Below are positions 1 through 45,432 of a DNA stretch of 45,432 bases, in pieces. Origin of the DNA: a virus. The stretch spans positions 1 through 45,432 of the IMG/VR virus record IMGVR_UViG_3300001848_000600; one strand, written 5' to 3'. Under the pieces are notes generated by a model. It did no database searches. It worked only from the letters and a program-made list of their open reading frames with translations, and was not told where the DNA came from. The translations under genes and the position numbers were made by a program. Within the stretch, counting starts at the first letter, position 1. Each line of letters opens with the position of its first letter.

Positions 1-1
1 T

Positions 2-82
2 GCCGAAAGGGCAACAGCGGCAAGAAATTCGGCAGTAAACGCTATAGGCAATATCCCGCCAGGAGTAACATCAGGCGGTTAG
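2..82 (+). CDS. C-terminal end of an upstream late gene (partial)
   Basis: An open frame enters from the window edge and ends at TAG 80-82, 49 bases before gp26. Only 26 residues are visible, ending PPGVTSGG, so the product cannot be identified. Its strand and its position directly before gp26 suggest a virion or baseplate gene of the same late operon. Confidence 0.5.
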   Translation, partial: AERATAARNSAVNAIGNIPPGVTSGG

Positions 83-131
83 TCCAAGTAAATTATAATC
101 TAAAATCTATTTTTTGAAGGAATAATATAAA

Positions 132-833
132 ATGTTACCAAAAATACAACATCCAATATTTGAATTCAACATTCCATCGTTGAATAAAAAGTTTCATTTT
201 CGACCTTTTCTCACAAAGGAAGAAAAGATACTCCTTATTGCAAAATCCAGCGAAGACAAAACAGAAATTCTTCGAGCAATCAAGCAAATAATCAACAATT
301 GTTCTTTGGACAATTTAGATATAGATAAACTTGCAATGTTCGATATCGAATATTTGTTCCTGCAACTTCGTTCGGTTTCGGTCAATAATATCGTAAAGGT
401 TTCTTATAGAGACAATGAAGACAATGAAATATACGATTTTGATGTCGATCTTTCTAAAATAGAAGTTATCATTCCAAAAGTTGAAAAGAAAATTATGGTC
501 GATAAGAATGTTGGTATATTGATGAGATATGCTCCTGCTTCTATCGTCGATGAAATGGATTTCACCAAAATAGAAAACGATCTTCTGTTCGATATAATAC
601 TCAAATGCATCGATTCGATATTCGATAAAGAAGATGTTTACGATCCTGCAACTTATACAAAAGAAGAATTGGAATCGTTCCTTGACAATTGTGGCATAAA
701 AGTGCTTGAAAAGATTCAAGAATTTTTACAAAATGCTCCAAGGATGAAATATGAAATCGACTATACAAATAAAAATGGCAATTCAAGAAAGATTGTATTG
801 GATAGTTTGACAGATTTTTTTACGTTGGGTTGA
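132..833 (+). CDS. 26: Baseplate hub assembly protein gp26 (T4_baseplate family)
   Basis: The 233-residue product matches the T4 gp26 family. It has an N-terminal LPxIxHPxFEFNIPS segment, then FRPFLTKEEKILLIAKSS, a NNCSLDNLDIDKLAMFDIEYLFLQLRS-like core split over residues 50-80, and an acidic C-terminal half. In T4, gp26 is a minor hub component or chaperone needed for baseplate hub assembly. GAAGG 116-120 lies about 10 bases before the ATG. The in-frame TGA at 831-833 sits inside a stem-loop that follows a T7 slippery run, and the -1 frame stays open to 1006. Two products are therefore likely: the 233-residue form and a longer fusion. Family assignment is confident; the exact role here is inferred from T4. 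Confidence 0.9.
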   Translation: MLPKIQHPIFEFNIPSLNKKFHFRPFLTKEEKILLIAKSSEDKTEILRAIKQIINNCSLDNLDIDKLAMFDIEYLFLQLRSVSVNNIVKVSYRDNEDNEIYDFDVDLSKIEVIIPKVEKKIMVDKNVGILMRYAPASIVDEMDFTKIENDLLFDIILKCIDSIFDKEDVYDPATYTKEELESFLDNCGIKVLEKIQEFLQNAPRMKYEIDYTNKNGNSRKIVLDSLTDFFTLG

Positions 834-867
834 GTCATAACAGTTTAGAAAATTATTATGTCTCAAC
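815..867 (+). promoter_or_regulatory. Programmed -1 ribosomal frameshift signal
   Basis: The zero-frame codons gaT TTT TTT acg give a perfect T TTT TTT slippery heptamer at 815-821. Seven bases later a stem-loop begins: GTTGAG 829-834 pairs with CTCAAC 862-867 and CATAA 836-840 pairs with TTATG 856-860, with one T-T mismatch and a 15-base loop. The zero-frame TGA (831-833) is inside the stem. The -1 frame is closed by TAG at 803-805 and then open to 1003, so slippage must occur between these points, and this is the only slippery site there. Heptamer, spacer and stem all match classical -1 frameshift geometry. Transcriptional slippage on the T7 run is the alternative. Confidence 0.8.
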
Positions 868-1006
868 ATTCAGTTTAGTTCAACATCATAAATACAGTAT
901 TACAGAAATAGATGAACTAATTCCTTTTGAACGTGATCTTTATGTAGATATGCTTTTAAAATATTTGCGGGAGTTAGAAGAAAAAAGGAATATGCTCAAT
1001 GCCTAG
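821..1006 (+). CDS. Frameshift-encoded C-terminal domain of gp26 (61 residues)
   Basis: Reading in the -1 frame from the slippery site gives 61 residues: YVGLSHNSLENYY, then STFSLVQHHKYSITEIDELI and PFERDLYVDMLLKYLRELEE, ending at TAG 1004-1006. There is no ATG or GTG until deep inside the segment, and no ribosome-binding site. It is thus unlikely to be translated on its own. Fused to the first 230 residues of gp26 it gives a product of 291 residues. The LVQHHKYS...IPFERDLY pattern looks like a conserved helical tail-chaperone domain, comparable in layout to the G/GT, gpE/gpE' and Mu 41/42 frameshift pairs. It overlaps the holin start by 8 bases. Confidence 0.75.
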   Translation, partial: YVGLSHNSLENYYVSTFSLVQHHKYSITEIDELIPFERDLYVDMLLKYLRELEEKRNMLNA

Positions 1007-1559
1007 ATTCGATATGCCCGCAAAAAGTTCGGCAACACCGATAAACGATACAACCAACGTTGTATCGACACCGATTGCAAATACAGATCCAAATTCACAA
1101 ATAGGAATGGCTGCACAATCTATACCAGTACAGCCAGTCCAACCTATCGCTTCACCTGTAACAATAAACACTGCTTCTTCATCTCAATTTCAAAATCCTG
1201 TATTGAATACTCTTCAAGCACAACAGGCCATAGATTCTGCTCGTGCAAATACAATAGATGCAGAAACAAATAAAGAAATACAAGAAGAACAAATATCCAA
1301 ACAAGAAGAGCATTGGATAAAAGCATATTGGAGACCAACAATGGGTTGGCTTTATATGCTTATATGTTTTATGGATTTTGTTGGGTTTCCAATGATATCC
1401 GTTTTTCTTCCTATTGTTATGAAATCGTTTGGTATTGTTGTTGCATATAAAGAATGGGCTAGTCTTACTTTGTCCAATGGCGGATTGATACATTTGGCAT
1501 TTGGTGCTATTCTTGGTGTATCGGCTTGGACTAGAGGCCAAGAAAAGTTGATTAGATAA
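999..1559 (+). CDS. Holin of the 3-TM superfamily
   Basis: 186 residues. The first 100 are polar, Ser/Thr/Pro/Ala-rich and then Gln/Glu-rich helical. The C-terminal part contains WRPTMGWLYMLICFMDFV and two further hydrophobic segments, the last ending GAILGVSAWTRGQEK. This is the pattern of the Holin_3TMs family. A holin pores the inner membrane at the end of infection so that endolysin can escape. The start overlaps the gp26 frameshift extension, and the stop overlaps the ATG of the next gene (TAATG), so translation is probably coupled. The long soluble N-terminal arm is unusual and could be a regulatory or virion-contact domain. Confidence 0.75.
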   Translation: MPRFDMPAKSSATPINDTTNVVSTPIANTDPNSQIGMAAQSIPVQPVQPIASPVTINTASSSQFQNPVLNTLQAQQAIDSARANTIDAETNKEIQEEQISKQEEHWIKAYWRPTMGWLYMLICFMDFVGFPMISVFLPIVMKSFGIVVAYKEWASLTLSNGGLIHLAFGAILGVSAWTRGQEKLIR

Positions 1560-3655
1560 TGAGTGGTGCTATAGCAGGATTAGCTAGAGGTCTTTTAACT
1601 GGCGCGAAATCAGTTGGTCGAGCTGGTATAACTGGCGCCAAATTTGCAGCCAGAGAAGGATTGAGTGCTGCTGGTTCTTTTATTAAAGATTTATTTTCAA
1701 CTCATGATACAGGATCGCATGGAAAAAGTAAAGATGCGTCCAAAGTAAGAAACGCATCTGAAACGGAAAATTATTCTAGCAATAACATCAATATAATCCT
1801 TAACAATTTAGTAAAAAATACGGAAATAGCAGCAAATAATGCTGAATTGATATCGGACGAACAATTCAATCATATAACAATTTTAGAAAATATACTCGAT
1901 ACTGTCAAAAAATTAAATTTCAATCAGAATAATAAACCAACTCCAGAAATTAATCCCAATTTACCAAACACTCGAAAAAATCCTGAACCAAAAACTAGAC
2001 AACCAAGACCTAATGCAACTCCAAAATCTGAATCAAAACCAGGACCTAATGCAACTTCACAACCTAAAGTAAAACCAGGATATACGACAACACCTTCAGG
2101 AAAATACAGAGATATAAAAACTGGTAGATTTGTTTCACCCAAAATAGCTATCGAAGCGATAACTCCAAATGCTACAAAAATATTCAAACCAACAAATATT
2201 TTAAAGGGAGCTTCAAAGGGAGGAATTGCCGGTATTTTAGGTGGTATGGCGTTGGATTATGGTGCAGAAAAAGCCAGAGAAACTGGTCATACCACCATTG
2301 CAAAGGGATTGAATGTATCATCTTCAACATTAACTGGTGCTTCTACTGGCGCATTGATAGGATCAATAGTTCCTGGAATTGGTACCACAGTTGGTGGTGT
2401 GGTAGGCGGTGCAGCCGGTTTTGGTTATGGTTTATACAATGCATTGACTGAAGATAATCAAAATGAGCAACAACATGAGAATGCTGAACATATCGATCAA
2501 CAAAGTGGAGATACTAGAAGTTTTTATGAAAAATATGCGCCGTCTTGGTTAGGTGGAAAAGAAGCTCCTAAACAAACAGATGCAACCCCTTCTGATGCTG
2601 GAGGAGGTGGAGATCAAATATCTAATATACTTGCAACTATACGATCTAAAGAATCTAATACAGCTGGTGGATATAAAGCAAAAAATCCAAATTCTTCTGC
2701 TTCAGGCGCTTATCAGTTTTTAGATGGAACATGGCAAGCTTTGACAAAAAAATACAATATAGGTACAGAATATCAACATGCAATGGATGCACCTCCTGAA
2801 ATACAAGATGCTGTTGCTAGAAATCATGTAAGCGATATATTAAAACAGGTCAATGGAGATGTATCGAAAATACCTATAGTTTGGTATACAGGAAATCCAC
2901 AAGGAAAATCTAATGCAGTAAGCCAGGAAGTAATTTTAAAATACCAACAAGAATGGATGGCAAATTACAGTAAATTGGGAGGTGGAGAACAGATTGCCGA
3001 TGCTTCTAAACCTAGCGAGGCAACAAAGACTGGTGGAAAATTAACTACTCAATCTGGAATTTCATTGGAAGGTGTCGATCCCAATGTTGTTGCTGGTGTT
3101 GAAAAAATTCAATCTGCATTTGGAAAAAATCTAGTTATAAGCAGTGGCGTTAGAACTTCAGCAACTCCAGGAGTAGGCGGACAAGATCCACATCAAAAAC
3201 ATGCAGCGGTAGATATTTCTTATAAATCTAGTGGTATAGGTGAAAATGATATAAAAACATTGGCTTCGCTTGCATTGAATGCTGGATTTACTGGTATAGG
3301 GTTGGAAGATACACATTTACATTTAGATAATTCGCATGCAGTAAAAACATTATGGGGTCAAGATTATCATTTTGGTTCTGCTCCGGAATGGGCAAAAACT
3401 ATGACAGATTGGGGAAATGCTGGTGTAAAAATGGCAAGTGCACCAACTTCTGGTCAACAATTGAGCGCACAATCCGGTAGAATAGAAGCATCCGAACAAG
3501 CAGCTATGGCAAATCAAACTACAAATATGACCATGAATTCTCAATCGCAAACTTCTCCAAATCCACCGGTTTTAAATAATAATTCATCGAACTTTCAAGA
3601 TATTTCTATAATGACAAGATTGCAACAAACTTTCCCACAAGCATGGGCAGCATAA
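1559..3655 (+). CDS. Virion peptidoglycan hydrolase: transglycosylase-like plus M15 peptidase-like domains
   Basis: 698 residues. Residues 1-300 are low-complexity with Gly/Ala-rich hydrophobic stretches (GGIAGILGGMALDYG, GALIGSIVPGIGTTVGGVVGG). Around 350-480 is a lysozyme/SLT-like module with IRSKESN (candidate catalytic Glu), SASGAYQFLDGTWQ and an IVWYTGNPQG segment. Around 510-620 is a zinc peptidase-like module with SSGVRTS, DPHQKHAAVDI and GLEDTHLHLD, fitting the HxxxxAxD...ExxHxH ligands of the M15/VanY fold. Such enzymes sit in the tail tip or baseplate and open the cell wall during DNA entry; location after gp26 fits. It could alternatively be injected. The hydrolase calls rest on motifs; the N-terminal role is unknown. 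Confidence 0.7.
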   Translation: MSGAIAGLARGLLTGAKSVGRAGITGAKFAAREGLSAAGSFIKDLFSTHDTGSHGKSKDASKVRNASETENYSSNNINIILNNLVKNTEIAANNAELISDEQFNHITILENILDTVKKLNFNQNNKPTPEINPNLPNTRKNPEPKTRQPRPNATPKSESKPGPNATSQPKVKPGYTTTPSGKYRDIKTGRFVSPKIAIEAITPNATKIFKPTNILKGASKGGIAGILGGMALDYGAEKARETGHTTIAKGLNVSSSTLTGASTGALIGSIVPGIGTTVGGVVGGAAGFGYGLYNALTEDNQNEQQHENAEHIDQQSGDTRSFYEKYAPSWLGGKEAPKQTDATPSDAGGGGDQISNILATIRSKESNTAGGYKAKNPNSSASGAYQFLDGTWQALTKKYNIGTEYQHAMDAPPEIQDAVARNHVSDILKQVNGDVSKIPIVWYTGNPQGKSNAVSQEVILKYQQEWMANYSKLGGGEQIADASKPSEATKTGGKLTTQSGISLEGVDPNVVAGVEKIQSAFGKNLVISSGVRTSATPGVGGQDPHQKHAAVDISYKSSGIGENDIKTLASLALNAGFTGIGLEDTHLHLDNSHAVKTLWGQDYHFGSAPEWAKTMTDWGNAGVKMASAPTSGQQLSAQSGRIEASEQAAMANQTTNMTMNSQSQTSPNPPVLNNNSSNFQDISIMTRLQQTFPQAWAA

Positions 3656-3659
3656 ACAA

Positions 3660-5906
3660 ATGGCAAGAAAACCGAAAGAAGCAATAACTCCCGATACCGA
3701 TATAAGCAACTTCTCTCCTGAAGTTCAGAAAAGATTAAGAGAAGAATTGGACAAATATTTGTCCGATAAATTGGCTATGGAAACTAAACCAGCATCACAA
3801 GATGATAATATCATATCTGTAGATGAAAATAATTCAGACAATCTATTGAAAAAAGTTTCAATAGAAAAAGAAATAGAACAACATCCAAAAACTATAGAAG
3901 AATCTTTAGAAAAAGAAATAGATTTAGCCGAAAAAGAAGACGAAATACAAGAAAACGAAAGTGTTCTTGTTGTAGACGATTCTCAACATCCTCCGAAAAT
4001 AAAAAAAGCGAAATTGCCAGAAATTGTTAAAAGAGGTAGAAAAAGAAAAGAAGATAATAGACCTATTTTGCAAAGAATGGCATCGGATTTATATGCAACT
4101 CTTTTTCCAGGTATCAAAGATACAACGGATTATATCGGCAAAACTTCTAAAATAACAAAATCAGATGGATTAGGTTCGGCATTAAAAACTGCTGGGCCCG
4201 ATTTATTTTCTACATTATTCCCAGATATAGCAAAAGTATTTAAATATTTCAAAAAAACAGAGGATGATAAAAAAGAACAAGATTCAGAATCCTCATATAA
4301 AGAATTTGCATCGCAAAGACCTATAATAAATGCGTTAAATCAAACAAATCATAATATATTGTCTTTGAATGATAATTTAACAGACAGTTTGAATAATAGT
4401 AAAAAAATTACTTCATTATTGCAAAATATTTTAGAATCAATGGATTCCATAAAACCCAATTCTTCGAATTTAAATTTACCGGATTTACTAGGTGGGGGAA
4501 GTTTTCTTACAGATTTATTAGGATTAGGTAAATCGACTCCGAAATCTGGTAATTCTTTATTATCTAATGGATTATCACGTGGAAAAGACATTATCAGTTC
4601 TTTATTTAGATCACAAGCTGTAAGAACTTTATCGACAGTTGCAACTGAAAATGCATTGCCAGCTTTATTAGAAACACTTGCCGCTGGTGCTGCTACTATT
4701 TTTGCAATAAAAGGAGCATTTTATTTAGCGGATAAATTGACACCAGAAAATGAAAAGGGAGCTATTACAAATCCTATTTCTTTATCTTTAATATCGCAAA
4801 CACCAGAGAAATATAAAATTAAAATTTTAACCGATAGTTTAAAGGAAGATGGATTTATAAAGGATAGAGAATATACAGTAGACGATATATTTAAAAAATA
4901 TAATGTTAAACCAGAAGAACGAGAATCTTTTTTAAAATCGCTTATCGACAGTAAAGATGTACAAATCAATTCTCCAATATCTTTAACAAATATAGAAGAT
5001 GATATAAAGAAAAAATCTATAAAATTGACGAATGATGTAATTGAGTCGAACGCCGATTTAAAAAATCACAATCTTGCAAAATTACAAGATTTTCTCGTTG
5101 ATTTAGCAGAAAATTTTTATAAATCTAGATTATATGATACATCGGCAGAAACAGAACTAGCATTGCCAGAATTTAAACGTTATATGACTGAAGAAGGTTT
5201 AAAATTTCTAAAAATAACACCAGCAACATCAACAACATCACCAGCAACACCAGCAGAAACAACGCCTACAGCAACACCAACAACACCAGCAGAAACAACT
5301 TCTACAACACCACCAGCAACACCATCAGCAACACCAGCAGAAACAACGCCTAATACTGAATCCAATGTCCGCAAAGAATCATTTAAAATTGGTGGGGAAA
5401 CAATTTCAAAGGGTAATAAATTATCGTCAATTCAAATATCGGCGATTCGCGCTGCATTACAAACAAATCCAGAAAATAGAAATTTATATCCAGAATGGGT
5501 TATAAATCAATATAATGAACAAATTAAAAATGCAACCCCAGTAAAACCGCCGGAAGCACAAACTAAACAATCTCCAGCAGCAACACCAGCAGGAACAACG
5601 ACTACAACACCATCGGGAGCACAAACTAAACAACCACCAGCAGCAACACCATCATCAGGTGCACCTAAAACAGGTCCCGCATTGAAAACACAATCGGAAT
5701 CGTACGATCAATCTAAAAGACCGACACCACCACCTTCAACAGCTTCTCCTCCTGTAGGAGAAAGTGGAAAGGGTGGCGGTGCCACAACAGGTGCTAAATC
5801 TCCAACAGACATGGGCGATCCAGGAAATGTTGAACCGCCCAATGCCGCTGAAAGATTTAAAGAGTTGTTTAAGTCATTTTTTGATTATAGCAAGATACCC
5901 ACTTAA
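3660..5906 (+). CDS. Large low-complexity structural protein
   Basis: 748 residues, start four bases after the preceding stop. Residues 1-140 are acidic and Lys-rich. Residues 220-260 form a likely coiled coil (NHNILSLNDNLTDSLNNSKK, then LLQNILESMDSI) that resembles a similar helical stretch in the preceding gene. A hydrophobic helix lies near residue 330 (LPALLETLAAGAATIFAI). The C-terminal third is Thr/Pro/Ala-rich, with repeated TPAETT units and tails such as PPPSTASPPVGESG. No enzyme motif is visible. Genomic position suggests a tail, hub or tape-measure-like virion protein; I do not recognise a specific T4 counterpart. Confidence 0.6.
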   Translation: MARKPKEAITPDTDISNFSPEVQKRLREELDKYLSDKLAMETKPASQDDNIISVDENNSDNLLKKVSIEKEIEQHPKTIEESLEKEIDLAEKEDEIQENESVLVVDDSQHPPKIKKAKLPEIVKRGRKRKEDNRPILQRMASDLYATLFPGIKDTTDYIGKTSKITKSDGLGSALKTAGPDLFSTLFPDIAKVFKYFKKTEDDKKEQDSESSYKEFASQRPIINALNQTNHNILSLNDNLTDSLNNSKKITSLLQNILESMDSIKPNSSNLNLPDLLGGGSFLTDLLGLGKSTPKSGNSLLSNGLSRGKDIISSLFRSQAVRTLSTVATENALPALLETLAAGAATIFAIKGAFYLADKLTPENEKGAITNPISLSLISQTPEKYKIKILTDSLKEDGFIKDREYTVDDIFKKYNVKPEERESFLKSLIDSKDVQINSPISLTNIEDDIKKKSIKLTNDVIESNADLKNHNLAKLQDFLVDLAENFYKSRLYDTSAETELALPEFKRYMTEEGLKFLKITPATSTTSPATPAETTPTATPTTPAETTSTTPPATPSATPAETTPNTESNVRKESFKIGGETISKGNKLSSIQISAIRAALQTNPENRNLYPEWVINQYNEQIKNATPVKPPEAQTKQSPAATPAGTTTTTPSGAQTKQPPAATPSSGAPKTGPALKTQSESYDQSKRPTPPPSTASPPVGESGKGGGATTGAKSPTDMGDPGNVEPPNAAERFKELFKSFFDYSKIPT
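5215..5670 (+). repeat. Thr/Pro/Ala-coding direct repeats
   Basis: Degenerate 9- to 12-base repeats (acaccagcagaaacaac, acaccatcagcaacaccag and variants) occur at about 5215-5350 and again at about 5560-5670. They encode flexible TPAETT and TPATP linkers within the 748-residue structural protein. Such arrays vary easily in copy number. Confidence 0.6.
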
Positions 5907-5920
5907 GATTGAAAAATCTT
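5905..5920. terminator. Small stem-loop between convergent operons
   Basis: AAGATT 5905-5910 and AATCTT 5915-5920 form a 6-bp stem with a GAAA tetraloop between the convergent structural-gene stop and the gp32 stop. There is no clear U-tract, so terminator function is only suggested by position. Confidence 0.3.
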
Positions 5921-6848
5921 ATCGACTGAGCTTTTGGAAAAACTTCAAATCGGTATCGTCTTCATCATCGTCATTCGATGATGCCATTTGACGAGTCGGC
6001 TTGGAATTATTCCAAGGAGCATCTTCATCCTCATCGTCAGAAGAAGTCCTCTGAGCCGCTGCCATTCTAGATGCTTGTGGAGTAGGCTTTCCGTTGTCAT
6101 TCAATCCAAGAACACGATTCAATTTTGCCTTCAATTCATCATAAGACTTGAAATTGGAAGGAGCAAGGAAAGCTTGCAATGAATGTTCTTGCTTCCAAAT
6201 AGCTTCCATTTGTTCATCGTCATCGAACAGAGGCGAAGGATTTGCAAATTCTGACTTATCATAATTGCGATATCCTTCTACATTTCGAATCTTAAGTTTA
6301 AATGTAGCACCAGTCCAAAGATCGAATGGATTCATAGGATCTTCATCAGCAAATTGTGGATTCATTGCTTCATTCAACTTATCGTAAATCTTCTTTCCAA
6401 ACTTGTAAAGCCGAACTGTTCCATTGTTTTGAGGATTTGCTTGATCTTGAATGATATAAATGTTTGAAATGAAATTGAGTTTACGCTTTTGATCGCGAGC
6501 TTGCTTACGTGTGGGAGAATTATCATCGTCCGACATGTTCCAAAGCTTCGAATTCAATTCCCCACAAGGATCAGGCTTATTGATCGTTGTAAGAGAATTT
6601 TCGATATACCAAAGACCAGTAGGTCCCTTGAATCCATGTTCCCAAACACGAACAAACGGAACTTCTTCATCTCCAGGCGCAGGCAAAAAACGAATGGACG
6701 CAAATCCATTCCCAGCCTTATCTACATCCGGATACCAAAAACGTTCGTCGCGACCTGTTTCTTGATTTGTATTGAGCTTCGCCAATTCAGCAGTCAATTG
6801 GCCAAGCGAACTAGAACCAGAGTTCTTTTTAAGCGCAGAAAAATCCAT
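5919..6848 (-). CDS. 32: Single-stranded DNA-binding protein gp32
   Basis: 309 residues, the usual gp32 size. It coats ssDNA during replication, recombination and repair. The OB-fold core is recognisable by VRVWEHGFKG, WYIENS, RKLNFISNIYIIQDQANPQN, NGTVRLYKFGKKIYDKLNEA and FDLWTGATFKLKI. The C-terminal 60 residues are acidic and Ser/Thr-rich with a conserved end (DDTDLKFFQKLSR), as in T4, where this tail recruits partner proteins. Compared with T4 gp32, of the His64-Cys77-Cys87-Cys90 zinc site only the His of EHGF and one Cys (DPCGEL) remain. AGGAG lies 6 bases before the ATG. Upstream is a late promoter with a hairpin and tandem AU-rich repeats that resemble the autoregulatory leader of T4 gene 32. 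Confidence 0.95.
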   Translation of the reverse strand: MDFSALKKNSGSSSLGQLTAELAKLNTNQETGRDERFWYPDVDKAGNGFASIRFLPAPGDEEVPFVRVWEHGFKGPTGLWYIENSLTTINKPDPCGELNSKLWNMSDDDNSPTRKQARDQKRKLNFISNIYIIQDQANPQNNGTVRLYKFGKKIYDKLNEAMNPQFADEDPMNPFDLWTGATFKLKIRNVEGYRNYDKSEFANPSPLFDDDEQMEAIWKQEHSLQAFLAPSNFKSYDELKAKLNRVLGLNDNGKPTPQASRMAAAQRTSSDDEDEDAPWNNSKPTRQMASSNDDDEDDTDLKFFQKLSR

Positions 6849-6859
6849 TTTATACTCCT

Positions 6860-6909
6860 GTATATTAGTATATGATTGTATAATTAGTATGTGATTGTAT
6901 AATTAGTAT
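6860..6909 (-). repeat. Tandem 19-base AU-rich repeats in the gp32 leader
   Basis: TGATTGTATAATTAGTAT occurs at 6873-6890 and again at 6892-6909 (plus-strand reading), followed by a partial copy at 6860-6872. In the mRNA these form a long unstructured AU-rich tract ending at the AGGAG of gene 32. In T4 such a tract is where gp32 binds cooperatively to repress its own translation. Confidence 0.6.
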
Positions 6910-6937
6910 TTGGATCATCGATCCAAATATATTTATA
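6907..6937 (-). promoter_or_regulatory. Late promoter and 5' hairpin of gene 32
   Basis: The minus strand carries a perfect TATAAATA (6937-6930). Immediately downstream a 10-bp stem, TATTTGGATC 6907-6916 with GATCCAAATA 6920-6929 (3-base loop), precedes the AU-rich repeats. A transcript from this promoter would start about 6924, inside the stem; longer transcripts would carry the whole hairpin at the position where T4 places its gp32 nucleation structure. Confidence 0.6.
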
Positions 6938-6948
6938 ATGAGATTGAA

Positions 6949-7041
6949 TGGTGGGAGTGGTAAGAGTCGAACTTACAATGTTTACCATATAGGACGCGAT
7001 TTACAGTCGCGGGATGCACACGCCATAGCATCAACACTCCC
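6949..7041 (-). tRNA. tRNA-Tyr (GTA)
   Basis: Minus-strand cloverleaf: acceptor GGGAGTG with CACTCCC, D-stem GATGC with GCATC, anticodon stem CGCGA with TCGCG around loop CTGTAAA (anticodon GTA), a long variable arm as expected for bacterial tRNA-Tyr, T-stem GTAAG with CTTAC and loop TTCGACT. The terminal CCA is encoded. A sigma70-like promoter lies just upstream. Confidence 0.95.
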
Positions 7042-7052
7042 TCAATAATTCC

Positions 7053-7080
7053 AATATATCGTATATTTTGTATATGTCAA
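7053..7080 (-). promoter_or_regulatory. Sigma70-like promoter of tRNA-Tyr
   Basis: Minus strand TTGACA (7080-7075), 16-base spacer, TATATT (7058-7053). The -10 box lies 11 bases before the tRNA 5' end. It is one of a family of near-consensus promoters in this window. Confidence 0.65.
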
Positions 7081-7082
7081 CA

Positions 7083-7259
7083 TCAATTTTGATATATACC
7101 ATAGAAAATGATGTATTTAACCTCTACAATATTGAATAAATCTTCAGTTAAGATTTCAGAAACATAATTTTGAATATGCAAGCAAATTAGATCATTGAGT
7201 CTATCAATGAAATAATCGCAATTATCGATATTGCATTTTACGGATTTTGGTTTTTTCAT
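7083..7259 (-). CDS. Small hypothetical protein (58 aa) downstream of PhoH
   Basis: ATG 7259-7257 overlaps the PhoH stop as ATGA, which argues for coupled translation and a real gene. The product begins MKKPKSVKCNIDNCDYFIDR and is acidic, with three Cys. It has no recognisable domain. Confidence 0.65.
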   Translation of the reverse strand: MKKPKSVKCNIDNCDYFIDRLNDLICLHIQNYVSEILTEDLFNIVEVKYIIFYGIYQN

Positions 7260-8023
7260 AATGGCTGTATTTCACCCAATTCTTCTAATCGTTCTCTTTC
7301 TAGCAAATATTCTTTCACTATATCGCCGCGAACAATATCTTTACTAGTAAATTCAATTGTATTGAAAGAATTCATATTTCTTATTACTTTAAAAAAATCG
7401 CCGAATCCTGATTCTTCTTTTCTTGGATTCAAATCGTTCTGTTTAACATCTCCAGCTATAATTACTCTGCATTTTTTTCCAATGCGAGTAAAAACAGAAT
7501 TTATTTCAGAAGCAGTCATATTTTGCAATTCATCGATAAACACAACAGAATTGTTTACAGTAATGCCTCTAACAAATGAAGTGGTCACAAATTCTACTAA
7601 ATTCTTATTCTTTAAGAAATCATAAGCATCTCCACGTCCAAATATTTCTGAAAATATAGAATAATATGGAGCTTCATAGACTTTCGATTTTTCACGATTT
7701 GATCCTGGAAGAAATCCCATATCTCTTGTAGGAACTACGGATCTGACAATCAACATTTTTTCATAATCTTGTTGCTGCAATATACAATTCATACCCATAT
7801 AAGCAGATAGAAAAGATTTACCGGTACCAGCAGTACCAACAAGCAACAAATTTTTTCCAGATTTCCAAGAATCAAATGTTATTTCTTGATTTTTTGTAAG
7901 AGGTTCTATGAATTTGAGATCGAAATGAAGTTTTTCGAATATATTTTGTTGAGAATTTTCATTCGATACCCTTTCCTGTCTTTGTTGTCTTCTTTCTTTT
8001 CTTGAAATTCTTTTAGTAGTCAT
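7256..8023 (-). CDS. phoH: PhoH-like P-loop ATPase
   Basis: 255 residues with Walker A LLLVGTAGTGKSFLSAY, Walker B NSVVFIDELQNMT, RSVVPTRDMGFLPG and the IIAGDVKQNDL motif, all typical of phage PhoH. The family is widespread in marine T4-like phages; proposed roles include phosphate starvation response and RNA metabolism, with no firm phage function. AGGA precedes the ATG by 5 bases. It lies after the FmdB-like gene and couples to the small gene downstream. The first 30 residues are strongly basic. Confidence 0.95.
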   Translation of the reverse strand: MTTKRISRKERRQQRQERVSNENSQQNIFEKLHFDLKFIEPLTKNQEITFDSWKSGKNLLLVGTAGTGKSFLSAYMGMNCILQQQDYEKMLIVRSVVPTRDMGFLPGSNREKSKVYEAPYYSIFSEIFGRGDAYDFLKNKNLVEFVTTSFVRGITVNNSVVFIDELQNMTASEINSVFTRIGKKCRVIIAGDVKQNDLNPRKEESGFGDFFKVIRNMNSFNTIEFTSKDIVRGDIVKEYLLERERLEELGEIQPL

Positions 8024-8033
8024 GGAATCCTAT

Positions 8034-8282
8034 TTAAAAATCATTGATGGTGCTTTTTGTCAATCCTCGTGAATGTGTCTTTTTGATTTCACGCAATCTA
8101 TCACGAAAAGCATCATCTGGTTTACGTAAACCCATTCTAATACTATCTCCTAGAGCTGGAGCCTTCACTATTTGTTGTTGTATATGTTTATTCTTTTTTA
8201 AATATTTATCTCGTTCAGCAATACTCATCATTTCTTGCACAATATCGCCAGTTTCTGTGTTCAAAAATGTGTATATTGGCAT
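8034..8282 (-). CDS. FmdB-like conserved phage protein lacking zinc ligands
   Basis: 82 residues starting MPIYTFLNTETGDIVQE, with APALGDSIRMGLRKPDDAFRD near residue 50. The N-terminus resembles the FmdB zinc-ribbon family, but the usual Cys residues are absent. The APALGD...RMGLRKPDD block recurs in T4-superfamily phages as a conserved hypothetical. Function is unknown. It lies tightly between PhoH and another small gene. Confidence 0.75.
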   Translation of the reverse strand: MPIYTFLNTETGDIVQEMMSIAERDKYLKKNKHIQQQIVKAPALGDSIRMGLRKPDDAFRDRLREIKKTHSRGLTKSTINDF

Positions 8283-8285
8283 AAT

Positions 8286-8486
8286 TCAATACTTGCAATT
8301 TCTATAACTGAAAAAATCTTCTTCATCGTCAATATCCATAAGTCTGTCTACGTTTTTCGATCTAATCAAATTTCGCATACGTTTTTCGAATCGTTTCTGT
8401 TTACTCTGCATATGATTTACACCATAATCATCGCCATAATCATCGTATTGAATACGGCGATCGTCTCTGCTTCTAGATTTTCCCAT
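8286..8486 (-). CDS. Small charged hypothetical protein (66 aa)
   Basis: The product begins MGKSRSRDDRRIQYDDYGDD and is basic and then acidic, with no Cys-based or hydrophobic motif. It is packed between its neighbours (stop of the upstream gene at 8487), which supports it as part of the operon. No family recognised. Confidence 0.6.
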   Translation of the reverse strand: MGKSRSRDDRRIQYDDYGDDYGVNHMQSKQKRFEKRMRNLIRSKNVDRLMDIDDEEDFFSYRNCKY

Positions 8487-8897
8487 TTAAATAAGCCCCG
8501 GAAATGCTTTATTGATGATATCTTTTGTTACACCTGGATATGGCAAATTTTTGTCTTTCATGTGCAATAACAATTTTGCATCGTCTTTATCTACCGATTC
8601 TAACAATTCGATGAACAAAGATTCTCTACGAATTTGTTTCAAATTTGGATTTCCATTTTTTGTAAACAAATATAAACGTCTATATTCCGAATACAAAATA
8701 TTTTGCTGATCCACCAAATCGTTTTCTTTATAGGGCGGATTTCCTTCAGGCAGCTGCCACTCAATCGATGGATCGAGAGCACCTTTCAAAATACCACGAA
8801 GAACGTTGCTATCGTTTTGCCTAAGCCAACCAATACGCATTTTTTCGTCTTTTATTTCTGAAGCCTTTTTCAGTATTTCGCTTATACCAAGTTTCAT
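8487..8897 (-). CDS. DUF6433 family protein
   Basis: 136 residues from ATG 8897 (MKLGISEILKKASE). Conserved features are RIGWLRQNDSNVLRGILKGA, WQLPEGNPPYKEND, EYRRLYLF, NPNLKQIRRESLFIELLESV and the C-terminal AFPGLI. These match a conserved family of T4-like phages (DUF6433) of unknown function, often next to RNase H as here. A TTG four codons upstream is possible, but the GGAG spacing is poor for both starts. Four bases separate it from the RNase H stop. Confidence 0.8.
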   Translation of the reverse strand: MKLGISEILKKASEIKDEKMRIGWLRQNDSNVLRGILKGALDPSIEWQLPEGNPPYKENDLVDQQNILYSEYRRLYLFTKNGNPNLKQIRRESLFIELLESVDKDDAKLLLHMKDKNLPYPGVTKDIINKAFPGLI

Positions 8898-8901
8898 TTT
8901 T

Positions 8902-9756
8902 TTACACAAAGTCTCCTATATTTTCTGTGAGATTTCTTAGTCTATTAGCAATAAAATAGTTCAACAAGTTTGGACTTTTCTTATTTTCTTGATTATCAAA
9001 GCTTTCCATAACTTGAAGTTTGATTCTATTAGGTATTTGAGATAAATCGATAAGTGTTTTATTGCGAGTATAATTTCTAAAACATTCATGATCGAATTTA
9101 CCAATCAAATTTGTATTCATCAATGCATCCATTCGTTTTTTAGTGAGAGGCTTCTGTCTTTCGTTTATAACAAAACAATTGTCAGAAGACAAAACGTTTG
9201 GAATACCATCGCTTACGTCGCCCTTCAAAATATGTTCTTCCAAAAATTTATCAGGATCATTGCATTTTATATATTTCTTCAAAACCGGATTATATTGTGT
9301 TACATTTATGTATTTTTGAAGTTGTTGAAAATCTTTGTCTCCGCTTAGAATAAGAATTTTCTCCGAAGTATTTCCAAATTCTTCACAAAGAGTTCCAATG
9401 ATATCGTCAGCTTCCGCCGATTCAATATCGATAATTCTATAAGGAAAGTTTTCCTTCAATTCAGAACGAATTTTGTTCAGACATTCGAAAATATCTTTCC
9501 AATTCAATTCGGATTCTGTCTGAGATTTCTTGCGATTTGCTTTATAATAAGGAAAGACATGCTTGCGCCAGTAATTTCTGTTGTCGCAGGCAATAATCAA
9601 TTCACCGTATTCGTCGGCAAACTTAGTTTTATACATACGAATAGAATTCAATACCATATGTCTTACCATTGGTTCATCTATCCGAGCATTTGTATGATTT
9701 CCAAGTTGTGCCATAATATTCGATAACATAACTTGTGAAAAATCGAGAATAATAAT
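8902..9756 (-). CDS. rnh: T4-type RNase H (FEN-family 5'-3' nuclease), probable ATT start
   Basis: Removes RNA primers from lagging-strand fragments. Motifs: IIACDNRNYWRKHVFPYYKANR, ESAEADDIIGTL, ILSGDKDFQQLQ, and the helix-hairpin region ending in NLTENIGDFV. The first in-frame ATG (9729) would omit the N-terminal ILDFSQ, whose Asp is a metal ligand in this family (T4 RNase H D19). The frame is open upstream only to TGA 9777-9775. The only plausible starts there are ATT codons (9756, 9753, 9750), with GGAG at 9768-9765 about 8 bases ahead. I therefore extend the gene to ATT 9756, giving 284 residues. The start remains an inference. Confidence 0.85.
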   Translation of the reverse strand: MIILDFSQVMLSNIMAQLGNHTNARIDEPMVRHMVLNSIRMYKTKFADEYGELIIACDNRNYWRKHVFPYYKANRKKSQTESELNWKDIFECLNKIRSELKENFPYRIIDIESAEADDIIGTLCEEFGNTSEKILILSGDKDFQQLQKYINVTQYNPVLKKYIKCNDPDKFLEEHILKGDVSDGIPNVLSSDNCFVINERQKPLTKKRMDALMNTNLIGKFDHECFRNYTRNKTLIDLSQIPNRIKLQVMESFDNQENKKSPNLLNYFIANRLRNLTENIGDFV

Positions 9757-9774
9757 AACACTTACTCCATAATA

Positions 9775-10164
9775 TCAATTAGAATTATCGGCATTTTTGT
9801 TTATAATAATTGAAAGATTATCTGTCAATTTTAAATTGCCTTCATCGTCCTCATCGAAAAAACTGGTCGATATAATCTGAAGAGGATGACCTAAACTATA
9901 ACATTTCAATAAAAAAGACCTGATAGATTCTACAATCAGACATCCATCTTTATATAAAGATGGATCGCTATCGATGTTTGGATAGAATCCTAATACCGAT
10001 AAACTATTGAAAAGCATAGGCAATACTGCATCAATACTTTCTTGAATATGAATGAATCTAAGATTTTCGATGTTATCGCAAATTTCCTCTTCACTAAGAT
10101 GTTGAGTGATCTTAGACTTAGGATTACCTGGAAATTTTATAATGTTGTCGATAATATCATTCAT
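9775..10164 (-). CDS. Conserved hypothetical protein (129 aa)
   Basis: The product has LSEEEICDNIENLRFIHIQE, then AVLPMLFNSLSVLGFYP and ESIRSFLLKCYSLGHPLQ, and an acidic segment before the C-terminus. The pattern resembles small conserved proteins beside RNase H in T4-like phages, but I cannot name a family. The upstream sequence has no ribosome-binding site, and a sigma70-like -10 box ends only 7 bases before the ATG, suggesting a leaderless transcript. A late promoter lies 41 bases upstream. Confidence 0.7.
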   Translation of the reverse strand: MNDIIDNIIKFPGNPKSKITQHLSEEEICDNIENLRFIHIQESIDAVLPMLFNSLSVLGFYPNIDSDPSLYKDGCLIVESIRSFLLKCYSLGHPLQIISTSFFDEDDEGNLKLTDNLSIIINKNADNSN

Positions 10165-10171
10165 GATTAGT

Positions 10172-10200
10172 AATATAACACTTATTTTTTACACTGTCAA
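10172..10200 (-). promoter_or_regulatory. Sigma70-like promoter giving a probable leaderless mRNA
   Basis: Minus strand TTGACA (10200-10195), 17-base spacer, TATATT (10177-10172). Transcription would begin at or next to the ATG at 10164, which lacks a Shine-Dalgarno sequence. Confidence 0.55.
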
Positions 10201-10204
10201 TCAT

Positions 10205-10212
10205 TATTTATA
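10205..10212 (-). promoter_or_regulatory. Late promoter TATAAATA upstream of the 129-aa gene
   Basis: A perfect TATAAATA on the minus strand overlaps the end of gmhA, 41 bases before ATG 10164. It would allow late transcription of the RNase H/PhoH group. Confidence 0.5.
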
Positions 10213-10786
10213 ATACCAGAGAATTTTTATTCAAAGAATTTAAATATCTCATTTTTTGAGATATAGAATGCAATATCATCATATGAGTATCTTCAACAAC
10301 TCCATAATTTGCAGAAGGAATATGAATAGAAACATCTGCAATTTCTTTTGCTTCTCCACCGGTAAATCCAGTAAGAGCAAAAGTCTTCATTCCTTTTGCT
10401 TTTGCCCTATTCAAACCATTTATAATATTCTTTGAATTGCCGCTTGAAGAAATAGCAATTGCAATATCGTCTGAATTCGCGCCAATAAAATCCAATTGTT
10501 GCGAAAATATTTCATGGTATCCAATATCGTTTGCTATAGCTGTGATCAAAGGCATATTTGAAGATAAACTCACTGCCTTGACTCTTATACCGGTATCGAG
10601 TCTTACGCCTTTGGATATATCGCATACCCAATGTTCGGCAATTGCAGCAGAACCACCATTTCCAAACAAATATACTGTAGGATTTCCTGACAATATCGAA
10701 TTATACAATGTATCTACCGATTCTGCATTGACAAAATGCAATGCAGATGAAATGTTTTGTCTATAAGTTTCAAAATTTGTAATCAT
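10208..10786 (-). CDS. gmhA: Sedoheptulose-7-phosphate isomerase (GmhA-like, SIS domain)
   Basis: 192 residues, the full GmhA length. It converts sedoheptulose 7-phosphate to D-glycero-D-manno-heptose 7-phosphate, the first step of nucleotide-heptose synthesis. Motifs: FGNGGSAAIAEHWVCDISKG, ITAIANDIGYHEIF, AIAISSSGNSKNII and VEDTHMMILHSISQ, placing the SIS fold across the protein and the metal-binding His/Glu residues near the C-terminus. ATGA overlap with hddA upstream shows one operon. A generic sugar-phosphate isomerase is possible, but pairing with HddA favours heptose. Confidence 0.9.
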   Translation of the reverse strand: MITNFETYRQNISSALHFVNAESVDTLYNSILSGNPTVYLFGNGGSAAIAEHWVCDISKGVRLDTGIRVKAVSLSSNMPLITAIANDIGYHEIFSQQLDFIGANSDDIAIAISSSGNSKNIINGLNRAKAKGMKTFALTGFTGGEAKEIADVSIHIPSANYGVVEDTHMMILHSISQKMRYLNSLNKNSLVL

Positions 10787-11757
10787 ATTGTTATAGCGGA
10801 GCTTCCCATATCTGTAAAATTGAAGTGAAATCTTCTATATTCTTTCATTTTCGATTTAACGCTATCTTGATATTTTTGTGGCACATAAAATAACATATAT
10901 CCACCGCCACCAGCACCTAACAATTTACCTCCCAATGCACCAGCAGACATTGCAGTTTCATACATATCGTCTATATGTTCATTTGTAATATTTGGTGCCA
11001 ATTCTCGTTTCAATATCCATCCTTCATGCAACAACGATCCAAAATCGTCAATCTTATTGTGCTTAAGATAATCGATAGATTGTTTTGCCAATTCTACCAT
11101 GATTTTAGTATTTTCAAAGGTTTTACTGTTGGTTGAAATCATGTTTACTTGATTGGACAATATGTCGGATGTTTTTCTTGTAATTCCTGTATTGTAACAC
11201 AATAAATTTTCATTCAATGTTTTAATATTCGAAGTTTTCATTCCCAATGGAATAACTTCTACACCATCGTTATAAAAATGCATTGCATTGAATCCACCAT
11301 ATGCCGCAGCATATTGATCCTGTTTTCCAATGGGTTCTCTACATTTTTCAATTTCGATATCGCAAGCCATTTCAGCCAAATCTTTTTTATTATAATCGTA
11401 TTTCAAATGATTATAAATTCCATTGATTAAACCTACAGTATAAGACGAACTTGAACCTAAACCAGAACCATTTGTCGTTATATCAGAAAAACTTACAATT
11501 TCTATATTCGATTTGACGTTGAAATGCTTCAATATTTCCTTAGCACGAGTATGCTTTACATTTTCAACATCATTTACTTGTTCGAATTCTGAATATATAA
11601 CCTTTATATGTCTAGGTTCGCATTTGTTTATGGCAATTTGAATATGTTTATTTATAGATGTAGATACTACCAATCCTGGCGATTTTTCAAAAAATGCTGG
11701 AATGTCACTTCCTCCACCAAAAAATGACAATCTCAATGGAGTTTTCGTAACAATCAT
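10783..11757 (-). CDS. hddA: D-glycero-D-manno-heptose 7-phosphate kinase (HddA-like GHMP kinase)
   Basis: 324 residues. GHMP signatures: N-terminal TPLRLSFFGGGSDIPAFFE, the ATP-binding GSGLGSSSSYTVGLING, and C-terminal LGGKLLGAGGGGYMLFYVP. CREPIGKQDQYAAAYGG is characteristic of HddA-type kinases, which phosphorylate heptose 7-phosphate at C1. Overlaps its neighbours by 4 bases on both sides. Together with GmhA it gives heptose 1,7-bisphosphate; a GmhB phosphatase is not seen in the cassette and may come from the host. Confidence 0.9.
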   Translation of the reverse strand: MIVTKTPLRLSFFGGGSDIPAFFEKSPGLVVSTSINKHIQIAINKCEPRHIKVIYSEFEQVNDVENVKHTRAKEILKHFNVKSNIEIVSFSDITTNGSGLGSSSSYTVGLINGIYNHLKYDYNKKDLAEMACDIEIEKCREPIGKQDQYAAAYGGFNAMHFYNDGVEVIPLGMKTSNIKTLNENLLCYNTGITRKTSDILSNQVNMISTNSKTFENTKIMVELAKQSIDYLKHNKIDDFGSLLHEGWILKRELAPNITNEHIDDMYETAMSAGALGGKLLGAGGGGYMLFYVPQKYQDSVKSKMKEYRRFHFNFTDMGSSAITI

Positions 11758-12773
11758 CGGCGATTTGTTGTGCTATATGAAAACATCATTTTTGGAATGT
11801 TTCTGTTTTCAGGATTTGGATATATGGAAAGCAATTCCTCAAGCATATCTTTCCATTGATCCGCTATTCGATTTGCATTGTACCTGTAATTGGCATATCC
11901 CTTTTGCAATTGCAATTTGCTTTCCGGAAAATTTTTATTTTGTATAGCCAATATAGCATTTTCCAACTTTTCATAAAACATTCTAGCATGCAACTGTTGA
12001 TCCGCATGGAATTGATACATTTCTGTTAAATTTCCGGATGTATCCGATAGTCCAGCCAAATTGGGATGCACGCAAATACATCCAGATGACATTGCTTCTA
12101 TCAAAGACCTTGAATTGCATTCCATCCATATGGATGGATATGAAAAAATATCAGCGGCGGCAACAGTTTTTCTAACTTCTTCATTTGCAGCATAGCCATG
12201 ATATACAATTTGCGGGTGTTGCCTGCAAGTTTCATATAAAGGCTCGTATTGCTTATCCATTTCTTCCCATCCATAAATTTTGAAACTAGAAAATACATCA
12301 AGATGGATATTGGGATATTTCTTGGCCAATTCGACAAAAACGGGAACAAGTAATGACAAACCTCGTTGAGGAGTCGAAGTATAAACAAGACGAATTTTAC
12401 CATCGTTTGGCTTAGCATCTATAATTTCTTTTTCTGTAAATGGAACTATTGGTGTATCTAAAACAATCAATTTATTGGTTGGTTGTATATTTAACTTAGA
12501 CAAAAACGAATTATATTGCCAATTTCCACAAAAAACAATTTTATGAAATCTGTCTTGACTTGTTTTTTCTTTAAGATGATTTGTTTCAGGATCTTCCGGG
12601 AGATCATGTAAATGATATATACGGATTTTATCATCATTTAAATGAGTAACTCTAGATGGAATGATTTGGAAATCTTCTAGTAAATCAGTTGGCAATAATG
12701 ATTGCAATTGGCGTGATACTTGTTCAGTACCTCCATTAGATTTCTCTTGCATTTCTGTGTAATAAAAACCCAT
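11754..12773 (-). CDS. Glycosyltransferase, GT4/GT-B-like
   Basis: 339 residues. The C-terminal half has IRLVYTSTPQRGLSLL, IVYHGYAANEEVRKTVAAAD and SYPSIWMECNSRSLIEAMSSGC, the GT4 nucleotide-sugar site with the E-x7-E arrangement. The N-terminus has NGGTEQVSRQL. It would transfer a sugar, plausibly the heptose made by this cassette, to an acceptor that cannot be read from sequence (LPS, virion protein or DNA). ATGA overlap with hddA. Confidence 0.85.
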   Translation of the reverse strand: MGFYYTEMQEKSNGGTEQVSRQLQSLLPTDLLEDFQIIPSRVTHLNDDKIRIYHLHDLPEDPETNHLKEKTSQDRFHKIVFCGNWQYNSFLSKLNIQPTNKLIVLDTPIVPFTEKEIIDAKPNDGKIRLVYTSTPQRGLSLLVPVFVELAKKYPNIHLDVFSSFKIYGWEEMDKQYEPLYETCRQHPQIVYHGYAANEEVRKTVAAADIFSYPSIWMECNSRSLIEAMSSGCICVHPNLAGLSDTSGNLTEMYQFHADQQLHARMFYEKLENAILAIQNKNFPESKLQLQKGYANYRYNANRIADQWKDMLEELLSIYPNPENRNIPKMMFSYSTTNRR

Positions 12774-12846
12774 TTTTAAAAAAACTCCATTTTATAATCA
12801 GCTAATATGAAAAGATGGCACTTTGATAGATGTAGAAATTAAAACA
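12774..12846. other. Short intergenic gap in the glycan operon
   Basis: The 73 bases between the epimerase stop and the glycosyltransferase start contain the GGAG for the latter (about 11 bases from its ATG). No promoter or hairpin is evident. Confidence 0.4.
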
Positions 12847-13815
12847 TCATATTTTTCTATACTCCATCGCAGAATTTATCATATAATCTAAATCGTCATG
12901 CAAATAATTGAAACCAGTTTCACGGATAAATTTGTCATTATTTGCCACAAGATATTGTGGATCACCTTCTCTTCTAGGACCAATTTCTGTTTTTATATTT
13001 CCAACCAGTTCTTGAAATTTATTCACGATTTGATTTACAGAAAATCCTTTAGAAGAACCTAAATTGTATGAGTTGAAATAAGGAAATTCTGTTTGTCTTA
13101 AAATATTATCCATGTGTATCATAGCTCTTGCAATATCGATAACATGGACATAATCTCGTATGCAAGTACCATCAGGTGTCATATAATCGTTGCCATTTAT
13201 AATAAATGTTTCAGAATTTTTATAACAATCGATAAGTCTATTTAAAATGTGAGGAGTATTTGGCAATTGTCCTACATCTTCATATGCGCCTGCAACATTG
13301 AAAAATCTAAATGCGACAGATTTCCAATTCATTTTATCGTAACATGACCGAATCATTTGTTCGGTCATAAGTTTCGATAATCCATAATTGTTTGGAGGAA
13401 CAAGAAAACTTATATCTTCATAACAGGCAATATCTGTTATAGCATATGTTGCGGCAGTACTTGCAAAAATAAACCTTCTATCTTTACCAATATTATTCAT
13501 GAGCGATGTAGTTTTAGCAGTATTGTTATTGAAATAAAGCAAAGGATCGAAAGCGCTTGGTCCCAAAAGACTCGATGCCGCTAAATGAAAAACTGTAGCA
13601 TCTTCAAATCTATCTAAAATCGCATTGGTACGAGTGCTTTTTATATCGCACAAAAAGGATTCATCTACATATTTATTTCGTTTATCGTAGATATCGTATA
13701 CCGATCTTGAATCGGTATCTATACCAACAACATAGTAATCGTTTTCTTTGAGAAGTTTGGTCAATACATTTCCAATATAACCAAAATAACCAGTAACTAT
13801 TGCACGTTTTTCCAT
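12847..13815 (-). CDS. NAD-dependent sugar epimerase (GalE-like SDR)
   Basis: 322 residues. The Rossmann start TGYFGYIGNVLTKLLKEND, LAASSLLGPS, FASTAATYA, the catalytic Tyr-Lys in NNYGLSKLMTEQ, and GTCIRDYVHVIDIARA are those of UDP-hexose 4-epimerases. It most likely interconverts a nucleotide sugar used by the neighbouring glycosyltransferase. UDP-glucose/galactose is the usual substrate of this family, but heptose or uronate epimerases look alike. Confidence 0.85.
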   Translation of the reverse strand: MEKRAIVTGYFGYIGNVLTKLLKENDYYVVGIDTDSRSVYDIYDKRNKYVDESFLCDIKSTRTNAILDRFEDATVFHLAASSLLGPSAFDPLLYFNNNTAKTTSLMNNIGKDRRFIFASTAATYAITDIACYEDISFLVPPNNYGLSKLMTEQMIRSCYDKMNWKSVAFRFFNVAGAYEDVGQLPNTPHILNRLIDCYKNSETFIINGNDYMTPDGTCIRDYVHVIDIARAMIHMDNILRQTEFPYFNSYNLGSSKGFSVNQIVNKFQELVGNIKTEIGPRREGDPQYLVANNDKFIRETGFNYLHDDLDYMINSAMEYRKI

Positions 13816-13818
13816 AGA

Positions 13819-14433
13819 TTATTGAATCTCATTCACTTTTGTATAAGTAGCATTTATACTAGTATATCTACCATATTCAGAAATAATATCAGAGCGTATG
13901 AATCCATATTTTGAAAAAATATCGTTCCACCAAGTTTCTTCTTTCAATGTTACATGATAATTTTCATCAGGAAATGTTGCTATACCAACAATAAAATGAC
14001 CATTCATATTGAGATGATTGTTTACATTTATAAACAATTGATGCAAATCTTTTTCATATATATGTTCTAGAACATCGAACGCCGAAATTGCATCGAATTT
14101 TATTATTTGTTCAGAATCATCTACAATTTTAAATGGTTTAGTTATATCTGCCGTAAAAAGATTATGGGGAATATTATTCCATTCTCCAGTTTTATTCTTA
14201 AATCCATAATCGCTACCATCTATGCCAATTGCAAAAATATTATTTTTTATAAATTGCGATACAAATCCACCACCGGCACAACCCAAATCCAAATATTTCA
14301 TGTTTGGGCCCAATTTACGAATCAAATTTCTAACATATAAACCGTTTTTTGTATTATCTTGTTTAGTTCCCTTTGGATTTGTATGATCATAGCTTTCACA
14401 TGCTATTGGAAAATCTGTCAATAATTTATGCAT
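13819..14433 (-). CDS. SAM-dependent methyltransferase (class I)
   Basis: 204 residues. Motif I YLDLGCAGGGFVSQFI, acidic residue at the end of strand 2 (IGIDGSDYG), and FDAISAFDVLEHI followed by NGHFIVGIATFP. This is the 2-polyprenyl/UbiG-type fold common in glycan clusters, where it O-methylates a sugar or lipid. Overlaps the nucleotidyltransferase by 8 bases. The target is unknown. Confidence 0.85.
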   Translation of the reverse strand: MHKLLTDFPIACESYDHTNPKGTKQDNTKNGLYVRNLIRKLGPNMKYLDLGCAGGGFVSQFIKNNIFAIGIDGSDYGFKNKTGEWNNIPHNLFTADITKPFKIVDDSEQIIKFDAISAFDVLEHIYEKDLHQLFINVNNHLNMNGHFIVGIATFPDENYHVTLKEETWWNDIFSKYGFIRSDIISEYGRYTSINATYTKVNEIQ

Positions 14434-14836
14434 TTTTTATCCTTTCTCTAAGTTCCGAAGAACTCCATCCATGTTCACGGGAAAAATAAATCAATCCAAT
14501 TCCCTTATTTTTACAAACGTTTTTGCCGGTAAATTCATTTGAGTTATAATCGTCTCCAAGGAATCTTAAATGTATATCGGTAGTAATCAATATATTGATT
14601 AAATCTTTTTCCGTATCATAAGGAATAATATCATCGACATATTTTGTAGATGATAGTTGCAACCATCTTTCATATAAACTTTGAATCGGTTTATTCTTTT
14701 CTGGTCTTTCTATAGATGGATCGCTATGCAAACCAACTATAAGACGATTGCATTTCATTTTGCATGATTTAAAAAGAGAAATATGCCCTGGATGAAGTAA
14801 ATCGAAAGTACCGCATGTAAAACCAATAGTAGTCAT
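14426..14836 (-). CDS. Cytidylyltransferase-family nucleotidyltransferase (HldE-C/TagD-like)
   Basis: 136 residues. GFTCGTFDLLHPGHISLF gives the HxGH nucleotide-binding site, and the C-terminus WSSSELRERIKNA corresponds to the ISSTxxxxRI motif. Families with this layout include the HldE adenylyltransferase domain (heptose 1-phosphate to ADP-heptose) and glycerol-3-phosphate cytidylyltransferase. Being the first gene of a cassette with gmhA and hddA, a role in activating heptose is the best guess. Confidence 0.8.
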   Translation of the reverse strand: MTTIGFTCGTFDLLHPGHISLFKSCKMKCNRLIVGLHSDPSIERPEKNKPIQSLYERWLQLSSTKYVDDIIPYDTEKDLINILITTDIHLRFLGDDYNSNEFTGKNVCKNKGIGLIYFSREHGWSSSELRERIKNA

Positions 14837-14847
14837 TTTTTTTATTT

Positions 14848-15219
14848 TTAAGCCTTACGATTGATAAATCGCTTCTTTATATTCTTAGCTTTGAAATATT
14901 CACGAACTAACTTTTCAACAACCGAACTGTCATATTCTTTGCAAGAAAAAACATCCAAATACAATTCATTCAATTCATTTACAAAATGACAACAGATATT
15001 GCTTGTTTCAATAAGTTGAACCAGCGTAAATCCAGCTTTGTCTCCACTGCCAAAATCTACAATTTGTGGTTCCCCATAAGCTACCATATCGATATCGTTT
15101 ACCAATTGCTTAGCAAAATTATAAACATTGGTATAATTCGTAATCAATTCATAATCGCATTCAGATGCATCTATGATAGTGTGATATCCCCACCAAGATT
15201 GTTTTTGTGTTTCAGTCAT
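14848..15219 (-). CDS. S-adenosylmethionine decarboxylase-like protein, degenerate
   Basis: 123 residues from ATG 15219. The SpeD fold is suggested by WGYHTIIDASECD, VDFGSGDKAGFTLVQLIETSN and ICCHFVNELNELYLDVFSC. In true SpeD the processing site is SESHIS with HTWPE and a downstream CG. Here the Ser of the cleavage site is replaced (ETSN, ICCH), so autocatalytic pyruvoyl formation is doubtful. It may be a regulatory or structural paralogue of the canonical SpeD at 43549-43902. The TTG start at 15237 is less likely. Confidence 0.65.
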   Translation of the reverse strand: MTETQKQSWWGYHTIIDASECDYELITNYTNVYNFAKQLVNDIDMVAYGEPQIVDFGSGDKAGFTLVQLIETSNICCHFVNELNELYLDVFSCKEYDSSVVEKLVREYFKAKNIKKRFINRKA

Positions 15220-15233
15220 CAACTTAATTCCCA

Positions 15234-15524
15234 TCAATAATTATCTATAATTTGAACATAAAGAACGCTATCTATACGAAACGATCTCCAGCCATTTGCT
15301 ACAACATCCCAAGCTGCAATGACATCTGGATTTTTAACATGAAAATCATTTTCTTCACGTTGTTCTTCTAAATTTCTTTGATAAAGTTCTGGCAACAAAT
15401 GTGTTTGTAGAGTACAACGCATTATGCGTTGTTCACCATTTACTTTAGTAAAATGAACTTCAATAACATGTTCACGAAGGTCCTTAAGCAAAGTATCGCG
15501 TGAATACTGACCACTTTTCATCAT
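15234..15524 (-). CDS. WYL_2/SH3-barrel-like conserved phage protein
   Basis: 96 residues. VIEVHFTKVNGEQRIMRCTL, PELYQRN and AAWDVVANGWRSFRIDSV match the small T4-like family annotated as WYL_2 (Sm/SH3-like barrel), of unknown function. AGGA lies 8 bases before ATG. The stop is just upstream of the SpeD-like gene. Confidence 0.75.
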   Translation of the reverse strand: MMKSGQYSRDTLLKDLREHVIEVHFTKVNGEQRIMRCTLQTHLLPELYQRNLEEQREENDFHVKNPDVIAAWDVVANGWRSFRIDSVLYVQIIDNY

Positions 15525-15539
15525 ATTATATATCCTTAT

Positions 15540-15800
15540 TTATTCAGTAAGAAATACTTCTGTAGAATTGGCATGATTCAATGAAATATGTTCATTCAAT
15601 TCTGTATAACCGCCAATATAAAATCCATCGATAACAATTACTGGAAAGGATTTTGCAGATGGAAATTTAGAAAGCAGTATTTCTCTCGTAAAATCTTTAC
15701 CAAGTTTATATTCCTGAAAGGAAATATTATTTTCTATCAATAGAAATTTGGATCTTGTGCAATAATTGCAATTATCCTTTGTGTATAGTTCGAATTTCAT
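15540..15800 (-). CDS. Glutaredoxin
   Basis: 86 residues. Active site CNYC within YTKDNCNYCTRSK, conserved SFPVIVIDGFYIGGYTEL (cis-Pro and GG glutathione-binding loop). It can supply electrons to the class I ribonucleotide reductase encoded further upstream in the same strand, as T4 NrdC does. It overlaps the upstream gene by one base (TAATG). Confidence 0.9.
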   Translation of the reverse strand: MKFELYTKDNCNYCTRSKFLLIENNISFQEYKLGKDFTREILLSKFPSAKSFPVIVIDGFYIGGYTELNEHISLNHANSTEVFLTE

Positions 15801-16252
15801 TACGAAATAGCCTCTGTACCGCCAGCTCCAACAACAGTATATCGTTCGTTGTAATTGGAAAGTTCGGCAAAATAAGAAGTAAATTTGCTCACGGCTTCTT
15901 CAAAAGTCTTTGCCCAAACAAGGCGTTCTTGTTCAGCAAATACAGAATCAGATCCAATTGCATCTCTTCGAACTCTGCCCTTTATAAGGAAAAGAGTATT
16001 GAAAGAATCTTCATTTACTGCCGGCAAGGCAATCATATTTGGTGTAGCTACTGGGTCAGTATCTGGTATAGAATTCTTTGGCTTCAGAGGATACTTCAGT
16101 CCCTTATTCCAAGGAACTTTCTTAGGTTTATCCGATTCTACATTTACATTTGCAGTTCCATTCATAACCGCAGTATAAAGAGCATCGTTATCGCCCTCTG
16201 TTTCATAATCGAATTCTCGTGGAGAATTTTCTACTTTAGTTTCTTCTGGCAT
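15800..16252 (-). CDS. Conserved T4-like hypothetical protein (150 aa)
   Basis: Starts MPEETKVEN with GAGG six bases upstream; an ATG four codons earlier is less well placed. The first half is acidic; KKVPWNKGLKYPLKPKN follows; the second half has TLFLIKGRVRRDAIGSDSVF, LVWAKTFEEAVSKF and ERYTVVGAGGTEAIS. The C-terminal part resembles a recurrent T4-like phage domain, but I cannot assign a function. Overlaps the RlpA-like gene by 17 bases. Confidence 0.7.
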   Translation of the reverse strand: MPEETKVENSPREFDYETEGDNDALYTAVMNGTANVNVESDKPKKVPWNKGLKYPLKPKNSIPDTDPVATPNMIALPAVNEDSFNTLFLIKGRVRRDAIGSDSVFAEQERLVWAKTFEEAVSKFTSYFAELSNYNERYTVVGAGGTEAIS

Positions 16253-16808
16253 AATGTACCTCATTATTTTTTTGAATAATTTCAACTTCAACTTTTGCTA
16301 CTCCTTTATCGATAAGACCTAGGAGTTTGGCCGAAGATTCACTTAAATCGAATTCACGACCTTTTATATATGGTCCTCTATCGTTTACACGAGCAATGAC
16401 CGTTATACCTGTATTTATATTCATAAATCTAACCATTGTTCCAAATGGAAGAGTTTTATGTGCTACAGTAAATGCATGAGGATTATATCTCTCACCGCTC
16501 GCAGTAATTCCACGTTGTTTATACCAAGATACGTAAACAATACGTGTTGTTTTTGATTTCCTATTTACAATAGGATGAGCATTTAACGGCACAATAGTTG
16601 CAACCGATTTTGGCTCTTCTGACATTGAAGCCTTCGAAGTCTGGGCAGTAGCATCTAAAGATGCTGTTTTTATAACTGTGGTATCGACTTGCTGGTCGAT
16701 AATTGCAATCGCTTTCGTTTCATAAACGTTGGTGTTTTTAACAGAGTCACCAACAACCCCCAAAGTAGTGCCCAAACCTAGAAGACCACAACAAATGGTC
16801 TTAAACAT
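16236..16808 (-). CDS. RlpA-like double-psi beta-barrel protein, exported
   Basis: 190 residues. The N-terminus MFKTICCGLLGLGTTLGVVG is a probable signal peptide or lipoprotein-like anchor. A 60-residue linker leads to the RlpA barrel: YVSWYKQRGITASGERYN, THK-type AHKTLPFGTMVRF, and VNDRGPYIKGREFDLSESSA with the catalytic Asp of the DRGP motif. RlpA family members cleave bare glycan strands. A role in lysis or remodelling of the wall at late times is likely. A CATAAATA late-type promoter precedes it. Confidence 0.85.
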   Translation of the reverse strand: MFKTICCGLLGLGTTLGVVGDSVKNTNVYETKAIAIIDQQVDTTVIKTASLDATAQTSKASMSEEPKSVATIVPLNAHPIVNRKSKTTRIVYVSWYKQRGITASGERYNPHAFTVAHKTLPFGTMVRFMNINTGITVIARVNDRGPYIKGREFDLSESSAKLLGLIDKGVAKVEVEIIQKNNEVHYARRN

Positions 16809-16832
16809 TGGTTTGTCTCCTTTTATAATATA

Positions 16833-16840
16833 TATTTATG
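16833..16840 (-). promoter_or_regulatory. Late-type promoter CATAAATA before the RlpA gene
   Basis: CATAAATA on the minus strand, 25 bases upstream of ATG 16808 and followed by GGAG. It differs from the T4 late consensus at the first base. Confidence 0.45.
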
Positions 16841-17309
16841 CTGCCGCTTGCAGTTCCTTAAATCTATCGGCAGCGGCAGAGGCTGCAAATGCAGCAGGTT
16901 TTACAACAGGTTTAATATTGCATGTTCCAACAATATATCCTATTGCTTGTTGAATGACACACGATGAACCTCTTTGTTCATCTGGATTTAAATCGAGATG
17001 TATTTCCGTATACCGTTCTCCTATCGATGATTTTATTTTTTCATAAAATTCGACTACTTTATAAACCTCCTTCATCAATCTTATAGAAGGTTTTCCTGGT
17101 CTTACATCATAATCCATTTCTCTAGTTACTTCACCAAATATTTTAGCGCCGCGATTGCCATCTATATGTATAACAGCAACCGTCGCATAATCTGCCATCC
17201 ATTTATTTTTATATCTAAATCTTTCTGAATCGCATCCTATGTATATCTTAGAATTTGCAGACGAGGCTGCAATATAAGATGTGACTTGATTTATATCTAA
17301 TGAGTTCAT
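16836..17309 (-). CDS. RNase H-like protein (DUF458/YkuK-like)
   Basis: 157 residues. KIYIGCDSERFRYKNKW gives the first acidic residue of an RNase H fold; YATVAVIHIDGNRGAKIF, TREMDYDVRPGKPSIRLMKE, IHLDLNPDEQRGSSCVIQQA and IGYIVGT follow as in YkuK-type proteins. Nuclease activity is predicted, not demonstrated. The C-terminus is Ala-rich. I chose ATG 17309 because the -10 box of the upstream promoter ends at 17319, and there is no Shine-Dalgarno; ATG 17315 is the alternative. Confidence 0.75.
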   Translation of the reverse strand: MNSLDINQVTSYIAASSANSKIYIGCDSERFRYKNKWMADYATVAVIHIDGNRGAKIFGEVTREMDYDVRPGKPSIRLMKEVYKVVEFYEKIKSSIGERYTEIHLDLNPDEQRGSSCVIQQAIGYIVGTCNIKPVVKPAAFAASAAADRFKELQAAA

Positions 17310-17318
17310 AATCATGAT

Positions 17319-17345
17319 ATTATATCAGTTTATGTGAATTGTCAA
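17319..17345 (-). promoter_or_regulatory. Sigma70-like promoter giving a probable leaderless mRNA
   Basis: Minus strand TTGACA (17345-17340), 15-base spacer, perfect TATAAT (17324-17319). The start of the RNase H-like gene follows after only 3-9 bases with no ribosome-binding site. The promoter lies inside the 3' end of the GIY-YIG-like gene. Confidence 0.55.
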
Positions 17346-17745
17346 CAAAAATTTTTCTCAAATGCGATCTATGAACTTTTACAAAAATCCAATCGTTGTA
17401 AAATTTATCGGATTCCAAAACTTCATATTCAAACTGAAATTTTGCTTCAATATAGTTCATTTCACCACGAGTCTTGCACAATCTAAGAATAGTTCTAACA
17501 AATTTATTTTCGCCAACAGATTTGACTTCTTCAATTAAATATTTATTAGACCCCCAATATTTTTTCCAATCGGAATCAACTAATATTCTTTTTTTCTTGC
17601 CCTTTATTTGTTTCGTTTTTTTGAATTTCAACATTTTTTTACCAATATACATTTTGCCAGTATCGATACGAGAAATCATATAAACAAAACCTATGTAAGG
17701 AACAAGTTCAGCCTCATCTATTTCCTTTCCTTTGTATATCCACAT
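17320..17745 (-). CDS. GIY-YIG-like nuclease
   Basis: 141 residues. GFVYMISRIDTGKMYIGKKM is the GIY-YIG signature (VYM...YIG), followed by SDWKKYWGSNKYL, FVRTILRLC and MNYIEAKFQFEYEVL with a candidate catalytic Glu. This is a T4-superfamily family of small nucleases, free-standing or repair-like, with no clear target. It has its own TATAAATA promoter, and a hairpin covers the region from that promoter to the start codon (see the leader feature). Confidence 0.75.
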   Translation of the reverse strand: MWIYKGKEIDEAELVPYIGFVYMISRIDTGKMYIGKKMLKFKKTKQIKGKKKRILVDSDWKKYWGSNKYLIEEVKSVGENKFVRTILRLCKTRGEMNYIEAKFQFEYEVLESDKFYNDWIFVKVHRSHLRKIFVDNSHKLI

Positions 17746-17781
17746 ATTGAGAGTTCCATAATATATCTCTCAATATTTATA
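17746..17781 (-). promoter_or_regulatory. Late promoter overlapping a start-codon hairpin
   Basis: TATAAATA on the minus strand (17781-17774) is followed by an 8-bp perfect stem: ATTGAGAG (17774-17767 in mRNA sense) pairs with CTCTCAAT (17753-17746), immediately before ATG 17745. The loop holds the GGA of the ribosome-binding site. Read-through mRNA would form the hairpin; late mRNA beginning near 17768 would lack most of the 5' arm. This is the design known for the T4 I-TevI ORF. Confidence 0.6.
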
Positions 17782-17786
17782 TTTTT

Positions 17787-18893
17787 TTATAACGATAGAT
17801 TTTCAAATGTATTGTTATCTACATCTTTCTTGATACCACCAATAATATATGAAATAATTTGGGTTTCTTGAGGTGCCACTTGAATTTCAGCTCCACTTAT
17901 CCATTTTCCTGTCCATGGAAGAGGATTGGAACCTGTTTTATAAATTTGTGGCAATCCTAAACTTTGCATCCTCTTATTGACAATCCATTCCACATATTCA
18001 TTAAGAAGTTGTGAATTCAACCCTATCATAGAACCATCTTTAAAAAGATAATCCGACCATTTCTTTTCTTGTTCAGCCGCAGAACGAAACATTTCAATGC
18101 ATTCATCCCTTGTTTCTTCTTTGATTTTTATAAATTCTTCATCATCGACAGGAAGAATTTTTAAAATCTGTTGTGTTCCAGCAAGATGTAGATTTTCATC
18201 CCTGCAAATCAATTTAATGATTTTAGCATTTCCTTCCATTTTCTTAAGTTCAGCAAAAGCCCAAGAACAAGCAAAACTCACATAAAATCTAATACCTTCT
18301 AAAATGTTGACAGACATCAATGCCAACCAAAGAGCTTTTTTATGCGAATATGAAGATACCGAAATATTCGAATATGCATTCAAAGAACTGTTAAAATAAA
18401 TCAAATCATCATAATATCTGCTAATATCGTTAGCACAATTTACAATTTCTTGAATATCCAAGATTCCATCCAATATTTCTGAAGGATCGGAAAATACATT
18501 ACGGATAATATGTGTATAGGACCTAGAATGCACAGATTCACTGAAAGTCCATGCAGTCAACCAATTTTCCATTTCCGGAATAGAACAAATAGTCGAAAAT
18601 GCCATCGTTGGCGCACGGCCTTGAACTGAATCCAAAAGAATTTGACGTTTCAAGTTACTGGTAAAAATATGTTTTTCATGATTTGTTAATGCACGAAAGT
18701 CTTTAATATCGCGAGTCAAATCTACTTCTTCAGGAACCCAGAAAAAACCCATAGAAGTTCTAGTCAATTTTTCTAAAAATGGATATTTTTGTTTATCGAA
18801 TCTAGCAATTGTAGGTATACCAGATGTATCGAAAAACATCTTCGATTTCATATGATCTTGTTTATTTGTAGAATCGAATACACCGTTGAACAT
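17787..18893 (-). CDS. nrdB: Ribonucleotide reductase class Ia beta subunit NrdB
   Basis: 368 residues; holds the diiron-tyrosyl radical cofactor. Ligands are visible in DFRALTNHEKHIFTSNLKRQ, TFSESVHSRSYTHIIRNV (E..H), EGIRFYVSFA (E) and ICRDENLHLAGTQQ (E..H); the radical Tyr is probably in the ISRYYDDL region. ATG 18893 overlaps the stop of the small gene upstream (TGATG); AAGGA precedes it. Works with NrdA upstream. Confidence 0.95.
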   Translation of the reverse strand: MFNGVFDSTNKQDHMKSKMFFDTSGIPTIARFDKQKYPFLEKLTRTSMGFFWVPEEVDLTRDIKDFRALTNHEKHIFTSNLKRQILLDSVQGRAPTMAFSTICSIPEMENWLTAWTFSESVHSRSYTHIIRNVFSDPSEILDGILDIQEIVNCANDISRYYDDLIYFNSSLNAYSNISVSSYSHKKALWLALMSVNILEGIRFYVSFACSWAFAELKKMEGNAKIIKLICRDENLHLAGTQQILKILPVDDEEFIKIKEETRDECIEMFRSAAEQEKKWSDYLFKDGSMIGLNSQLLNEYVEWIVNKRMQSLGLPQIYKTGSNPLPWTGKWISGAEIQVAPQETQIISYIIGGIKKDVDNNTFENLSL

Positions 18894-19093
18894 CACAGAA
18901 GAATTCCTTCAATTTCTTTATTGTCTATTTTTTCCAAACAATGTTCTGGAACAGAAACTTTTATATTATCGACCATTACAAGACATTGTGAACTCCGTGA
19001 AAAATGTATATCCATTATTTTTCCAAATGTTCCTATAAAATAAAAATCATCCACCATCAGCTTTACTGCATCTCCGATTTTTAAATTTTGCAT
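18893..19093 (-). CDS. Small hypothetical protein between nrdA and nrdB (66 aa)
   Basis: Begins MQNLKIGDAVKLMVDDFYFI and contains GKIMDIHFSRSSQCLVMVDNIKV, a pattern of short beta strands like an SH3/KOW barrel. No family is recognised. Position between the two reductase subunits and the overlap with nrdB suggest a role in, or at least co-expression with, ribonucleotide reduction. Confidence 0.7.
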   Translation of the reverse strand: MQNLKIGDAVKLMVDDFYFIGTFGKIMDIHFSRSSQCLVMVDNIKVSVPEHCLEKIDNKEIEGILL

Positions 19094-19110
19094 TTAAAAT
19101 TTTCCTACAT

Positions 19111-21387
19111 TTATATTGTACAAGAATCGCAATTTTCATCATCTTCCAACTCATCTTTATCCAATTGAATTTCTCCAGCTGAATCGTTTGTGTTGAAATA
19201 ATATAATTGTTTTCCACCATATTTGTAGAACATAATTATATGTTTTATGAGTTCTGATAACGGAAGTTCTTCATTTTCATAAAATTTTGGATTGTAACTT
19301 GTATTTACAGATATTCCCTGATCGATAAATTTTTGAAGAACCGCACAGATTTTCAAATATCCTTCAGGACTTTTTTGATCCCACAATAAATCATATTTAT
19401 TTTTCAATCTACGAACACCAGGAACAACTTGTTTTAAAACACCATCTTTAGAAGTTTTAATAGACACAAGCGCTCTAGGCGGTTCGATTCCATTTGTGCT
19501 GTTGCTTACCTGGGCGCTGGTCTCAGCCGGCATCAATGCCATCAAAGTAGAATTACGAATACCAAATTGTTTTGCTATCGATTTTAAATTATCCCAATCC
19601 ATATAATAAATTGGATCTACCAATTCATCTACCTCTTTCTTATATGTATCTATAGGCATAATTCCCATAGAATATTTCGTCTGATTCGACAAATTGCAAG
19701 CTTCTTTTTCAGAAGCAAGATCGACAGATGCTTTAATAAGATAATAAGACCATGCCTCTGCATATTCGTGAATTTTTTGCAAGCCTTCTTTTGTAATATT
19801 TTGATATGTCAAATCATTTTTAGCCAACCAATAAGCCAAATTGATTATACCTATACCAAGCGGTCTTCTATTATAAGTGCTTAATTGCGCCGCTACTATT
19901 GGATAATTTTGATAATCCAATAATTCATCCAAAGCTCTTACAGATAAATTGCACAAACGTTCAAAATCTTTTGGATGTTTAATTTTGCCCCAATTTATTG
20001 CTGAAAGCGTGCATAGGCTTATTTCGCCTGATGGATCGAATAAACTATTCAATGGTTTCGTGGGCAAATCCACTTCCTGGCAAAGATTCGATTGACGAAT
20101 AGGTGCAATATCTTTAATAAATGAACCATGATCATTTGCATGATCTACATTTTGCAAATAAATTCTTCCAGTATCTTTTCTTTCTTGTATAAAAATAGAA
20201 AACAAATCGATGGCAGGAACAGACTTCTTTTTTATATTAACATCATTTTCATATTTTGTATACAATTCTCTAAATTTATCTACATCGATAAAAAATGATT
20301 CATATAAATCAGGAACGTCGTGAGGGCAAAACAGTGTAATATTTCCATTGGATAACAACCGTTCATACATAACTTTATTGAATTGAATTGAATAATCCAT
20401 ATTTCTAACACGTGTTTCATCAGTGCCCTTATTGTTCTTAAGCACCAACAAATCTTCTATTTCTGCATGCCAAAACACTGTATGAATTGTTGCAGATCCG
20501 CCTCTAACTCCTCCTTGAGAACAACTTTTAGTTGCAGATTGAAACAGTTTATAGTATGGAATATTTCCTTCGGATGTAGCATCGCCCTTTCTAACTTGAG
20601 AACCAACCGCTCTAATAGAACCAGCGCCAATTCCAATACCAGCTTTTTGACTTACATATTTGATAATAGAACTAGAAGCTGCTATAATTGAATCCAGAGA
20701 ATCGCCGGCTTCAATTAAAACGCATGAAGAAAATTGACGTTGTGGTGTCCTCAATCCTGCCATAATAGGAGTAGGTAATGATATTTCAAAATTGGAAATA
20801 GCATCATAAAAGTCTTTGACATATTTGAGTCTAATTTCTTTGGAATATCGTTGAAACAAAGTCATAGCTATAAGCATGAAAGCCATTTGCGGCGTTTCAT
20901 AATATTTTTTTGTGGCACGATTTTTTACAAGATATTTTCCACGAAATTGTTCCATTCCTGCATATGCAATATTGTAATCACGTGAATGATCTATTTGTTT
21001 ATTCAACCAATCTATATCGTTTTTATCATAATTTTTAAGAATACTATTATCGTAATATCCTTCATTTACGACATTTTCTATATGATTATAAAGATCGATT
21101 GGTTCTTGTGAATTATAAATTTCTTTTCGAAGATTTGCATTGATCAATCTAGAAGCAACATATTGATAATTGGGCGTATCTTCGCTTATCAATTCGGCAG
21201 AAGCCTTGATTAAAGTTTCATGTATATCTTTTGTTTTGATTTTATCATAAAATTGAACATTGGATTTCAATTCAATAAGACTTTCAGAAACTCCTGTAAA
21301 CCCTTCGCATGCCCATGAAGTGACTTTATGAAACTTATAAAGATCAAGAGGTTCAATTTTTCCATTACGTTTTGTTACATTTATCAT
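19111..21387 (-). CDS. nrdA: Ribonucleotide reductase class Ia alpha subunit NrdA
   Basis: 758 residues, close to T4 NrdA. An N-terminal ATP-cone-like segment (MINVTKRNGKIEPLDLYKFH, residues 1-90) precedes the barrel: PTPIMAGLRTPQRQFSSCVL (catalytic Cys), GIGIGAGSIRAVGS, RGGSATIHTVFWH, SNLCQEVDLPTKP (Asn, Cys, Glu radical residues), and ALMPAETSAQVSNSTNGIEPPRA. The C-terminal CDSC pair is the redox shuttle served by glutaredoxin. It reduces ribonucleotides for phage DNA synthesis. A sigma70-like promoter lies within the small gene just upstream. Confidence 0.97.
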   Translation of the reverse strand: MINVTKRNGKIEPLDLYKFHKVTSWACEGFTGVSESLIELKSNVQFYDKIKTKDIHETLIKASAELISEDTPNYQYVASRLINANLRKEIYNSQEPIDLYNHIENVVNEGYYDNSILKNYDKNDIDWLNKQIDHSRDYNIAYAGMEQFRGKYLVKNRATKKYYETPQMAFMLIAMTLFQRYSKEIRLKYVKDFYDAISNFEISLPTPIMAGLRTPQRQFSSCVLIEAGDSLDSIIAASSSIIKYVSQKAGIGIGAGSIRAVGSQVRKGDATSEGNIPYYKLFQSATKSCSQGGVRGGSATIHTVFWHAEIEDLLVLKNNKGTDETRVRNMDYSIQFNKVMYERLLSNGNITLFCPHDVPDLYESFFIDVDKFRELYTKYENDVNIKKKSVPAIDLFSIFIQERKDTGRIYLQNVDHANDHGSFIKDIAPIRQSNLCQEVDLPTKPLNSLFDPSGEISLCTLSAINWGKIKHPKDFERLCNLSVRALDELLDYQNYPIVAAQLSTYNRRPLGIGIINLAYWLAKNDLTYQNITKEGLQKIHEYAEAWSYYLIKASVDLASEKEACNLSNQTKYSMGIMPIDTYKKEVDELVDPIYYMDWDNLKSIAKQFGIRNSTLMALMPAETSAQVSNSTNGIEPPRALVSIKTSKDGVLKQVVPGVRRLKNKYDLLWDQKSPEGYLKICAVLQKFIDQGISVNTSYNPKFYENEELPLSELIKHIIMFYKYGGKQLYYFNTNDSAGEIQLDKDELEDDENCDSCTI

Positions 21388-21399
21388 TTTTGATCTTTC

Positions 21400-21561
21400 T
21401 TATTTCTTTATATGTGTATTCGAAGAATTGTCAAGAAAAAAATCGATTATATCTATAGCTAAGCTGACTATATTTGCATATTCAAATTTTTTATCGGCAG
21501 TCAATTTATCTTCAAGTAGTTTCATTCTCTCAATATGTTTGTTTATAGTATTTGAGTTCAT
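21400..21561 (-). CDS. Small hypothetical protein (53 aa) upstream of nrdA
   Basis: ATG 21561 with GGAG 8 bases upstream. Product begins MNSNTINKHIERMKLLEDKL and is predicted helical, with VSLAIDIIDFFLDN near the end. The ribosome-binding site is partly sequestered in a 10-bp hairpin, which would make translation conditional. No family recognised. Confidence 0.6.
   Translation of the reverse strand: MNSNTINKHIERMKLLEDKLTADKKFEYANIVSLAIDIIDFFLDNSSNTHIKK
21407..21434 (-). promoter_or_regulatory. Sigma70-like promoter of nrdA
   Basis: Minus strand TTGACA (21434-21429), 16-base spacer, TATAAA (21412-21407), 20 bases before ATG 21387. It sits inside the 3' end of the preceding small gene. Confidence 0.65.
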
Positions 21562-21562
21562 T

Positions 21563-21593
21563 AGTTCTACTCCAAACTAAATTGAGTAGAACT
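21563..21593 (-). promoter_or_regulatory. Hairpin sequestering a ribosome-binding site
   Basis: AGTTCTACTC (21593-21584 in mRNA sense) pairs perfectly over 10 bp with GAGTAGAACT (21572-21563), with an 11-base loop. The GAG of GGAG for the 53-aa gene is the first part of the 3' arm, and the arm ends one base before the ATG. There is no following U-run, so it is not a typical terminator. Confidence 0.55.
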
Positions 21594-21605
21594 ATTTAAT
21601 ATTAC

Positions 21606-22283
21606 TTAATTCGCAAAAACATCTTTGAGAAATGAAAAATTGTTTGAAAGTTGAGAAGCTGCGCTTACAGCAACTTCCCGATGTTCTTTTTGTGTTGATT
21701 TATCGCATCTGAGCATACAATAGTGAATCCAGCTTCTTAGAGATCCATTCATATACATTCTCGATAAAGTCAAACCTTCTGGCAAAACAGTTCTTGCTTG
21801 TTCTTTAGCTATACCATTGGATATAGCCCATGCATATGCCTTTTTAGATACATTGATAGCATCCGTTTGAATTGCATTCCAATTCAATTGCAATTCTTTA
21901 TCGTCTGTATCAAAACTGTTTTGCCGATTTTTTACATCCTGCAATCTAGCTTCTCGTAAAGTAAATCCAAGATCGTTTACTGGATCTGCATATCTTTGAC
22001 TGAATTCCTGAAAACTAAAACTGCGATGTCGCAAAATCTGCCGAGCAATATCTCTAGTAGTATTAATTTCCATAACAACATTGACCATTTCGAAAATCGA
22101 CCAATGATTGTTTTTAATACAATATTTCAAAAGCTTATCGGACGTTTGAGTATTCATTTGATTTGAAGGATTTGAAACCCTAGCACAATACGCAATAAAA
22201 TCATTTGCATTCATTTGCTTATTTGTTATAGGGTCTACAATCAAAGGTTGGCTGATAGATATAATTTTAGCCATATTATTCAT
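21606..22283 (-). CDS. thyX: FAD-dependent thymidylate synthase ThyX
   Basis: 225 residues. The ThyX motif is present as RHRSFSFQEFSQRY, followed by the second signature ARTVLPEGLTLSRMYMNGSLRSWIHY. It methylates dUMP to dTMP with methylenetetrahydrofolate and FAD. It belongs to the nucleotide-synthesis group with nrdA, nrdB and glutaredoxin. Overlaps the upstream small gene by 8 bases. Confidence 0.95.
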   Translation of the reverse strand: MNNMAKIISISQPLIVDPITNKQMNANDFIAYCARVSNPSNQMNTQTSDKLLKYCIKNNHWSIFEMVNVVMEINTTRDIARQILRHRSFSFQEFSQRYADPVNDLGFTLREARLQDVKNRQNSFDTDDKELQLNWNAIQTDAINVSKKAYAWAISNGIAKEQARTVLPEGLTLSRMYMNGSLRSWIHYCMLRCDKSTQKEHREVAVSAASQLSNNFSFLKDVFAN

Positions 22284-22503
22284 TGTTGATATCTTTATCC
22301 TTCAAAATATCCAAATGATTTCCAATAGAATCATTGAAAGGAAGAACATATCCAATCGCTCTTAGAAAATCGGTATATTCTTCTAGTGCTTGAATCCAAG
22401 TAATTCCATTATCCGATTTTAGAGAACCAAAAGATACCGATACATTCCGGTTATTTTCATATTCATCATCAAGGCCTTGATACTCGTAAAGGTGCATTCC
22501 CAT
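22276..22503 (-). CDS. Small hypothetical protein (75 aa)
   Basis: Begins MGMHLYEYQGLDDEYENN with GGAG 9 bases upstream. Acidic; TWIQALEEYTDFLRAIGYVLP suggests a helical C-terminal half. No family recognised; co-transcribed with thyX. Confidence 0.7.
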   Translation of the reverse strand: MGMHLYEYQGLDDEYENNRNVSVSFGSLKSDNGITWIQALEEYTDFLRAIGYVLPFNDSIGNHLDILKDKDINNE

Positions 22504-22506
22504 AAT

Positions 22507-22713
22507 TTATTTCTCCTTCTTTATATGATTGTATTTTTTTTCAGCACGCTCTGCTGATTCTATCAATGTTTGCCGAAGACCTATTTCACAAAAAATCTTT
22601 ACAGCATCTGGACTCATTTTGAATTTAATCAAAGCATCTCCAGATTCCAATTCTTCGATATCTTCAACTTCTATCGATAAATCTTCTAATGTAATTTTAT
22701 CATGATAACTCAT
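22507..22713 (-). CDS. Small hypothetical protein (68 aa)
   Basis: Starts MSYHDKITLEDLSIEVED, with AGGAG 8 bases upstream of ATG 22713; a further upstream start would include that site and is rejected. ALIKFKMSPDAVKIFCEIGL and an ending rich in Lys are visible. Unknown function. Confidence 0.7.
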   Translation of the reverse strand: MSYHDKITLEDLSIEVEDIEELESGDALIKFKMSPDAVKIFCEIGLRQTLIESAERAEKKYNHIKKEK

Positions 22714-22912
22714 TCCGTTTTCTCCTGTTGTCAAATTCACTGCAAAATAGTTTCAATAGATTCGAATTTCTAGAATATTCTTGTGTCATACTTATAAAGA
22801 ATCCTCCATTGTCTCTATCGTCATCGTCTGCACCGTGTCTACCTTCCAACACAGCATAAAGATATTCTTGGTCTTTCAACTTCATTGTATTGTTTTTATT
22901 TTTTCTAATCAT
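22700..22912 (-). CDS. Small hypothetical protein (70 aa)
   Basis: The third of three consecutive ATGs (22912) has the best spacing to AGGAG, which lies just upstream. The product has YLYAVLEGRHGADDDDRDNGGF and is otherwise basic. No family recognised. The stop overlaps the next gene start. Confidence 0.6.
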   Translation of the reverse strand: MIRKNKNNTMKLKDQEYLYAVLEGRHGADDDDRDNGGFFISMTQEYSRNSNLLKLFCSEFDNRRKRNELS

Positions 22913-22922
22913 CATCATTCTC

Positions 22923-23951
22923 CTATGCTTTACTCCAATTATTCAATTCGAATTTAGCCTTTAGATCACGATATGTATGAGTATCGATAACATATTTAAT
23001 GAAGTCAGAACTCAATCCAGACAATATCATATCGTTTACGTCCTTCGACATCATATTCGATGGCCATATACACACATTATAACCATTCATTATAGCTTTG
23101 TCAATCTTTTTTCTTGTGTCTATCGATCTAGGTTCATTGTCATACACTATTACTAAATTTTCTTTAGGAAAATCGGAAATTGCTGATATCAAATCGCCAC
23201 CAGCAGTAGCAATAGAATTAGGAATAAACATCGAATCGATTGGACCTTCGAAAACATAAGTTTTCTTTTTAAGATCGACTTTATCCAAACCATAAATCTT
23301 CGGTATTTCATCATCATAAACAATTGTTATATAACGCATGTTATCTGTTTTAGATAAAGCCCTACCTTGAAATGCATGCAATTTATCGTTATTGATAAAT
23401 GGAATTATCAATCTCGGTTCGTCTCTTTCAATAGAGTTTTCTGAAAATTTATTCGGAATAAAGGAATTTACCCATGTAAAAAACTTTGGACAATAAAAAA
23501 GCTTTGCATGATACAGATTAGGTATCTTTCTACTCTCTATAAATATTTTGCATGTATGATTGTATTTAAGCTGGCTTATCTTTTTGAGGTTAGATAGAGG
23601 ACCAGTCTTTACGTAAAGAGGAACTTTCAGTTTAGCAATCAAATCTTCTAAACCAGATTCAATGCGTTTTTCTTTACCTTGTTCTTTCAACTTCTCTAAG
23701 ACATATTCATGATGAAGCGATTGATCGATTTTATATAAAAATTTATCGAATGTATTGGTAATACCACAATTATGGCAATGATATATTGTATTGCCTTTTT
23801 TCTCGTAAATATAACCTCTTGCTTTATTTTTATTCGTTGCAGAATCACCACACAAAGGACAAGAAAAGTTGAATAGTGTTCCACTTTTTCTTTTATAATT
23901 GTTGAATCTATTTGAAACTAAATTAATATATTTCTGATCTATCCAATTCAT
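22923..23951 (-). CDS. 61: DNA primase (gp61-like, zinc finger plus TOPRIM)
   Basis: 342 residues. The N-terminal zinc ribbon is FSCPLCGDSATN with IYHCHNCGITNTF (Cx2C...Cx2C). The TOPRIM domain follows: YVFEGPIDSMF (catalytic Glu), AGGDLIS and LVIVYDNEPRS (DxD-like). It makes RNA primers for lagging-strand synthesis with the gp41 helicase, which in this phage is encoded as a split gene. The best TTGACA-TATAAT promoter in the window lies just upstream. Confidence 0.93.
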   Translation of the reverse strand: MNWIDQKYINLVSNRFNNYKRKSGTLFNFSCPLCGDSATNKNKARGYIYEKKGNTIYHCHNCGITNTFDKFLYKIDQSLHHEYVLEKLKEQGKEKRIESGLEDLIAKLKVPLYVKTGPLSNLKKISQLKYNHTCKIFIESRKIPNLYHAKLFYCPKFFTWVNSFIPNKFSENSIERDEPRLIIPFINNDKLHAFQGRALSKTDNMRYITIVYDDEIPKIYGLDKVDLKKKTYVFEGPIDSMFIPNSIATAGGDLISAISDFPKENLVIVYDNEPRSIDTRKKIDKAIMNGYNVCIWPSNMMSKDVNDMILSGLSSDFIKYVIDTHTYRDLKAKFELNNWSKA

Positions 23952-23986
23952 TTATAAACTCATATTATTTTTTCATGTCAATACTG

Positions 23987-24014
23987 ATTATACAGTCTTT
24001 GGATAAAATGTCAA
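23987..24014 (-). promoter_or_regulatory. Consensus sigma70 promoter upstream of primase
   Basis: Minus strand perfect TTGACA (24014-24009), 16-base spacer, perfect TATAAT (23992-23987). It marks the boundary between the late structural block and the replication and nucleotide-synthesis block. Confidence 0.75.
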
Positions 24015-24025
24015 TATATATTTTT

Positions 24026-24376
24026 TTATTTGAAAATTAATTTATTGAGAATTGGATTGCCTAACCACGAAAATAAAGCCAATGCACCGGCAGCCATCCA
24101 TATATATTTTTGAAGAACTTCAATTTTTACTTTTACGTTGGAATAATCTTTTTCCATATTGGAAAATATTTTTTCAAAATAATCTTTCAAGTCTTTAAAT
24201 TTTGCATCTACTTCATCGCGTCTTTTTTCTAAGGATGCACTAAGAGTGTCCGCCGCCTTTTCTTGAGTATCTAAACGTTGTTCATGGACTGCTAACATTT
24301 TAGACAAATCGGCAGAAACTGTTGCCAATCTTTGTATGGCATCGTCTATTTTATAAAATCTAGATTCCTCGTCCAT
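24026..24376 (-). CDS. Coiled-coil protein with a C-terminal membrane anchor
   Basis: 116 residues. Residues 5-90 are charged and heptad-like (LATVSADLSKMLAVHEQRLD, then SLEKRRDEVDAKFKDLKDYF). Residues 91-112, YIWMAAGALALFSWLGNPIL, form one membrane segment near the C-terminus. The layout resembles XhlA-like or tail-anchored phage membrane proteins seen in lysis or superinfection control. No catalytic motif is visible. Confidence 0.65.
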   Translation of the reverse strand: MDEESRFYKIDDAIQRLATVSADLSKMLAVHEQRLDTQEKAADTLSASLEKRRDEVDAKFKDLKDYFEKIFSNMEKDYSNVKVKIEVLQKYIWMAAGALALFSWLGNPILNKLIFK

Positions 24377-24383
24377 TTTTTTT

Positions 24384-24563
24384 TTATCCTGTCGGCATTT
24401 TTCTTTTTAATGGAAACAATTTTCTAAGCTTTGATTTTTCTTTTGTTGGTTGTTTCAATAAAGGATCATATGTATCTATGGGACCAGAACCAGCTGTAGA
24501 ACTAGAAGTGCCCATACCATTCATAGATCCAACAGATTCGGTTTCTTCTATTTTTTCAGCCAT
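24384..24563 (-). CDS. Small hypothetical protein (59 aa)
   Basis: ATG 24563 overlaps the stop of the upstream gene by 8 bases and follows AAGGA. The product starts MAEKIEETESVGSMNGMGTS and has a basic C-terminus with KSKLRKLFPLKRKMPTG. Likely a small virion or membrane-associated protein by context; no family recognised. Confidence 0.6.
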   Translation of the reverse strand: MAEKIEETESVGSMNGMGTSSSTAGSGPIDTYDPLLKQPTKEKSKLRKLFPLKRKMPTG

Positions 24564-24948
24564 TGTTTATTTTCCTTAAAGCATTTATTATTCCTTGATC
24601 CATCATTATATCGTCTGTATATATTGTATCGTATTTTCCGACACAATTTATAGTTTTGGGCAAAGCATTTATCATCAATAAAAATGGTTTTATATAATGA
24701 AAATGATTTTCAAATTTAAGATACAATATTTTAGCTAAATTTATTCCAAAACAATTATGCAGTGTAATGATATGATTCAATATCAATCTTTCTTTCAATT
24801 CACCGCCTTCTTCATATCTAGTCAATAATTTTTTTATATACTTGATTCTATTCAAGTCTTCCATAAATTCTTCGGTAGATGCAATAGTTATATTATCATA
24901 TATTTTCGCACAAAAAATAATATAATTTTCTTCAGTAAGTTTATCCAT
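24556..24948 (-). CDS. Conserved T4-like protein (DUF7207-like)
   Basis: 130 residues. The block RYEEGGELKERLILNHIITL followed by HNCFGINLAKILYLKFE recurs in T4-superfamily phages next to structural genes. Function unknown. Three bases separate it from the upstream structural gene. Confidence 0.75.
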   Translation of the reverse strand: MDKLTEENYIIFCAKIYDNITIASTEEFMEDLNRIKYIKKLLTRYEEGGELKERLILNHIITLHNCFGINLAKILYLKFENHFHYIKPFLLMINALPKTINCVGKYDTIYTDDIMMDQGIINALRKINNG

Positions 24949-24950
24949 AC

Positions 24951-25211
24951 TTACCAGGCAAGATTAAGACTGACCTTACCCCATGTGTTGTTCGATACGC
25001 AAACATAAAAACTTGTATTGTCATAAGCAATTTGACCAGCAATTCCGTTTGCATATCTTGAAACAGGAGCGGTTGTTATCAATCTATCCAAATACTGTGT
25101 TTGTATTGTTTTGAGAACGGGGGTAGTATCCGGAGTAGAAAGAATAACTACCCTATCGTTCGCTGAATACGTATTTGTGGTCGGTAAGCTCGATATTGTT
25201 ATTTCAGCCAT
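24951..25211 (-). CDS. Small virion structural protein (86 aa)
   Basis: Begins MAEITISSLPTTNTYSANDR and continues with LKTIQTQYLDRLI and GIAGQIAYDNTSFYVCVSNNTW, a pattern of tail-fibre or appendage proteins that present a short beta-rich C-terminal module. The role is inferred from sequence style and neighbours. Confidence 0.6.
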   Translation of the reverse strand: MAEITISSLPTTNTYSANDRVVILSTPDTTPVLKTIQTQYLDRLITTAPVSRYANGIAGQIAYDNTSFYVCVSNNTWGKVSLNLAW

Positions 25212-25228
25212 AATATATTTTCTTTAAA

Positions 25229-25978
25229 TTATACGCCAGGGAATTTGGTATTGTCTGTAGAAGCATCGTTAGCAATAGCAGGTGTTCCATAAGCAGCAGT
25301 TTGAGCACCAAGAGAACCAAATGCTACGAGAGTTTCATAATGAACTCTGCCAGCTCTACCACCAGCCGTTGCTGTAAAATACGTTACTGTTGCATTTCCA
25401 GAAGCAGTACCACCGGTAGAATTTGTTATAGATATATTAGATGTTGGAATTGTTACGTTTGTAAATCCTGCGCCTTTATTTGCAATTGTAAATTGCAAAT
25501 TTCCACCAGTTGCGTTAGTTGTAAATGTAATTGAAGCATTTCCGCCGGCTTGCTGGGAAGTTACAACGATAACATCTGTATTATTATAAGCTGTTTGCGT
25601 TCCACCATTGGTAGTAAAACTGATAATAGAACCAGTTCCTGCTTTTCTTAAATTCCAACCAGCATGCTGCGGCATTTCTGTAGAATTATTTAAAATATTA
25701 TTTGCCATTTCTGTTGCAGAAACACCAAATATTCCTACTGTCTGATTTGTTGTAAATGCGCCCGGTGTTGTATTATTGAACATATTGACATCAACAGAAG
25801 CTCTGGAACCTGGAGAAGTATTTCCAAAATGAGCATTCGAACCCATCGAAATTGGTGAAGTTCCATTTCCAGAACCCTTGACCAAAGCAAAAGTACCCAG
25901 AGGTGCACCAGTTGTAGATTCACGTGTAGTGGTTGAATTGGCTGTTACCGCTTGGTCATTTCTACCGAAAAGTGACAT
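25229..25978 (-). CDS. Virion structural protein (249 aa)
   Basis: Ser/Thr/Asn/Gly-rich beta-type protein beginning MSLFGRNDQAVTANSTTTRE, containing SITFTTNATGGNLQFTI and ending GTPAIANDASTDNTKFPGV. It resembles cyanophage T4-like structural proteins of unclear position. AGGAG lies 8 bases before ATG; a late-like AATAAATA lies 28 bases upstream. Confidence 0.65.
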   Translation of the reverse strand: MSLFGRNDQAVTANSTTTRESTTGAPLGTFALVKGSGNGTSPISMGSNAHFGNTSPGSRASVDVNMFNNTTPGAFTTNQTVGIFGVSATEMANNILNNSTEMPQHAGWNLRKAGTGSIISFTTNGGTQTAYNNTDVIVVTSQQAGGNASITFTTNATGGNLQFTIANKGAGFTNVTIPTSNISITNSTGGTASGNATVTYFTATAGGRAGRVHYETLVAFGSLGAQTAAYGTPAIANDASTDNTKFPGV

Positions 25979-26005
25979 TTGTATACTCCTAAGTTATTTT
26001 TTATA

Positions 26006-26013
26006 TATTTATT
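26006..26013 (-). promoter_or_regulatory. Late-like promoter AATAAATA before the structural gene
   Basis: AATAAATA on the minus strand, with one mismatch to TATAAATA, 28 bases upstream of ATG 25978. Confidence 0.4.
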
Positions 26014-26025
26014 ATAATCGTATTT

Positions 26026-26199
26026 TCAATCGGAAATGGTATAATCCGAAGTATTTTTATTAGGTGAAAAGCCACTTTGATCTTGGTTTGGACCGCGAAT
26101 GGGAGCAGAAACCACGGTTGGTGGTTCCGGCTCCCGTTTTCTTTTATTATTTTTTGACTTTTCTTTGGATTCATGAATCCATTGACAAAAATTTATCAT
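26026..26199 (-). CDS. Small protein with a capsid-targeting-like N-terminus (57 aa)
   Basis: ATG 26199 overlaps the upstream stop as ATGA. The N-terminus MINFCQWIHES fits the pattern FxxFIxE followed by a small residue, like T4 internal-protein targeting sequences with an (I/L)xE cleavage site. The rest is basic then polar (KRKREPEPPTVVSAPIRG). REPEPPTVVSAP resembles KRETVSAPL of the 57-aa protein at 27655-27828, suggesting paralogy. Function unknown; probably head-packaged. Confidence 0.6.
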   Translation of the reverse strand: MINFCQWIHESKEKSKNNKRKREPEPPTVVSAPIRGPNQDQSGFSPNKNTSDYTISD

Positions 26200-27131
26200 G
26201 CAGCTGGTTCTGTTGGTGTAGAATATTTTGCCATTATTTCTGCATGTCTTCTTTTTGCTTCAATTGCTGCTTTTTCTGCATCGGCATGTGCTTTATCTAT
26301 ATCATATCCAGACTTTTTCAACGCCGTTGACATTCTTTGCTGTGGTGTCTTGCCAGATTTCAATGGTTGTTTAAAAAATCTTGAAGTTTCCGATACTTCG
26401 GTTTCTTCATTGCGTTGTTTTGCATAATATGCTGCAATAGCTTGTTTAGTGCGTTCTTCTTTTGTCTTACCAGCAAATTTTGGATTCTTAGATTTAACAA
26501 AATCATGAATCCATTCCCCAGCTGAAGATGATTTAGTCAAAACTTCATCTACCTGTTCGACTTCTTCTTTTACAGAATCGCATACACAAGGCGATTCTCC
26601 GCACTTCGGACACTTCTTCGATTTATCTTTCTTTTTCTTATCATCCTTTGAATCTTTATCGTTATCGCCATCATTTACAGCATCGTCTGTTGTGGGATTC
26701 AATTCTACTTCCGTCGTTCCACCTTCCAATTCATCAGACGATTTCTTTAAATCTTTCTTTTCCATAATAGATTTAGCAGCAGCAACAAGACTTGCCGATA
26801 AACCAAAATTTGTTGTCAATGCCATTGCTTTATCCTCATCGATGATTTTTGTTTTTATTTGAGCTTGTTTAGACAATTTACTGGATTGAGTAGGTTTTGG
26901 ATCGTTGGGTCTTCCAACATTTTCAATCTTTTCCCTTTTCTCTGAATTAGTTTCTTCTTGTGCCAATTTCAGTGTTTCCTTACTTCTTTTATTCGATTTT
27001 TTCGTTCTTTTTTCTATTTCTTGTTCTCTATTTTTTTCGTTTTCTTTATTTCTCTTTACTATATATTCTTCTTGATCTCTATTTCTTTTAGCACCAACAG
27101 AAATACCTGAAGAAGGATCATGGCTGCTCAT
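26196..27131 (-). CDS. Charged virion-associated protein with a zinc-like knuckle
   Basis: 311 residues from ATG 27131, which has AGGA 8 bases upstream; TTG 27227, overlapping the Dps end, would give 343. The N-terminal 100 residues are Lys/Arg/Glu-rich and helical. KCPKCGESPCVC is a compact Cys cluster. GEWIHDFVKSKNPKFAGKTK and QAIAAYYAKQRNE form a motif I know from other T4-like structural or scaffold-associated proteins. Likely in the head or prohead core. No enzyme motif. Confidence 0.6.
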   Translation of the reverse strand: MSSHDPSSGISVGAKRNRDQEEYIVKRNKENEKNREQEIEKRTKKSNKRSKETLKLAQEETNSEKREKIENVGRPNDPKPTQSSKLSKQAQIKTKIIDEDKAMALTTNFGLSASLVAAAKSIMEKKDLKKSSDELEGGTTEVELNPTTDDAVNDGDNDKDSKDDKKKKDKSKKCPKCGESPCVCDSVKEEVEQVDEVLTKSSSAGEWIHDFVKSKNPKFAGKTKEERTKQAIAAYYAKQRNEETEVSETSRFFKQPLKSGKTPQQRMSTALKKSGYDIDKAHADAEKAAIEAKRRHAEIMAKYSTPTEPAA

Positions 27132-27199
27132 CGATTTTCGTCCTGAGCTGGAGCGATGTCCTTCTATATGATTCTGAGATACAATTTCACTTAAAGATT

Positions 27200-27634
27200 T
27201 CACTTGCTTGTTGCCTTCATCATCCAACCAAGTTTTTCGTGTTTATCCAATCTATCTTGAATAAAATTCGATAAACCCATTTTATTAGCAGATTCTGCCA
27301 ATTTATATGCTTTATTGAGTTCTTCGATCAATATATTGTTGTCCTTTATCAATTCGACAATCATAAGTTTTGCTTGCGGTATATTTATTTGATCTTCTAT
27401 AACCGACAATTCAAGATATCTATTGAGAGAACCTGGAGCATACGAATTCAAAGTTCTTATACGTTCAGCTATAGAATCTACTGCATCGAATGCATCGGTA
27501 TATATTGTTTCAAACAACCCATGATATTGTGGAAAATCGGGTCCTTCTACATTCCAATGGAATGCATGTGCTTTAAGATAATAAGAGAAAGTGCTTGCTA
27601 ATACTACTTTCAATTGTTTTAAAAGATCATTCAT
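27200..27634 (-). CDS. Dps/ferritin-like protein
   Basis: 144 residues. AHAFHWNVEGPDFPQYHGLF and TDAFDAVDSIAERIRTL reproduce the Dps inter-subunit ferroxidase site (H, H, D, E). Dps proteins form dodecamers that oxidise and store iron and shield DNA from Fenton damage. Here the gene lies among virion genes, so it could protect DNA in the infected cell or be linked to the particle. No capsid-targeting sequence is seen. Confidence 0.85.
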   Translation of the reverse strand: MNDLLKQLKVVLASTFSYYLKAHAFHWNVEGPDFPQYHGLFETIYTDAFDAVDSIAERIRTLNSYAPGSLNRYLELSVIEDQINIPQAKLMIVELIKDNNILIEELNKAYKLAESANKMGLSNFIQDRLDKHEKLGWMMKATSK

Positions 27635-27654
27635 ATTTTCATACCTTTGTTATA

Positions 27655-27828
27655 TTATTCGCCTCCACCACCAGAACTACCGCTTTTTCCGGGTGAATGT
27701 TTTTCTATTTTACCATTTGCCATTCTTATTGGAACTAACGGTGCGGAAACAGTTTCTCTCTTTCCTGTAGTTCCTTTGGGAACAGACAATTCCGAGATGA
27801 ATTCTTTAAAATTTACCAAGCGCGGCAT
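27655..27828 (-). CDS. Small protein with a capsid-targeting-like N-terminus (57 aa)
   Basis: ATG 27828 overlaps the end of the upstream gene by 16 bases. MPRLVNFKEFISEL carries FKEFISE, very close to the T4 internal-protein sequence YQEFIAE. KRETVSAPLVPI follows, then a Gly/Ser-rich tail. Same length as the 26026-26199 product and shares the VSAP motif. Predicted to be packaged and processed in the head. Confidence 0.6.
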   Translation of the reverse strand: MPRLVNFKEFISELSVPKGTTGKRETVSAPLVPIRMANGKIEKHSPGKSGSSGGGGE

Positions 27829-28505
27829 GACCAATATCTCGCTTTTGTTTTTGGTCCAGGTGTTTCGCAATGGTGTCTAGCCCTAAAGCTTTTTCTTCTG
27901 GCGGGAATATGTTTCTTGATAGTCATATTAGGATCACCGAAATTTACTTTTTTTATATTTCCGGTAGATGGATCTCTTACATATACTTTAGATTTTTTTA
28001 CATCGCCTTTTGTGGGTTTATTCAATGAAACTTCTTTACCGTGATAATCCGCTTCATAAATTCCCAGCGCTTCTTTTACTATTCGTTTTACTATTTTTGC
28101 GGTTGTTTGTCCAGGAGTTTCATTTTTATAAACATTTACCAATGAATCTGTACCGTCCAATCTTGAATCTGGATCATTCGGATTTATCGATTGTGGTTCC
28201 GGTGTTTCACTGGTTTTACGATGTTTGGATGTTTCATGGGGTTTCTTTATAGGGCGCATATCAGTTTCTTCCGATGCCGATTTGAAATCCGATTCCGTGG
28301 GTCTTCCTTTTTCACCAGGTTTACGCATATGTTCTCCAGAACCTCGTTTTATTCTTTCTCTTTTTGCATGAATATTATCCCATAAACCATGGGTATTTTC
28401 CTCTTTCATTCTTTCTTTCATGTAAGCAGTCATGACTCTTGGCAAACCTTTCTCATCTTTCGGTTTCTTCAATTCATGAGAAAATGGATGTTTAAAATTT
28501 TTCAT
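27813..28505 (-). CDS. Conserved T4-like virion protein with a basic C-terminal domain
   Basis: 230 residues. The first 140 are charged and variable. The C-terminal 80 (EADYHGKEVSLNKPTKGDVK, VYVRDPSTGNIKKVNFGDPN, then KSFRARHHCETPGPKTKARY and WSCRAW) match a strongly conserved domain found in T4-like marine phages, usually in head or core proteins. The conserved Cys/His pattern may bind metal. A perfect TATAAATA lies 21 bases before ATG. Confidence 0.75.
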   Translation of the reverse strand: MKNFKHPFSHELKKPKDEKGLPRVMTAYMKERMKEENTHGLWDNIHAKRERIKRGSGEHMRKPGEKGRPTESDFKSASEETDMRPIKKPHETSKHRKTSETPEPQSINPNDPDSRLDGTDSLVNVYKNETPGQTTAKIVKRIVKEALGIYEADYHGKEVSLNKPTKGDVKKSKVYVRDPSTGNIKKVNFGDPNMTIKKHIPARRKSFRARHHCETPGPKTKARYWSCRAW

Positions 28506-28525
28506 CGAATTACTTTCTTTTTTTA

Positions 28526-30379
28526 TTATTTATAATTTTTACGCCATTCATTCAATATATCGTGTGTAAGTAAAGAAATAGTTTCATTTACTTGTTTTTT
28601 GGGTTTAGGTTGTTGTCCTGTTCTAACATCATTATAAAGTTCTTCTGCATGTTCTGGTTTGATATTTGGAGACAATCCTTGACGAAATTTATTGAAATTT
28701 CCATTTTTTGCATGTTCTCTCATTTTAGATGCTGACATACCAGAAACACCTTCTGCATCTGGATCTCTATGACCAGCAGATACAACATTGATTTGTTTGA
28801 AGTTGAATTCTTTTCCTGGTCCATTATATCTATCTAATAATCTTTTGTATTCATCGACTCTATCCGAACCAGCAACCATAGTAACGTGTGTAACACCTTG
28901 TTTATGCAATTCCTTTAAATGATGCATAAAAGTTGGATTTTCCCTCGTTGCTACACTTATATTTGTATTTGGAAACATTCTTTGTGCATGTTTCAATTTT
29001 TGTTCTGGCGATAAAGGATTTTTATCTGAATCTTGTGTTCTTGAAAGAACAATAGAATGATTTGCGCCATTCAATCTTGCCAATTCTTTTACTTTATCGA
29101 CTAAAGCACCATGACCAACAGTTGGTGGATTCATTCTACCAAATGCAAATACATGATGCTTTTCTTCTTCGTTTATAGGTGCAATTTCAGATTTATCTGT
29201 TTCACCACGACCTCTATTGTTTGCAAAATTATTTCTTGAAAATTCTGCTCTATCGACCAATTTAGTAGGTCTTCCATTGCGTATTGCAACAAATCCCTCT
29301 GGTTTTACAGATTTTCCACCCATAGTATGTTCAAATTCAGTTGGATTTCCTAAAGAATTTACGAGAACATCTTTTGCTTTTTGTATATGATGATGCAAAT
29401 CGAATGCATGACCAAATTGTTCTTGATTGCCTTCTACATCATTTATAAAATTTCCATAATGTTCTATTTTTCTCTGTTTGGCTGAAGGTGTTTTTACTTT
29501 GCTTGCTTCATTGTCTCTTTTTTGTTTTAGAAATTTTACATATTCTTTTGGATTTGGTGTTGTTCCATCTCTGACGGTTTGATTTATGTATTGTTTCATG
29601 TGTTCGGCATGATTGCCTAATTTTTCCATAGTTTCTGGATGTATTTTTTGATAAGATTCTAAAGCATTTTTCTTATGCAATGCAAATTTACTTTGTGCAG
29701 GTTTGGTATAATTGAATGAATGACCAGAATTTATTTCTGGGTTTACTAAATTTACATCTGGGTGTTGTTTGAATTTGCTGTGATCTACATCGAATCCAGC
29801 TTTCATATCTTCAAACTTTTTACCTTTATATTTTGTATGAACTACAAATCCAATTTGTGAATTAGCAATTCTTTTTCCCATACCAGAATTTTTATGGGCA
29901 CCATACGTAATAGTATTTGGAGTAAATTTATACTTATCTCCATCTTTTGTAACGTCGGGTTTTTCATAAAGAAAATCGCCCTGATAAACACCACCTTCAT
30001 TGGGCATTGTTTTTGGTAAATGTTTAAGGGCAGCTTTTAATTTTGCCGCTAGCCCAGGAGCATGACCATGATTTTTGTCTATATCTTCTTCTGTATAATT
30101 TATTTTTGGATTTTTATTAAATGCAGATTTAGATGCTACAAAAAATTTACCAGTTTCTGGATGTTTGCCAAATACAACGCTTGGACTACCATCGTATTTT
30201 ACTGTAATCTTAGATTTTGATTTTTTGCCTGACAATAAATTATGAGCATCTTCCAATGTAGATGCCGCATGTCCTACACCTTCATCCCCACCATGTATTA
30301 TATGATCTTCTGCATGTTCTAAATGCTGAAGTTTATCGACATCCAAGGATTCGGCTAAAAAAGAATAAAAGTTTAACAT
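28526..30379 (-). CDS. Fusion: covalent nucleotidyltransferase (ligase-like) plus NMNAT-like domain, capsid-targeted
   Basis: 617 residues. MLNFYSFLAES is a capsid-targeting-like start with an LAE cleavage site. Residues 50-390 hold ligase-superfamily motifs: KYDGSPSVVFG (KxDG, the AMP-accepting Lys), GGVYQGDFLYE (motif III), GFVVHTKYKG, and VKPEGFVAIRNGRPTKLV (motifs IV and V). Residues 410-560 hold FAFGRMNPPTVGHGALVDKV (HxGH-type nucleotide site) and VAGSDRVDEYKRLL, typical of NMN/cytidylyl adenylyltransferases. It could seal or cap RNA or DNA, or act in NAD metabolism, immediately after injection. Substrates are unknown. A late-like AATAAATA lies 34 bases upstream. Confidence 0.75.
   Translation of the reverse strand: MLNFYSFLAESLDVDKLQHLEHAEDHIIHGGDEGVGHAASTLEDAHNLLSGKKSKSKITVKYDGSPSVVFGKHPETGKFFVASKSAFNKNPKINYTEEDIDKNHGHAPGLAAKLKAALKHLPKTMPNEGGVYQGDFLYEKPDVTKDGDKYKFTPNTITYGAHKNSGMGKRIANSQIGFVVHTKYKGKKFEDMKAGFDVDHSKFKQHPDVNLVNPEINSGHSFNYTKPAQSKFALHKKNALESYQKIHPETMEKLGNHAEHMKQYINQTVRDGTTPNPKEYVKFLKQKRDNEASKVKTPSAKQRKIEHYGNFINDVEGNQEQFGHAFDLHHHIQKAKDVLVNSLGNPTEFEHTMGGKSVKPEGFVAIRNGRPTKLVDRAEFSRNNFANNRGRGETDKSEIAPINEEEKHHVFAFGRMNPPTVGHGALVDKVKELARLNGANHSIVLSRTQDSDKNPLSPEQKLKHAQRMFPNTNISVATRENPTFMHHLKELHKQGVTHVTMVAGSDRVDEYKRLLDRYNGPGKEFNFKQINVVSAGHRDPDAEGVSGMSASKMREHAKNGNFNKFRQGLSPNIKPEHAEELYNDVRTGQQPKPKKQVNETISLLTHDILNEWRKNYK
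28527..28534 (-). promoter_or_regulatory. Late promoter TATAAATA
   Basis: Perfect consensus on the minus strand, overlapping the stop of the 617-aa gene and 21 bases upstream of ATG 28505. Confidence 0.65.
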
Positions 30380-30615
30380 TTATACATCTCTATGAAGTTT
30401 ATATTTCTTATATATTTATTTTTTTCTGTTGATATCAAAACTTCTTTTATTATAGCGTCTATATTATCTTTCCAATAATTCAAAAATTTATGAACTTTTG
30501 GTATTTCTGGTAAAATGTCTTCCGTTTGCCATATAAATTCCTGAACAAGACTATAATGTGGAATATAATATAATATATCTATTGTTATCAAATAATTTTT
30601 TTTGATAATAAACAA
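30373..30615 (-). CDS. Conserved T4-like hypothetical protein (about 80 aa)
   Basis: ITIDILYYIPHYSLVQEFIW, QTEDILPEIPKVHKFLNYWK and DNIDAIIKEVLIS resemble a conserved short family in marine T4-like phages. There is no ATG: candidates are TTG 30615 or TTG 30591, the latter just before ITIDILYY. No good ribosome-binding site is visible. It overlaps the next gene by 7 bases. Function unknown. Confidence 0.6.
   Translation of the reverse strand: MFIIKKNYLITIDILYYIPHYSLVQEFIWQTEDILPEIPKVHKFLNYWKDNIDAIIKEVLISTEKNKYIRNINFIEMYKC
30413..30420 (-). promoter_or_regulatory. Late-like promoter AATAAATA
   Basis: AATAAATA on the minus strand, 34 bases upstream of the 617-aa gene and within the preceding small gene. 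One mismatch to consensus. Confidence 0.35.
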
Positions 30616-30621
30616 TTTAAA

Positions 30622-31830
30622 TTATTTTTCGTCGAGTTTTATATTACCAGAGCGACCATTTCCTTTGGGTAATGCAACTCTCATTGGGGGTCCATCGTGA
30701 TCTAATTCATCGACATGTTTTGCAGAAGCATTTAATTTGTTATCACCCGATTTAACAAGATAACTTGCTGTGCCTTCAGGACCTTCAAATTTTCCTTCAC
30801 CTGTAGTAGCTTCTCTTCTCACAAAACCATTCAATTTTGGATGATCTTCATGAAGTTTATCTAATATAGATTGTGCCTTTTTCCTATGTTCTTCTTGTTC
30901 TTCTTTAGAAGCATTTTTCATATTATTCAAGTGCTTCGACACTGTTTTCATTCTATTCATTATATCATTATGAATTTCTTGTCTTTGTTTTTCATTATGA
31001 TTACGATAATCGGGGTGTGAAGATAACATTTGATTTGTGGCATGATGAACGACGGCAGAAGATTCTTCTGGACCAGCAGACATAAGTTGTGATCCACCAC
31101 CCTTTTTCATTGAAATCCTAACGCCTTCTGTTCCATCGCCATTTGGATTTCTTAAAACTAAATCAGCTTTCGATGTTGCCGAAGAAGCTCCATATTTTCC
31201 CCACAATGAAGATAATTTAGATTTAGATGCACCTGCAACACTGGCTCTATAACCTTTTTTAACAGCATCTTTCAATTTTGGATGATTACGCAACGCAATA
31301 ATACTACCTACAGCTGTATGCAATTCCTTATGATAGGAATCTTTATGGTCTTCGGTTTTTTTACCACCTGAAAATCCATCATTTTCTGCATTGGAAAAAT
31401 GTAAAGGATGATTTTTATCATTTTTTGCTTTTTCTATTTCTTGATGCAATTTTTCTTCTGTATCTATACCATGATCTATCGCATAATTCCATATTTTTGT
31501 ATGTGCATGTTCATCATTGTATGTTGGTGATTTTCCTTTTGGTTTTTTCAATTTACTCATAGGTATGGTTATTTTATTTCCGTCATCTTTACTAACAACA
31601 ACATGATGAATACCTTTATCATCTATTTGATGACTATGCAATGTTACTCTATCTCCAGGATTGAATTCACCAATTTTACTTGATATTTCATGAGTACCAT
31701 CGCCAGTATGTCTTGAACCTCCTGGCAAATATGGTTTAATATATTTTTCATGATCGTAATTAGCTCTATTTCCACTGGATGTCAAATTAGCTTCGGATAT
31801 AAGAAATTTCAATTGTTTAGCTGTGATCAT
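30622..31830 (-). CDS. Capsid-targeted protein with a nuclease-like core
   Basis: 402 residues. MITAKQLKFLISEA fits the targeting/cleavage pattern (ISE then Ala). The central block SSATSKADLVLRNPNGDG, VRISMKKGGGSQLMSAGPEE has the D...(x)K spacing of PD-(D/E)XK-type nucleases (ADLVL, then ISMKKG). The rest is His/Lys-rich and helical, as expected for a protein condensed with DNA. Nuclease activity is a hypothesis. Packed tightly between the HAD gene and a small gene. Confidence 0.65.
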   Translation of the reverse strand: MITAKQLKFLISEANLTSSGNRANYDHEKYIKPYLPGGSRHTGDGTHEISSKIGEFNPGDRVTLHSHQIDDKGIHHVVVSKDDGNKITIPMSKLKKPKGKSPTYNDEHAHTKIWNYAIDHGIDTEEKLHQEIEKAKNDKNHPLHFSNAENDGFSGGKKTEDHKDSYHKELHTAVGSIIALRNHPKLKDAVKKGYRASVAGASKSKLSSLWGKYGASSATSKADLVLRNPNGDGTEGVRISMKKGGGSQLMSAGPEESSAVVHHATNQMLSSHPDYRNHNEKQRQEIHNDIMNRMKTVSKHLNNMKNASKEEQEEHRKKAQSILDKLHEDHPKLNGFVRREATTGEGKFEGPEGTASYLVKSGDNKLNASAKHVDELDHDGPPMRVALPKGNGRSGNIKLDEK

Positions 31831-31834
31831 GGAT

Positions 31835-32458
31835 TCAATGCCTTGTTGTTACTACTATTGTTTTTCTGGTATATGGATTATGTTTAACTAGATGCGAATA
31901 CAATTTCACATCGGGATGTTCCAATTTCAATTTAGCAAATTCTTTATGGTTACCTTCATCGTCATCATAAAGATGCACCTCTTTCAATTTATCTCGTTTA
32001 ATTAAATCCGATAAAACTCTTCTTTTTCGATCTCCAGTAGATGTGCCTTCTACATTTCCAGCCCTTCTCAAATGTGTTTTATCTATATCTATACCATATC
32101 TTTTTAAATGATGTTTGACTGCCAGTTTATCGTCTAAATCCGATCTAGCTGTAAGTATTTCTGTTCTATTTCCTCTTTGGCGAAGTTTATTCAATCTATT
32201 TATCATCGAACGAATTGGAGTTCCGGATTTACGCAATACTTTTGCAGATTTAAATTCACCAAAATCATATTTGTGACCTAAAGGCAATTTATGTTTATTG
32301 AATTCCTGTGTGGTTAAACTTCTAACTCTATTACCGTTGCTATCTATAACGTGAATTTTAATTTTATGAGGATCGTGGTGTATCAATGTATCATCTAAAT
32401 CGAAGAAAAAAGCTTTATTTCGTATACCCTCAGTTATAAATTCTTTGAAAGAAATCAT
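31835..32458 (-). CDS. Capsid-targeted HAD-superfamily phosphatase
   Basis: 207 residues from ATG 32458, with AAAGGA upstream; a TTG one codon earlier is less likely. MISFKEFITEG is nearly identical in pattern to T4 internal-protein targeting (EFIAEA). FFFDLDDTLIHHD is HAD motif I (catalytic Asp), ILTARSD motif II, and VHLYDDDEGNHKEF the acidic motif IV. Substrate unknown: nucleotide, polynucleotide 3'-end or sugar phosphate are all possible. Likely acts in the newly infected cell. Confidence 0.75.
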   Translation of the reverse strand: MISFKEFITEGIRNKAFFFDLDDTLIHHDPHKIKIHVIDSNGNRVRSLTTQEFNKHKLPLGHKYDFGEFKSAKVLRKSGTPIRSMINRLNKLRQRGNRTEILTARSDLDDKLAVKHHLKRYGIDIDKTHLRRAGNVEGTSTGDRKRRVLSDLIKRDKLKEVHLYDDDEGNHKEFAKLKLEHPDVKLYSHLVKHNPYTRKTIVVTTRH

Positions 32459-32476
32459 CAAAATTTCCTTTCTTTT

Positions 32477-32518
32477 TATAAATAGTTAATACTAGTCGCG
32501 GACTGCCATCCCACTAGT
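32477..32518 (+). promoter_or_regulatory. Late promoter and leader hairpin of the first homing endonuclease
   Basis: Plus-strand TATAAATA at 32477-32484. A hairpin follows at the expected mRNA 5' end: ACTAGT 32491-32496 with ACTAGT 32513-32518, loop containing CGCG, TGC and CATCC. The leader of the second endonuclease shares this arrangement. Confidence 0.55.
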
Positions 32519-32550
32519 TCTATTGCTAGAGAAAAAAAAGGAGCAACAGC

Positions 32551-33129
32551 ATGATTGATATTTATAATTCATCAGATTACAGAAAAATTTTCATGAAAAC
32601 ATATGGTTCTATACCTAAAGACAAGGACGGTAGATCATATGAAATTCATCATATAGATGGAAATAATTCAAATAATTCTCCAGAAAATTTGAAAGCTGTT
32701 TCTATAGAAGAACATTATTATATTCATTTGTCTCAAGGTGATTATGGCGCTTGTTTATTAATATCAAGTAGAATGACTACAACACCAGAAGAAAAGAGCA
32801 ATTTGGCTAGATCTCATGTCATTAAACAACTTGAAGAAAATAGACATCCATGGAAAACAGACTCATATCGTGAATCTCAAAGACTAAGAGCTTTATCAGA
32901 AAATAATCCATTTCTTGGAGGTGAAATTCAAAGAAAAAGTAGTAGAAAACGTGTAAGGGAAGGCACACATCATCTTTTAGGCGATAAAACAAATTTTAAT
33001 ATGATTAAAGAAGGTAAGCATCCATCTCAAAAAATATGGACATGCGAACATTGTGATATTATCGGTAAAGGAACAACTAATTATATTAGATGGCATGGTA
33101 ATAATTGCAAAAAATTAATAAAAAAATAA
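32551..33129 (+). CDS. HNH homing endonuclease (free-standing)
   Basis: 192 residues on the strand opposite its neighbours, with its own late promoter and AGGAG 8 bases from ATG. YEIHHIDGNNSNNSPENLKA is the HNH core and EHYYIH follows. The C-terminus WTCEHCDIIGKGTTNY and WHGNNCKK is a putative zinc finger. Such enzymes cleave phage genomes lacking the insertion and spread by recombination repair. It separates the HAD gene from a candidate RNA gene. Confidence 0.85.
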   Translation: MIDIYNSSDYRKIFMKTYGSIPKDKDGRSYEIHHIDGNNSNNSPENLKAVSIEEHYYIHLSQGDYGACLLISSRMTTTPEEKSNLARSHVIKQLEENRHPWKTDSYRESQRLRALSENNPFLGGEIQRKSSRKRVREGTHHLLGDKTNFNMIKEGKHPSQKIWTCEHCDIIGKGTTNYIRWHGNNCKKLIKK

Positions 33130-33154
33130 GTGTCTGGAGTTTCCTCCAGACACT
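33129..33154 (-). terminator. Rho-independent terminator (minus strand)
   Basis: An 11-bp perfect stem, AGTGTCTGGAG 33129-33139 with CTCCAGACACT 33144-33154, loop TTTC. On the minus strand it is followed by TTATTTTTTTATT. It overlaps the HNH gene stop and ends the candidate RNA transcript. Confidence 0.75.
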
Positions 33155-33259
33155 CGATAAATTTGCAGCAATGTCGAGCGGAACCCCACCGTTATTCTCA
33201 ACTATTCCTCAGATTGATCTGCTTTGCCACTGCGTCCTAGAAACGCTAATGCTGCTTGA
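33130..33259 (-). ncRNA. Candidate structured non-coding RNA (about 130 nt)
   Basis: Bounded by a perfect TATAAATA on the minus strand (33272-33265) and the terminator above. There is no credible ORF. Long-range pairing is possible: GCAGCA near the 5' end with TGCTGC about 80 bases on, and inside it AGCG with CGCT, plus GGAA with TTCC and a small CAGA-TCAA-TCTG hairpin. It has higher GC than its surroundings. Function unknown; T4 also carries small stable RNAs (C and D) of unclear role. Confidence 0.5.
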
Positions 33260-33264
33260 GATTC

Positions 33265-33272
33265 TATTTATA
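33265..33272 (-). promoter_or_regulatory. Late promoter TATAAATA of the candidate RNA
   Basis: Perfect consensus on the minus strand, 12 bases before the stop of the small gene at 33284 and directly upstream of the non-coding transcript. Confidence 0.6.
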
Positions 33273-33283
33273 TTTTTAAGATT

Positions 33284-33481
33284 TTAGAAATAAGAATTTT
33301 TAGGTGGATTTAGAAAAAAACTTGGAGTCCATCCATCAAATCCAGATCCATTATTCAACGATGTCTTTAAAATTTGTGCATCCCATTCATCCTCGCATTG
33401 CATTATATTTTGTTCAGTACGACTTTCAAAAATTTCATAGATATCGTTATCGTCCACATTTCGTTTAATCATATAATTCAT
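33284..33481 (-). CDS. Small hypothetical protein (65 aa)
   Basis: ATG 33481 has the best spacing (8 bases) to AGGAG; an ATG two codons earlier is too close. MNYMIKRNVDDNDIYEIFES, DEWDAQILKTSLNNGSGFDG and PSFFLNPPKN are visible. Acidic; no family recognised. Co-oriented with helicase. Confidence 0.65.
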   Translation of the reverse strand: MNYMIKRNVDDNDIYEIFESRTEQNIMQCEDEWDAQILKTSLNNGSGFDGWTPSFFLNPPKNSYF

Positions 33482-33493
33482 TTTCATTTTCTC

Positions 33494-34696
33494 CTATGCA
33501 AATCCTTCAAATTTCTTAGAAAATTTAGACCTATTTTGAAAAAATTCATTATCTCGTTGACCATATTCTGTTTTATCCATAATTGGAATGTCGTCCTGTA
33601 TATTCTCCTGTTCTGTTTGATCTACATCGTATAATTTCATTTTCGATCTATCGATACCGATAACAAATCGGCGATTTTTAGATAAATCGCTGTATCTATT
33701 TTTAAGTTGTTTTACCATAATTTGATTGAACGATTCTAACTGTTCATTGCTAATAAGAGCAAACATCAAATCGGCAGTCGCAGGTAATCCGAAACTTTCC
33801 GAAACATCTGTCAAAACGACATCGGACGACGCATACCCACTTCTTGTTGTTTGTGTAGCTGTAACTATAGGAAGATCGTGTTCAACAGCTAAACCACGAA
33901 ATTCTTCCGCAATAGCCTTTACATAAGTATAACTATTTACCGACGCGGTATATTTTACTCGGCTAGAAGCACAAATATTGAGATAATCGATATAAATGAT
34001 ATCTGGAATAAAATTCTTTTTCAATTTCAATTCATTCAATAAATGTCTGAAATTTGCTGCACCAGCAGTAGACGTTGGATATTCTTTGATAATAAGCTTA
34101 CCAACAGTTTTCTTTTTTACCCTATCGATTTTTTTCATGAAAGAATCTTTTGGAACGGTTTCAATTTCATCCAAAGACATATCCAATAGATTTGCATCGA
34201 TACGTTCTGCAATTCTTTCTTCAGCCATTTCCATAGTAATATAAAGAACATTTTTACCATCAAGCAAATTGCTAGCGGCAAAATGACACATCGCAAGACT
34301 TTTCCCAACACCGGTATTATGGCTTGAAATTCCATTAGTATAATATCTATGATTTTCATGTTCTACATTAATATCTACGATAGGAATTATATTGCCGGTA
34401 TAACGAACAGCTCCCCTTTCAAATCCATTTTTTGTTAAAAAATTTGCATATTCAATTTTAGATAATTGTAGCGCGCTTATCCATCCATTATCAGTTTCAA
34501 ATAAATGTTCTGCATTGCATAATACAGATTCACTATTATTTTCCAACTGAAGGCTGTATTCTTCATAAATTCCCTTATCGATAAAGAAATTTACTCCTAC
34601 CCATCCATCGGGAGAATCTACTTCAATTTCATAATTTTCTTCTAACATGGTTTTTATTTTACTGATAGGGATTTCAATTTCAGTCCAAATTTTCAT
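33494..34696 (-). CDS. 41: Replicative helicase gp41, C-terminal part, fused to C-intein
   Basis: 400 residues from ATG 34696 (AGGAG upstream). Residues 1-127 are an intein C-fragment: block B VLCNAEHLFETDNGW (like gp41-1 inteins), block F IVDINVEHENHRYYTNG and block G SSHN, followed by +1 Thr. Residues 128-400 are the RecA-like core of a DnaB/gp41 helicase beginning in the P-loop TGVGKSLAMCHF, with ITMEMAEERIAERI, IIYIDYLNIC (Walker B), TATQTTRSG and MKQLKNRYSD-like arginine region. Splicing to the N-part would rebuild AGTGVGKS and a 468-residue helicase, close to T4 gp41 (475). Confidence 0.93.
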   Translation of the reverse strand: MKIWTEIEIPISKIKTMLEENYEIEVDSPDGWVGVNFFIDKGIYEEYSLQLENNSESVLCNAEHLFETDNGWISALQLSKIEYANFLTKNGFERGAVRYTGNIIPIVDINVEHENHRYYTNGISSHNTGVGKSLAMCHFAASNLLDGKNVLYITMEMAEERIAERIDANLLDMSLDEIETVPKDSFMKKIDRVKKKTVGKLIIKEYPTSTAGAANFRHLLNELKLKKNFIPDIIYIDYLNICASSRVKYTASVNSYTYVKAIAEEFRGLAVEHDLPIVTATQTTRSGYASSDVVLTDVSESFGLPATADLMFALISNEQLESFNQIMVKQLKNRYSDLSKNRRFVIGIDRSKMKLYDVDQTEQENIQDDIPIMDKTEYGQRDNEFFQNRSKFSKKFEGFA

Positions 34697-34710
34697 TAAA
34701 AAATTTCTCC

Positions 34711-34754
34711 TATAAATAATATTGTAGATCGCGATGCTACCAACATCCATCTAC
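34711..34754 (+). promoter_or_regulatory. Late promoter and leader hairpin of the second homing endonuclease
   Basis: Plus-strand TATAAATA at 34711-34718, then GTAGAT 34724-34729 pairing with ATCTAC 34749-34754. The loop shares CGCG, TGC and CATCC with the first endonuclease leader, and AAGGAG follows. Confidence 0.55.
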
Positions 34755-34783
34755 TCTAACGTCTGAAAAGGAGACATCAGCAA

Positions 34784-35419
34784 ATGTATTTACGCATTTA
34801 TAATAATCTATGTTCATCAAATTGTCAACGAAAAGAATTGTGGTTGCCAGGTTCTGGTATTCATAGACATCATATATTACCAAAACATATGGGCGGATTG
34901 GATGAAGATAATAATTATACATATCTATATCCACGCGAACATCAAATAGCACATTTTTTATTATGGAAAATATATAAAAATCCAAATGATCTTAGATCAA
35001 TGCATATGCTTGGTGCAAAATTAACTATTTCACAGAGAAAAATTGTAGGCATTTGGTGTAGAGACAACAAAATAGGAATTCATGGTTCTTCCTCTGAAAA
35101 TAGAAAACAGTGGGCTTTAAAAGGATTAGAAACACAAAAAGAATCAAATAATAAAAAAACATTTTATTATTGGTCTACAGAAACTGGCAGAAAAGAACGA
35201 TGTGCTTTGGGGGGAAAATCTGGTTCTAAAACACAAATAAAAAATAAAATTGGTATATTCGATTCTAATAAAAGAACTGAATATGCTAAACTTGGCGGAC
35301 AATCATTGAAGGGAATGATTTGCGTAACCAATGGTATTCATAGAACTAGAATTAAACCTCATTTATTAGATGAATATGTGTCAAATGGTTATCGTTTAGG
35401 ATTTACTCTTTTTTCCTAA
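34784..35419 (+). CDS. HNH homing endonuclease between the halves of gp41
   Basis: 211 residues on the strand opposite to gp41. HRHHILPKHMGGLDEDNNYT is the HNH core, EHQIAHFLLWKIY follows, and Gly-rich KRTEYAKLGGQSLKG and RIKPHLLDEYVSNGYRLG look like NUMOD-type DNA-binding modules. Its 3' end overlaps the last codons of the gp41 N-part by 17 bases. It lies exactly where the intein is broken, as in phage 'fractured genes', and probably mobilises the broken-intein locus. Confidence 0.88.
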   Translation: MYLRIYNNLCSSNCQRKELWLPGSGIHRHHILPKHMGGLDEDNNYTYLYPREHQIAHFLLWKIYKNPNDLRSMHMLGAKLTISQRKIVGIWCRDNKIGIHGSSSENRKQWALKGLETQKESNNKKTFYYWSTETGRKERCALGGKSGSKTQIKNKIGIFDSNKRTEYAKLGGQSLKGMICVTNGIHRTRIKPHLLDEYVSNGYRLGFTLFS

Positions 35420-36038
35420 ATCTTATTCTAACTTTTGTATCTGGATGAACACATCCTGCCAATATAACATTCAATGTCTTTCTAGAAAGCCCGCCTTTAG
35501 TGATAAGATTCATGTATTCCAGATTGAAAGGCATTTTTGCTTCTTTACGATGATAAAAATCGTAACGAGTTTCAGCGTCTTCCAAAAAACTATGACCAAT
35601 ATTAGAATCGAAACTTACAGCCAGAGCATCGGATAAAATCTGTGGTATTGCGCCTTTATCATATTTGCTATTTTTATTATCCAAAATTTGAATAGAATCC
35701 ATAATAGCATTATAAACGGCTTTTTCTTGACAAAATTTTTCTGTTTTTTCTACAAGCCAATCTACTTCTGTTTTAGGATCATAAGAGAGTTGATCTATGA
35801 TATCTTTGCACATATCATGAATTGGTTGACTTATACCAGTTTTTGAATTCATTTCAACTTCAATCGCTTCCTTTGATGGAAAGCGATTGAATTTGTTTAC
35901 ATAATTTTCAATCAATTCAAAAATAATTTTGTCGGAAATATCATGAAAATATTCCGATTTTAGAAAAGGTATTACTTTGCGTGCATAATCGTCACGATTT
36001 ATAATATTACCAAAAATTACTTGTTCAAAAGACGCCAT
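35403..36038 (-). CDS. 41: Replicative helicase gp41, N-terminal part, fused to N-intein
   Basis: 211 residues. Residues 1-195 are the gp41 N-terminal domain and linker (MASFEQVIFGNIINRDDYAR, KSEYFHDISDKIIFELI, then YMNLITKGGLSRKTLNVILAG). Residues 196-211, CVHPDTKVRIRFRKKE, are an intein N-fragment starting with the required Cys and ending at TAA. The break is just inside the Walker A loop. At 16 residues it is a very short N-intein, the atypical split type. GGAGG lies 4 bases before ATG. Both halves must be made and trans-spliced for replication. Confidence 0.93.
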   Translation of the reverse strand: MASFEQVIFGNIINRDDYARKVIPFLKSEYFHDISDKIIFELIENYVNKFNRFPSKEAIEVEMNSKTGISQPIHDMCKDIIDQLSYDPKTEVDWLVEKTEKFCQEKAVYNAIMDSIQILDNKNSKYDKGAIPQILSDALAVSFDSNIGHSFLEDAETRYDFYHRKEAKMPFNLEYMNLITKGGLSRKTLNVILAGCVHPDTKVRIRFRKKE

Positions 36039-36270
36039 GCAACCTCCAGGTTGTTTTATCCAATCTTATATTTCCATTTACAAAATTTTTTGCAATACTT
36101 TCCATATAATCCATGGATTTATTCGTAGTCAAAATACTGTCGAAGAGAATTTCATCTTTATAAAAATCTACATAATAATTTCCATTCCATAAAACAATGC
36201 AAGATTTCAAAGAATCTTTTAAATTGATAAATCTATTTAATTCAACTTCATTCTGATCTATCTTCATCAT
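36025..36270 (-). CDS. Small hypothetical protein (81 aa) between uvsX and gp41
   Basis: Start ATG 36270 (MMKIDQNEVELNRFINLKDS), inside the uvsX end; longer upstream starts would lie within uvsX and lack a ribosome-binding site. KSCIVLWNGNYYVDFYKDEI suggests a beta-rich middle. Overlaps gp41 N by 14 bases, so probably coupled. No family recognised. Confidence 0.65.
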   Translation of the reverse strand: MMKIDQNEVELNRFINLKDSLKSCIVLWNGNYYVDFYKDEILFDSILTTNKSMDYMESIAKNFVNGNIRLDKTTWRLHGVF

Positions 36271-37294
36271 GGAGCATTTCCACCAATCCTGTAGAGTATT
36301 TGTTTCTAATCCATTCAGCGAAATTTGTTTCTTCAAAAATCGTTTTCCAAAATTCATTATTGTCTATAATCTCCGCAGCACGATATTTCTTATCCATCAC
36401 TTCACCAGTTTCTTGATTGACTCTTGCATACCAACCAACACTTGGCTTTGTAATAAATTTGCCCTCTAATGCCAAATCCAACATTCCAGAACAACGATTG
36501 ATTCCTGAATCATATGTTACTGTAATGGGAATTTTAGATTTTTCTTTGACATAACGGGACTTTTCAATGCTGATAACAAAATGATAACCAACAATTTCTT
36601 TATCGTCTTTTTCTTGCTGACGACCAATAATCCAAATATTGTCAGCCGAATAATATACGCCAGTTCCTCCACTTACTACAGGTTTTGAATACATTTCTTG
36701 TGTCATATAGACATGATTTACCACAACCATAGGAATATCTTTCATGGTTAAATGTGGTGTTAACATTCTAAACAAAGATTTGAGTTGTTTTGCGCGTGAC
36801 ATATCGGCTGCCGAATTTTGTTTCATGGCATCTTCAACTTCTTTCTTCGAAGCTAAATTGCCAATAGAATCAATAATAATCATAACTTTATCGTCGCGCT
36901 TGATTTCATCCATTTGTTTCATAATATCGAATTTAAGCTGTTCGATATCAGTAACAGGTGTATGAATTACAGATTCTTTTGGTACACCGAACATATCGAA
37001 ATACGATTGAGGCGTGCCAAATTCCGAATCGTAAAACAAAACAACACCATCGGAATATCTTTTAAGAAAAGCAGATGCCATCAAAAGACTAAATGCTGTT
37101 TTAAAATGCTTCGAAGGAGCAGCCAAAACAGTCAATCCGGGGGTTAAACCACCATCTATTCTACCTGACAATGCTACATTGATCATAGGAATGGCAGTCG
37201 GAATCATATCCTTTTTACCATAAATCTTAGATTCTGTCAAGATAGCCGTATGTGACACGGTACTGTTTTTTATCAATCTTTCTTTTAAAGACAT
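36248..37294 (-). CDS. uvsX: Recombinase UvsX (RecA-like)
   Basis: 348 residues. The ATP site is the UvsX variant TVLAAPSKHFKTAFSLLMAS, with YDSEFGTPQSYFDMFG, MIIIDSIGNLASKKEVEDA (Walker B) and MVVVNHVYMTQEMYSKPVVSGGTG. It promotes strand exchange for recombination-dependent replication and repair with gp32. AGGAG lies 9 bases before ATG, and a TTGACA-TATGAT promoter is upstream. Confidence 0.95.
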   Translation of the reverse strand: MSLKERLIKNSTVSHTAILTESKIYGKKDMIPTAIPMINVALSGRIDGGLTPGLTVLAAPSKHFKTAFSLLMASAFLKRYSDGVVLFYDSEFGTPQSYFDMFGVPKESVIHTPVTDIEQLKFDIMKQMDEIKRDDKVMIIIDSIGNLASKKEVEDAMKQNSAADMSRAKQLKSLFRMLTPHLTMKDIPMVVVNHVYMTQEMYSKPVVSGGTGVYYSADNIWIIGRQQEKDDKEIVGYHFVISIEKSRYVKEKSKIPITVTYDSGINRCSGMLDLALEGKFITKPSVGWYARVNQETGEVMDKKYRAAEIIDNNEFWKTIFEETNFAEWIRNKYSTGLVEMLHDEDRSE

Positions 37295-37317
37295 ATTTTA
37301 TAACTCCTATTTTTTAT

Positions 37318-37346
37318 ATCATATACTATCGAATATAATCTGTCAA
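37318..37346 (-). promoter_or_regulatory. Sigma70-like promoter of uvsX
   Basis: Minus strand TTGACA (37346-37341), 17-base spacer, TATGAT (37323-37318), 24 bases before ATG 37294. Confidence 0.6.
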
Positions 37347-37354
37347 TACAAATT

Positions 37355-37567
37355 TCACAATTTATTCATTTTGTCGATAAAATCGTCAATGCTTTGTATA
37401 CGCTGTTTTGCTGGCCAGTTTATAATATCTTTGTCTGGATTGCTTTTTAAATTGTTCAGCAAAGGCATAATCATTTTTTTCAACGTGTCAAGTTTAGAAG
37501 TATCTTCTACAGGAACTTTCACTTCAAACGTTTTCTTATCGTGAAATGTGAATCCAAAATCGTCCAT
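37355..37567 (-). CDS. Conserved T4-like hypothetical protein (70 aa)
   Basis: Starts MDDFGFTFHDKKTFEVKVPV at ATG 37567 after AGGAAA; the longer frame upstream overlaps gp43 and is rejected. LDTLKKMIMPLLNNLKSNPD and IINWPAKQRIQSIDDFIDKM follow. It resembles a short family beside gp43 in marine T4-like phages. Function unknown. Confidence 0.75.
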   Translation of the reverse strand: MDDFGFTFHDKKTFEVKVPVEDTSKLDTLKKMIMPLLNNLKSNPDKDIINWPAKQRIQSIDDFIDKMNKL

Positions 37568-37575
37568 ATTATTTC

Positions 37576-40101
37576 CTATCCAAAGAAAGATTCTAATGTA
37601 TTTGTTTTTTCTAAACTCCAATCTATAACTTCTACTATAGATTGAATTGGATCTACAAATGCTTTTTGAAATTGCAATTCTTTGTTTATACAATGGTCTA
37701 AATTGAATTCTGTCGGCAGAGAATCCAATATAGTTATAACGTTTTCACGCAATGGATTTGGCATTGACAGATATGCAAATTTAACTTTATCGCCGTCGCC
37801 AATCATTTGATATTGATTATGTAAATTTTTCTTATCAATCATGTTATTGTATAATAGAGCACCGCGAACATGAATTGGTGTGCCTTTGGCATATATATTA
37901 TGTTTGTCTTTATATTTATTCATACCTTTCATACCACGAGGAAAGGCTATATCCAAAAAAGACATTTTCATAAATTCTGTTTTAAAATCTGCTATATATT
38001 TTTGAAACGTTTCTTCATCTTCGTTCATAATTATTTTAAGCGATTTTTTAATTGCGTCTCTGCACGATTTTGGTGTAGAAGACCTAACCGCTTCAATACC
38101 CATGATTTTCAATTGTGGTTCTGAAAATCTTACTCCTTCGATATCCAAGGCGTTTAGAATATACATCTTTCTTGCTTTCCAAATGCCTTTATTCGCTATA
38201 GTTTCACGTTTCATGAACATCTTTTGCTGATAAGCATGCATATATTCAGATAAATCTGTATAAGACCGATTTATCATATTTTGAATTTTTGTGCTGCAAA
38301 ATTTATCAAGGCAATCGACGATATTGGATATATTTGTTTTATCGTTTGCATCGATGCCAAGACGTTTAACCAATGGTTCCATATTGATATAAACAGAATC
38401 TGTATCGGATGCAATAACATAATCCAAATCTTTTGTTTTCAAAAGATCGTTGAAATATCGATTGAATTCTTTTTCAATCCAACGAATTGACAATTGACCA
38501 GACATAGTTATAGCTTCAGCCAAATCAAAGTCGAACCATCGAAAATATTCATTTGCCAACGCGCCGTATGCCGAATTCAATTGTATCTTTTTTGCTAATT
38601 GAAGATTGTGATATTTTGCAATATCGTTTGAAACTAGGCGTCTTTGTTCGATTTCTTCCTCTGGAATTGTTTCAAGTTTTTTCTTAACATCAAGCATTTT
38701 CTGTTTATAAACAGATCGATCATTATAAAATTTTTCCATCAATGCTGGAAGAAAACCTTGTTTTTCTCTGTTGAAAATTACACCGTTTGCAGCGCGTATC
38801 AGTCCATCGTTTTCTATTTCAAATCTTTTTTCCAAAAGAGAATCGATTGATGGAAAAGTTTCTGAACGACTTATTTTCGTTTCCGGCGATATATTATATT
38901 GCATGATCAAATGTGGATAGAGAGAGGTCAAATCAAAAGAAACTACCCAATTTGTCAATCCAACTTTTACATCTTTCACATATCCACCAACAAGTGAATT
39001 ATTGAAATTTTTCTTTTTGAATTGAGGAATAACAATACATCTATCCAACAAGAAATTGTGTATAATCACATCCCAAGGTCTAACAGTTGTCATTGTATCG
39101 TTATAATTTACTTTTGCATCATATGCAAAAACAATTACTTGTTCGATAAATTTTAGTTTTTGTTCAAGCATATCGATAAGTGTAACGTCATGGATGTTAT
39201 AATCAATAAACAAATCATGATTTTTCTTATAAAGATCATCGAGCGATTTATAACCAGAAGAAGAATAATCTACTTTCTTTTCTCCAAGTTCTTTTTCAGC
39301 AATCGCATCCAATTTATAAGATTCTTGTTGTTCGAATTTGAATTTTTTATAAAGATGCAAATAATCTAAAATATTGATACCTGCTGGAATAAAAGTTTGA
39401 CAATCTTTGTCGTGTATATTGACAGTTCTTTCTTCCAAGAATCCCCATGGAGACAATTTGTTTGCTTCATGATTTCCAAGAACATTACGAATTCTGTTGA
39501 CAATATAAGGCAAATCGAAAAATTCGATATTCCAACCTGTCAATATATCTGGCATGTATCTGCCAGATTGCCATATTTTAATAAAATTATTGAGAAGATG
39601 CCATTCATCTGCACATTTTATATAATTCACTTTATCCGATTTTACTGTATATTCTCCCATGCCAAGAACCACTTTCTCGCCTTTGCGAGACATAGTAATA
39701 GCAGTAATTTCTTTATCGGCTTTTTCTATATCGGGAAAACCATCGTCCGATCTAGTTTCAATATCCAATGAAATAACATTGATTCTATCGACATCATAAT
39801 TCATTTCCGGAAATTTATCTCTAATATAAACATAATGAAATAAATTGAATCCAAAGATTTCAACATTCGATACATCGCTGTATTGTTTGATAAAATCTTT
39901 AGCTTCATGAATGTTATCGAAATCTATTTTATCTACTGGGTATCCATCGAGAGTTCGATAACGTGTATCCGTTTTACCGGTAGATTTTATAAAAAGATAT
40001 GGCTTATAATCTACGGTTTCATTCACTCTTCTACCATCTTTATAACCACGATAGTATATTTTATTTCCACGCGTAAAAACGTTTGTATAAAATTCAGACA
40101 T
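37576..40101 (-). CDS. 43: Family B DNA polymerase gp43
   Basis: 841 residues (T4: 898). Exonuclease motifs: NVISLDIETRSDDG (Exo I), ILTGWNIEFFDLPYI (Exo II) and FIDYNIHDVTLID (Exo III). Polymerase motifs: VVSFDLTSLYPHLIMQYNIS (A), KIQLNSAYGALANEYFRWFD (B) and IASDTDSVYINMEPL (C). The C-terminus LESFFG resembles a sliding-clamp binding tail. It replicates the phage genome with gp41, gp61 and gp32. An upstream promoter overlaps the endolysin stop. Confidence 0.97.
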   Translation of the reverse strand: MSEFYTNVFTRGNKIYYRGYKDGRRVNETVDYKPYLFIKSTGKTDTRYRTLDGYPVDKIDFDNIHEAKDFIKQYSDVSNVEIFGFNLFHYVYIRDKFPEMNYDVDRINVISLDIETRSDDGFPDIEKADKEITAITMSRKGEKVVLGMGEYTVKSDKVNYIKCADEWHLLNNFIKIWQSGRYMPDILTGWNIEFFDLPYIVNRIRNVLGNHEANKLSPWGFLEERTVNIHDKDCQTFIPAGINILDYLHLYKKFKFEQQESYKLDAIAEKELGEKKVDYSSSGYKSLDDLYKKNHDLFIDYNIHDVTLIDMLEQKLKFIEQVIVFAYDAKVNYNDTMTTVRPWDVIIHNFLLDRCIVIPQFKKKNFNNSLVGGYVKDVKVGLTNWVVSFDLTSLYPHLIMQYNISPETKISRSETFPSIDSLLEKRFEIENDGLIRAANGVIFNREKQGFLPALMEKFYNDRSVYKQKMLDVKKKLETIPEEEIEQRRLVSNDIAKYHNLQLAKKIQLNSAYGALANEYFRWFDFDLAEAITMSGQLSIRWIEKEFNRYFNDLLKTKDLDYVIASDTDSVYINMEPLVKRLGIDANDKTNISNIVDCLDKFCSTKIQNMINRSYTDLSEYMHAYQQKMFMKRETIANKGIWKARKMYILNALDIEGVRFSEPQLKIMGIEAVRSSTPKSCRDAIKKSLKIIMNEDEETFQKYIADFKTEFMKMSFLDIAFPRGMKGMNKYKDKHNIYAKGTPIHVRGALLYNNMIDKKNLHNQYQMIGDGDKVKFAYLSMPNPLRENVITILDSLPTEFNLDHCINKELQFQKAFVDPIQSIVEVIDWSLEKTNTLESFFG

Positions 40102-40126
40102 TCAAAATACCCTCAAATATACATAT

Positions 40127-40155
40127 ACAATATCATAAGGTATTAAAAATGTCAA
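40127..40155 (-). promoter_or_regulatory. Sigma70-like promoter of gp43
   Basis: Minus strand TTGACA (40155-40150), 17-base spacer, TATTGT (40132-40127), 26 bases before ATG 40101. Confidence 0.6.
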
Positions 40156-40770
40156 CTATTGAAATATCACCAAACCGTTGTGATAAAGTTCTTCTCTTTC
40201 CGTCAATCCAAGCGTGCCACCATTGATTTTCTTAGTAACAGTAATAACATCGTCTAAATCCGAAGGTTCGTTCAAATTGTGTTCATTCCAAAACCAACCA
40301 GCACTATGAATAGACCCGGCAACAGTTCCCATATATTCTACTGCCTCTTCTAAACTCAGATCATTGTCCTTTGCAAATTTGGTATAATTGCTTCTTCCCG
40401 TCAGTTGTATAAATCCTCTACCACGGAAATTATATCCATCGCCGCTGGATTCCGGACCATTTCCCATACGATTTGCATAAACTCTATTTGCAATTTTTTG
40501 TGGATTATGCGCGTATTCATGCACATCTACACCACGAAAATGTGTCGGAAAAATAACTGCAAGCCTTTCTGGACGATAATTCAAATTTTCTTCTTTGACT
40601 CTAAATCCACCAGATTCATGGCCACATTGTGCTATAAACATAGCAATACGATTGAGATTGTCTATATTGTATTCTTGCAAAGTCATGTTCAATGGATTCA
40701 AAAGTTCATCGATTGCGGTAATAGGCGTCGATGGAAACATACGTTGCATTTGTTCTTCTGTCACAGGCAT
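40156..40770 (-). CDS. Endolysin, GH19 chitinase/lysozyme fold
   Basis: 204 residues from ATG 40770 (AGGAG 7 bases upstream). FIAQCGHESGGFRVKEENLNY carries the catalytic Glu pair region of GH19 lysozymes; GDGYNFRGRGFIQLTGRSNY is the substrate-binding signature, and VTKKINGGTLGLTER closes the fold. It cleaves peptidoglycan glycan strands once the holin opens the membrane. No signal sequence is seen, so release depends on the holin. A terminator separates it from DUF1127/hsp20 upstream. Confidence 0.9.
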   Translation of the reverse strand: MPVTEEQMQRMFPSTPITAIDELLNPLNMTLQEYNIDNLNRIAMFIAQCGHESGGFRVKEENLNYRPERLAVIFPTHFRGVDVHEYAHNPQKIANRVYANRMGNGPESSGDGYNFRGRGFIQLTGRSNYTKFAKDNDLSLEEAVEYMGTVAGSIHSAGWFWNEHNLNEPSDLDDVITVTKKINGGTLGLTEREELYHNGLVIFQ

Positions 40771-40787
40771 AATAAATCTCCTATTAT

Positions 40788-40822
40788 AAAAAGGGGATTG
40801 AAACAATTTCAATCCCTTTTTA
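40788..40822 (-). terminator. Rho-independent terminator after DUF1127 gene
   Basis: GGGATTGAAA pairs with TTTCAATCCC (40794-40803 with 40807-40816), extended by A/T pairs. On the minus strand it ends in CCTTTTTAT, and the plus strand also shows a T-run, so it may act in both directions. It ends the hsp20-DUF1127 transcript before the endolysin. Confidence 0.7.
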
Positions 40823-40833
40823 TTTATTTCATA

Positions 40834-40998
40834 TCAATATTTCGGAAAAAAACCTTTACTCAAAGCAAGAACATCGCATCTATTGATGCCCATATCCTTC
40901 AAATCATGGCCGGACATATTGGCCAATTGAGCCAATTCTTTCATATTTTTAAAATACGATCGAATTTCCTTTATAGTATCAAAAATTTGTGTAAACAT
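40834..40998 (-). CDS. DUF1127 (YjiS-like) small protein (54 aa)
   Basis: Start overlaps the hsp20 stop (TAATG). MFTQIFDTIKEIRSYFKNMK is followed by ELAQLANMSGHDLKDMGINR and CDVLAL, the DUF1127 core (ELxxLsdxxLxDiGixRxdi). DUF1127 proteins are small, basic and abundant in alphaproteobacteria, where some bind RNA or affect phosphate and stress physiology. A phage copy could modulate the host stress response. Short, but the motif match is good. Confidence 0.75.
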   Translation of the reverse strand: MFTQIFDTIKEIRSYFKNMKELAQLANMSGHDLKDMGINRCDVLALSKGFFPKY

Positions 40999-41492
40999 TA
41001 AATCTTCTCCGATGTAGTCTCTGAGGTTTGCTTTTTGTCTGTAATTTCAATCTTTTTTGGTTTCTTATCTTCTGGAATAATATGATCCAACCAAATCTTC
41101 AAGATTCCATTCAGCATTTCAGCATTGTCAATCACGACATTATCGGCAAGAGTAAATTGTCGAGTAAATGCACGGTTTGCAATTCCCATATGAAGATACT
41201 TATCTGCATCTTCCTTTGTATCGGCAGTTGCATTTCCCTTAATAAAAAGTTTCTTATCTTCTAGTGTAATTTCAATATCTTGTTTGCTAAAACCAGCAAC
41301 AGCCATTTCAATTACATACTTATTATCCGATGTTTTCTTCAGATTGAAAGGCGGATAAGTTGTTGTTGCTGTATTTGCTAGCCATTCGGCATTTTGTTTC
41401 AGTGTTTCAGCGATTCTGTCTGCACCAATAAAAAAACGATCAAAATTGGATGCATCGAACGTAAAAGTCTTCCAATAATTTGTGGAATTCAT
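40998..41492 (-). CDS. hsp20: Small heat-shock protein Hsp20
   Basis: 164 residues from ATG 41492 (AGGAG 7 bases upstream). The alpha-crystallin domain runs from PPFNLKKTSDNKYVIEMAVA through GFSKQDIEITLEDKKLFIKG to AFTRQFTLADNVVIDNAEML and NGILKIWL. Holds unfolding proteins during infection; common in T4-like marine phages. A promoter and terminator upstream overlap in an unusual way (see finding). Longer upstream starts fall in that hairpin. Confidence 0.92.
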   Translation of the reverse strand: MNSTNYWKTFTFDASNFDRFFIGADRIAETLKQNAEWLANTATTTYPPFNLKKTSDNKYVIEMAVAGFSKQDIEITLEDKKLFIKGNATADTKEDADKYLHMGIANRAFTRQFTLADNVVIDNAEMLNGILKIWLDHIIPEDKKPKKIEITDKKQTSETTSEKI

Positions 41493-41519
41493 GTTATTTC
41501 TCCTTGTTAAGCGAGATTG

Positions 41520-41555
41520 AAAAAATATCCAAAACCCATTAGGCATTTTGGATAT
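41520..41555 (-). terminator. Rho-independent terminator upstream of hsp20
   Basis: ATATCCAAAA 41525-41534 pairs perfectly with TTTTGGATAT 41546-41555. On the minus strand it is followed by TTTTTTC. It would stop transcription of the 66-aa gene. Transcripts from the hsp20 promoter start inside the first arm and cannot form it. Confidence 0.7.
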
Positions 41556-41559
41556 ACTA

Positions 41560-41588
41560 TATATAATATAAACCAGTCAAAATGTCAA
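41560..41588 (-). promoter_or_regulatory. Sigma70-like promoter of hsp20
   Basis: Minus strand TTGACA (41588-41583), 17-base spacer, TATATA (41565-41560). Predicted start about 41553, within the terminator hairpin arm. Confidence 0.6.
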
Positions 41589-41598
41589 TAAAAAGGTA

Positions 41599-41799
41599 TC
41601 AATGATATTTTTTATTCAATCTTTCTTCGGAAGTAACCGATAGTTCCCTTGTATATTGATTATAAATATATACTGGTGTAATCAATGCTTCTGAATAAAT
41701 TTTGCCCTCGTCCAAAGCCTGTTGAAATATATTGTTGTTTTCATCGGCATTGAGCATAGCATAATTTTTTATTACATATTCTGGTACTATTGCAAACAT
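41599..41799 (-). CDS. Small hypothetical protein (66 aa)
   Basis: Begins MFAIVPEYVIKNYAMLNADE with GAGG 5 bases upstream. IFQQALDEGKIYSEALITPV and a basic C-terminus follow. No family recognised. A plus-strand late promoter runs antisense within it. Confidence 0.6.
   Translation of the reverse strand: MFAIVPEYVIKNYAMLNADENNNIFQQALDEGKIYSEALITPVYIYNQYTRELSVTSEERLNKKYH
41661..41668 (+). promoter_or_regulatory. Late promoter TATAAATA for the spanin genes
   Basis: Perfect consensus on the plus strand, 160 bases before the i-spanin start, inside the oppositely oriented 66-aa gene. It would give late spanin expression and antisense RNA to that gene. Confidence 0.55.
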
Positions 41800-41827
41800 T
41801 ATTACCTCTTATAATTGGAAGAAAAAA

Positions 41828-42187
41828 ATGTTGGGGTTATTTGGAATAAATAAATTTACGATGTTTTTAATAGCTTTTGTATTTATCTCATCCGTGTATT
41901 ATATATGGAAAAAGAATATAGAACATGCTGCTTTGATAGAATTCAATAACGCACAAATGCAGCAAACGCTCAAAGATCAAGAAAAATATATACAAGATCA
42001 AAAAAGATTGGCTGATCAGACAATTGAAGCGGTAAATCAAATACAAGCAAACAATGCTAAATTGCAAACAAAAATAGGCAATTTAAATAATATTATAAAC
42101 ACCAGTCAAAATCAATCTTCTTCGACGATTCTCAAACAAACTTTTGAAAAATTGACAGAAATACAACAAGAAGAAAACAAAAAATGA
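41828..42187 (+). CDS. Inner-membrane spanin (i-spanin, Rz-like)
   Basis: 119 residues. One N-terminal membrane segment (MFLIAFVFISSVYYIW, residues 12-27) followed by a long periplasmic coiled coil (HAALIEFNNAQMQQTLKDQE and onwards). Overlaps the o-spanin start by 4 bases (ATGA), the normal Rz/Rz1 arrangement. Fuses inner and outer membranes with its partner in the last step of lysis, which shows a Gram-negative host. Confidence 0.85.
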   Translation: MLGLFGINKFTMFLIAFVFISSVYYIWKKNIEHAALIEFNNAQMQQTLKDQEKYIQDQKRLADQTIEAVNQIQANNAKLQTKIGNLNNIINTSQNQSSSTILKQTFEKLTEIQQEENKK

Positions 42188-42498
42188 AACATATTTTTAT
42201 CATTTATGCTTTTACCATTTTAATGTTACTTTTAGCTGGATGTTCTTCAGAAAATGAAATGATAATATCCCACAAATATACAGTTGTTATGCCTGATGAT
42301 AGGCTTTTCAATTGCAATTCTCCAGATATTTTACCAAATTCAAAAACACTTACAGATGCAGATGTAGCAAAAACTGTTGTAAAACTTTATCAAAACAATG
42401 TTCAATGCAAAAGAAGCATCGATTCGATAAAAAAATTTCTAGAAGATTCTAAGAAAAATATAGAAGCAGAAGAGTCAAAGGACAATCAACGCCAATAA
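42184..42498 (+). CDS. Outer-membrane spanin (o-spanin, Rz1-like lipoprotein)
   Basis: 104 residues. Signal peptide MKHIFIIYAFTILMLLLAGC ends in lipobox LLAGC. The mature part is polar with two further Cys (NCNSP, VQCKRS), possibly for disulfide linkage. It partners the i-spanin. Its 3' end overlaps a convergent lipoprotein gene by 13 bases. Confidence 0.85.
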   Translation: MKHIFIIYAFTILMLLLAGCSSENEMIISHKYTVVMPDDRLFNCNSPDILPNSKTLTDADVAKTVVKLYQNNVQCKRSIDSIKKFLEDSKKNIEAEESKDNQRQ

Positions 42499-42668
42499 TG
42501 GCGATAAATTGGTCTAGTATATACTACAATTGGAGGTGGTGCATATACAGGAGGAGATACATATACTCCAGATGCATAATATGGTGAATATACAGGTGTT
42601 TGTACTGCACATCCACTACATACAATAAGCACACCAAAAAATACAATCAAATTAACGATAAATTTCAT
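42486..42668 (-). CDS. Small Tyr/Pro-rich lipoprotein (60 aa)
   Basis: Start ATG 42668. MKFIVNLIVFFGVLIVCSGC is a lipoprotein signal (CSGC). The mature part is Tyr/Pro/Val-rich (VQTPVYSPYYASGVYVSPPV). Outer-membrane or periplasmic location is likely; it could mask a receptor, but the function is unknown. Convergent with the spanins. Confidence 0.65.
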   Translation of the reverse strand: MKFIVNLIVFFGVLIVCSGCAVQTPVYSPYYASGVYVSPPVYAPPPIVVYTRPIYRHYWR

Positions 42669-42849
42669 TTTTATTTTCCAAAAAATCGATTGTAGGAATA
42701 CCAATTACAACATTGGTATTTGAAATCCTTTTAGAGAAAGTTACAGCATCTGTAATTGTAGGAAATATCTTTGTTTTTTCAATTGTATATCCATACATAT
42801 TTGAACCTTTATTTTGGCAAAGTTCCTGATATGTGCATTTAACAGACAT
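42652..42849 (-). CDS. Small hypothetical protein (65 aa)
   Basis: Start ATG 42849 (MSVKCTYQELCQNKGSN) with GGAG 9 bases upstream. TITDAVTFSKRISNTNVVIG is visible. Overlaps the lipoprotein start. A perfect TATAAATA lies 20 bases upstream, so expression is late. No family recognised. Confidence 0.65.
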   Translation of the reverse strand: MSVKCTYQELCQNKGSNMYGYTIEKTKIFPTITDAVTFSKRISNTNVVIGIPTIDFLENKNEIYR

Positions 42850-42868
42850 GATTTCAATCTCCATACGA

Positions 42869-42876
42869 TATTTATA
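42869..42876 (-). promoter_or_regulatory. Late promoter TATAAATA
   Basis: Perfect consensus on the minus strand, 20 bases before ATG 42849, with the GGAG between. Confidence 0.6.
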
Positions 42877-42878
42877 AT

Positions 42879-43238
42879 TTATCGTCTCATTTGGGATATT
42901 TCAACCGCAGAATTTTGAGAAAATACTGGTACCATATTGCTTTTATGCATAATAGCAATACCCACCAAATTTTTACCTGTATATTTGTTTTCTGTTTTTT
43001 TCAATCCAGTGATTCCAACATTTTCAAAAGATCCTTCTAGAATCTTAGATACAGGTGTTGTGAAAAGAACTGTCGTGTTTTTGCATTTATTGTTTTTAGT
43101 TCTTTTTTTGATTTGTGAAATATGAACGCCATTCTGTTTAAGCCAATTCTCATGATCTTGCTTGGCTTTAATTTGTTTAGTAGAAAGCTTGGATCGGCAA
43201 GATCCATTTGTATTGAATTTATGGGAAAGAAGCTGCAT
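42879..43238 (-). CDS. Conserved phage hypothetical protein (119 aa)
   Basis: Basic N-terminal half (KQIKAKQDHENWLKQNGVHI) and a conserved-looking C-terminus: KYTGKNLVGIAIMHKSNMVP and SAVEISQMRR. The latter pattern recurs in marine phage proteins of unknown function. A sigma70-like promoter lies upstream. Confidence 0.7.
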   Translation of the reverse strand: MQLLSHKFNTNGSCRSKLSTKQIKAKQDHENWLKQNGVHISQIKKRTKNNKCKNTTVLFTTPVSKILEGSFENVGITGLKKTENKYTGKNLVGIAIMHKSNMVPVFSQNSAVEISQMRR

Positions 43239-43267
43239 AACATAACTCCATTTATTTCACAAATGCG

Positions 43268-43295
43268 AATATATCATATATTGAATATATGTCAA
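43268..43295 (-). promoter_or_regulatory. Sigma70-like promoter
   Basis: Minus strand TTGACA (43295-43290), 16-base spacer, TATATT (43273-43268), 30 bases before ATG 43238. Overlaps the end of the preceding gene. Confidence 0.6.
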
Positions 43296-43471
43296 TAACT
43301 ATATTCGTATTCCATGGAATAAATGGATTTACGATGTTTTTGATTTCTCTTATAAAGAGTTTTATCACCAATGACCTTGCTTTTGAAGTTATTCTCTCGC
43401 GAGAACAATTCAACAGCCCTACGACGACGCTTTGGAGCAGAAGGCATATCGAATTTTACAATGTTAGACAT
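43292..43471 (-). CDS. Small basic hypothetical protein (59 aa)
   Basis: MSNIVKFDMPSAPKRRRRAV is followed by ELFSRENNFKSKVIGDKTLY and a Tyr-rich end. Strongly basic, possibly nucleic-acid binding. GAGG about 11 bases upstream and a TTGACA-TATAAG promoter 34 bases upstream support it. Confidence 0.6.
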   Translation of the reverse strand: MSNIVKFDMPSAPKRRRRAVELFSRENNFKSKVIGDKTLYKRNQKHRKSIYSMEYEYSY

Positions 43472-43504
43472 TTTTGCGATTTCCTCTTCAATTTCAATAT
43501 ATAT

Positions 43505-43533
43505 CTTATATCATCGTTTACAATGTTTGTCAA
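43505..43533 (-). promoter_or_regulatory. Sigma70-like promoter
   Basis: Minus strand TTGACA (43533-43528), 17-base spacer, TATAAG (43510-43505). Confidence 0.6.
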
Positions 43534-43548
43534 CCTTTTTTGAAGAAT

Positions 43549-43902
43549 TTATCCGCGTTTTAAAATTTTTATCGATTGTCTTTCTGGTTTATAAAATTCT
43601 ATAATTTTTGGCAAACTTGTTTCCGGATCCGAAACGCCACAATAAAATGCATCTATAGCTGCATATCCTTCTTCTGGCCATGTATGAACGGATATATGGC
43701 TTTCGGACAATATAATAACTCCCGTATATCCACACCCATTTCCAAAATGATGCCAACGTTCTGTTATAATAGTAACACCAGAAAATTTTGCGGCTTCTTT
43801 TAAAGCCACCGCTGCCTCATCCATATTCCAATAAGGCAAAGAATTTTTTTCACCCCATATATCGAGTATCAGATGTTTTCCTTGAGGAGGTACATTGTGC
43901 AT
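43549..43902 (-). CDS. speD: S-adenosylmethionine decarboxylase proenzyme (SpeD)
   Basis: 117 residues, the size of class 1B SpeD. GKHLILDIWGEKN, the cleavage and pyruvoyl site in LSESHISVHTWPEEGYAAID (Ser of ESHIS), and AFYCGVSDPE (catalytic Cys) are all present. It makes decarboxylated AdoMet for spermidine synthesis; polyamines help to neutralise packaged DNA. It appears fully functional, unlike the paralogue at 14848-15219. Confidence 0.92.
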   Translation of the reverse strand: MHNVPPQGKHLILDIWGEKNSLPYWNMDEAAVALKEAAKFSGVTIITERWHHFGNGCGYTGVIILSESHISVHTWPEEGYAAIDAFYCGVSDPETSLPKIIEFYKPERQSIKILKRG

Positions 43903-43933
43903 TTCATTTTAAATCCTTTTATATTAGTTTTTT

Positions 43934-43941
43934 TATTTATG
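43934..43941 (-). promoter_or_regulatory. Late-type promoter CATAAATA before speD
   Basis: Minus strand CATAAATA overlapping the stop of the DnaJ-like gene, 31 bases before ATG 43902. Confidence 0.4.
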
Positions 43942-44161
43942 ATTGATAATAGGATTCATATGATACCGTTGTTCTTTTTATCAATCTACCACCACCATTG
44001 CATCTAAGACAATTGATTTGTGTTTCTTTTCTTTTATTTTCATTATAATCTACGGTAACATCGCGCATTTTATATCCAAATCCATGACAATTTGGACATA
44101 TTACTATTTCTTTAATGTCATGGGAATTGAAATCTAATGTAGCCATATGTTTATTCAACAT
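43937..44161 (-). CDS. DnaJ-type zinc-finger protein (74 aa)
   Basis: Start ATG 44161 (MLNKHMATLDFNSHDIKE) with GAGG 6 bases upstream. CPNCHGFGYKM and CLRCNGGGRL are the paired CxxCxGxG repeats of the DnaJ Cys-rich domain, binding one zinc. No J-domain, so it is probably a stand-alone zinc protein or co-chaperone fragment. Confidence 0.75.
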   Translation of the reverse strand: MLNKHMATLDFNSHDIKEIVICPNCHGFGYKMRDVTVDYNENKRKETQINCLRCNGGGRLIKRTTVSYESYYQS

Positions 44162-44194
44162 GGCATTCCTCATTCATTGATTATTGATTGATTT

Positions 44195-44270
44195 TGGTGG
44201 ACCAGCACGGTACTGCCCCGTGTCTTTCTGCGTGCAAAGCAGATGTGCTACCTTTTATCACTACGGGCCC
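44195..44270 (-). tRNA. tRNA-Ala (TGC), divergent T-loop
   Basis: 76 bases with encoded CCA. Acceptor GGGCCCG with CTGGTCC (one mismatch), anticodon stem TCTGC with GCAGA around TTTGCAC (anticodon TGC). T-stem CACGG with CCGTG encloses GGCAGTA instead of the usual TTCNANN. The D-arm is short-stemmed. Size and stems fit a tRNA, but the T-loop is unusual, so activity is uncertain. Confidence 0.65.
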
Positions 44271-44422
44271 AATTCCTTGATTCTGTCTAGAAAATATTGC
44301 AATACAATTTTATGCTCTCTATTTTCTTTCTTATTCATTTTTTTAACATTTTTTACATTCAATTTATTTATCACTTCAAATTGAAATGCATTTTTCAAAA
44401 AAATGGATATAGAATCAGTCAT
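44261..44422 (-). CDS. Possible small protein overlapping tRNA-Ala (53 aa)
   Basis: ATG 44422 to TAG 44261, ending 10 bases inside the tRNA 5' end. MTDSISIFLKNAFQFEVINK and a Lys-rich middle are visible. No clear ribosome-binding site. It fills an otherwise empty gap of about 165 bases. Confidence 0.4.
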   Translation of the reverse strand: MTDSISIFLKNAFQFEVINKLNVKNVKKMNKKENREHKIVLQYFLDRIKELGP

Positions 44423-44435
44423 ATGATATCAATTT

Positions 44436-44855
44436 CTATCGAATTTCTTCTGACAATTCTTTATAACCAGCCCAAGAAGGGTGAATTCTATCGTTCTGCA
44501 ACTTATGCGTAGTAATAAGCTTATCGCCAAAATTACCAGCAATAGTTTGTACAATATAATTGATATCTGGTTTGCAAAACTTTTCATTGCAGGGAGGCAT
44601 AATCCAAAATACTCGATCTGCCTTTACGGCAGACCTCATTTTCATCAATTCATCGTATGTTTTAATGCCTTTATAGTCATTTGTTCCCAAACTGATAACA
44701 ACAGTATGTGCTGTAAGATCCTTATGTTCCCGATCGATGAATTTTTGATTCCATTGCCATGTAGTCCATCCACTCTTTGCATATTCTACGCATTCGGTTT
44801 TAACACTATGAGTTCCTACAGCAATACTATCGCCCAAAATAATACAGTCCAACAT
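44436..44855 (-). CDS. SGNH/GDSL hydrolase
   Basis: 139 residues. Block I ILGDSIAVGT (catalytic Ser), block III VVISLGTNDYKGI (Asn), and block V DRIHPSWAGYKEL (Asp/His) are complete. SGNH enzymes remove acyl groups from sugars or lipids; in a phage this could trim a surface glycan or peptidoglycan acetyl groups. No signal peptide. Substrate unknown. Confidence 0.85.
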   Translation of the reverse strand: MLDCIILGDSIAVGTHSVKTECVEYAKSGWTTWQWNQKFIDREHKDLTAHTVVISLGTNDYKGIKTYDELMKMRSAVKADRVFWIMPPCNEKFCKPDINYIVQTIAGNFGDKLITTHKLQNDRIHPSWAGYKELSEEIR

Positions 44856-44857
44856 TT

Positions 44858-45166
44858 TTATTCCTCCGTTTTGGTATAAATGTATGTAACATCGGATCCA
44901 TATGATGGAACCAACATCAGTTTTTCCGGCATACCATTTTGATCTTTATTGCCAATATAACCAGTGATAAAAATAGTATCTGGAAATTTGTCAGGTGTAA
45001 GTTGCCGAAGGATTTTTGCTTGATCGTCGCATTTCATCTTAAGACGTTCTATTTCTTTTACAGCATTTGTTATAAGTTTAGTAAAAGCGTTTGGAAGACC
45101 ACGAACCGATGCCGCTAAAATAATTTCATGCAATTCATCGATGATATTATTGGTATTTTGCGTCAT
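44858..45166 (-). CDS. Hypothetical protein (102 aa)
   Basis: MTQNTNNIIDELHEIILAAS, then VKEIERLKMKCDDQAKIL (helical) and FITGYIGNKDQNGMPEKLML. The upstream ribosome-binding site is weak. No family recognised; co-oriented and two bases from the SGNH gene. Confidence 0.65.
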   Translation of the reverse strand: MTQNTNNIIDELHEIILAASVRGLPNAFTKLITNAVKEIERLKMKCDDQAKILRQLTPDKFPDTIFITGYIGNKDQNGMPEKLMLVPSYGSDVTYIYTKTEE

Positions 45167-45214
45167 ATCATAGTAGCTTTCACTGAATTATTAAAAGGCA
45201 ACAAACAAAAATAA

Positions 45215-45291
45215 TGGTGGAAGCGGTCCGATTCGAACGGACGATAAATCGGTTATGAGCCGACGGCCTTAAACCACTTGGCGACGCTTCC
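45215..45291 (-). tRNA. tRNA-Met (CAT)
   Basis: 77 bases with encoded CCA. Acceptor GGAAGCG with CGCTTCC, anticodon stem GTCGG with CCGAT around CTCATAA (anticodon CAT), T-stem GTCCG with CGGAC around TTCGAAT. The anticodon is also that of lysidine-modified tRNA-Ile; elongator Met is the default call. Confidence 0.9.
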
Positions 45292-45308
45292 ATTTATATT
45301 ATGTCGAT

Positions 45309-45337
45309 AATGTAACACGAAAATTTATTCATGTCAA
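45309..45337 (-). promoter_or_regulatory. Sigma70-like promoter of tRNA-Met
   Basis: Minus strand TTGACA (45337-45332), 17-base spacer, TACATT (45314-45309), 17 bases before the tRNA 5' end. Confidence 0.5.
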
Positions 45338-45347
45338 CTATTTTATT

Positions 45348-45422
45348 TGGTGCGAGATATAGGGTTTGAACCTATGACATTTTCGGTGTAAACGAAACGC
45401 TCTACCACTGAGCTAATCTCGC
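45348..45422 (-). tRNA. tRNA-Val (TAC)
   Basis: 75 bases with encoded CCA. Acceptor GCGAGAT with ATCTCGC, D-arm GCTCAGTGGTAGAGC, anticodon stem TTTCG with CGAAA around TTTACAC (anticodon TAC), T-stem ATAGG with CCTAT around TTCAAAC. All canonical. Confidence 0.95.
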
Positions 45423-45432
45423 ATAAATTTAA

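Follow-up and report, generated by a model that had tools for sequence, protein, structure and literature searches.

A T4-type gp26 gene that very probably encodes both tail-assembly chaperones through a conserved −1 slip site

Introduction

In phage lambda, the G/GT gene follows the tail-tube gene, as in the virus described here, and carries a slip sequence that differs from the one in this virus. Tail chaperones of T4-type phages, TAC-N and TAC-NC, with poly-T slippage, were reportedly described by Vladimirov, Gautam and Davidson in 2022 (Virology 566:9-15). PMC5009743 sets out the roles of lambda gpG and gpGT, a short and a long protein made by −1 slippage, and PMC10885494 and PMC12846349 credit the T4-type TAC frameshift to Vladimirov et al. 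2022. In Vandenendeviridae and Andersonviridae, the −1 frame is uninterrupted in all alleles, according to PMC12846349.

Here we describe a window of 45,432 nucleotides, an environmental virus record (IMGVR_UViG_3300001848_000600), in which a gp26 gene ends close to a run of seven T's. A first-pass annotation had placed a −1 frameshift there and knew of no defined signal for T4-type gp26; judging from the citations in PMC10885494 and PMC12846349, such a frameshift had been published earlier. We conclude that this one gene very probably supplies both tail-assembly chaperones of a T4-type phage through −1 slippage.

Results

Read from the ATG at 132, the gp26 codons end in GAT (813), TTT (816), TTT (819), ACG, TTG, GGT and TGA (831-833). 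The T7 run, nine bases 5′ of this stop, is thus T_TTT_TTT in X_XXY_YYZ phase, just as the first-pass annotation had it (Table 1). The 7-nt spacer that it gave between the heptamer and a stem (822-828) is also correct, and so is its 61-residue open −1 frame, which reads YVGLSHNSLENYY...EKRNMLNA from 821 to a stop at 1004-1006. The claim that this frame has no start codon is not strictly true, as a TTG overlaps the zero-frame stop; the next −1-frame start after TTG 830 is ATG 950, which is too late.

In the 41 genes of this AT-rich window, X3Y3 occurs in phase at 134 of 11,939 codon positions and 6 of 22 FF pairs are written T_TTT_TT; in-phase TTTTTT, found at 15 of the 11,939 positions, is not a rarity here. 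By itself, the heptamer is only mildly unusual and alone would prove little; the site is beyond chance because the heptamer is conserved across phages. The 15 occurrences favour a chance slip site beside a decayed or unrelated reading frame, but conservation, selection on the extension and its homology to gp51 (see below) refute that reading, which we regard as barely conceivable.

Table 1. Features at the gp26 locus of the window
Feature	Position	Strand	Basis
3′ end of the tail tube gene (gp19-like), adjoining gp26 upstream	1..82	+	overlap with L002; phrog_45, E 1.8e-35
gp26 / TAC-N, short tail-assembly-chaperone form, 233 aa, zero frame, TGA 831-833	132..833	+	profile matches, predicted fold
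Slippery heptamer T_TTT_TTT, in phase	815..821	+	codon reading; conservation across phages
−1 extension (TAC-C, gp51 homology), 61 aa and stop	821..1006	+	phrog_634 profile, tblastn
Predicted stem-loop, 7 nt past the heptamer	829..867	+	z −3.29; no support in relatives
−1-frame TTG that shares bases with the zero-frame stop; sole candidate start at the head of the extension	830..832	+	
Holin-like gene; ATG overlaps the last 8 bases of the extension	999..1559	+	GTA_holin_3TM, E 7.3e-6; phrog_3427 holin, E 9.1e-8
Candidate tape measure protein with cell-wall-lytic domains	1559..3655	+	weak: phrog_23574, E 4e-5; Peptidase_M15_3, E 3.2e-6

The zero-frame product matches PF12322 (T4_baseplate; E 1.4e-50) and phrog_150 ('baseplate hub'; E 6.2e-55), and residues 4-57 of the extension match positions 60-113 of phrog_634 ('baseplate hub assembly catalyst', the gp51 family; E 6e-22). 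Of the 50,697 phage records in one collection, 544, mostly of Synechococcus, Prochlorococcus and Vibrio phages, matched the extension in tblastn (E up to 10), with up to 63% identity, and 621 matched gp26; blastn gave no DNA match in the same collection. By its profile match, the extension is homologous to gp51. A possible link with DUF6760, from contractile injection systems, was dropped: one of 40 members matched PF20546, with E 0.034 and among 19 weak families, and the record of the window itself gave no hit when searched for this link.

T4 itself (L001) has gene 26 on the minus strand and gene 51 on the plus strand. T4 gp26 (208 aa) matches PF12322 only; T4 gp51 (249 aa) matches PF12322 over residues 1-201, reaches profile position 280 of 282 in phrog_150 and runs on into phrog_634. 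The extension profile aligns to residues 207-243 of T4 gp51, and when T4-type gp51 proteins and −1 extensions are aligned, they have the same C-terminal segment. Since gp51 is PF12322 plus the extension and gp26 is PF12322 only, T4 encodes two forms as two genes, gp26 being the short one and gp51, a gp26-like domain with the extension, the long one. A two-gene TAC arrangement in some T4-like phages is also given in the PRFect paper (PMC10885494), which cites Vladimirov et al. 2022. One gp51 gene of the T4 group (L174, 2501-3246) has a frame break in its middle, with AAACCCA before a TAG; either an error in sequencing or a gene that is broken could account for it, and it was kept apart from the frameshift sites.

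The first-pass annotation had set conservation of the slip site and the −1 frame as a check, and both are conserved. Within a first set of 161 sequences, 158 contain both gp26 and the extension (109 distinct), and all 158 have the extension in the −1 frame and an in-phase T6Y heptamer; two exceptions (L014 and L107) have one part only, and T4 matched neither query. Further queries enlarged the set to 254 sequences, 253 with a gp26-like match (181 distinct). In 165 of the 181 distinct loci, gp26 is followed by a −1 extension, and every one of these 165 has an in-phase T_TTT_TTT or T_TTT_TTC. The remaining 16 comprise five loci ended by a contig edge and 11 gp51-type genes of the T4 group: eight with the extension in frame, two with a profile match short of E 1e-3, and L174. 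T_TTT_TTN also stands at the end of gp26 in 12 of 12 named phages (Kyanoviridae, Pootjesviridae, Emdodecavirus, Menderavirus, an unclassified Ochrobactrum phage and Straboviridae outside the T4 group), three of which are already among the 254 sequences; the extension profile recognised 11 of the 12 and missed Stenotrophomonas phage Yut3.

The codon preceding FF at the site is of seven kinds (GAT, AAT, AGT, TCT, GCT, ACT and CAT), all ending in T. The first F codon is always TTT (elsewhere, TTT 1269 and TTC 615), and the second is TTT in 84 loci and TTC in 81, as tandem slippage allows. Elsewhere in the same 165 gp26 genes, used as a control, T_TTT_TTY accounts for 6 of 129 FF pairs, and in-phase TTTTTT occurs at 21 of 37,184 codon positions. 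It should be noted that the loci are related and the counts not independent; when representatives were thinned by shared three-residue words to 94, 77 and 40, the heptamer was present in all, including 40/40 mutually divergent ones.

The zero-frame stop lies 0 nt (20 loci), 3 nt (74), 6 nt (6), 9 nt (53, the class of the window) or 24 nt (12) beyond the heptamer. In L052, L056, L059, L060, L062, L063, L073 and L079, T_TTT_TTT is directly followed by TGA or TAG, so slippage there would compete with termination. The other two frames of the extension are interrupted by stops in 165/165 loci, and it is under purifying selection, with a median dN/dS of 0.35 (408 of 4,000 sampled pairs, with dS 0.05-1.5).

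The extension might instead be a separate small gene 51 with its own start (TTG 830 here), coupled to termination of gp26. TTG 830 overlaps the gp26 stop, KVP40 has an ATG at the zero-frame stop, some ATG, GTG or TTG occurs within the first 12 extension codons in 73/165 loci, and gp51 or a small ORF is annotated separately in public records such as those of S-ShM2, phiM12, KVP40 and EniLVp02. However, 92/165 loci have no ATG, GTG or TTG in these 12 codons, 142/165 have no ATG, and in only four of the 165 does the part of the −1 frame that is open ahead of the slip site contain a start. A separate gene also leaves 165 in-phase heptamers unexplained, and T4 has the domain as the C-terminus of a gp26-like protein. 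An own start was therefore rejected for most loci on the start-codon counts, although 73 do have some start, and a separate gene 51 is very unlikely.

RNA polymerase slipping on the T run could also yield the long form, as one base inserted into the T7 run here would give the same −1 reading. Yet the run has just six T's (T_TTT_TTC) in 81/165 loci, and the site is T_TTT_TTG in two Rhizobium phages; these are short for slippage of RNA polymerase, for which PMC5009743 gives runs of 9 A or T. The codon phase seen here would moreover be unnecessary, and we consider transcriptional slippage extremely unlikely. The −1 programmed frameshift of the first-pass annotation is supported by the conservation and by T4 gp51, a single polypeptide.

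The fold of 822-880 pairs 829-834 with 862-867, 836-840 with 856-860 and 842-846 with 850-854, with the TGA in the 5′ arm (dG −13.1 kcal/mol; z −3.29; 1 of 200 shuffles as good). The 11-bp stem holding the zero-frame stop, claimed earlier as part of the signal, is therefore present, together with an inner 5 bp, but it is not conserved as a signal element. Among 31 sequences (29 distinct) of the 53 in the window's class, the stem positions pair in 56.0% of cells versus 55.7% in shuffles, with no consensus structure, and a folding z below −2 is found for 9% of the 53 clade members versus 8% of controls. In L087, the outer helix is retained, and one of its pairs has changed on both sides, from G-C to A-U. 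Because the 31 clade sequences give no support and the clade is at control level, the stem-loop was rejected as part of the signal; in the window, it is a possible local stimulator.

The dnaX frameshift has a Shine-Dalgarno stimulator upstream of its slip site. A GGAG, GAGG, AGGA or AGGG word stands 6-16 nt before the heptamer in 90, 59, 83 and 58% of the loci with the stop at 0, 3, 6 and 24 nt, respectively (L052, L042 and L066 among them), and in 4% of the window's class (stop at 9 nt), compared with 4.7% (1593/33,884) at control positions; as an element, the word is absent from the window's clade. In the 112 loci with the stop at 0, 3, 6 or 24 nt, glutamate at the site is encoded by GAG in 42 of 47 cases versus 626 of 2,426 elsewhere (GAG 11, GAA 2 at the site in the thinnest representative set). 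This bias suggests that the RNA word itself is selected, similar to dnaX, whose stimulator is alluded to in PMC5009743; the control for shared descent is only partial. Since the stem is not conserved and the Shine-Dalgarno-like element is absent, no stimulator is established beyond the heptamer in the window's clade. The upstream element in marine lineages is possibly new: no description of one for gp26 was found in listings of the CC0, CC BY and CC BY-SA papers of PMC, although Vladimirov et al. 2022 is the likeliest place for one.

Over 3,199 bases, L002 and the window have the same sequence; L002 reaches further upstream, where genes for head closure (gp4), the DNA end protector (gp2) and the tail tube directly precede gp26. 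In the window, the tail tube gene lies directly upstream of gp26, and the candidate tape measure gene, a weak assignment (E 4e-5), lies downstream beyond the holin-like gene.

The gp26 structure was predicted with confidence (pLDDT 91.9). Its N-terminal part (first 84-93 residues) aligns with the HK97 tail assembly chaperone 2ob9 (Z 7.5, 3.8 Å, 83 residues), 3fgx (Z 8.0) and YqbN 3klu (Z 6.9), the latter two of which we take to be members of the chaperone family; a Z below 8 can reflect a common arrangement, but these three stand well above the rest, the next match having Z 2.2. Foldseek alone gave no significant match for the gp26 model (2ob9 at E 2.2), and a sequence-profile search of solved structures gave no chaperone or other relevant match. 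For a T4-type long form (L173), whose model has residues 1-8 at low confidence and lacks the N-terminal strands, the fold search listed no chaperone, its best match being unrelated (Z 5.1), a result that does not help the chaperone reading. The predicted fold of gp26 is similar to that of the HK97 tail-assembly chaperone. The suggestion that gp26 and its extension are the T4-type counterpart of the lambda G/GT pair gains support from the conservation, T4 gp51, the gene order and this predicted fold.

Elsewhere in the window, a gp41/DnaB-like helicase gene (33494-36038, −) seems to be divided inside its ATP-binding region. Its first part, an upstream ORF (35403-36038, −), has the end ...NVILAG-CVHPDTKVRIRFRKKE, and its second, a downstream ORF (33494-34750, −; DnaB_C, E 3.5e-13), resumes with ...YYTNGISSHN-TGVGKS; an ORF of opposite orientation between the two parts (34784-35419, +) matched no Pfam family. 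The arrangement looks like an atypical split intein. The window also contains a free-standing HNH endonuclease gene (32551-33129, +; HNH_3, E 2.9e-10) and host-like metabolic genes for a SIS-domain isomerase, a GHMP kinase and an S-adenosylmethionine decarboxylase (10208-11757 and 43549-43902, −).

Discussion

Given the frames, the phase of the heptamer, the homologies, the conservation and the two-gene equivalent in T4, we infer slippage at this gene, at some rate, and chaperone action of its products in this phage. Most ribosomes would terminate at TGA 831, which yields the short form (TAC-N or gp26). A minority would slip one base back at the heptamer and then read TAC GTT GGG TTG AGT..., giving a long form, TAC-NC, of about 291 aa, with C-terminal helices that correspond to the gp51 domain. 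If the lambda G/GT pair is a guide, short copies in large number and a few long ones may coat the tape measure protein, recruit tail-tube subunits and then leave. Counting against slippage, U_UUU_UUU is less shift-prone than A_AAA_AAG in E. coli, according to PMC5009743.

More tentatively, and with a degree of doubt that leans against it, we suggest that T4-type phages set the ratio of short to long chaperone in at least three ways. In marine and other lineages, T_TTT_TTY may be combined with a Shine-Dalgarno-like element inside the gene, some 8-10 nt before the heptamer, in the style of dnaX and kept at the codon level. The clade of the window may rely on the heptamer alone, followed by the stop after 9 nt, without the element or a conserved stem. 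The T4 group would do without slippage and have two genes, one short and one long. If this is true, the novelty lies in the upstream element and in the split between clades.

Slippage at gp26 corrects a recurrent annotation in phage records, in which gp51 appears as a separate small gene or is omitted. It also supports the view that the T4 'baseplate hub' proteins gp26 and gp51 are tail-assembly chaperones, and makes the textbook phage T4 the exception that encodes the two forms in two genes. The same protein pair, produced via slippage or from two genes and with or without an upstream stimulator, offers a ready test system.

The slip site of the window is real and well interpreted, and the T4-type TAC frameshift to which it belongs is already known in print. 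As in the T4-type TAC-N and TAC-NC, the proteins belong to the gp26/gp51 family and the long form very probably arises by −1 frameshift; the window differs from the published T4-type TACs in its source, an environmental virus record, and in nothing of kind, as far as the citing papers go. With lambda gpG and gpGT, it very probably shares a short/long pair made by −1 slippage, as outlined for lambda in PMC5009743. Vandenendeviridae and Andersonviridae (PMC12846349) likewise have a −1 frameshift and a T-rich site at the end of TAC-N, but their motif is GTTTTT, whereas that of the window's group is T_TTT_TTY, and the proteins are likened here by slip site rather than by relation to gp26. T4 genes 26 and 51 encode the same two protein forms as the window, PF12322 alone and PF12322 with the extension; in T4, these are divergently oriented separate genes without a frameshift between them, whereas the window has a single gene with a slip site.

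Follow-up and report, generated by a model that had tools for sequence, protein, structure and literature searches.

In bacteriophage T4, gp21 cleaves its substrates after (L/I)-x-E, and mutants of the internal protein IPIII link residues 4 and 7 mainly to targeting and residues 8 and 10 to processing (PMC9026906). In cyanophages, the T4-GC190 product of S-SM1 is present in purified virions (PMC3037559). The authors of two proteome papers could not decide whether the NMNAT-like enzyme is truly packaged, and raised possible carry-over in CsCl preparations (PMC10665884, PMC9602691). In the papers searched, subscription titles apart, a link between the T4 capsid-targeting sequence (CTS) and cyanophages was not found; one T4 review contains both terms. 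With the locus described here, the known T4 CTS extends to aquatic T4-like phages and to what appears to be a modular gene block for enzyme delivery. Judged from sequence and from the published proteomes of relatives, the N-terminal tag shared by its proteins very probably directs head targeting and gp21 processing.

A block of tagged proteins between gp41 and gp61

The window, the whole 45,432-nucleotide stretch of IMG/VR record IMGVR_UViG_3300001848_000600, contains five tagged ORFs on the minus strand between positions 26026 and 32458 (Table 1). A sequence-only reading had proposed that five proteins in one block begin with the same pattern. All five peptides were located, and the proposal is confirmed: the N-termini follow the general form M-x-x-[F/Y]-x-x-[aromatic]-[L/I]-x-E, which is clear in four, loose in the 31830 protein and enriched over chance. 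In the 27828 protein the pattern begins after four additional residues (MPRL).

Table 1. Features of the block and its boundaries; a slash marks the predicted cut.
Feature	Positions	Strand	Tag or sequence	Basis
gp41-type DnaB-like helicase, upstream boundary	33494..34750	(-)		PHROG 19, 4e-75
HAD-superfamily phosphatase	31835..32458	(-)	MISFKEFITE/G, predicted cut after E10	
31830 protein, cargo without assigned role	30622..31830	(-)	MITAKQLKFLISE/A, weak	
DUF6267 fused to NadD/NMNAT-like nucleotidyltransferase	28526..30379	(-)	MLNFYSFLAE/S	
Basic protein of the block	27813..28505	(-)	GLWDNIHAKRERIK..., HVA1-like C-terminus	
Small 27828 protein	27655..27828	(-)	(MPRL)VNFKEFISE/LSVP...	
Small 26199 protein	26026..26199	(-)	MINFCQWIHE/S	
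gp61-type primase, downstream boundary	22923..23951	(-)		translation reading and synteny

The order gp41-block-gp61 is common to S-PM2, P-RSM6, S-SCSM1 and S-SM1. A 75.7-kb sister contig (G001) carries the block with 100% identity, and the whole window is likewise identical to a stretch of it. A PADLOC scan yielded nothing useful.

Statistics and conservation of the tag

The strict form of the pattern is concentrated at protein N-termini. Across eight relatives it occurs at 21 of 4,380 candidate N-terminal starts, against 2.8 expected (Poisson P ~4e-12) from a background of 7 in 10,913 internal start codons, an excess of about 7-fold. In the window it occurs at 4 of 277 candidate starts (0.18 expected, P ~4e-5), all of them within 6.3 kb and inside the block. 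The tag of the 31830 protein is weak when taken alone, as about 1.1% of internal glutamates reach an equal score. Phage C48C1 carries six tagged genes of the block at 57-68 kb. One more motif match in that phage, at 22 kb, looks like noise. HTVC008M gave no match to the strict pattern because its tag forms are shifted (MLSFTGYSNLSEA).

Conservation was assessed in homologs picked by their domains only, with start codons chosen without reference to the motif. Positions 4 and 7 are there occupied by aromatic residues, position 8 by L/I and position 10 by E, all far more commonly than in other columns, and positions 2, 3, 5, 6 and 9 are variable. Some homologs have one additional residue between the aromatic pair and LxE, as expected if the two signals are separable. 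Mature domains start shortly past the tag glutamate; in cyanophage DUF6267 proteins that lack a tag, the domain begins almost directly at the N-terminus.

T4 itself served as a positive control. When the 272 T4 ORFs are scored with a PSSM derived from environmental phages, T4 excluded, IPII and IPIII come in second and third place. First is gp61.1 (MKTFKEFIKE/D), whose gene adjoins the primase gene, the neighbourhood of the block described here.

The gp21 protease, for which the sequence-only reading had proposed a search, was sought directly in the 45-kb window and the 75.7-kb sister contig and not found, since both contigs end before the head genes. All near-complete relatives have it: gp21 (S77) was found in every searched record of at least 140 kb, and also in one 54-kb relative. 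In the major head gene product gp23 of C48C1 (GGFLTE/T) and Melnitz (AFLSE/A), a cut site of the same type lies at the expected place. Register, key residues and the gp21 of relatives thus lend good support to the earlier proposal of a T4-type CTS with gp21 processing, as do the T4 control and the motif-bearing counterparts in cyanophage virion proteomes described below.

Domains carried behind the tag

The HAD protein has polynucleotide kinase as its best PHROG (8e-14), and matches Pfam HAD_SAK_1 at 7e-4, below the curated cut-off. Its DxDxT motif starts 10 residues past the predicted cut and is kept across divergent homologs, and with the HAD profile this sequence evidence upholds its assignment as a predicted HAD phosphatase. 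Nearly all homologs above 42% identity retain the tag, sometimes shifted by one residue; a clade at 34-38% identity lacks the cleavable glutamate, yet keeps F..F[VIL]. Among annotated phages the HAD protein has no match, its relatives being confined to IMG/VR.

The fusion protein matches DUF6267 in Pfam at 1e-101. In this domain KxDG and EGxV, followed by a lysine, are invariant and conserved in divergent homologs, and these motifs are reminiscent of ligases. Searched as a ligase, DUF6267 gave no ligase match in an HMM search of the PDB or with Foldseek, nor in a Pfam scan of 22 members or by hhalign to T4 Rnl1, Rnl2 and gp30. The C-terminal domain matches NadD by Foldseek (3e-5), and its motifs GRxNPPTxGH...SxxxxR are kept across divergent homologs, with Pfam CTP_transf_like present in 20 of 22 members. 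From the predicted fold together with (T/H)xGH and SxxxxR, its assignment as a putative NadD/NMNAT-like nucleotidyltransferase holds up. This phage has the two domains fused, and each has a gene of its own in cyanophages, Melnitz and C48C1.

The C-terminal domain of the 31830 protein belongs to the HTVC008M gp126 family (profile E 1e-22), whose members have the canonical tag. It shows a PD-(D/E)xK-like D-x(n)-SxK pattern in which D223 is invariant and S240-x-K242 nearly so, and its predicted model has the order beta-beta-beta-alpha. Compared by fold with the PDB, this domain returned no significant match. As a nuclease candidate the 31830 protein offers the motif pattern; the fold search gave just a weak match to an SH3/Tudor-like module, at about residues 55-95. 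Its N-terminal module is joined to C-terminal domains that differ from contig to contig. Among the cargo labels first read from the sequence, HAD phosphatase and nucleotidyltransferase are thus borne out by sequence or fold, and ligase and nuclease found no confirmation by HMM, hhalign or Foldseek.

The two proteins of about 57 residues (27828 and 26199) are matchless in Pfam and PHROGs and are very likely real genes, because their homologs retain the tag. The 27828 protein has a conserved tail, GTTGKR..RMASGKIEKHPPGKSGSSGGGG, and junction and tail together read E/LSVPxGTTGKR...GKSGSSGGGG. This tail recurs at 50 related loci, not counting the phage of the window. In many contigs the sequence before it is a canonical tag, and in others it consists of quite dissimilar domains; most relatives keep the E/LSVP junction, including the glutamate, while the upstream module is swapped. 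The 26199 protein, whose ATG overlaps the stop codon of the upstream gene (ATGATAA), ends in VVSAPIRGPNQDQSG..DYTISD and has tagged homologs (L044, MIKKYKEWLLE/S; L310, MIKFRSWLIE/A). The basic protein has no clear tag in this phage; homologous domains in relatives are tagged directly (L024, MMLSFSEFITE/K).

Tagged counterparts in cyanophage virions

The NMNAT-like counterpart is both tagged and detected in virions in four cyanophages: S-SM1 (MKKFSAFLNE/A), S-SZBM1 (gp140, MRFRQFIIE/A), S-SCSM1 (MKSFLQFLKE/A) and S-CREM2 (MKNFSSFLTE/A). Among 80 related loci of the S-SM1 type, all 13 distinct N-termini have the tag. In S-SCSM1 the best motif match of the genome is the NMNAT, a virion protein by mass-spectrometry annotation, and six of its neighbours between gp41 and gp61 likewise carry a virion-protein label. 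The S-SZBM1 virion list includes the tagged gp140, and the untagged DUF6267 neighbour gp141 is absent from it.

In S-CREM2, the virion-associated cytidylyltransferase, SAM hydrolase and kinase are tagged, as is the small gp13. Across this genome tag and virion are only modestly associated (Fisher P 0.017 for a score threshold of 6, 0.08 for 8), since the majority of virion proteins are structural, with no requirement for a tag, and some tagged ORFs went undetected. In the Cas9-like protein of this phage, a comparable site lies near residue 25. Tagged ORFs undetected in the published virion proteomes are S-CREM2 gp175 and S-SZBM1_191. In the published cyanophage proteomes consulted, cleavage at these tag sites is not reported.

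Alternative explanations

The detection of NMNAT-like homologs in virions might reflect carry-over of an abundant cytoplasmic enzyme with a relic tag, the concern voiced by the authors of the two proteome papers cited above, and the cytidylyltransferase peptide counts are low (2-3 in two phages). Independent detection in four phages, the uniform retention of the tag among distinct S-SM1-type N-termini and the six further virion-labelled proteins of the S-SCSM1 block argue against a contaminant, and make carry-over improbable. About as improbable is a generic amphipathic segment, such as a docking helix or oligomerisation arm, with no head-targeting role. The motif is short and AlphaFold places a low-confidence helix at residues 4-12, as such a segment might show; against this, the register and functional positions are exactly those of T4, the T4 internal proteins are retrieved by the motif, tagged homologs occur in virions, and upstream modules are swapped at the conserved glutamate junction.

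A different possibility accepts packaging and regards the tagged proteins as core, scaffold or DNA-condensing parts in the manner of T4 IPIII; enzymatic activity inside the host would then be secondary or lost. T4 IPIII has been linked with morphogenesis of the head, and what it does in the host is only partly known; the two small proteins of the block are low-complexity peptides, and T4 gp61.1, tagged and 54 residues long, resembles the gp23 cleavage junction. Such a role nevertheless seems unlikely for the block, as the catalytic motifs of the HAD, NMNAT-like and DUF6267 domains are retained in divergent homologs, and the cargo varies by lineage where core proteins are conserved.

Proposed mechanism

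Under head targeting and processing by a T4-type tag, the aromatic residues at positions 4 and 7 of a bipartite CTS of about 10 residues would steer each protein into the prohead core, and the gp21 prohead protease would cut (L/I)-x-E at positions 8-10, so that the mature cargo begins at the next residue. We infer that this cleavage takes place in the phage studied here. By analogy with T4, the cargo would then remain in the head beside the DNA and enter the host at infection. Since tagged proteins are found inside related virions, these phages probably inject ready-made enzymes along with their DNA.

The predicted cargo set comprises the HAD phosphatase, the DUF6267-NMNAT-like fusion, the PD-(D/E)xK-like protein and the two small peptides, and the most widespread cargo of the locus would be the NMNAT-like enzyme. 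The modular tag and the turnover of cargo domains between lineages suggest a locus at which enzymes that act early could be loaded into the head. What these proteins do as a set can be proposed only tentatively: maintenance of NAD+ or of nucleic-acid ends in the first minutes of infection is a reasonable guess at their chemistry, and a role against host defences may be considered on the T4 analogy. A broader and speculative reading, which we think possible and rather less than likely, is that aquatic T4-like phages share a gp41-gp61 delivery locus in which one swappable tag serves changing enzymes, and that NAD+ upkeep and healing of nucleic-acid ends before transcription blunt defences that deplete NAD or cut nucleic acids. 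The NMNAT-like domain, for example, might remake NAD+ from NMN for or alongside its ligase-like partner.

A T4-type tag on the NMNAT-like virion enzymes of cyanophages would explain by what mechanism they are packaged and lets their packaging be tested simply from sequence. It would allow sequence-based prediction of injected cargo in many T4-like phages, including the T4 candidate gp61.1, and would provide natural tags for loading proteins into the heads of phages of aquatic bacteria.

Comparison with known systems

The closest likeness is to T4 IPII and IPIII (MKTYQEFIAE/A, cut by gp21), which share with the block proteins the register, the aromatic residues at 4 and 7, I/L at 8 and E at 10, and the placing of an N-terminal tag on otherwise unrelated proteins; S77 cleavage is likewise expected here. 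In contrast to these internal proteins, the cargo described here extends to large proteins of several domains, enzyme-like ones among them, and its genes form one gp41-gp61 block in aquatic phages, not coliphages. T4 Alt, an ADP-ribosyltransferase, is also a head-borne, injected enzyme cut by gp21, but has another, shorter propeptide and RNA polymerase as its target, and no Alt homology was seen in the block. P1 Dar and the phiKZ/SPN3US ejection proteins are similarly packaged in the head and delivered with the DNA, some being cut by prohead proteases (PMC9026906), but their propeptides and cleavage motifs differ from those of the block proteins. The cyanophage virion NMNAT/cytidylyltransferase (T4-GC190) has a homologous domain, a tagged N-terminus and a virion location, and in S-SM1, S-SZBM1 and S-SCSM1 its gene lies in the same gp41-gp61 neighbourhood. 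In cyanophages, T4-GC190 is its own gene with a tag, whereas here the domain follows DUF6267 and the tag stands at the front of the fusion.

Capsid-Targeting-Like Starts in T4 and S-CREM2

T4 gp61.1 can be aligned with the cleavage junction of the major capsid protein gp23, with identity at 17 of 37 positions, and when the gp61.1 tail was shuffled none of 2000 shuffles matched the junction as well as the real tail. A second T4 ORF with a tag-like start, MLLEFKQFLYE|AS, lies at about 114210 (+) of NC_000866.

A protein of the compared phage sequence L023 (3263), similar-looking to S-CREM2 gp156, carries a canonical tag, MLKFTEFLNE|R. S-CREM2 also has a second virion-associated cluster, gp12-gp15 (L252), comprising a Cas9-like protein, a kinase and two small proteins; their starts are tags or tag-like, and the cluster is distant from the gp61 region of the same phage.

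Features noted (| in a start, predicted gp21 cut)
Feature	Location	Strand	Observation
S-CREM2 gp156, nucleotidyltransferase-domain protein	L253 12013-12726		Detected in virion; start MKKLISE|L
T4 gp61.1, 54 aa	NC_000866 18966-19130 (locus L291)	-	Capsid-targeting-like start MKTFKEFIKE|D
Dps/ferritin-like protein, within block of tagged genes	window 27200-27634		Pfam Ferritin 3e-22
Sugar-nucleotide cluster	window 10208-14836		SIS-domain isomerase, GHMP kinase, glycosyltransferase, epimerase, methyltransferase, cytidylyltransferase

Other Genes in the Window

The Dps/ferritin-like protein is without a tag. The first 145 residues (N-terminal) of the gp41-like helicase ORF (33494-34750) are non-helicase and end in '...ISSHNTGVGKS', a sequence resembling an intein C-terminus. 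Close by, on the opposite strand, is an ORF for an HNH endonuclease (32551-33129). The sugar-nucleotide genes, assigned solely from their translations, form a putative cluster resembling those of heptose/LPS synthesis.

What the first reader, a model, noticed from the sequence alone, without database searches (positions are those of the whole stretch)
33494..36038. gp41 helicase broken by an atypically split intein with a homing endonuclease in the gap
The N-part ends LNVILAG then CVHPDTKVRIRFRKKE and stop; the C-part begins with a 127-residue C-intein ending SSHN, then TGVGKS. Joining restores the Walker A loop and a 468-residue helicase. The N-intein of only 16 residues is among the shortest type known; an antisense HNH gene with its own late promoter fills the gap. 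The layout belongs to the phage 'fractured gene' class (gp41-1 and relatives), but this sequence and the very N-terminal split make it a promising new splicing pair.
Basis: partly seen in the sequence, partly recalled or inferred. Interest (0 to 1): 0.87.

Follow-up and report, generated by a model that had tools for sequence, protein, structure and literature searches.

The report
Phage helicase split by VidaL-type intein
A phage's DNA-unwinding enzyme is made as two separate proteins, each carrying part of a self-cutting 'intein' that should stitch them together, with a selfish DNA-cutting gene lodged in the gap; the arrangement is of a known kind, but close relatives with and without that gene show how such split proteins can arise and persist.

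Summary
Confirmed. gp41 helicase (T4-like phage) is encoded as two pieces: 195-aa N-extein + 16-aa IntN (35403-36038, -), and 127-aa IntC + 273-aa C-extein (33494-34696, -). An antisense HNH gene (34784-35419, +) fills the gap. The extein halves meet exactly at the Walker A loop (LAG|TGVGKS). The intein is VidaL-type (phmmer E 9e-12; model of a contiguous relative matches VidaL at TM 0.89), split after its first hairpin strand. It is not gp41-1-like: gp41-1 sits at another gp41 site and is split elsewhere. IMG/VR holds a large family at this site: 143 loci with both junctions, 115 split, 28 contiguous. Catalytic residues are kept in all 52 distinct split inteins of the tree set. Near-identical phages differ only in the gap: HNH + split versus contiguous without HNH (L138/L137), and HNH versus a 34-nt gap, both split (L106/L096). 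Several near-identical inteins sit in helicases 15-30% diverged, identity dropping within 15-30 nt of the intein ends, as homing would leave. Most likely protein trans-splicing restores gp41, and the HNH helps move the whole unit. Neither splicing nor cleavage was tested. New member of a known kind ('fractured gene', atypically split intein).

The parts
35454..36038 (-). gp41 N-extein (195 aa), ends ...LNVILAG
   Evidence: PHROG 19 positions 161-361, E 5e-39
35406..35453 (-). IntN, CVHPDTKVRIRFRKKE (16 aa), followed by stop 35403-35405
   Evidence: Cys1 invariant in 60 distinct inteins of the family
34784..35419 (+). antisense HNH homing-type endonuclease gene (211 aa); 3' end overlaps the N-half by 17 nt
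   Evidence: PHROG 655 E 4e-18; H29, N44, H53 invariant in 44 gap HNH proteins
34768..34773 (+). Shine-Dalgarno (AAGGAG) of the HNH gene
   Evidence: read directly
34711..34718 (+). TATAAATA, T4-type late promoter motif of the HNH gene
   Evidence: conserved in place in 33 of 38 distinct antisense-HNH lineages
34706..34711 (-). Shine-Dalgarno AGGAGA of the IntC-gp41C gene
   Evidence: read directly
34316..34696 (-). IntC (127 aa, MKIWTE...SSHN)
   Evidence: VidaL homolog, catalytic residues invariant
33497..34315 (-). gp41 C-extein (273 aa, begins TGVGKS), stop 33494-33496
   Evidence: PHROG 19 positions 362-602, E 4e-75; Pfam DnaB_C E 3.5e-13

Best explanation
gp41 is expressed as two polypeptides. 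The 16-aa IntN (one beta strand carrying Cys1) docks into the nearly complete IntC and completes a HINT fold. Standard class-1 splicing (Cys1 thioester, transfer to Thr+1, Asn127 cyclisation) then joins G195 to T196 and rebuilds the Walker A loop, giving a 468-aa helicase. The gap gene encodes an HNH homing endonuclease read from the other strand from a late promoter. It sits inside the intein, in the turn after its first long strand (site S1), and in doing so supplies the stop for IntN and the start signals for IntC. The unit IntN-HNH-IntC moves between gp41 alleles as one mobile element. HNH genes are gained and lost: loss can leave a permanently split intein, or the intein can be found contiguous. 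Shown here: anatomy, conservation, presence/absence pairs, sharp identity boundaries. Inferred: splicing, HNH cleavage, homing target, direction of the contiguous/split change.
For: Extein halves abut exactly in PHROG 19 and in intein-free relatives (LAGTGVGKS). Intein matches VidaL by sequence; the AlphaFold model of contiguous relative L118 (pLDDT 97.4) matches VidaL 6vgv at TM 0.89, rmsd 1.5 A, and its strand 7-13 / turn 14-17 / strand 18-23 places the break in the turn. 52/52 distinct split inteins of the tree set keep Cys1, block-B N and H, block-F D and H, penultimate H, last N; all have +1 T. dN/dS for IntN, IntC and HNH is 0.04-0.26 in pairs not saturated. L138 (HNH, split) v L137 (contiguous): flanks 99.0% over 6147 nt, 100% over the 74 nt available beyond. 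L106 (HNH) v L093/L096/L099 (34-nt gap, IntC start signal kept): flanks 98-99%. Intein 97-100% identical in helicases about 15-30% diverged, identity falling within about 15-30 nt of the intein ends. Some relatives make gp41 in three pieces with a gp41-1-type split intein as the second joint.
Against: No splicing, cleavage or protein data. dS is saturated between the window and its nearest relative, so selection on this copy itself cannot be measured. One relative (L150, left out of the tree set) lacks the last intein residues including His-Asn and the +1 Thr (dead, or an assembly error). The homing pairs come from few lineages (mainly the L092/L100 and L179-L247 groups), so they are not nine independent events.
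Confidence: 0.9

Rival explanations
1. The helicase works as two non-covalently assembled pieces without splicing, as in Aeh1 NrdA or T4 topoisomerase genes broken by mob endonucleases; the intein pieces are relics.
For: HEG-split phage genes that work in pieces are known (PMC2988022; PMC10448857).
Against: The break lies inside the Walker A loop with foreign residues on both ends. All catalytic intein residues are invariant in 52 distinct split inteins, and IntN and IntC are under purifying selection. Relatives without the HNH (34-nt gap) keep both intein parts intact.
Confidence: 0.03
2. The pieces are joined at the RNA or translation level (intron, ribosomal bypass) rather than by protein splicing.
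For: T4 has group I introns and gene 60 bypassing (own knowledge).
Against: The two coding parts continue as intein protein up to the stop and from a start codon; contiguous relatives encode the same 138-154 aa intein in frame. No RNA-family search was run on this gap.
Confidence: 0.02
3. Dead locus or assembly artefact: the phage has lost gp41.
For: Metagenomic contig; no isolate.
Against: 100% identity over 12 kb in another contig; same layout in many other lineages; helicase motifs intact.
Confidence: 0.02
4. The split is real and splices, but the HNH does not mobilise the intein; it merely uses the gap as a safe harbour, and intein transfer is ordinary phage recombination. (A rival to the mobility part only, not to splicing.)
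For: Free-standing endonucleases often cut at a distance from their own gene (PMC2988022); contiguous HNH-free inteins also sit in diverged helicases (L215, L114).
Against: Identity blocks end near the intein boundaries, as homing into the intein-free site would leave; HNH under purifying selection and catalytic residues invariant.
Confidence: 0.25

Closest known systems
VidaL split intein (PDB 6vgv/6vgw), an atypically split intein with 16-aa IntN
   Same: Same fold (TM 0.89 for a contiguous relative), same IntN length and break after the second strand ('S1', PMC13014065), Cys1 chemistry, clear sequence homology (E 8.7e-12).
   Different: VidaL is far closer to UvsX P-loop inteins (PA5oct UvsX, E 4e-40), which sit in GESG|SGKS and take Ser+1; this one sits in gp41 LAG|TGVGKS with Thr+1. 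About 28% identity for the modelled relative.
'Fractured genes' (Dassa et al. 2009, doi 10.1093/nar/gkp095; paper not held here, known to me from its abstract)
   Same: Conserved phage DNA enzyme broken by a split intein with a free-standing endonuclease gene and its control elements in the gap.
   Different: Classical members (gp41-1, NrdJ-1, IMPDH-1; own knowledge) have long IntN and short IntC; here the break is at S1, and the endonuclease is an antisense MobE/PHROG 655-like HNH rather than the Vsr-like type.
gp41-1 split intein (PDB 6qaz)
   Same: Inserted in the same helicase family; split.
   Different: Another insertion site (TRSGY|SSSDV, own knowledge), canonical split position, only weak similarity (E 0.011). 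Occurs in addition in relatives such as L108 and L118.
PA5oct-group UvsX (NC_071039, gp276-gp274)
   Same: P-loop intein split after about 17 aa, a separate 477-aa ORF in the gap, IntC homologous (33% identity).
   Different: Other gene; gap ORF is in sense and not HNH-like (looks Vsr/EDxHD-like by eye, no database hit). SCTP-2 UvsX has the contiguous version.

Membership tests
Intein (HINT splicing domain, class 1) | Cys/Ser at position 1, block-B His, C-terminal His-Asn, Cys/Ser/Thr at +1 | tested here: met
   C1, N61-x-x-H64, H126-N127, T128; invariant in 52 split and 8 contiguous distinct inteins
Intein (HINT splicing domain, class 1) | HINT fold | tested here: met
   Tested on contiguous relative L118 (pLDDT 97.4; VidaL TM 0.89); the window's own two chains could not be folded as one
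Intein (HINT splicing domain, class 1) | Splices | not testable with these tools
   needs expression
Atypically split intein, VidaL type (split at S1) | Short IntN (about 15-37 aa), break after the second strand, separately translated IntC | tested here: met
   IntN 16 aa + stop; IntC with its own SD/ATG; break in the turn between strands 7-13 and 18-23 of the model
Atypically split intein, VidaL type (split at S1) | Sequence kinship to VidaL | tested here: met
   phmmer E 8.7e-12 over 140 aa
Fractured gene | Conserved enzyme broken by split intein with a free-standing endonuclease gene in the gap | tested here: met
gp41-1 intein family | Insertion at TRSGY|SSSDV and canonical split (long IntN) | tested here: not met
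   corresponding site TRSGY|ASSDV intact in the window; IntN only 16 aa
HNH homing endonuclease | H-N-H catalytic residues | tested here: met
   H29, N44, H53 invariant in 44 gap HNH proteins
HNH homing endonuclease | Cuts or nicks the HEG-less allele and is copied into it | not testable with these tools
   indirect only: presence/absence pairs and identity boundaries

The most novel reading that the evidence does not exclude
A nested mobile element in which a free-standing antisense HNH gene, lodged at site S1 of an intein, mobilises the whole intein between phage helicases, and its gain or loss toggles the intein between cis-splicing and trans-splicing forms; near-isogenic natural pairs capture both states, so the origin of split inteins can be tested directly.
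Probability: 0.5. Interest if true: 0.7.

Novelty: new member of a known kind. Interest (0 to 1): 0.58.

Why it matters
How a split intein arises from a contiguous one is an open question; endonuclease insertion has been proposed as the missing link. Here the same intein at the same site is found contiguous, split with an HNH gene, with a decaying HNH gene, and split with no HNH at all, including pairs of phages about 98-99% identical outside the gap. These pairs allow direct tests of what the endonuclease does to the intein and of whether a split, once made, is locked in. The family also offers many ultra-short-IntN inteins with a Thr+1 junction for protein labelling.

Tried and rejected
Kinship with gp41-1: rejected as main relative. 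Search of 84,980 bacterial and archaeal genomes for the IntC: pattern matches but no relative, so the family looks phage-restricted at that sensitivity. Late promoter in the window alone: not significant; only the conserved position across lineages carries weight. Polarity of the contiguous/split change: undecided; parsimony needs 8 changes for 8 contiguous groups, but well-supported branches force only 2. dN/dS for the window's own intein: saturated. Pfam on gap ORFs of L090, L120, L089 and PA5oct gp275: nothing clear. The VidaL paper (PNAS 2020) and the fractured-gene paper (PMC2677866) are not held, so whether this very gp41 site was listed there could not be checked.

Full report
What is there. 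The window's gp41 gene is in two pieces on the minus strand. The N-half (35403-36038) has 195 residues of helicase followed by CVHPDTKVRIRFRKKE and a stop. The C-half starts at ATG 34696, preceded by AGGAGA, and has 127 residues of C-intein ending SSHN, then TGVGKS and 273 residues of helicase in all. PHROG 19 is matched 161-361 by one and 362-602 by the other, so nothing is missing or duplicated. Between them, on the plus strand, lies an HNH gene of 211 aa (34784-35419; PHROG 655, E 4e-18), with a Shine-Dalgarno and TATAAATA at 34711-34718, which abuts the Shine-Dalgarno of the C-half on the other strand. The HNH 3' end overlaps the N-half by 17 nt. The stretch is identical over more than 12 kb in another IMG/VR contig of 75.8 kb.

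What the intein is. Joined for a sequence search, the 143-aa intein's best solved relative is VidaL (6vgv, E 8.7e-12); gp41-1 is a weak hit (E 0.011). A contiguous natural relative (L118, 138 aa) was modelled with pLDDT 97.4, and its best structural match is again VidaL (TM 0.89, rmsd 1.5 A). In the model strand 7-13 is followed by a turn at 14-17 and strand 18-23; the break in the split relatives falls in this turn. That is the S1 position named for VidaL and PolB16 in PMC13014065. VidaL itself is much closer to UvsX inteins such as that of Pseudomonas phage PA5oct (E 4e-40), which interrupt GESG|SGKS. So the window's intein belongs to a related group in gp41 (LAG|TGVGKS). gp41-1 marks another site, which is intact here.

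The family. Scans of IMG/VR gave 156 loci with this IntC, 143 of them with both junctions: 115 split and 28 contiguous. IntN is about 14-21 aa long in all split loci. After dropping incomplete or odd loci, 137 remained: 76 with an intact antisense HNH, 11 with a sense HNH, 5 with another ORF as main gap gene, 19 without intact endonuclease, 26 contiguous; 60 after removal of near copies. In the 60, Cys1, block-B N and H, block-F D and H, the penultimate H and last N never vary, and +1 is always T, against a mean column majority of 72%. L150, left out of this set, lacks the end of the intein with His-Asn and the +1 Thr. These loci are the best matches to the query, not a random sample, so the proportions are not frequencies in nature, and several contigs are copies of one phage.

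Gap genes. Antisense HNH proteins form one group and sense HNH proteins another (SH-aLRT 100), so site S1 was probably occupied at least twice; L090 has a third, unrelated ORF. H29, N44, H53 are invariant in 44 proteins. TATAAATA pointing into the HNH gene occurs in 33 of 38 distinct antisense-HNH lineages and in none of 7 with sense or other genes; shuffles give 1.6 of 38. It survives in 3 of 7 lineages without an intact HNH, as a footprint.

Gain and loss. (a) L138 has IntN + stop, an antisense HNH of 278 aa, and IntC with its own start; L137, L141 and L143 have the contiguous intein. L138 and L137 are 99.0% identical over 6147 nt up to the insert and 100% over the 74 nt available after it. 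(b) L106 has the HNH; L093, L096 and L099 have the same intein, flanks 98-99% identical, and only 34 nt between stop and start, with GAGGA and ATG kept. L097/L098 (169 nt) and L104/L105 (387 nt, HNH cut to 75 aa) are other deletions of the same HNH gene. So the split outlives the endonuclease. (c) L114/L125 are contiguous with intein DNA 99-100% identical to L108/L122 where compared, but helicase flank only 67-75%; the former IntC start Met is still there (..RKFMSEW..), which suggests, without proving, re-fusion by deletion. These two contigs end inside IntC. (d) L215 and relatives are contiguous with intein DNA 99% identical to split L192, flanks 70 and 79%. Direction is not settled by the tree.

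Mobility. Pairs with intein identity of 97% or more and both flanks clearly lower (thresholds chosen by me, <85% and <88%) gave nine non-overlapping pairs from a few lineages. Identity is 98-99% inside the intein, 90-94% in the adjoining 15 nt upstream and 30 nt downstream, and 72-83% beyond. This is the pattern expected when the whole intein, not just the HNH, is copied into an intein-free helicase with short co-conversion. The adjoining P-loop codons are themselves conserved, so part of the 90-94% may be protein constraint. Contiguous inteins are among these pairs, so HNH may have been lost after transfer, or transfer may not always need it. dN/dS is 0.04-0.20 for intein parts and 0.09-0.26 for HNH in pairs that are not saturated.

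How it works. Trans-splicing is the best explanation (0.9): the short IntN strand completes IntC, Cys1 and Thr+1 transfer the N-extein, Asn127 cyclises, and the Walker A loop is restored. Shown: anatomy, homology, conservation, selection in relatives. Inferred: the reaction, its rate, the HNH target. Supporting context: L108/L122 encode gp41 in three pieces, with a gp41-1-type intein (E 2e-34 to 6qaz) as the second joint.

Compared with what is known. The layout is that of fractured genes, and the split type is that of VidaL; both are published, so this is a new member of a known kind. I could not read the fractured-gene paper or the VidaL paper here, so I cannot exclude that this gp41 site was already listed. 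What I have not seen described, within the few papers I could search, is the set of near-isogenic phages that differ by HNH presence and by contiguous versus split intein.

Noticed in passing
L108:334-3483 and L122:334-3483: gp41 in three pieces: VidaL-type split intein with antisense HNH at the P-loop and a gp41-1-type split intein at TRSGF|SNSDV; two different trans-splicing joints in one gene.
   Followed up: partly
L195, L203, L204, L212 (gap between IntN and IntC); L120 gap: Extra sense-strand ORFs (187-278 aa, not HNH-like) sit between the HNH and IntC, i.e. other genes appear to be carried within the fractured helicase.
   Followed up: no
window 32551-33129 (+): A second HNH_3 homing-type endonuclease gene (PHROG 12324, E 9e-37) lies just beyond the 3' end of gp41.
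   Followed up: partly
window 17320-17745 (-): 141-aa protein that matches PHROG 447 (named 'NAD synthetase', E 8e-39) and, more weakly, homing endonuclease families (E 2e-11).
   Followed up: no
L167:760-3766 (Pseudomonas phage PA5oct gp276-gp274): UvsX of PA5oct is a VidaL-type fractured gene: IntN CLPETAKVKIRLSKKQS at the end of gp276, a 477-aa ORF, then IntC in gp274; annotated only as hypothetical proteins and UvsX-like recombinase.
   Followed up: partly
L150:2911-3260: IntC lacks YYTNGxSSHNT including His-Asn and the +1 Thr: a dead intein or an assembly error.
   Followed up: no
L179-L247 group (e.g. L184, L192, L230): IntC start codon has no Shine-Dalgarno and stands directly next to the antisense TATTTATA late-promoter motif, unlike in the window.
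   Followed up: no
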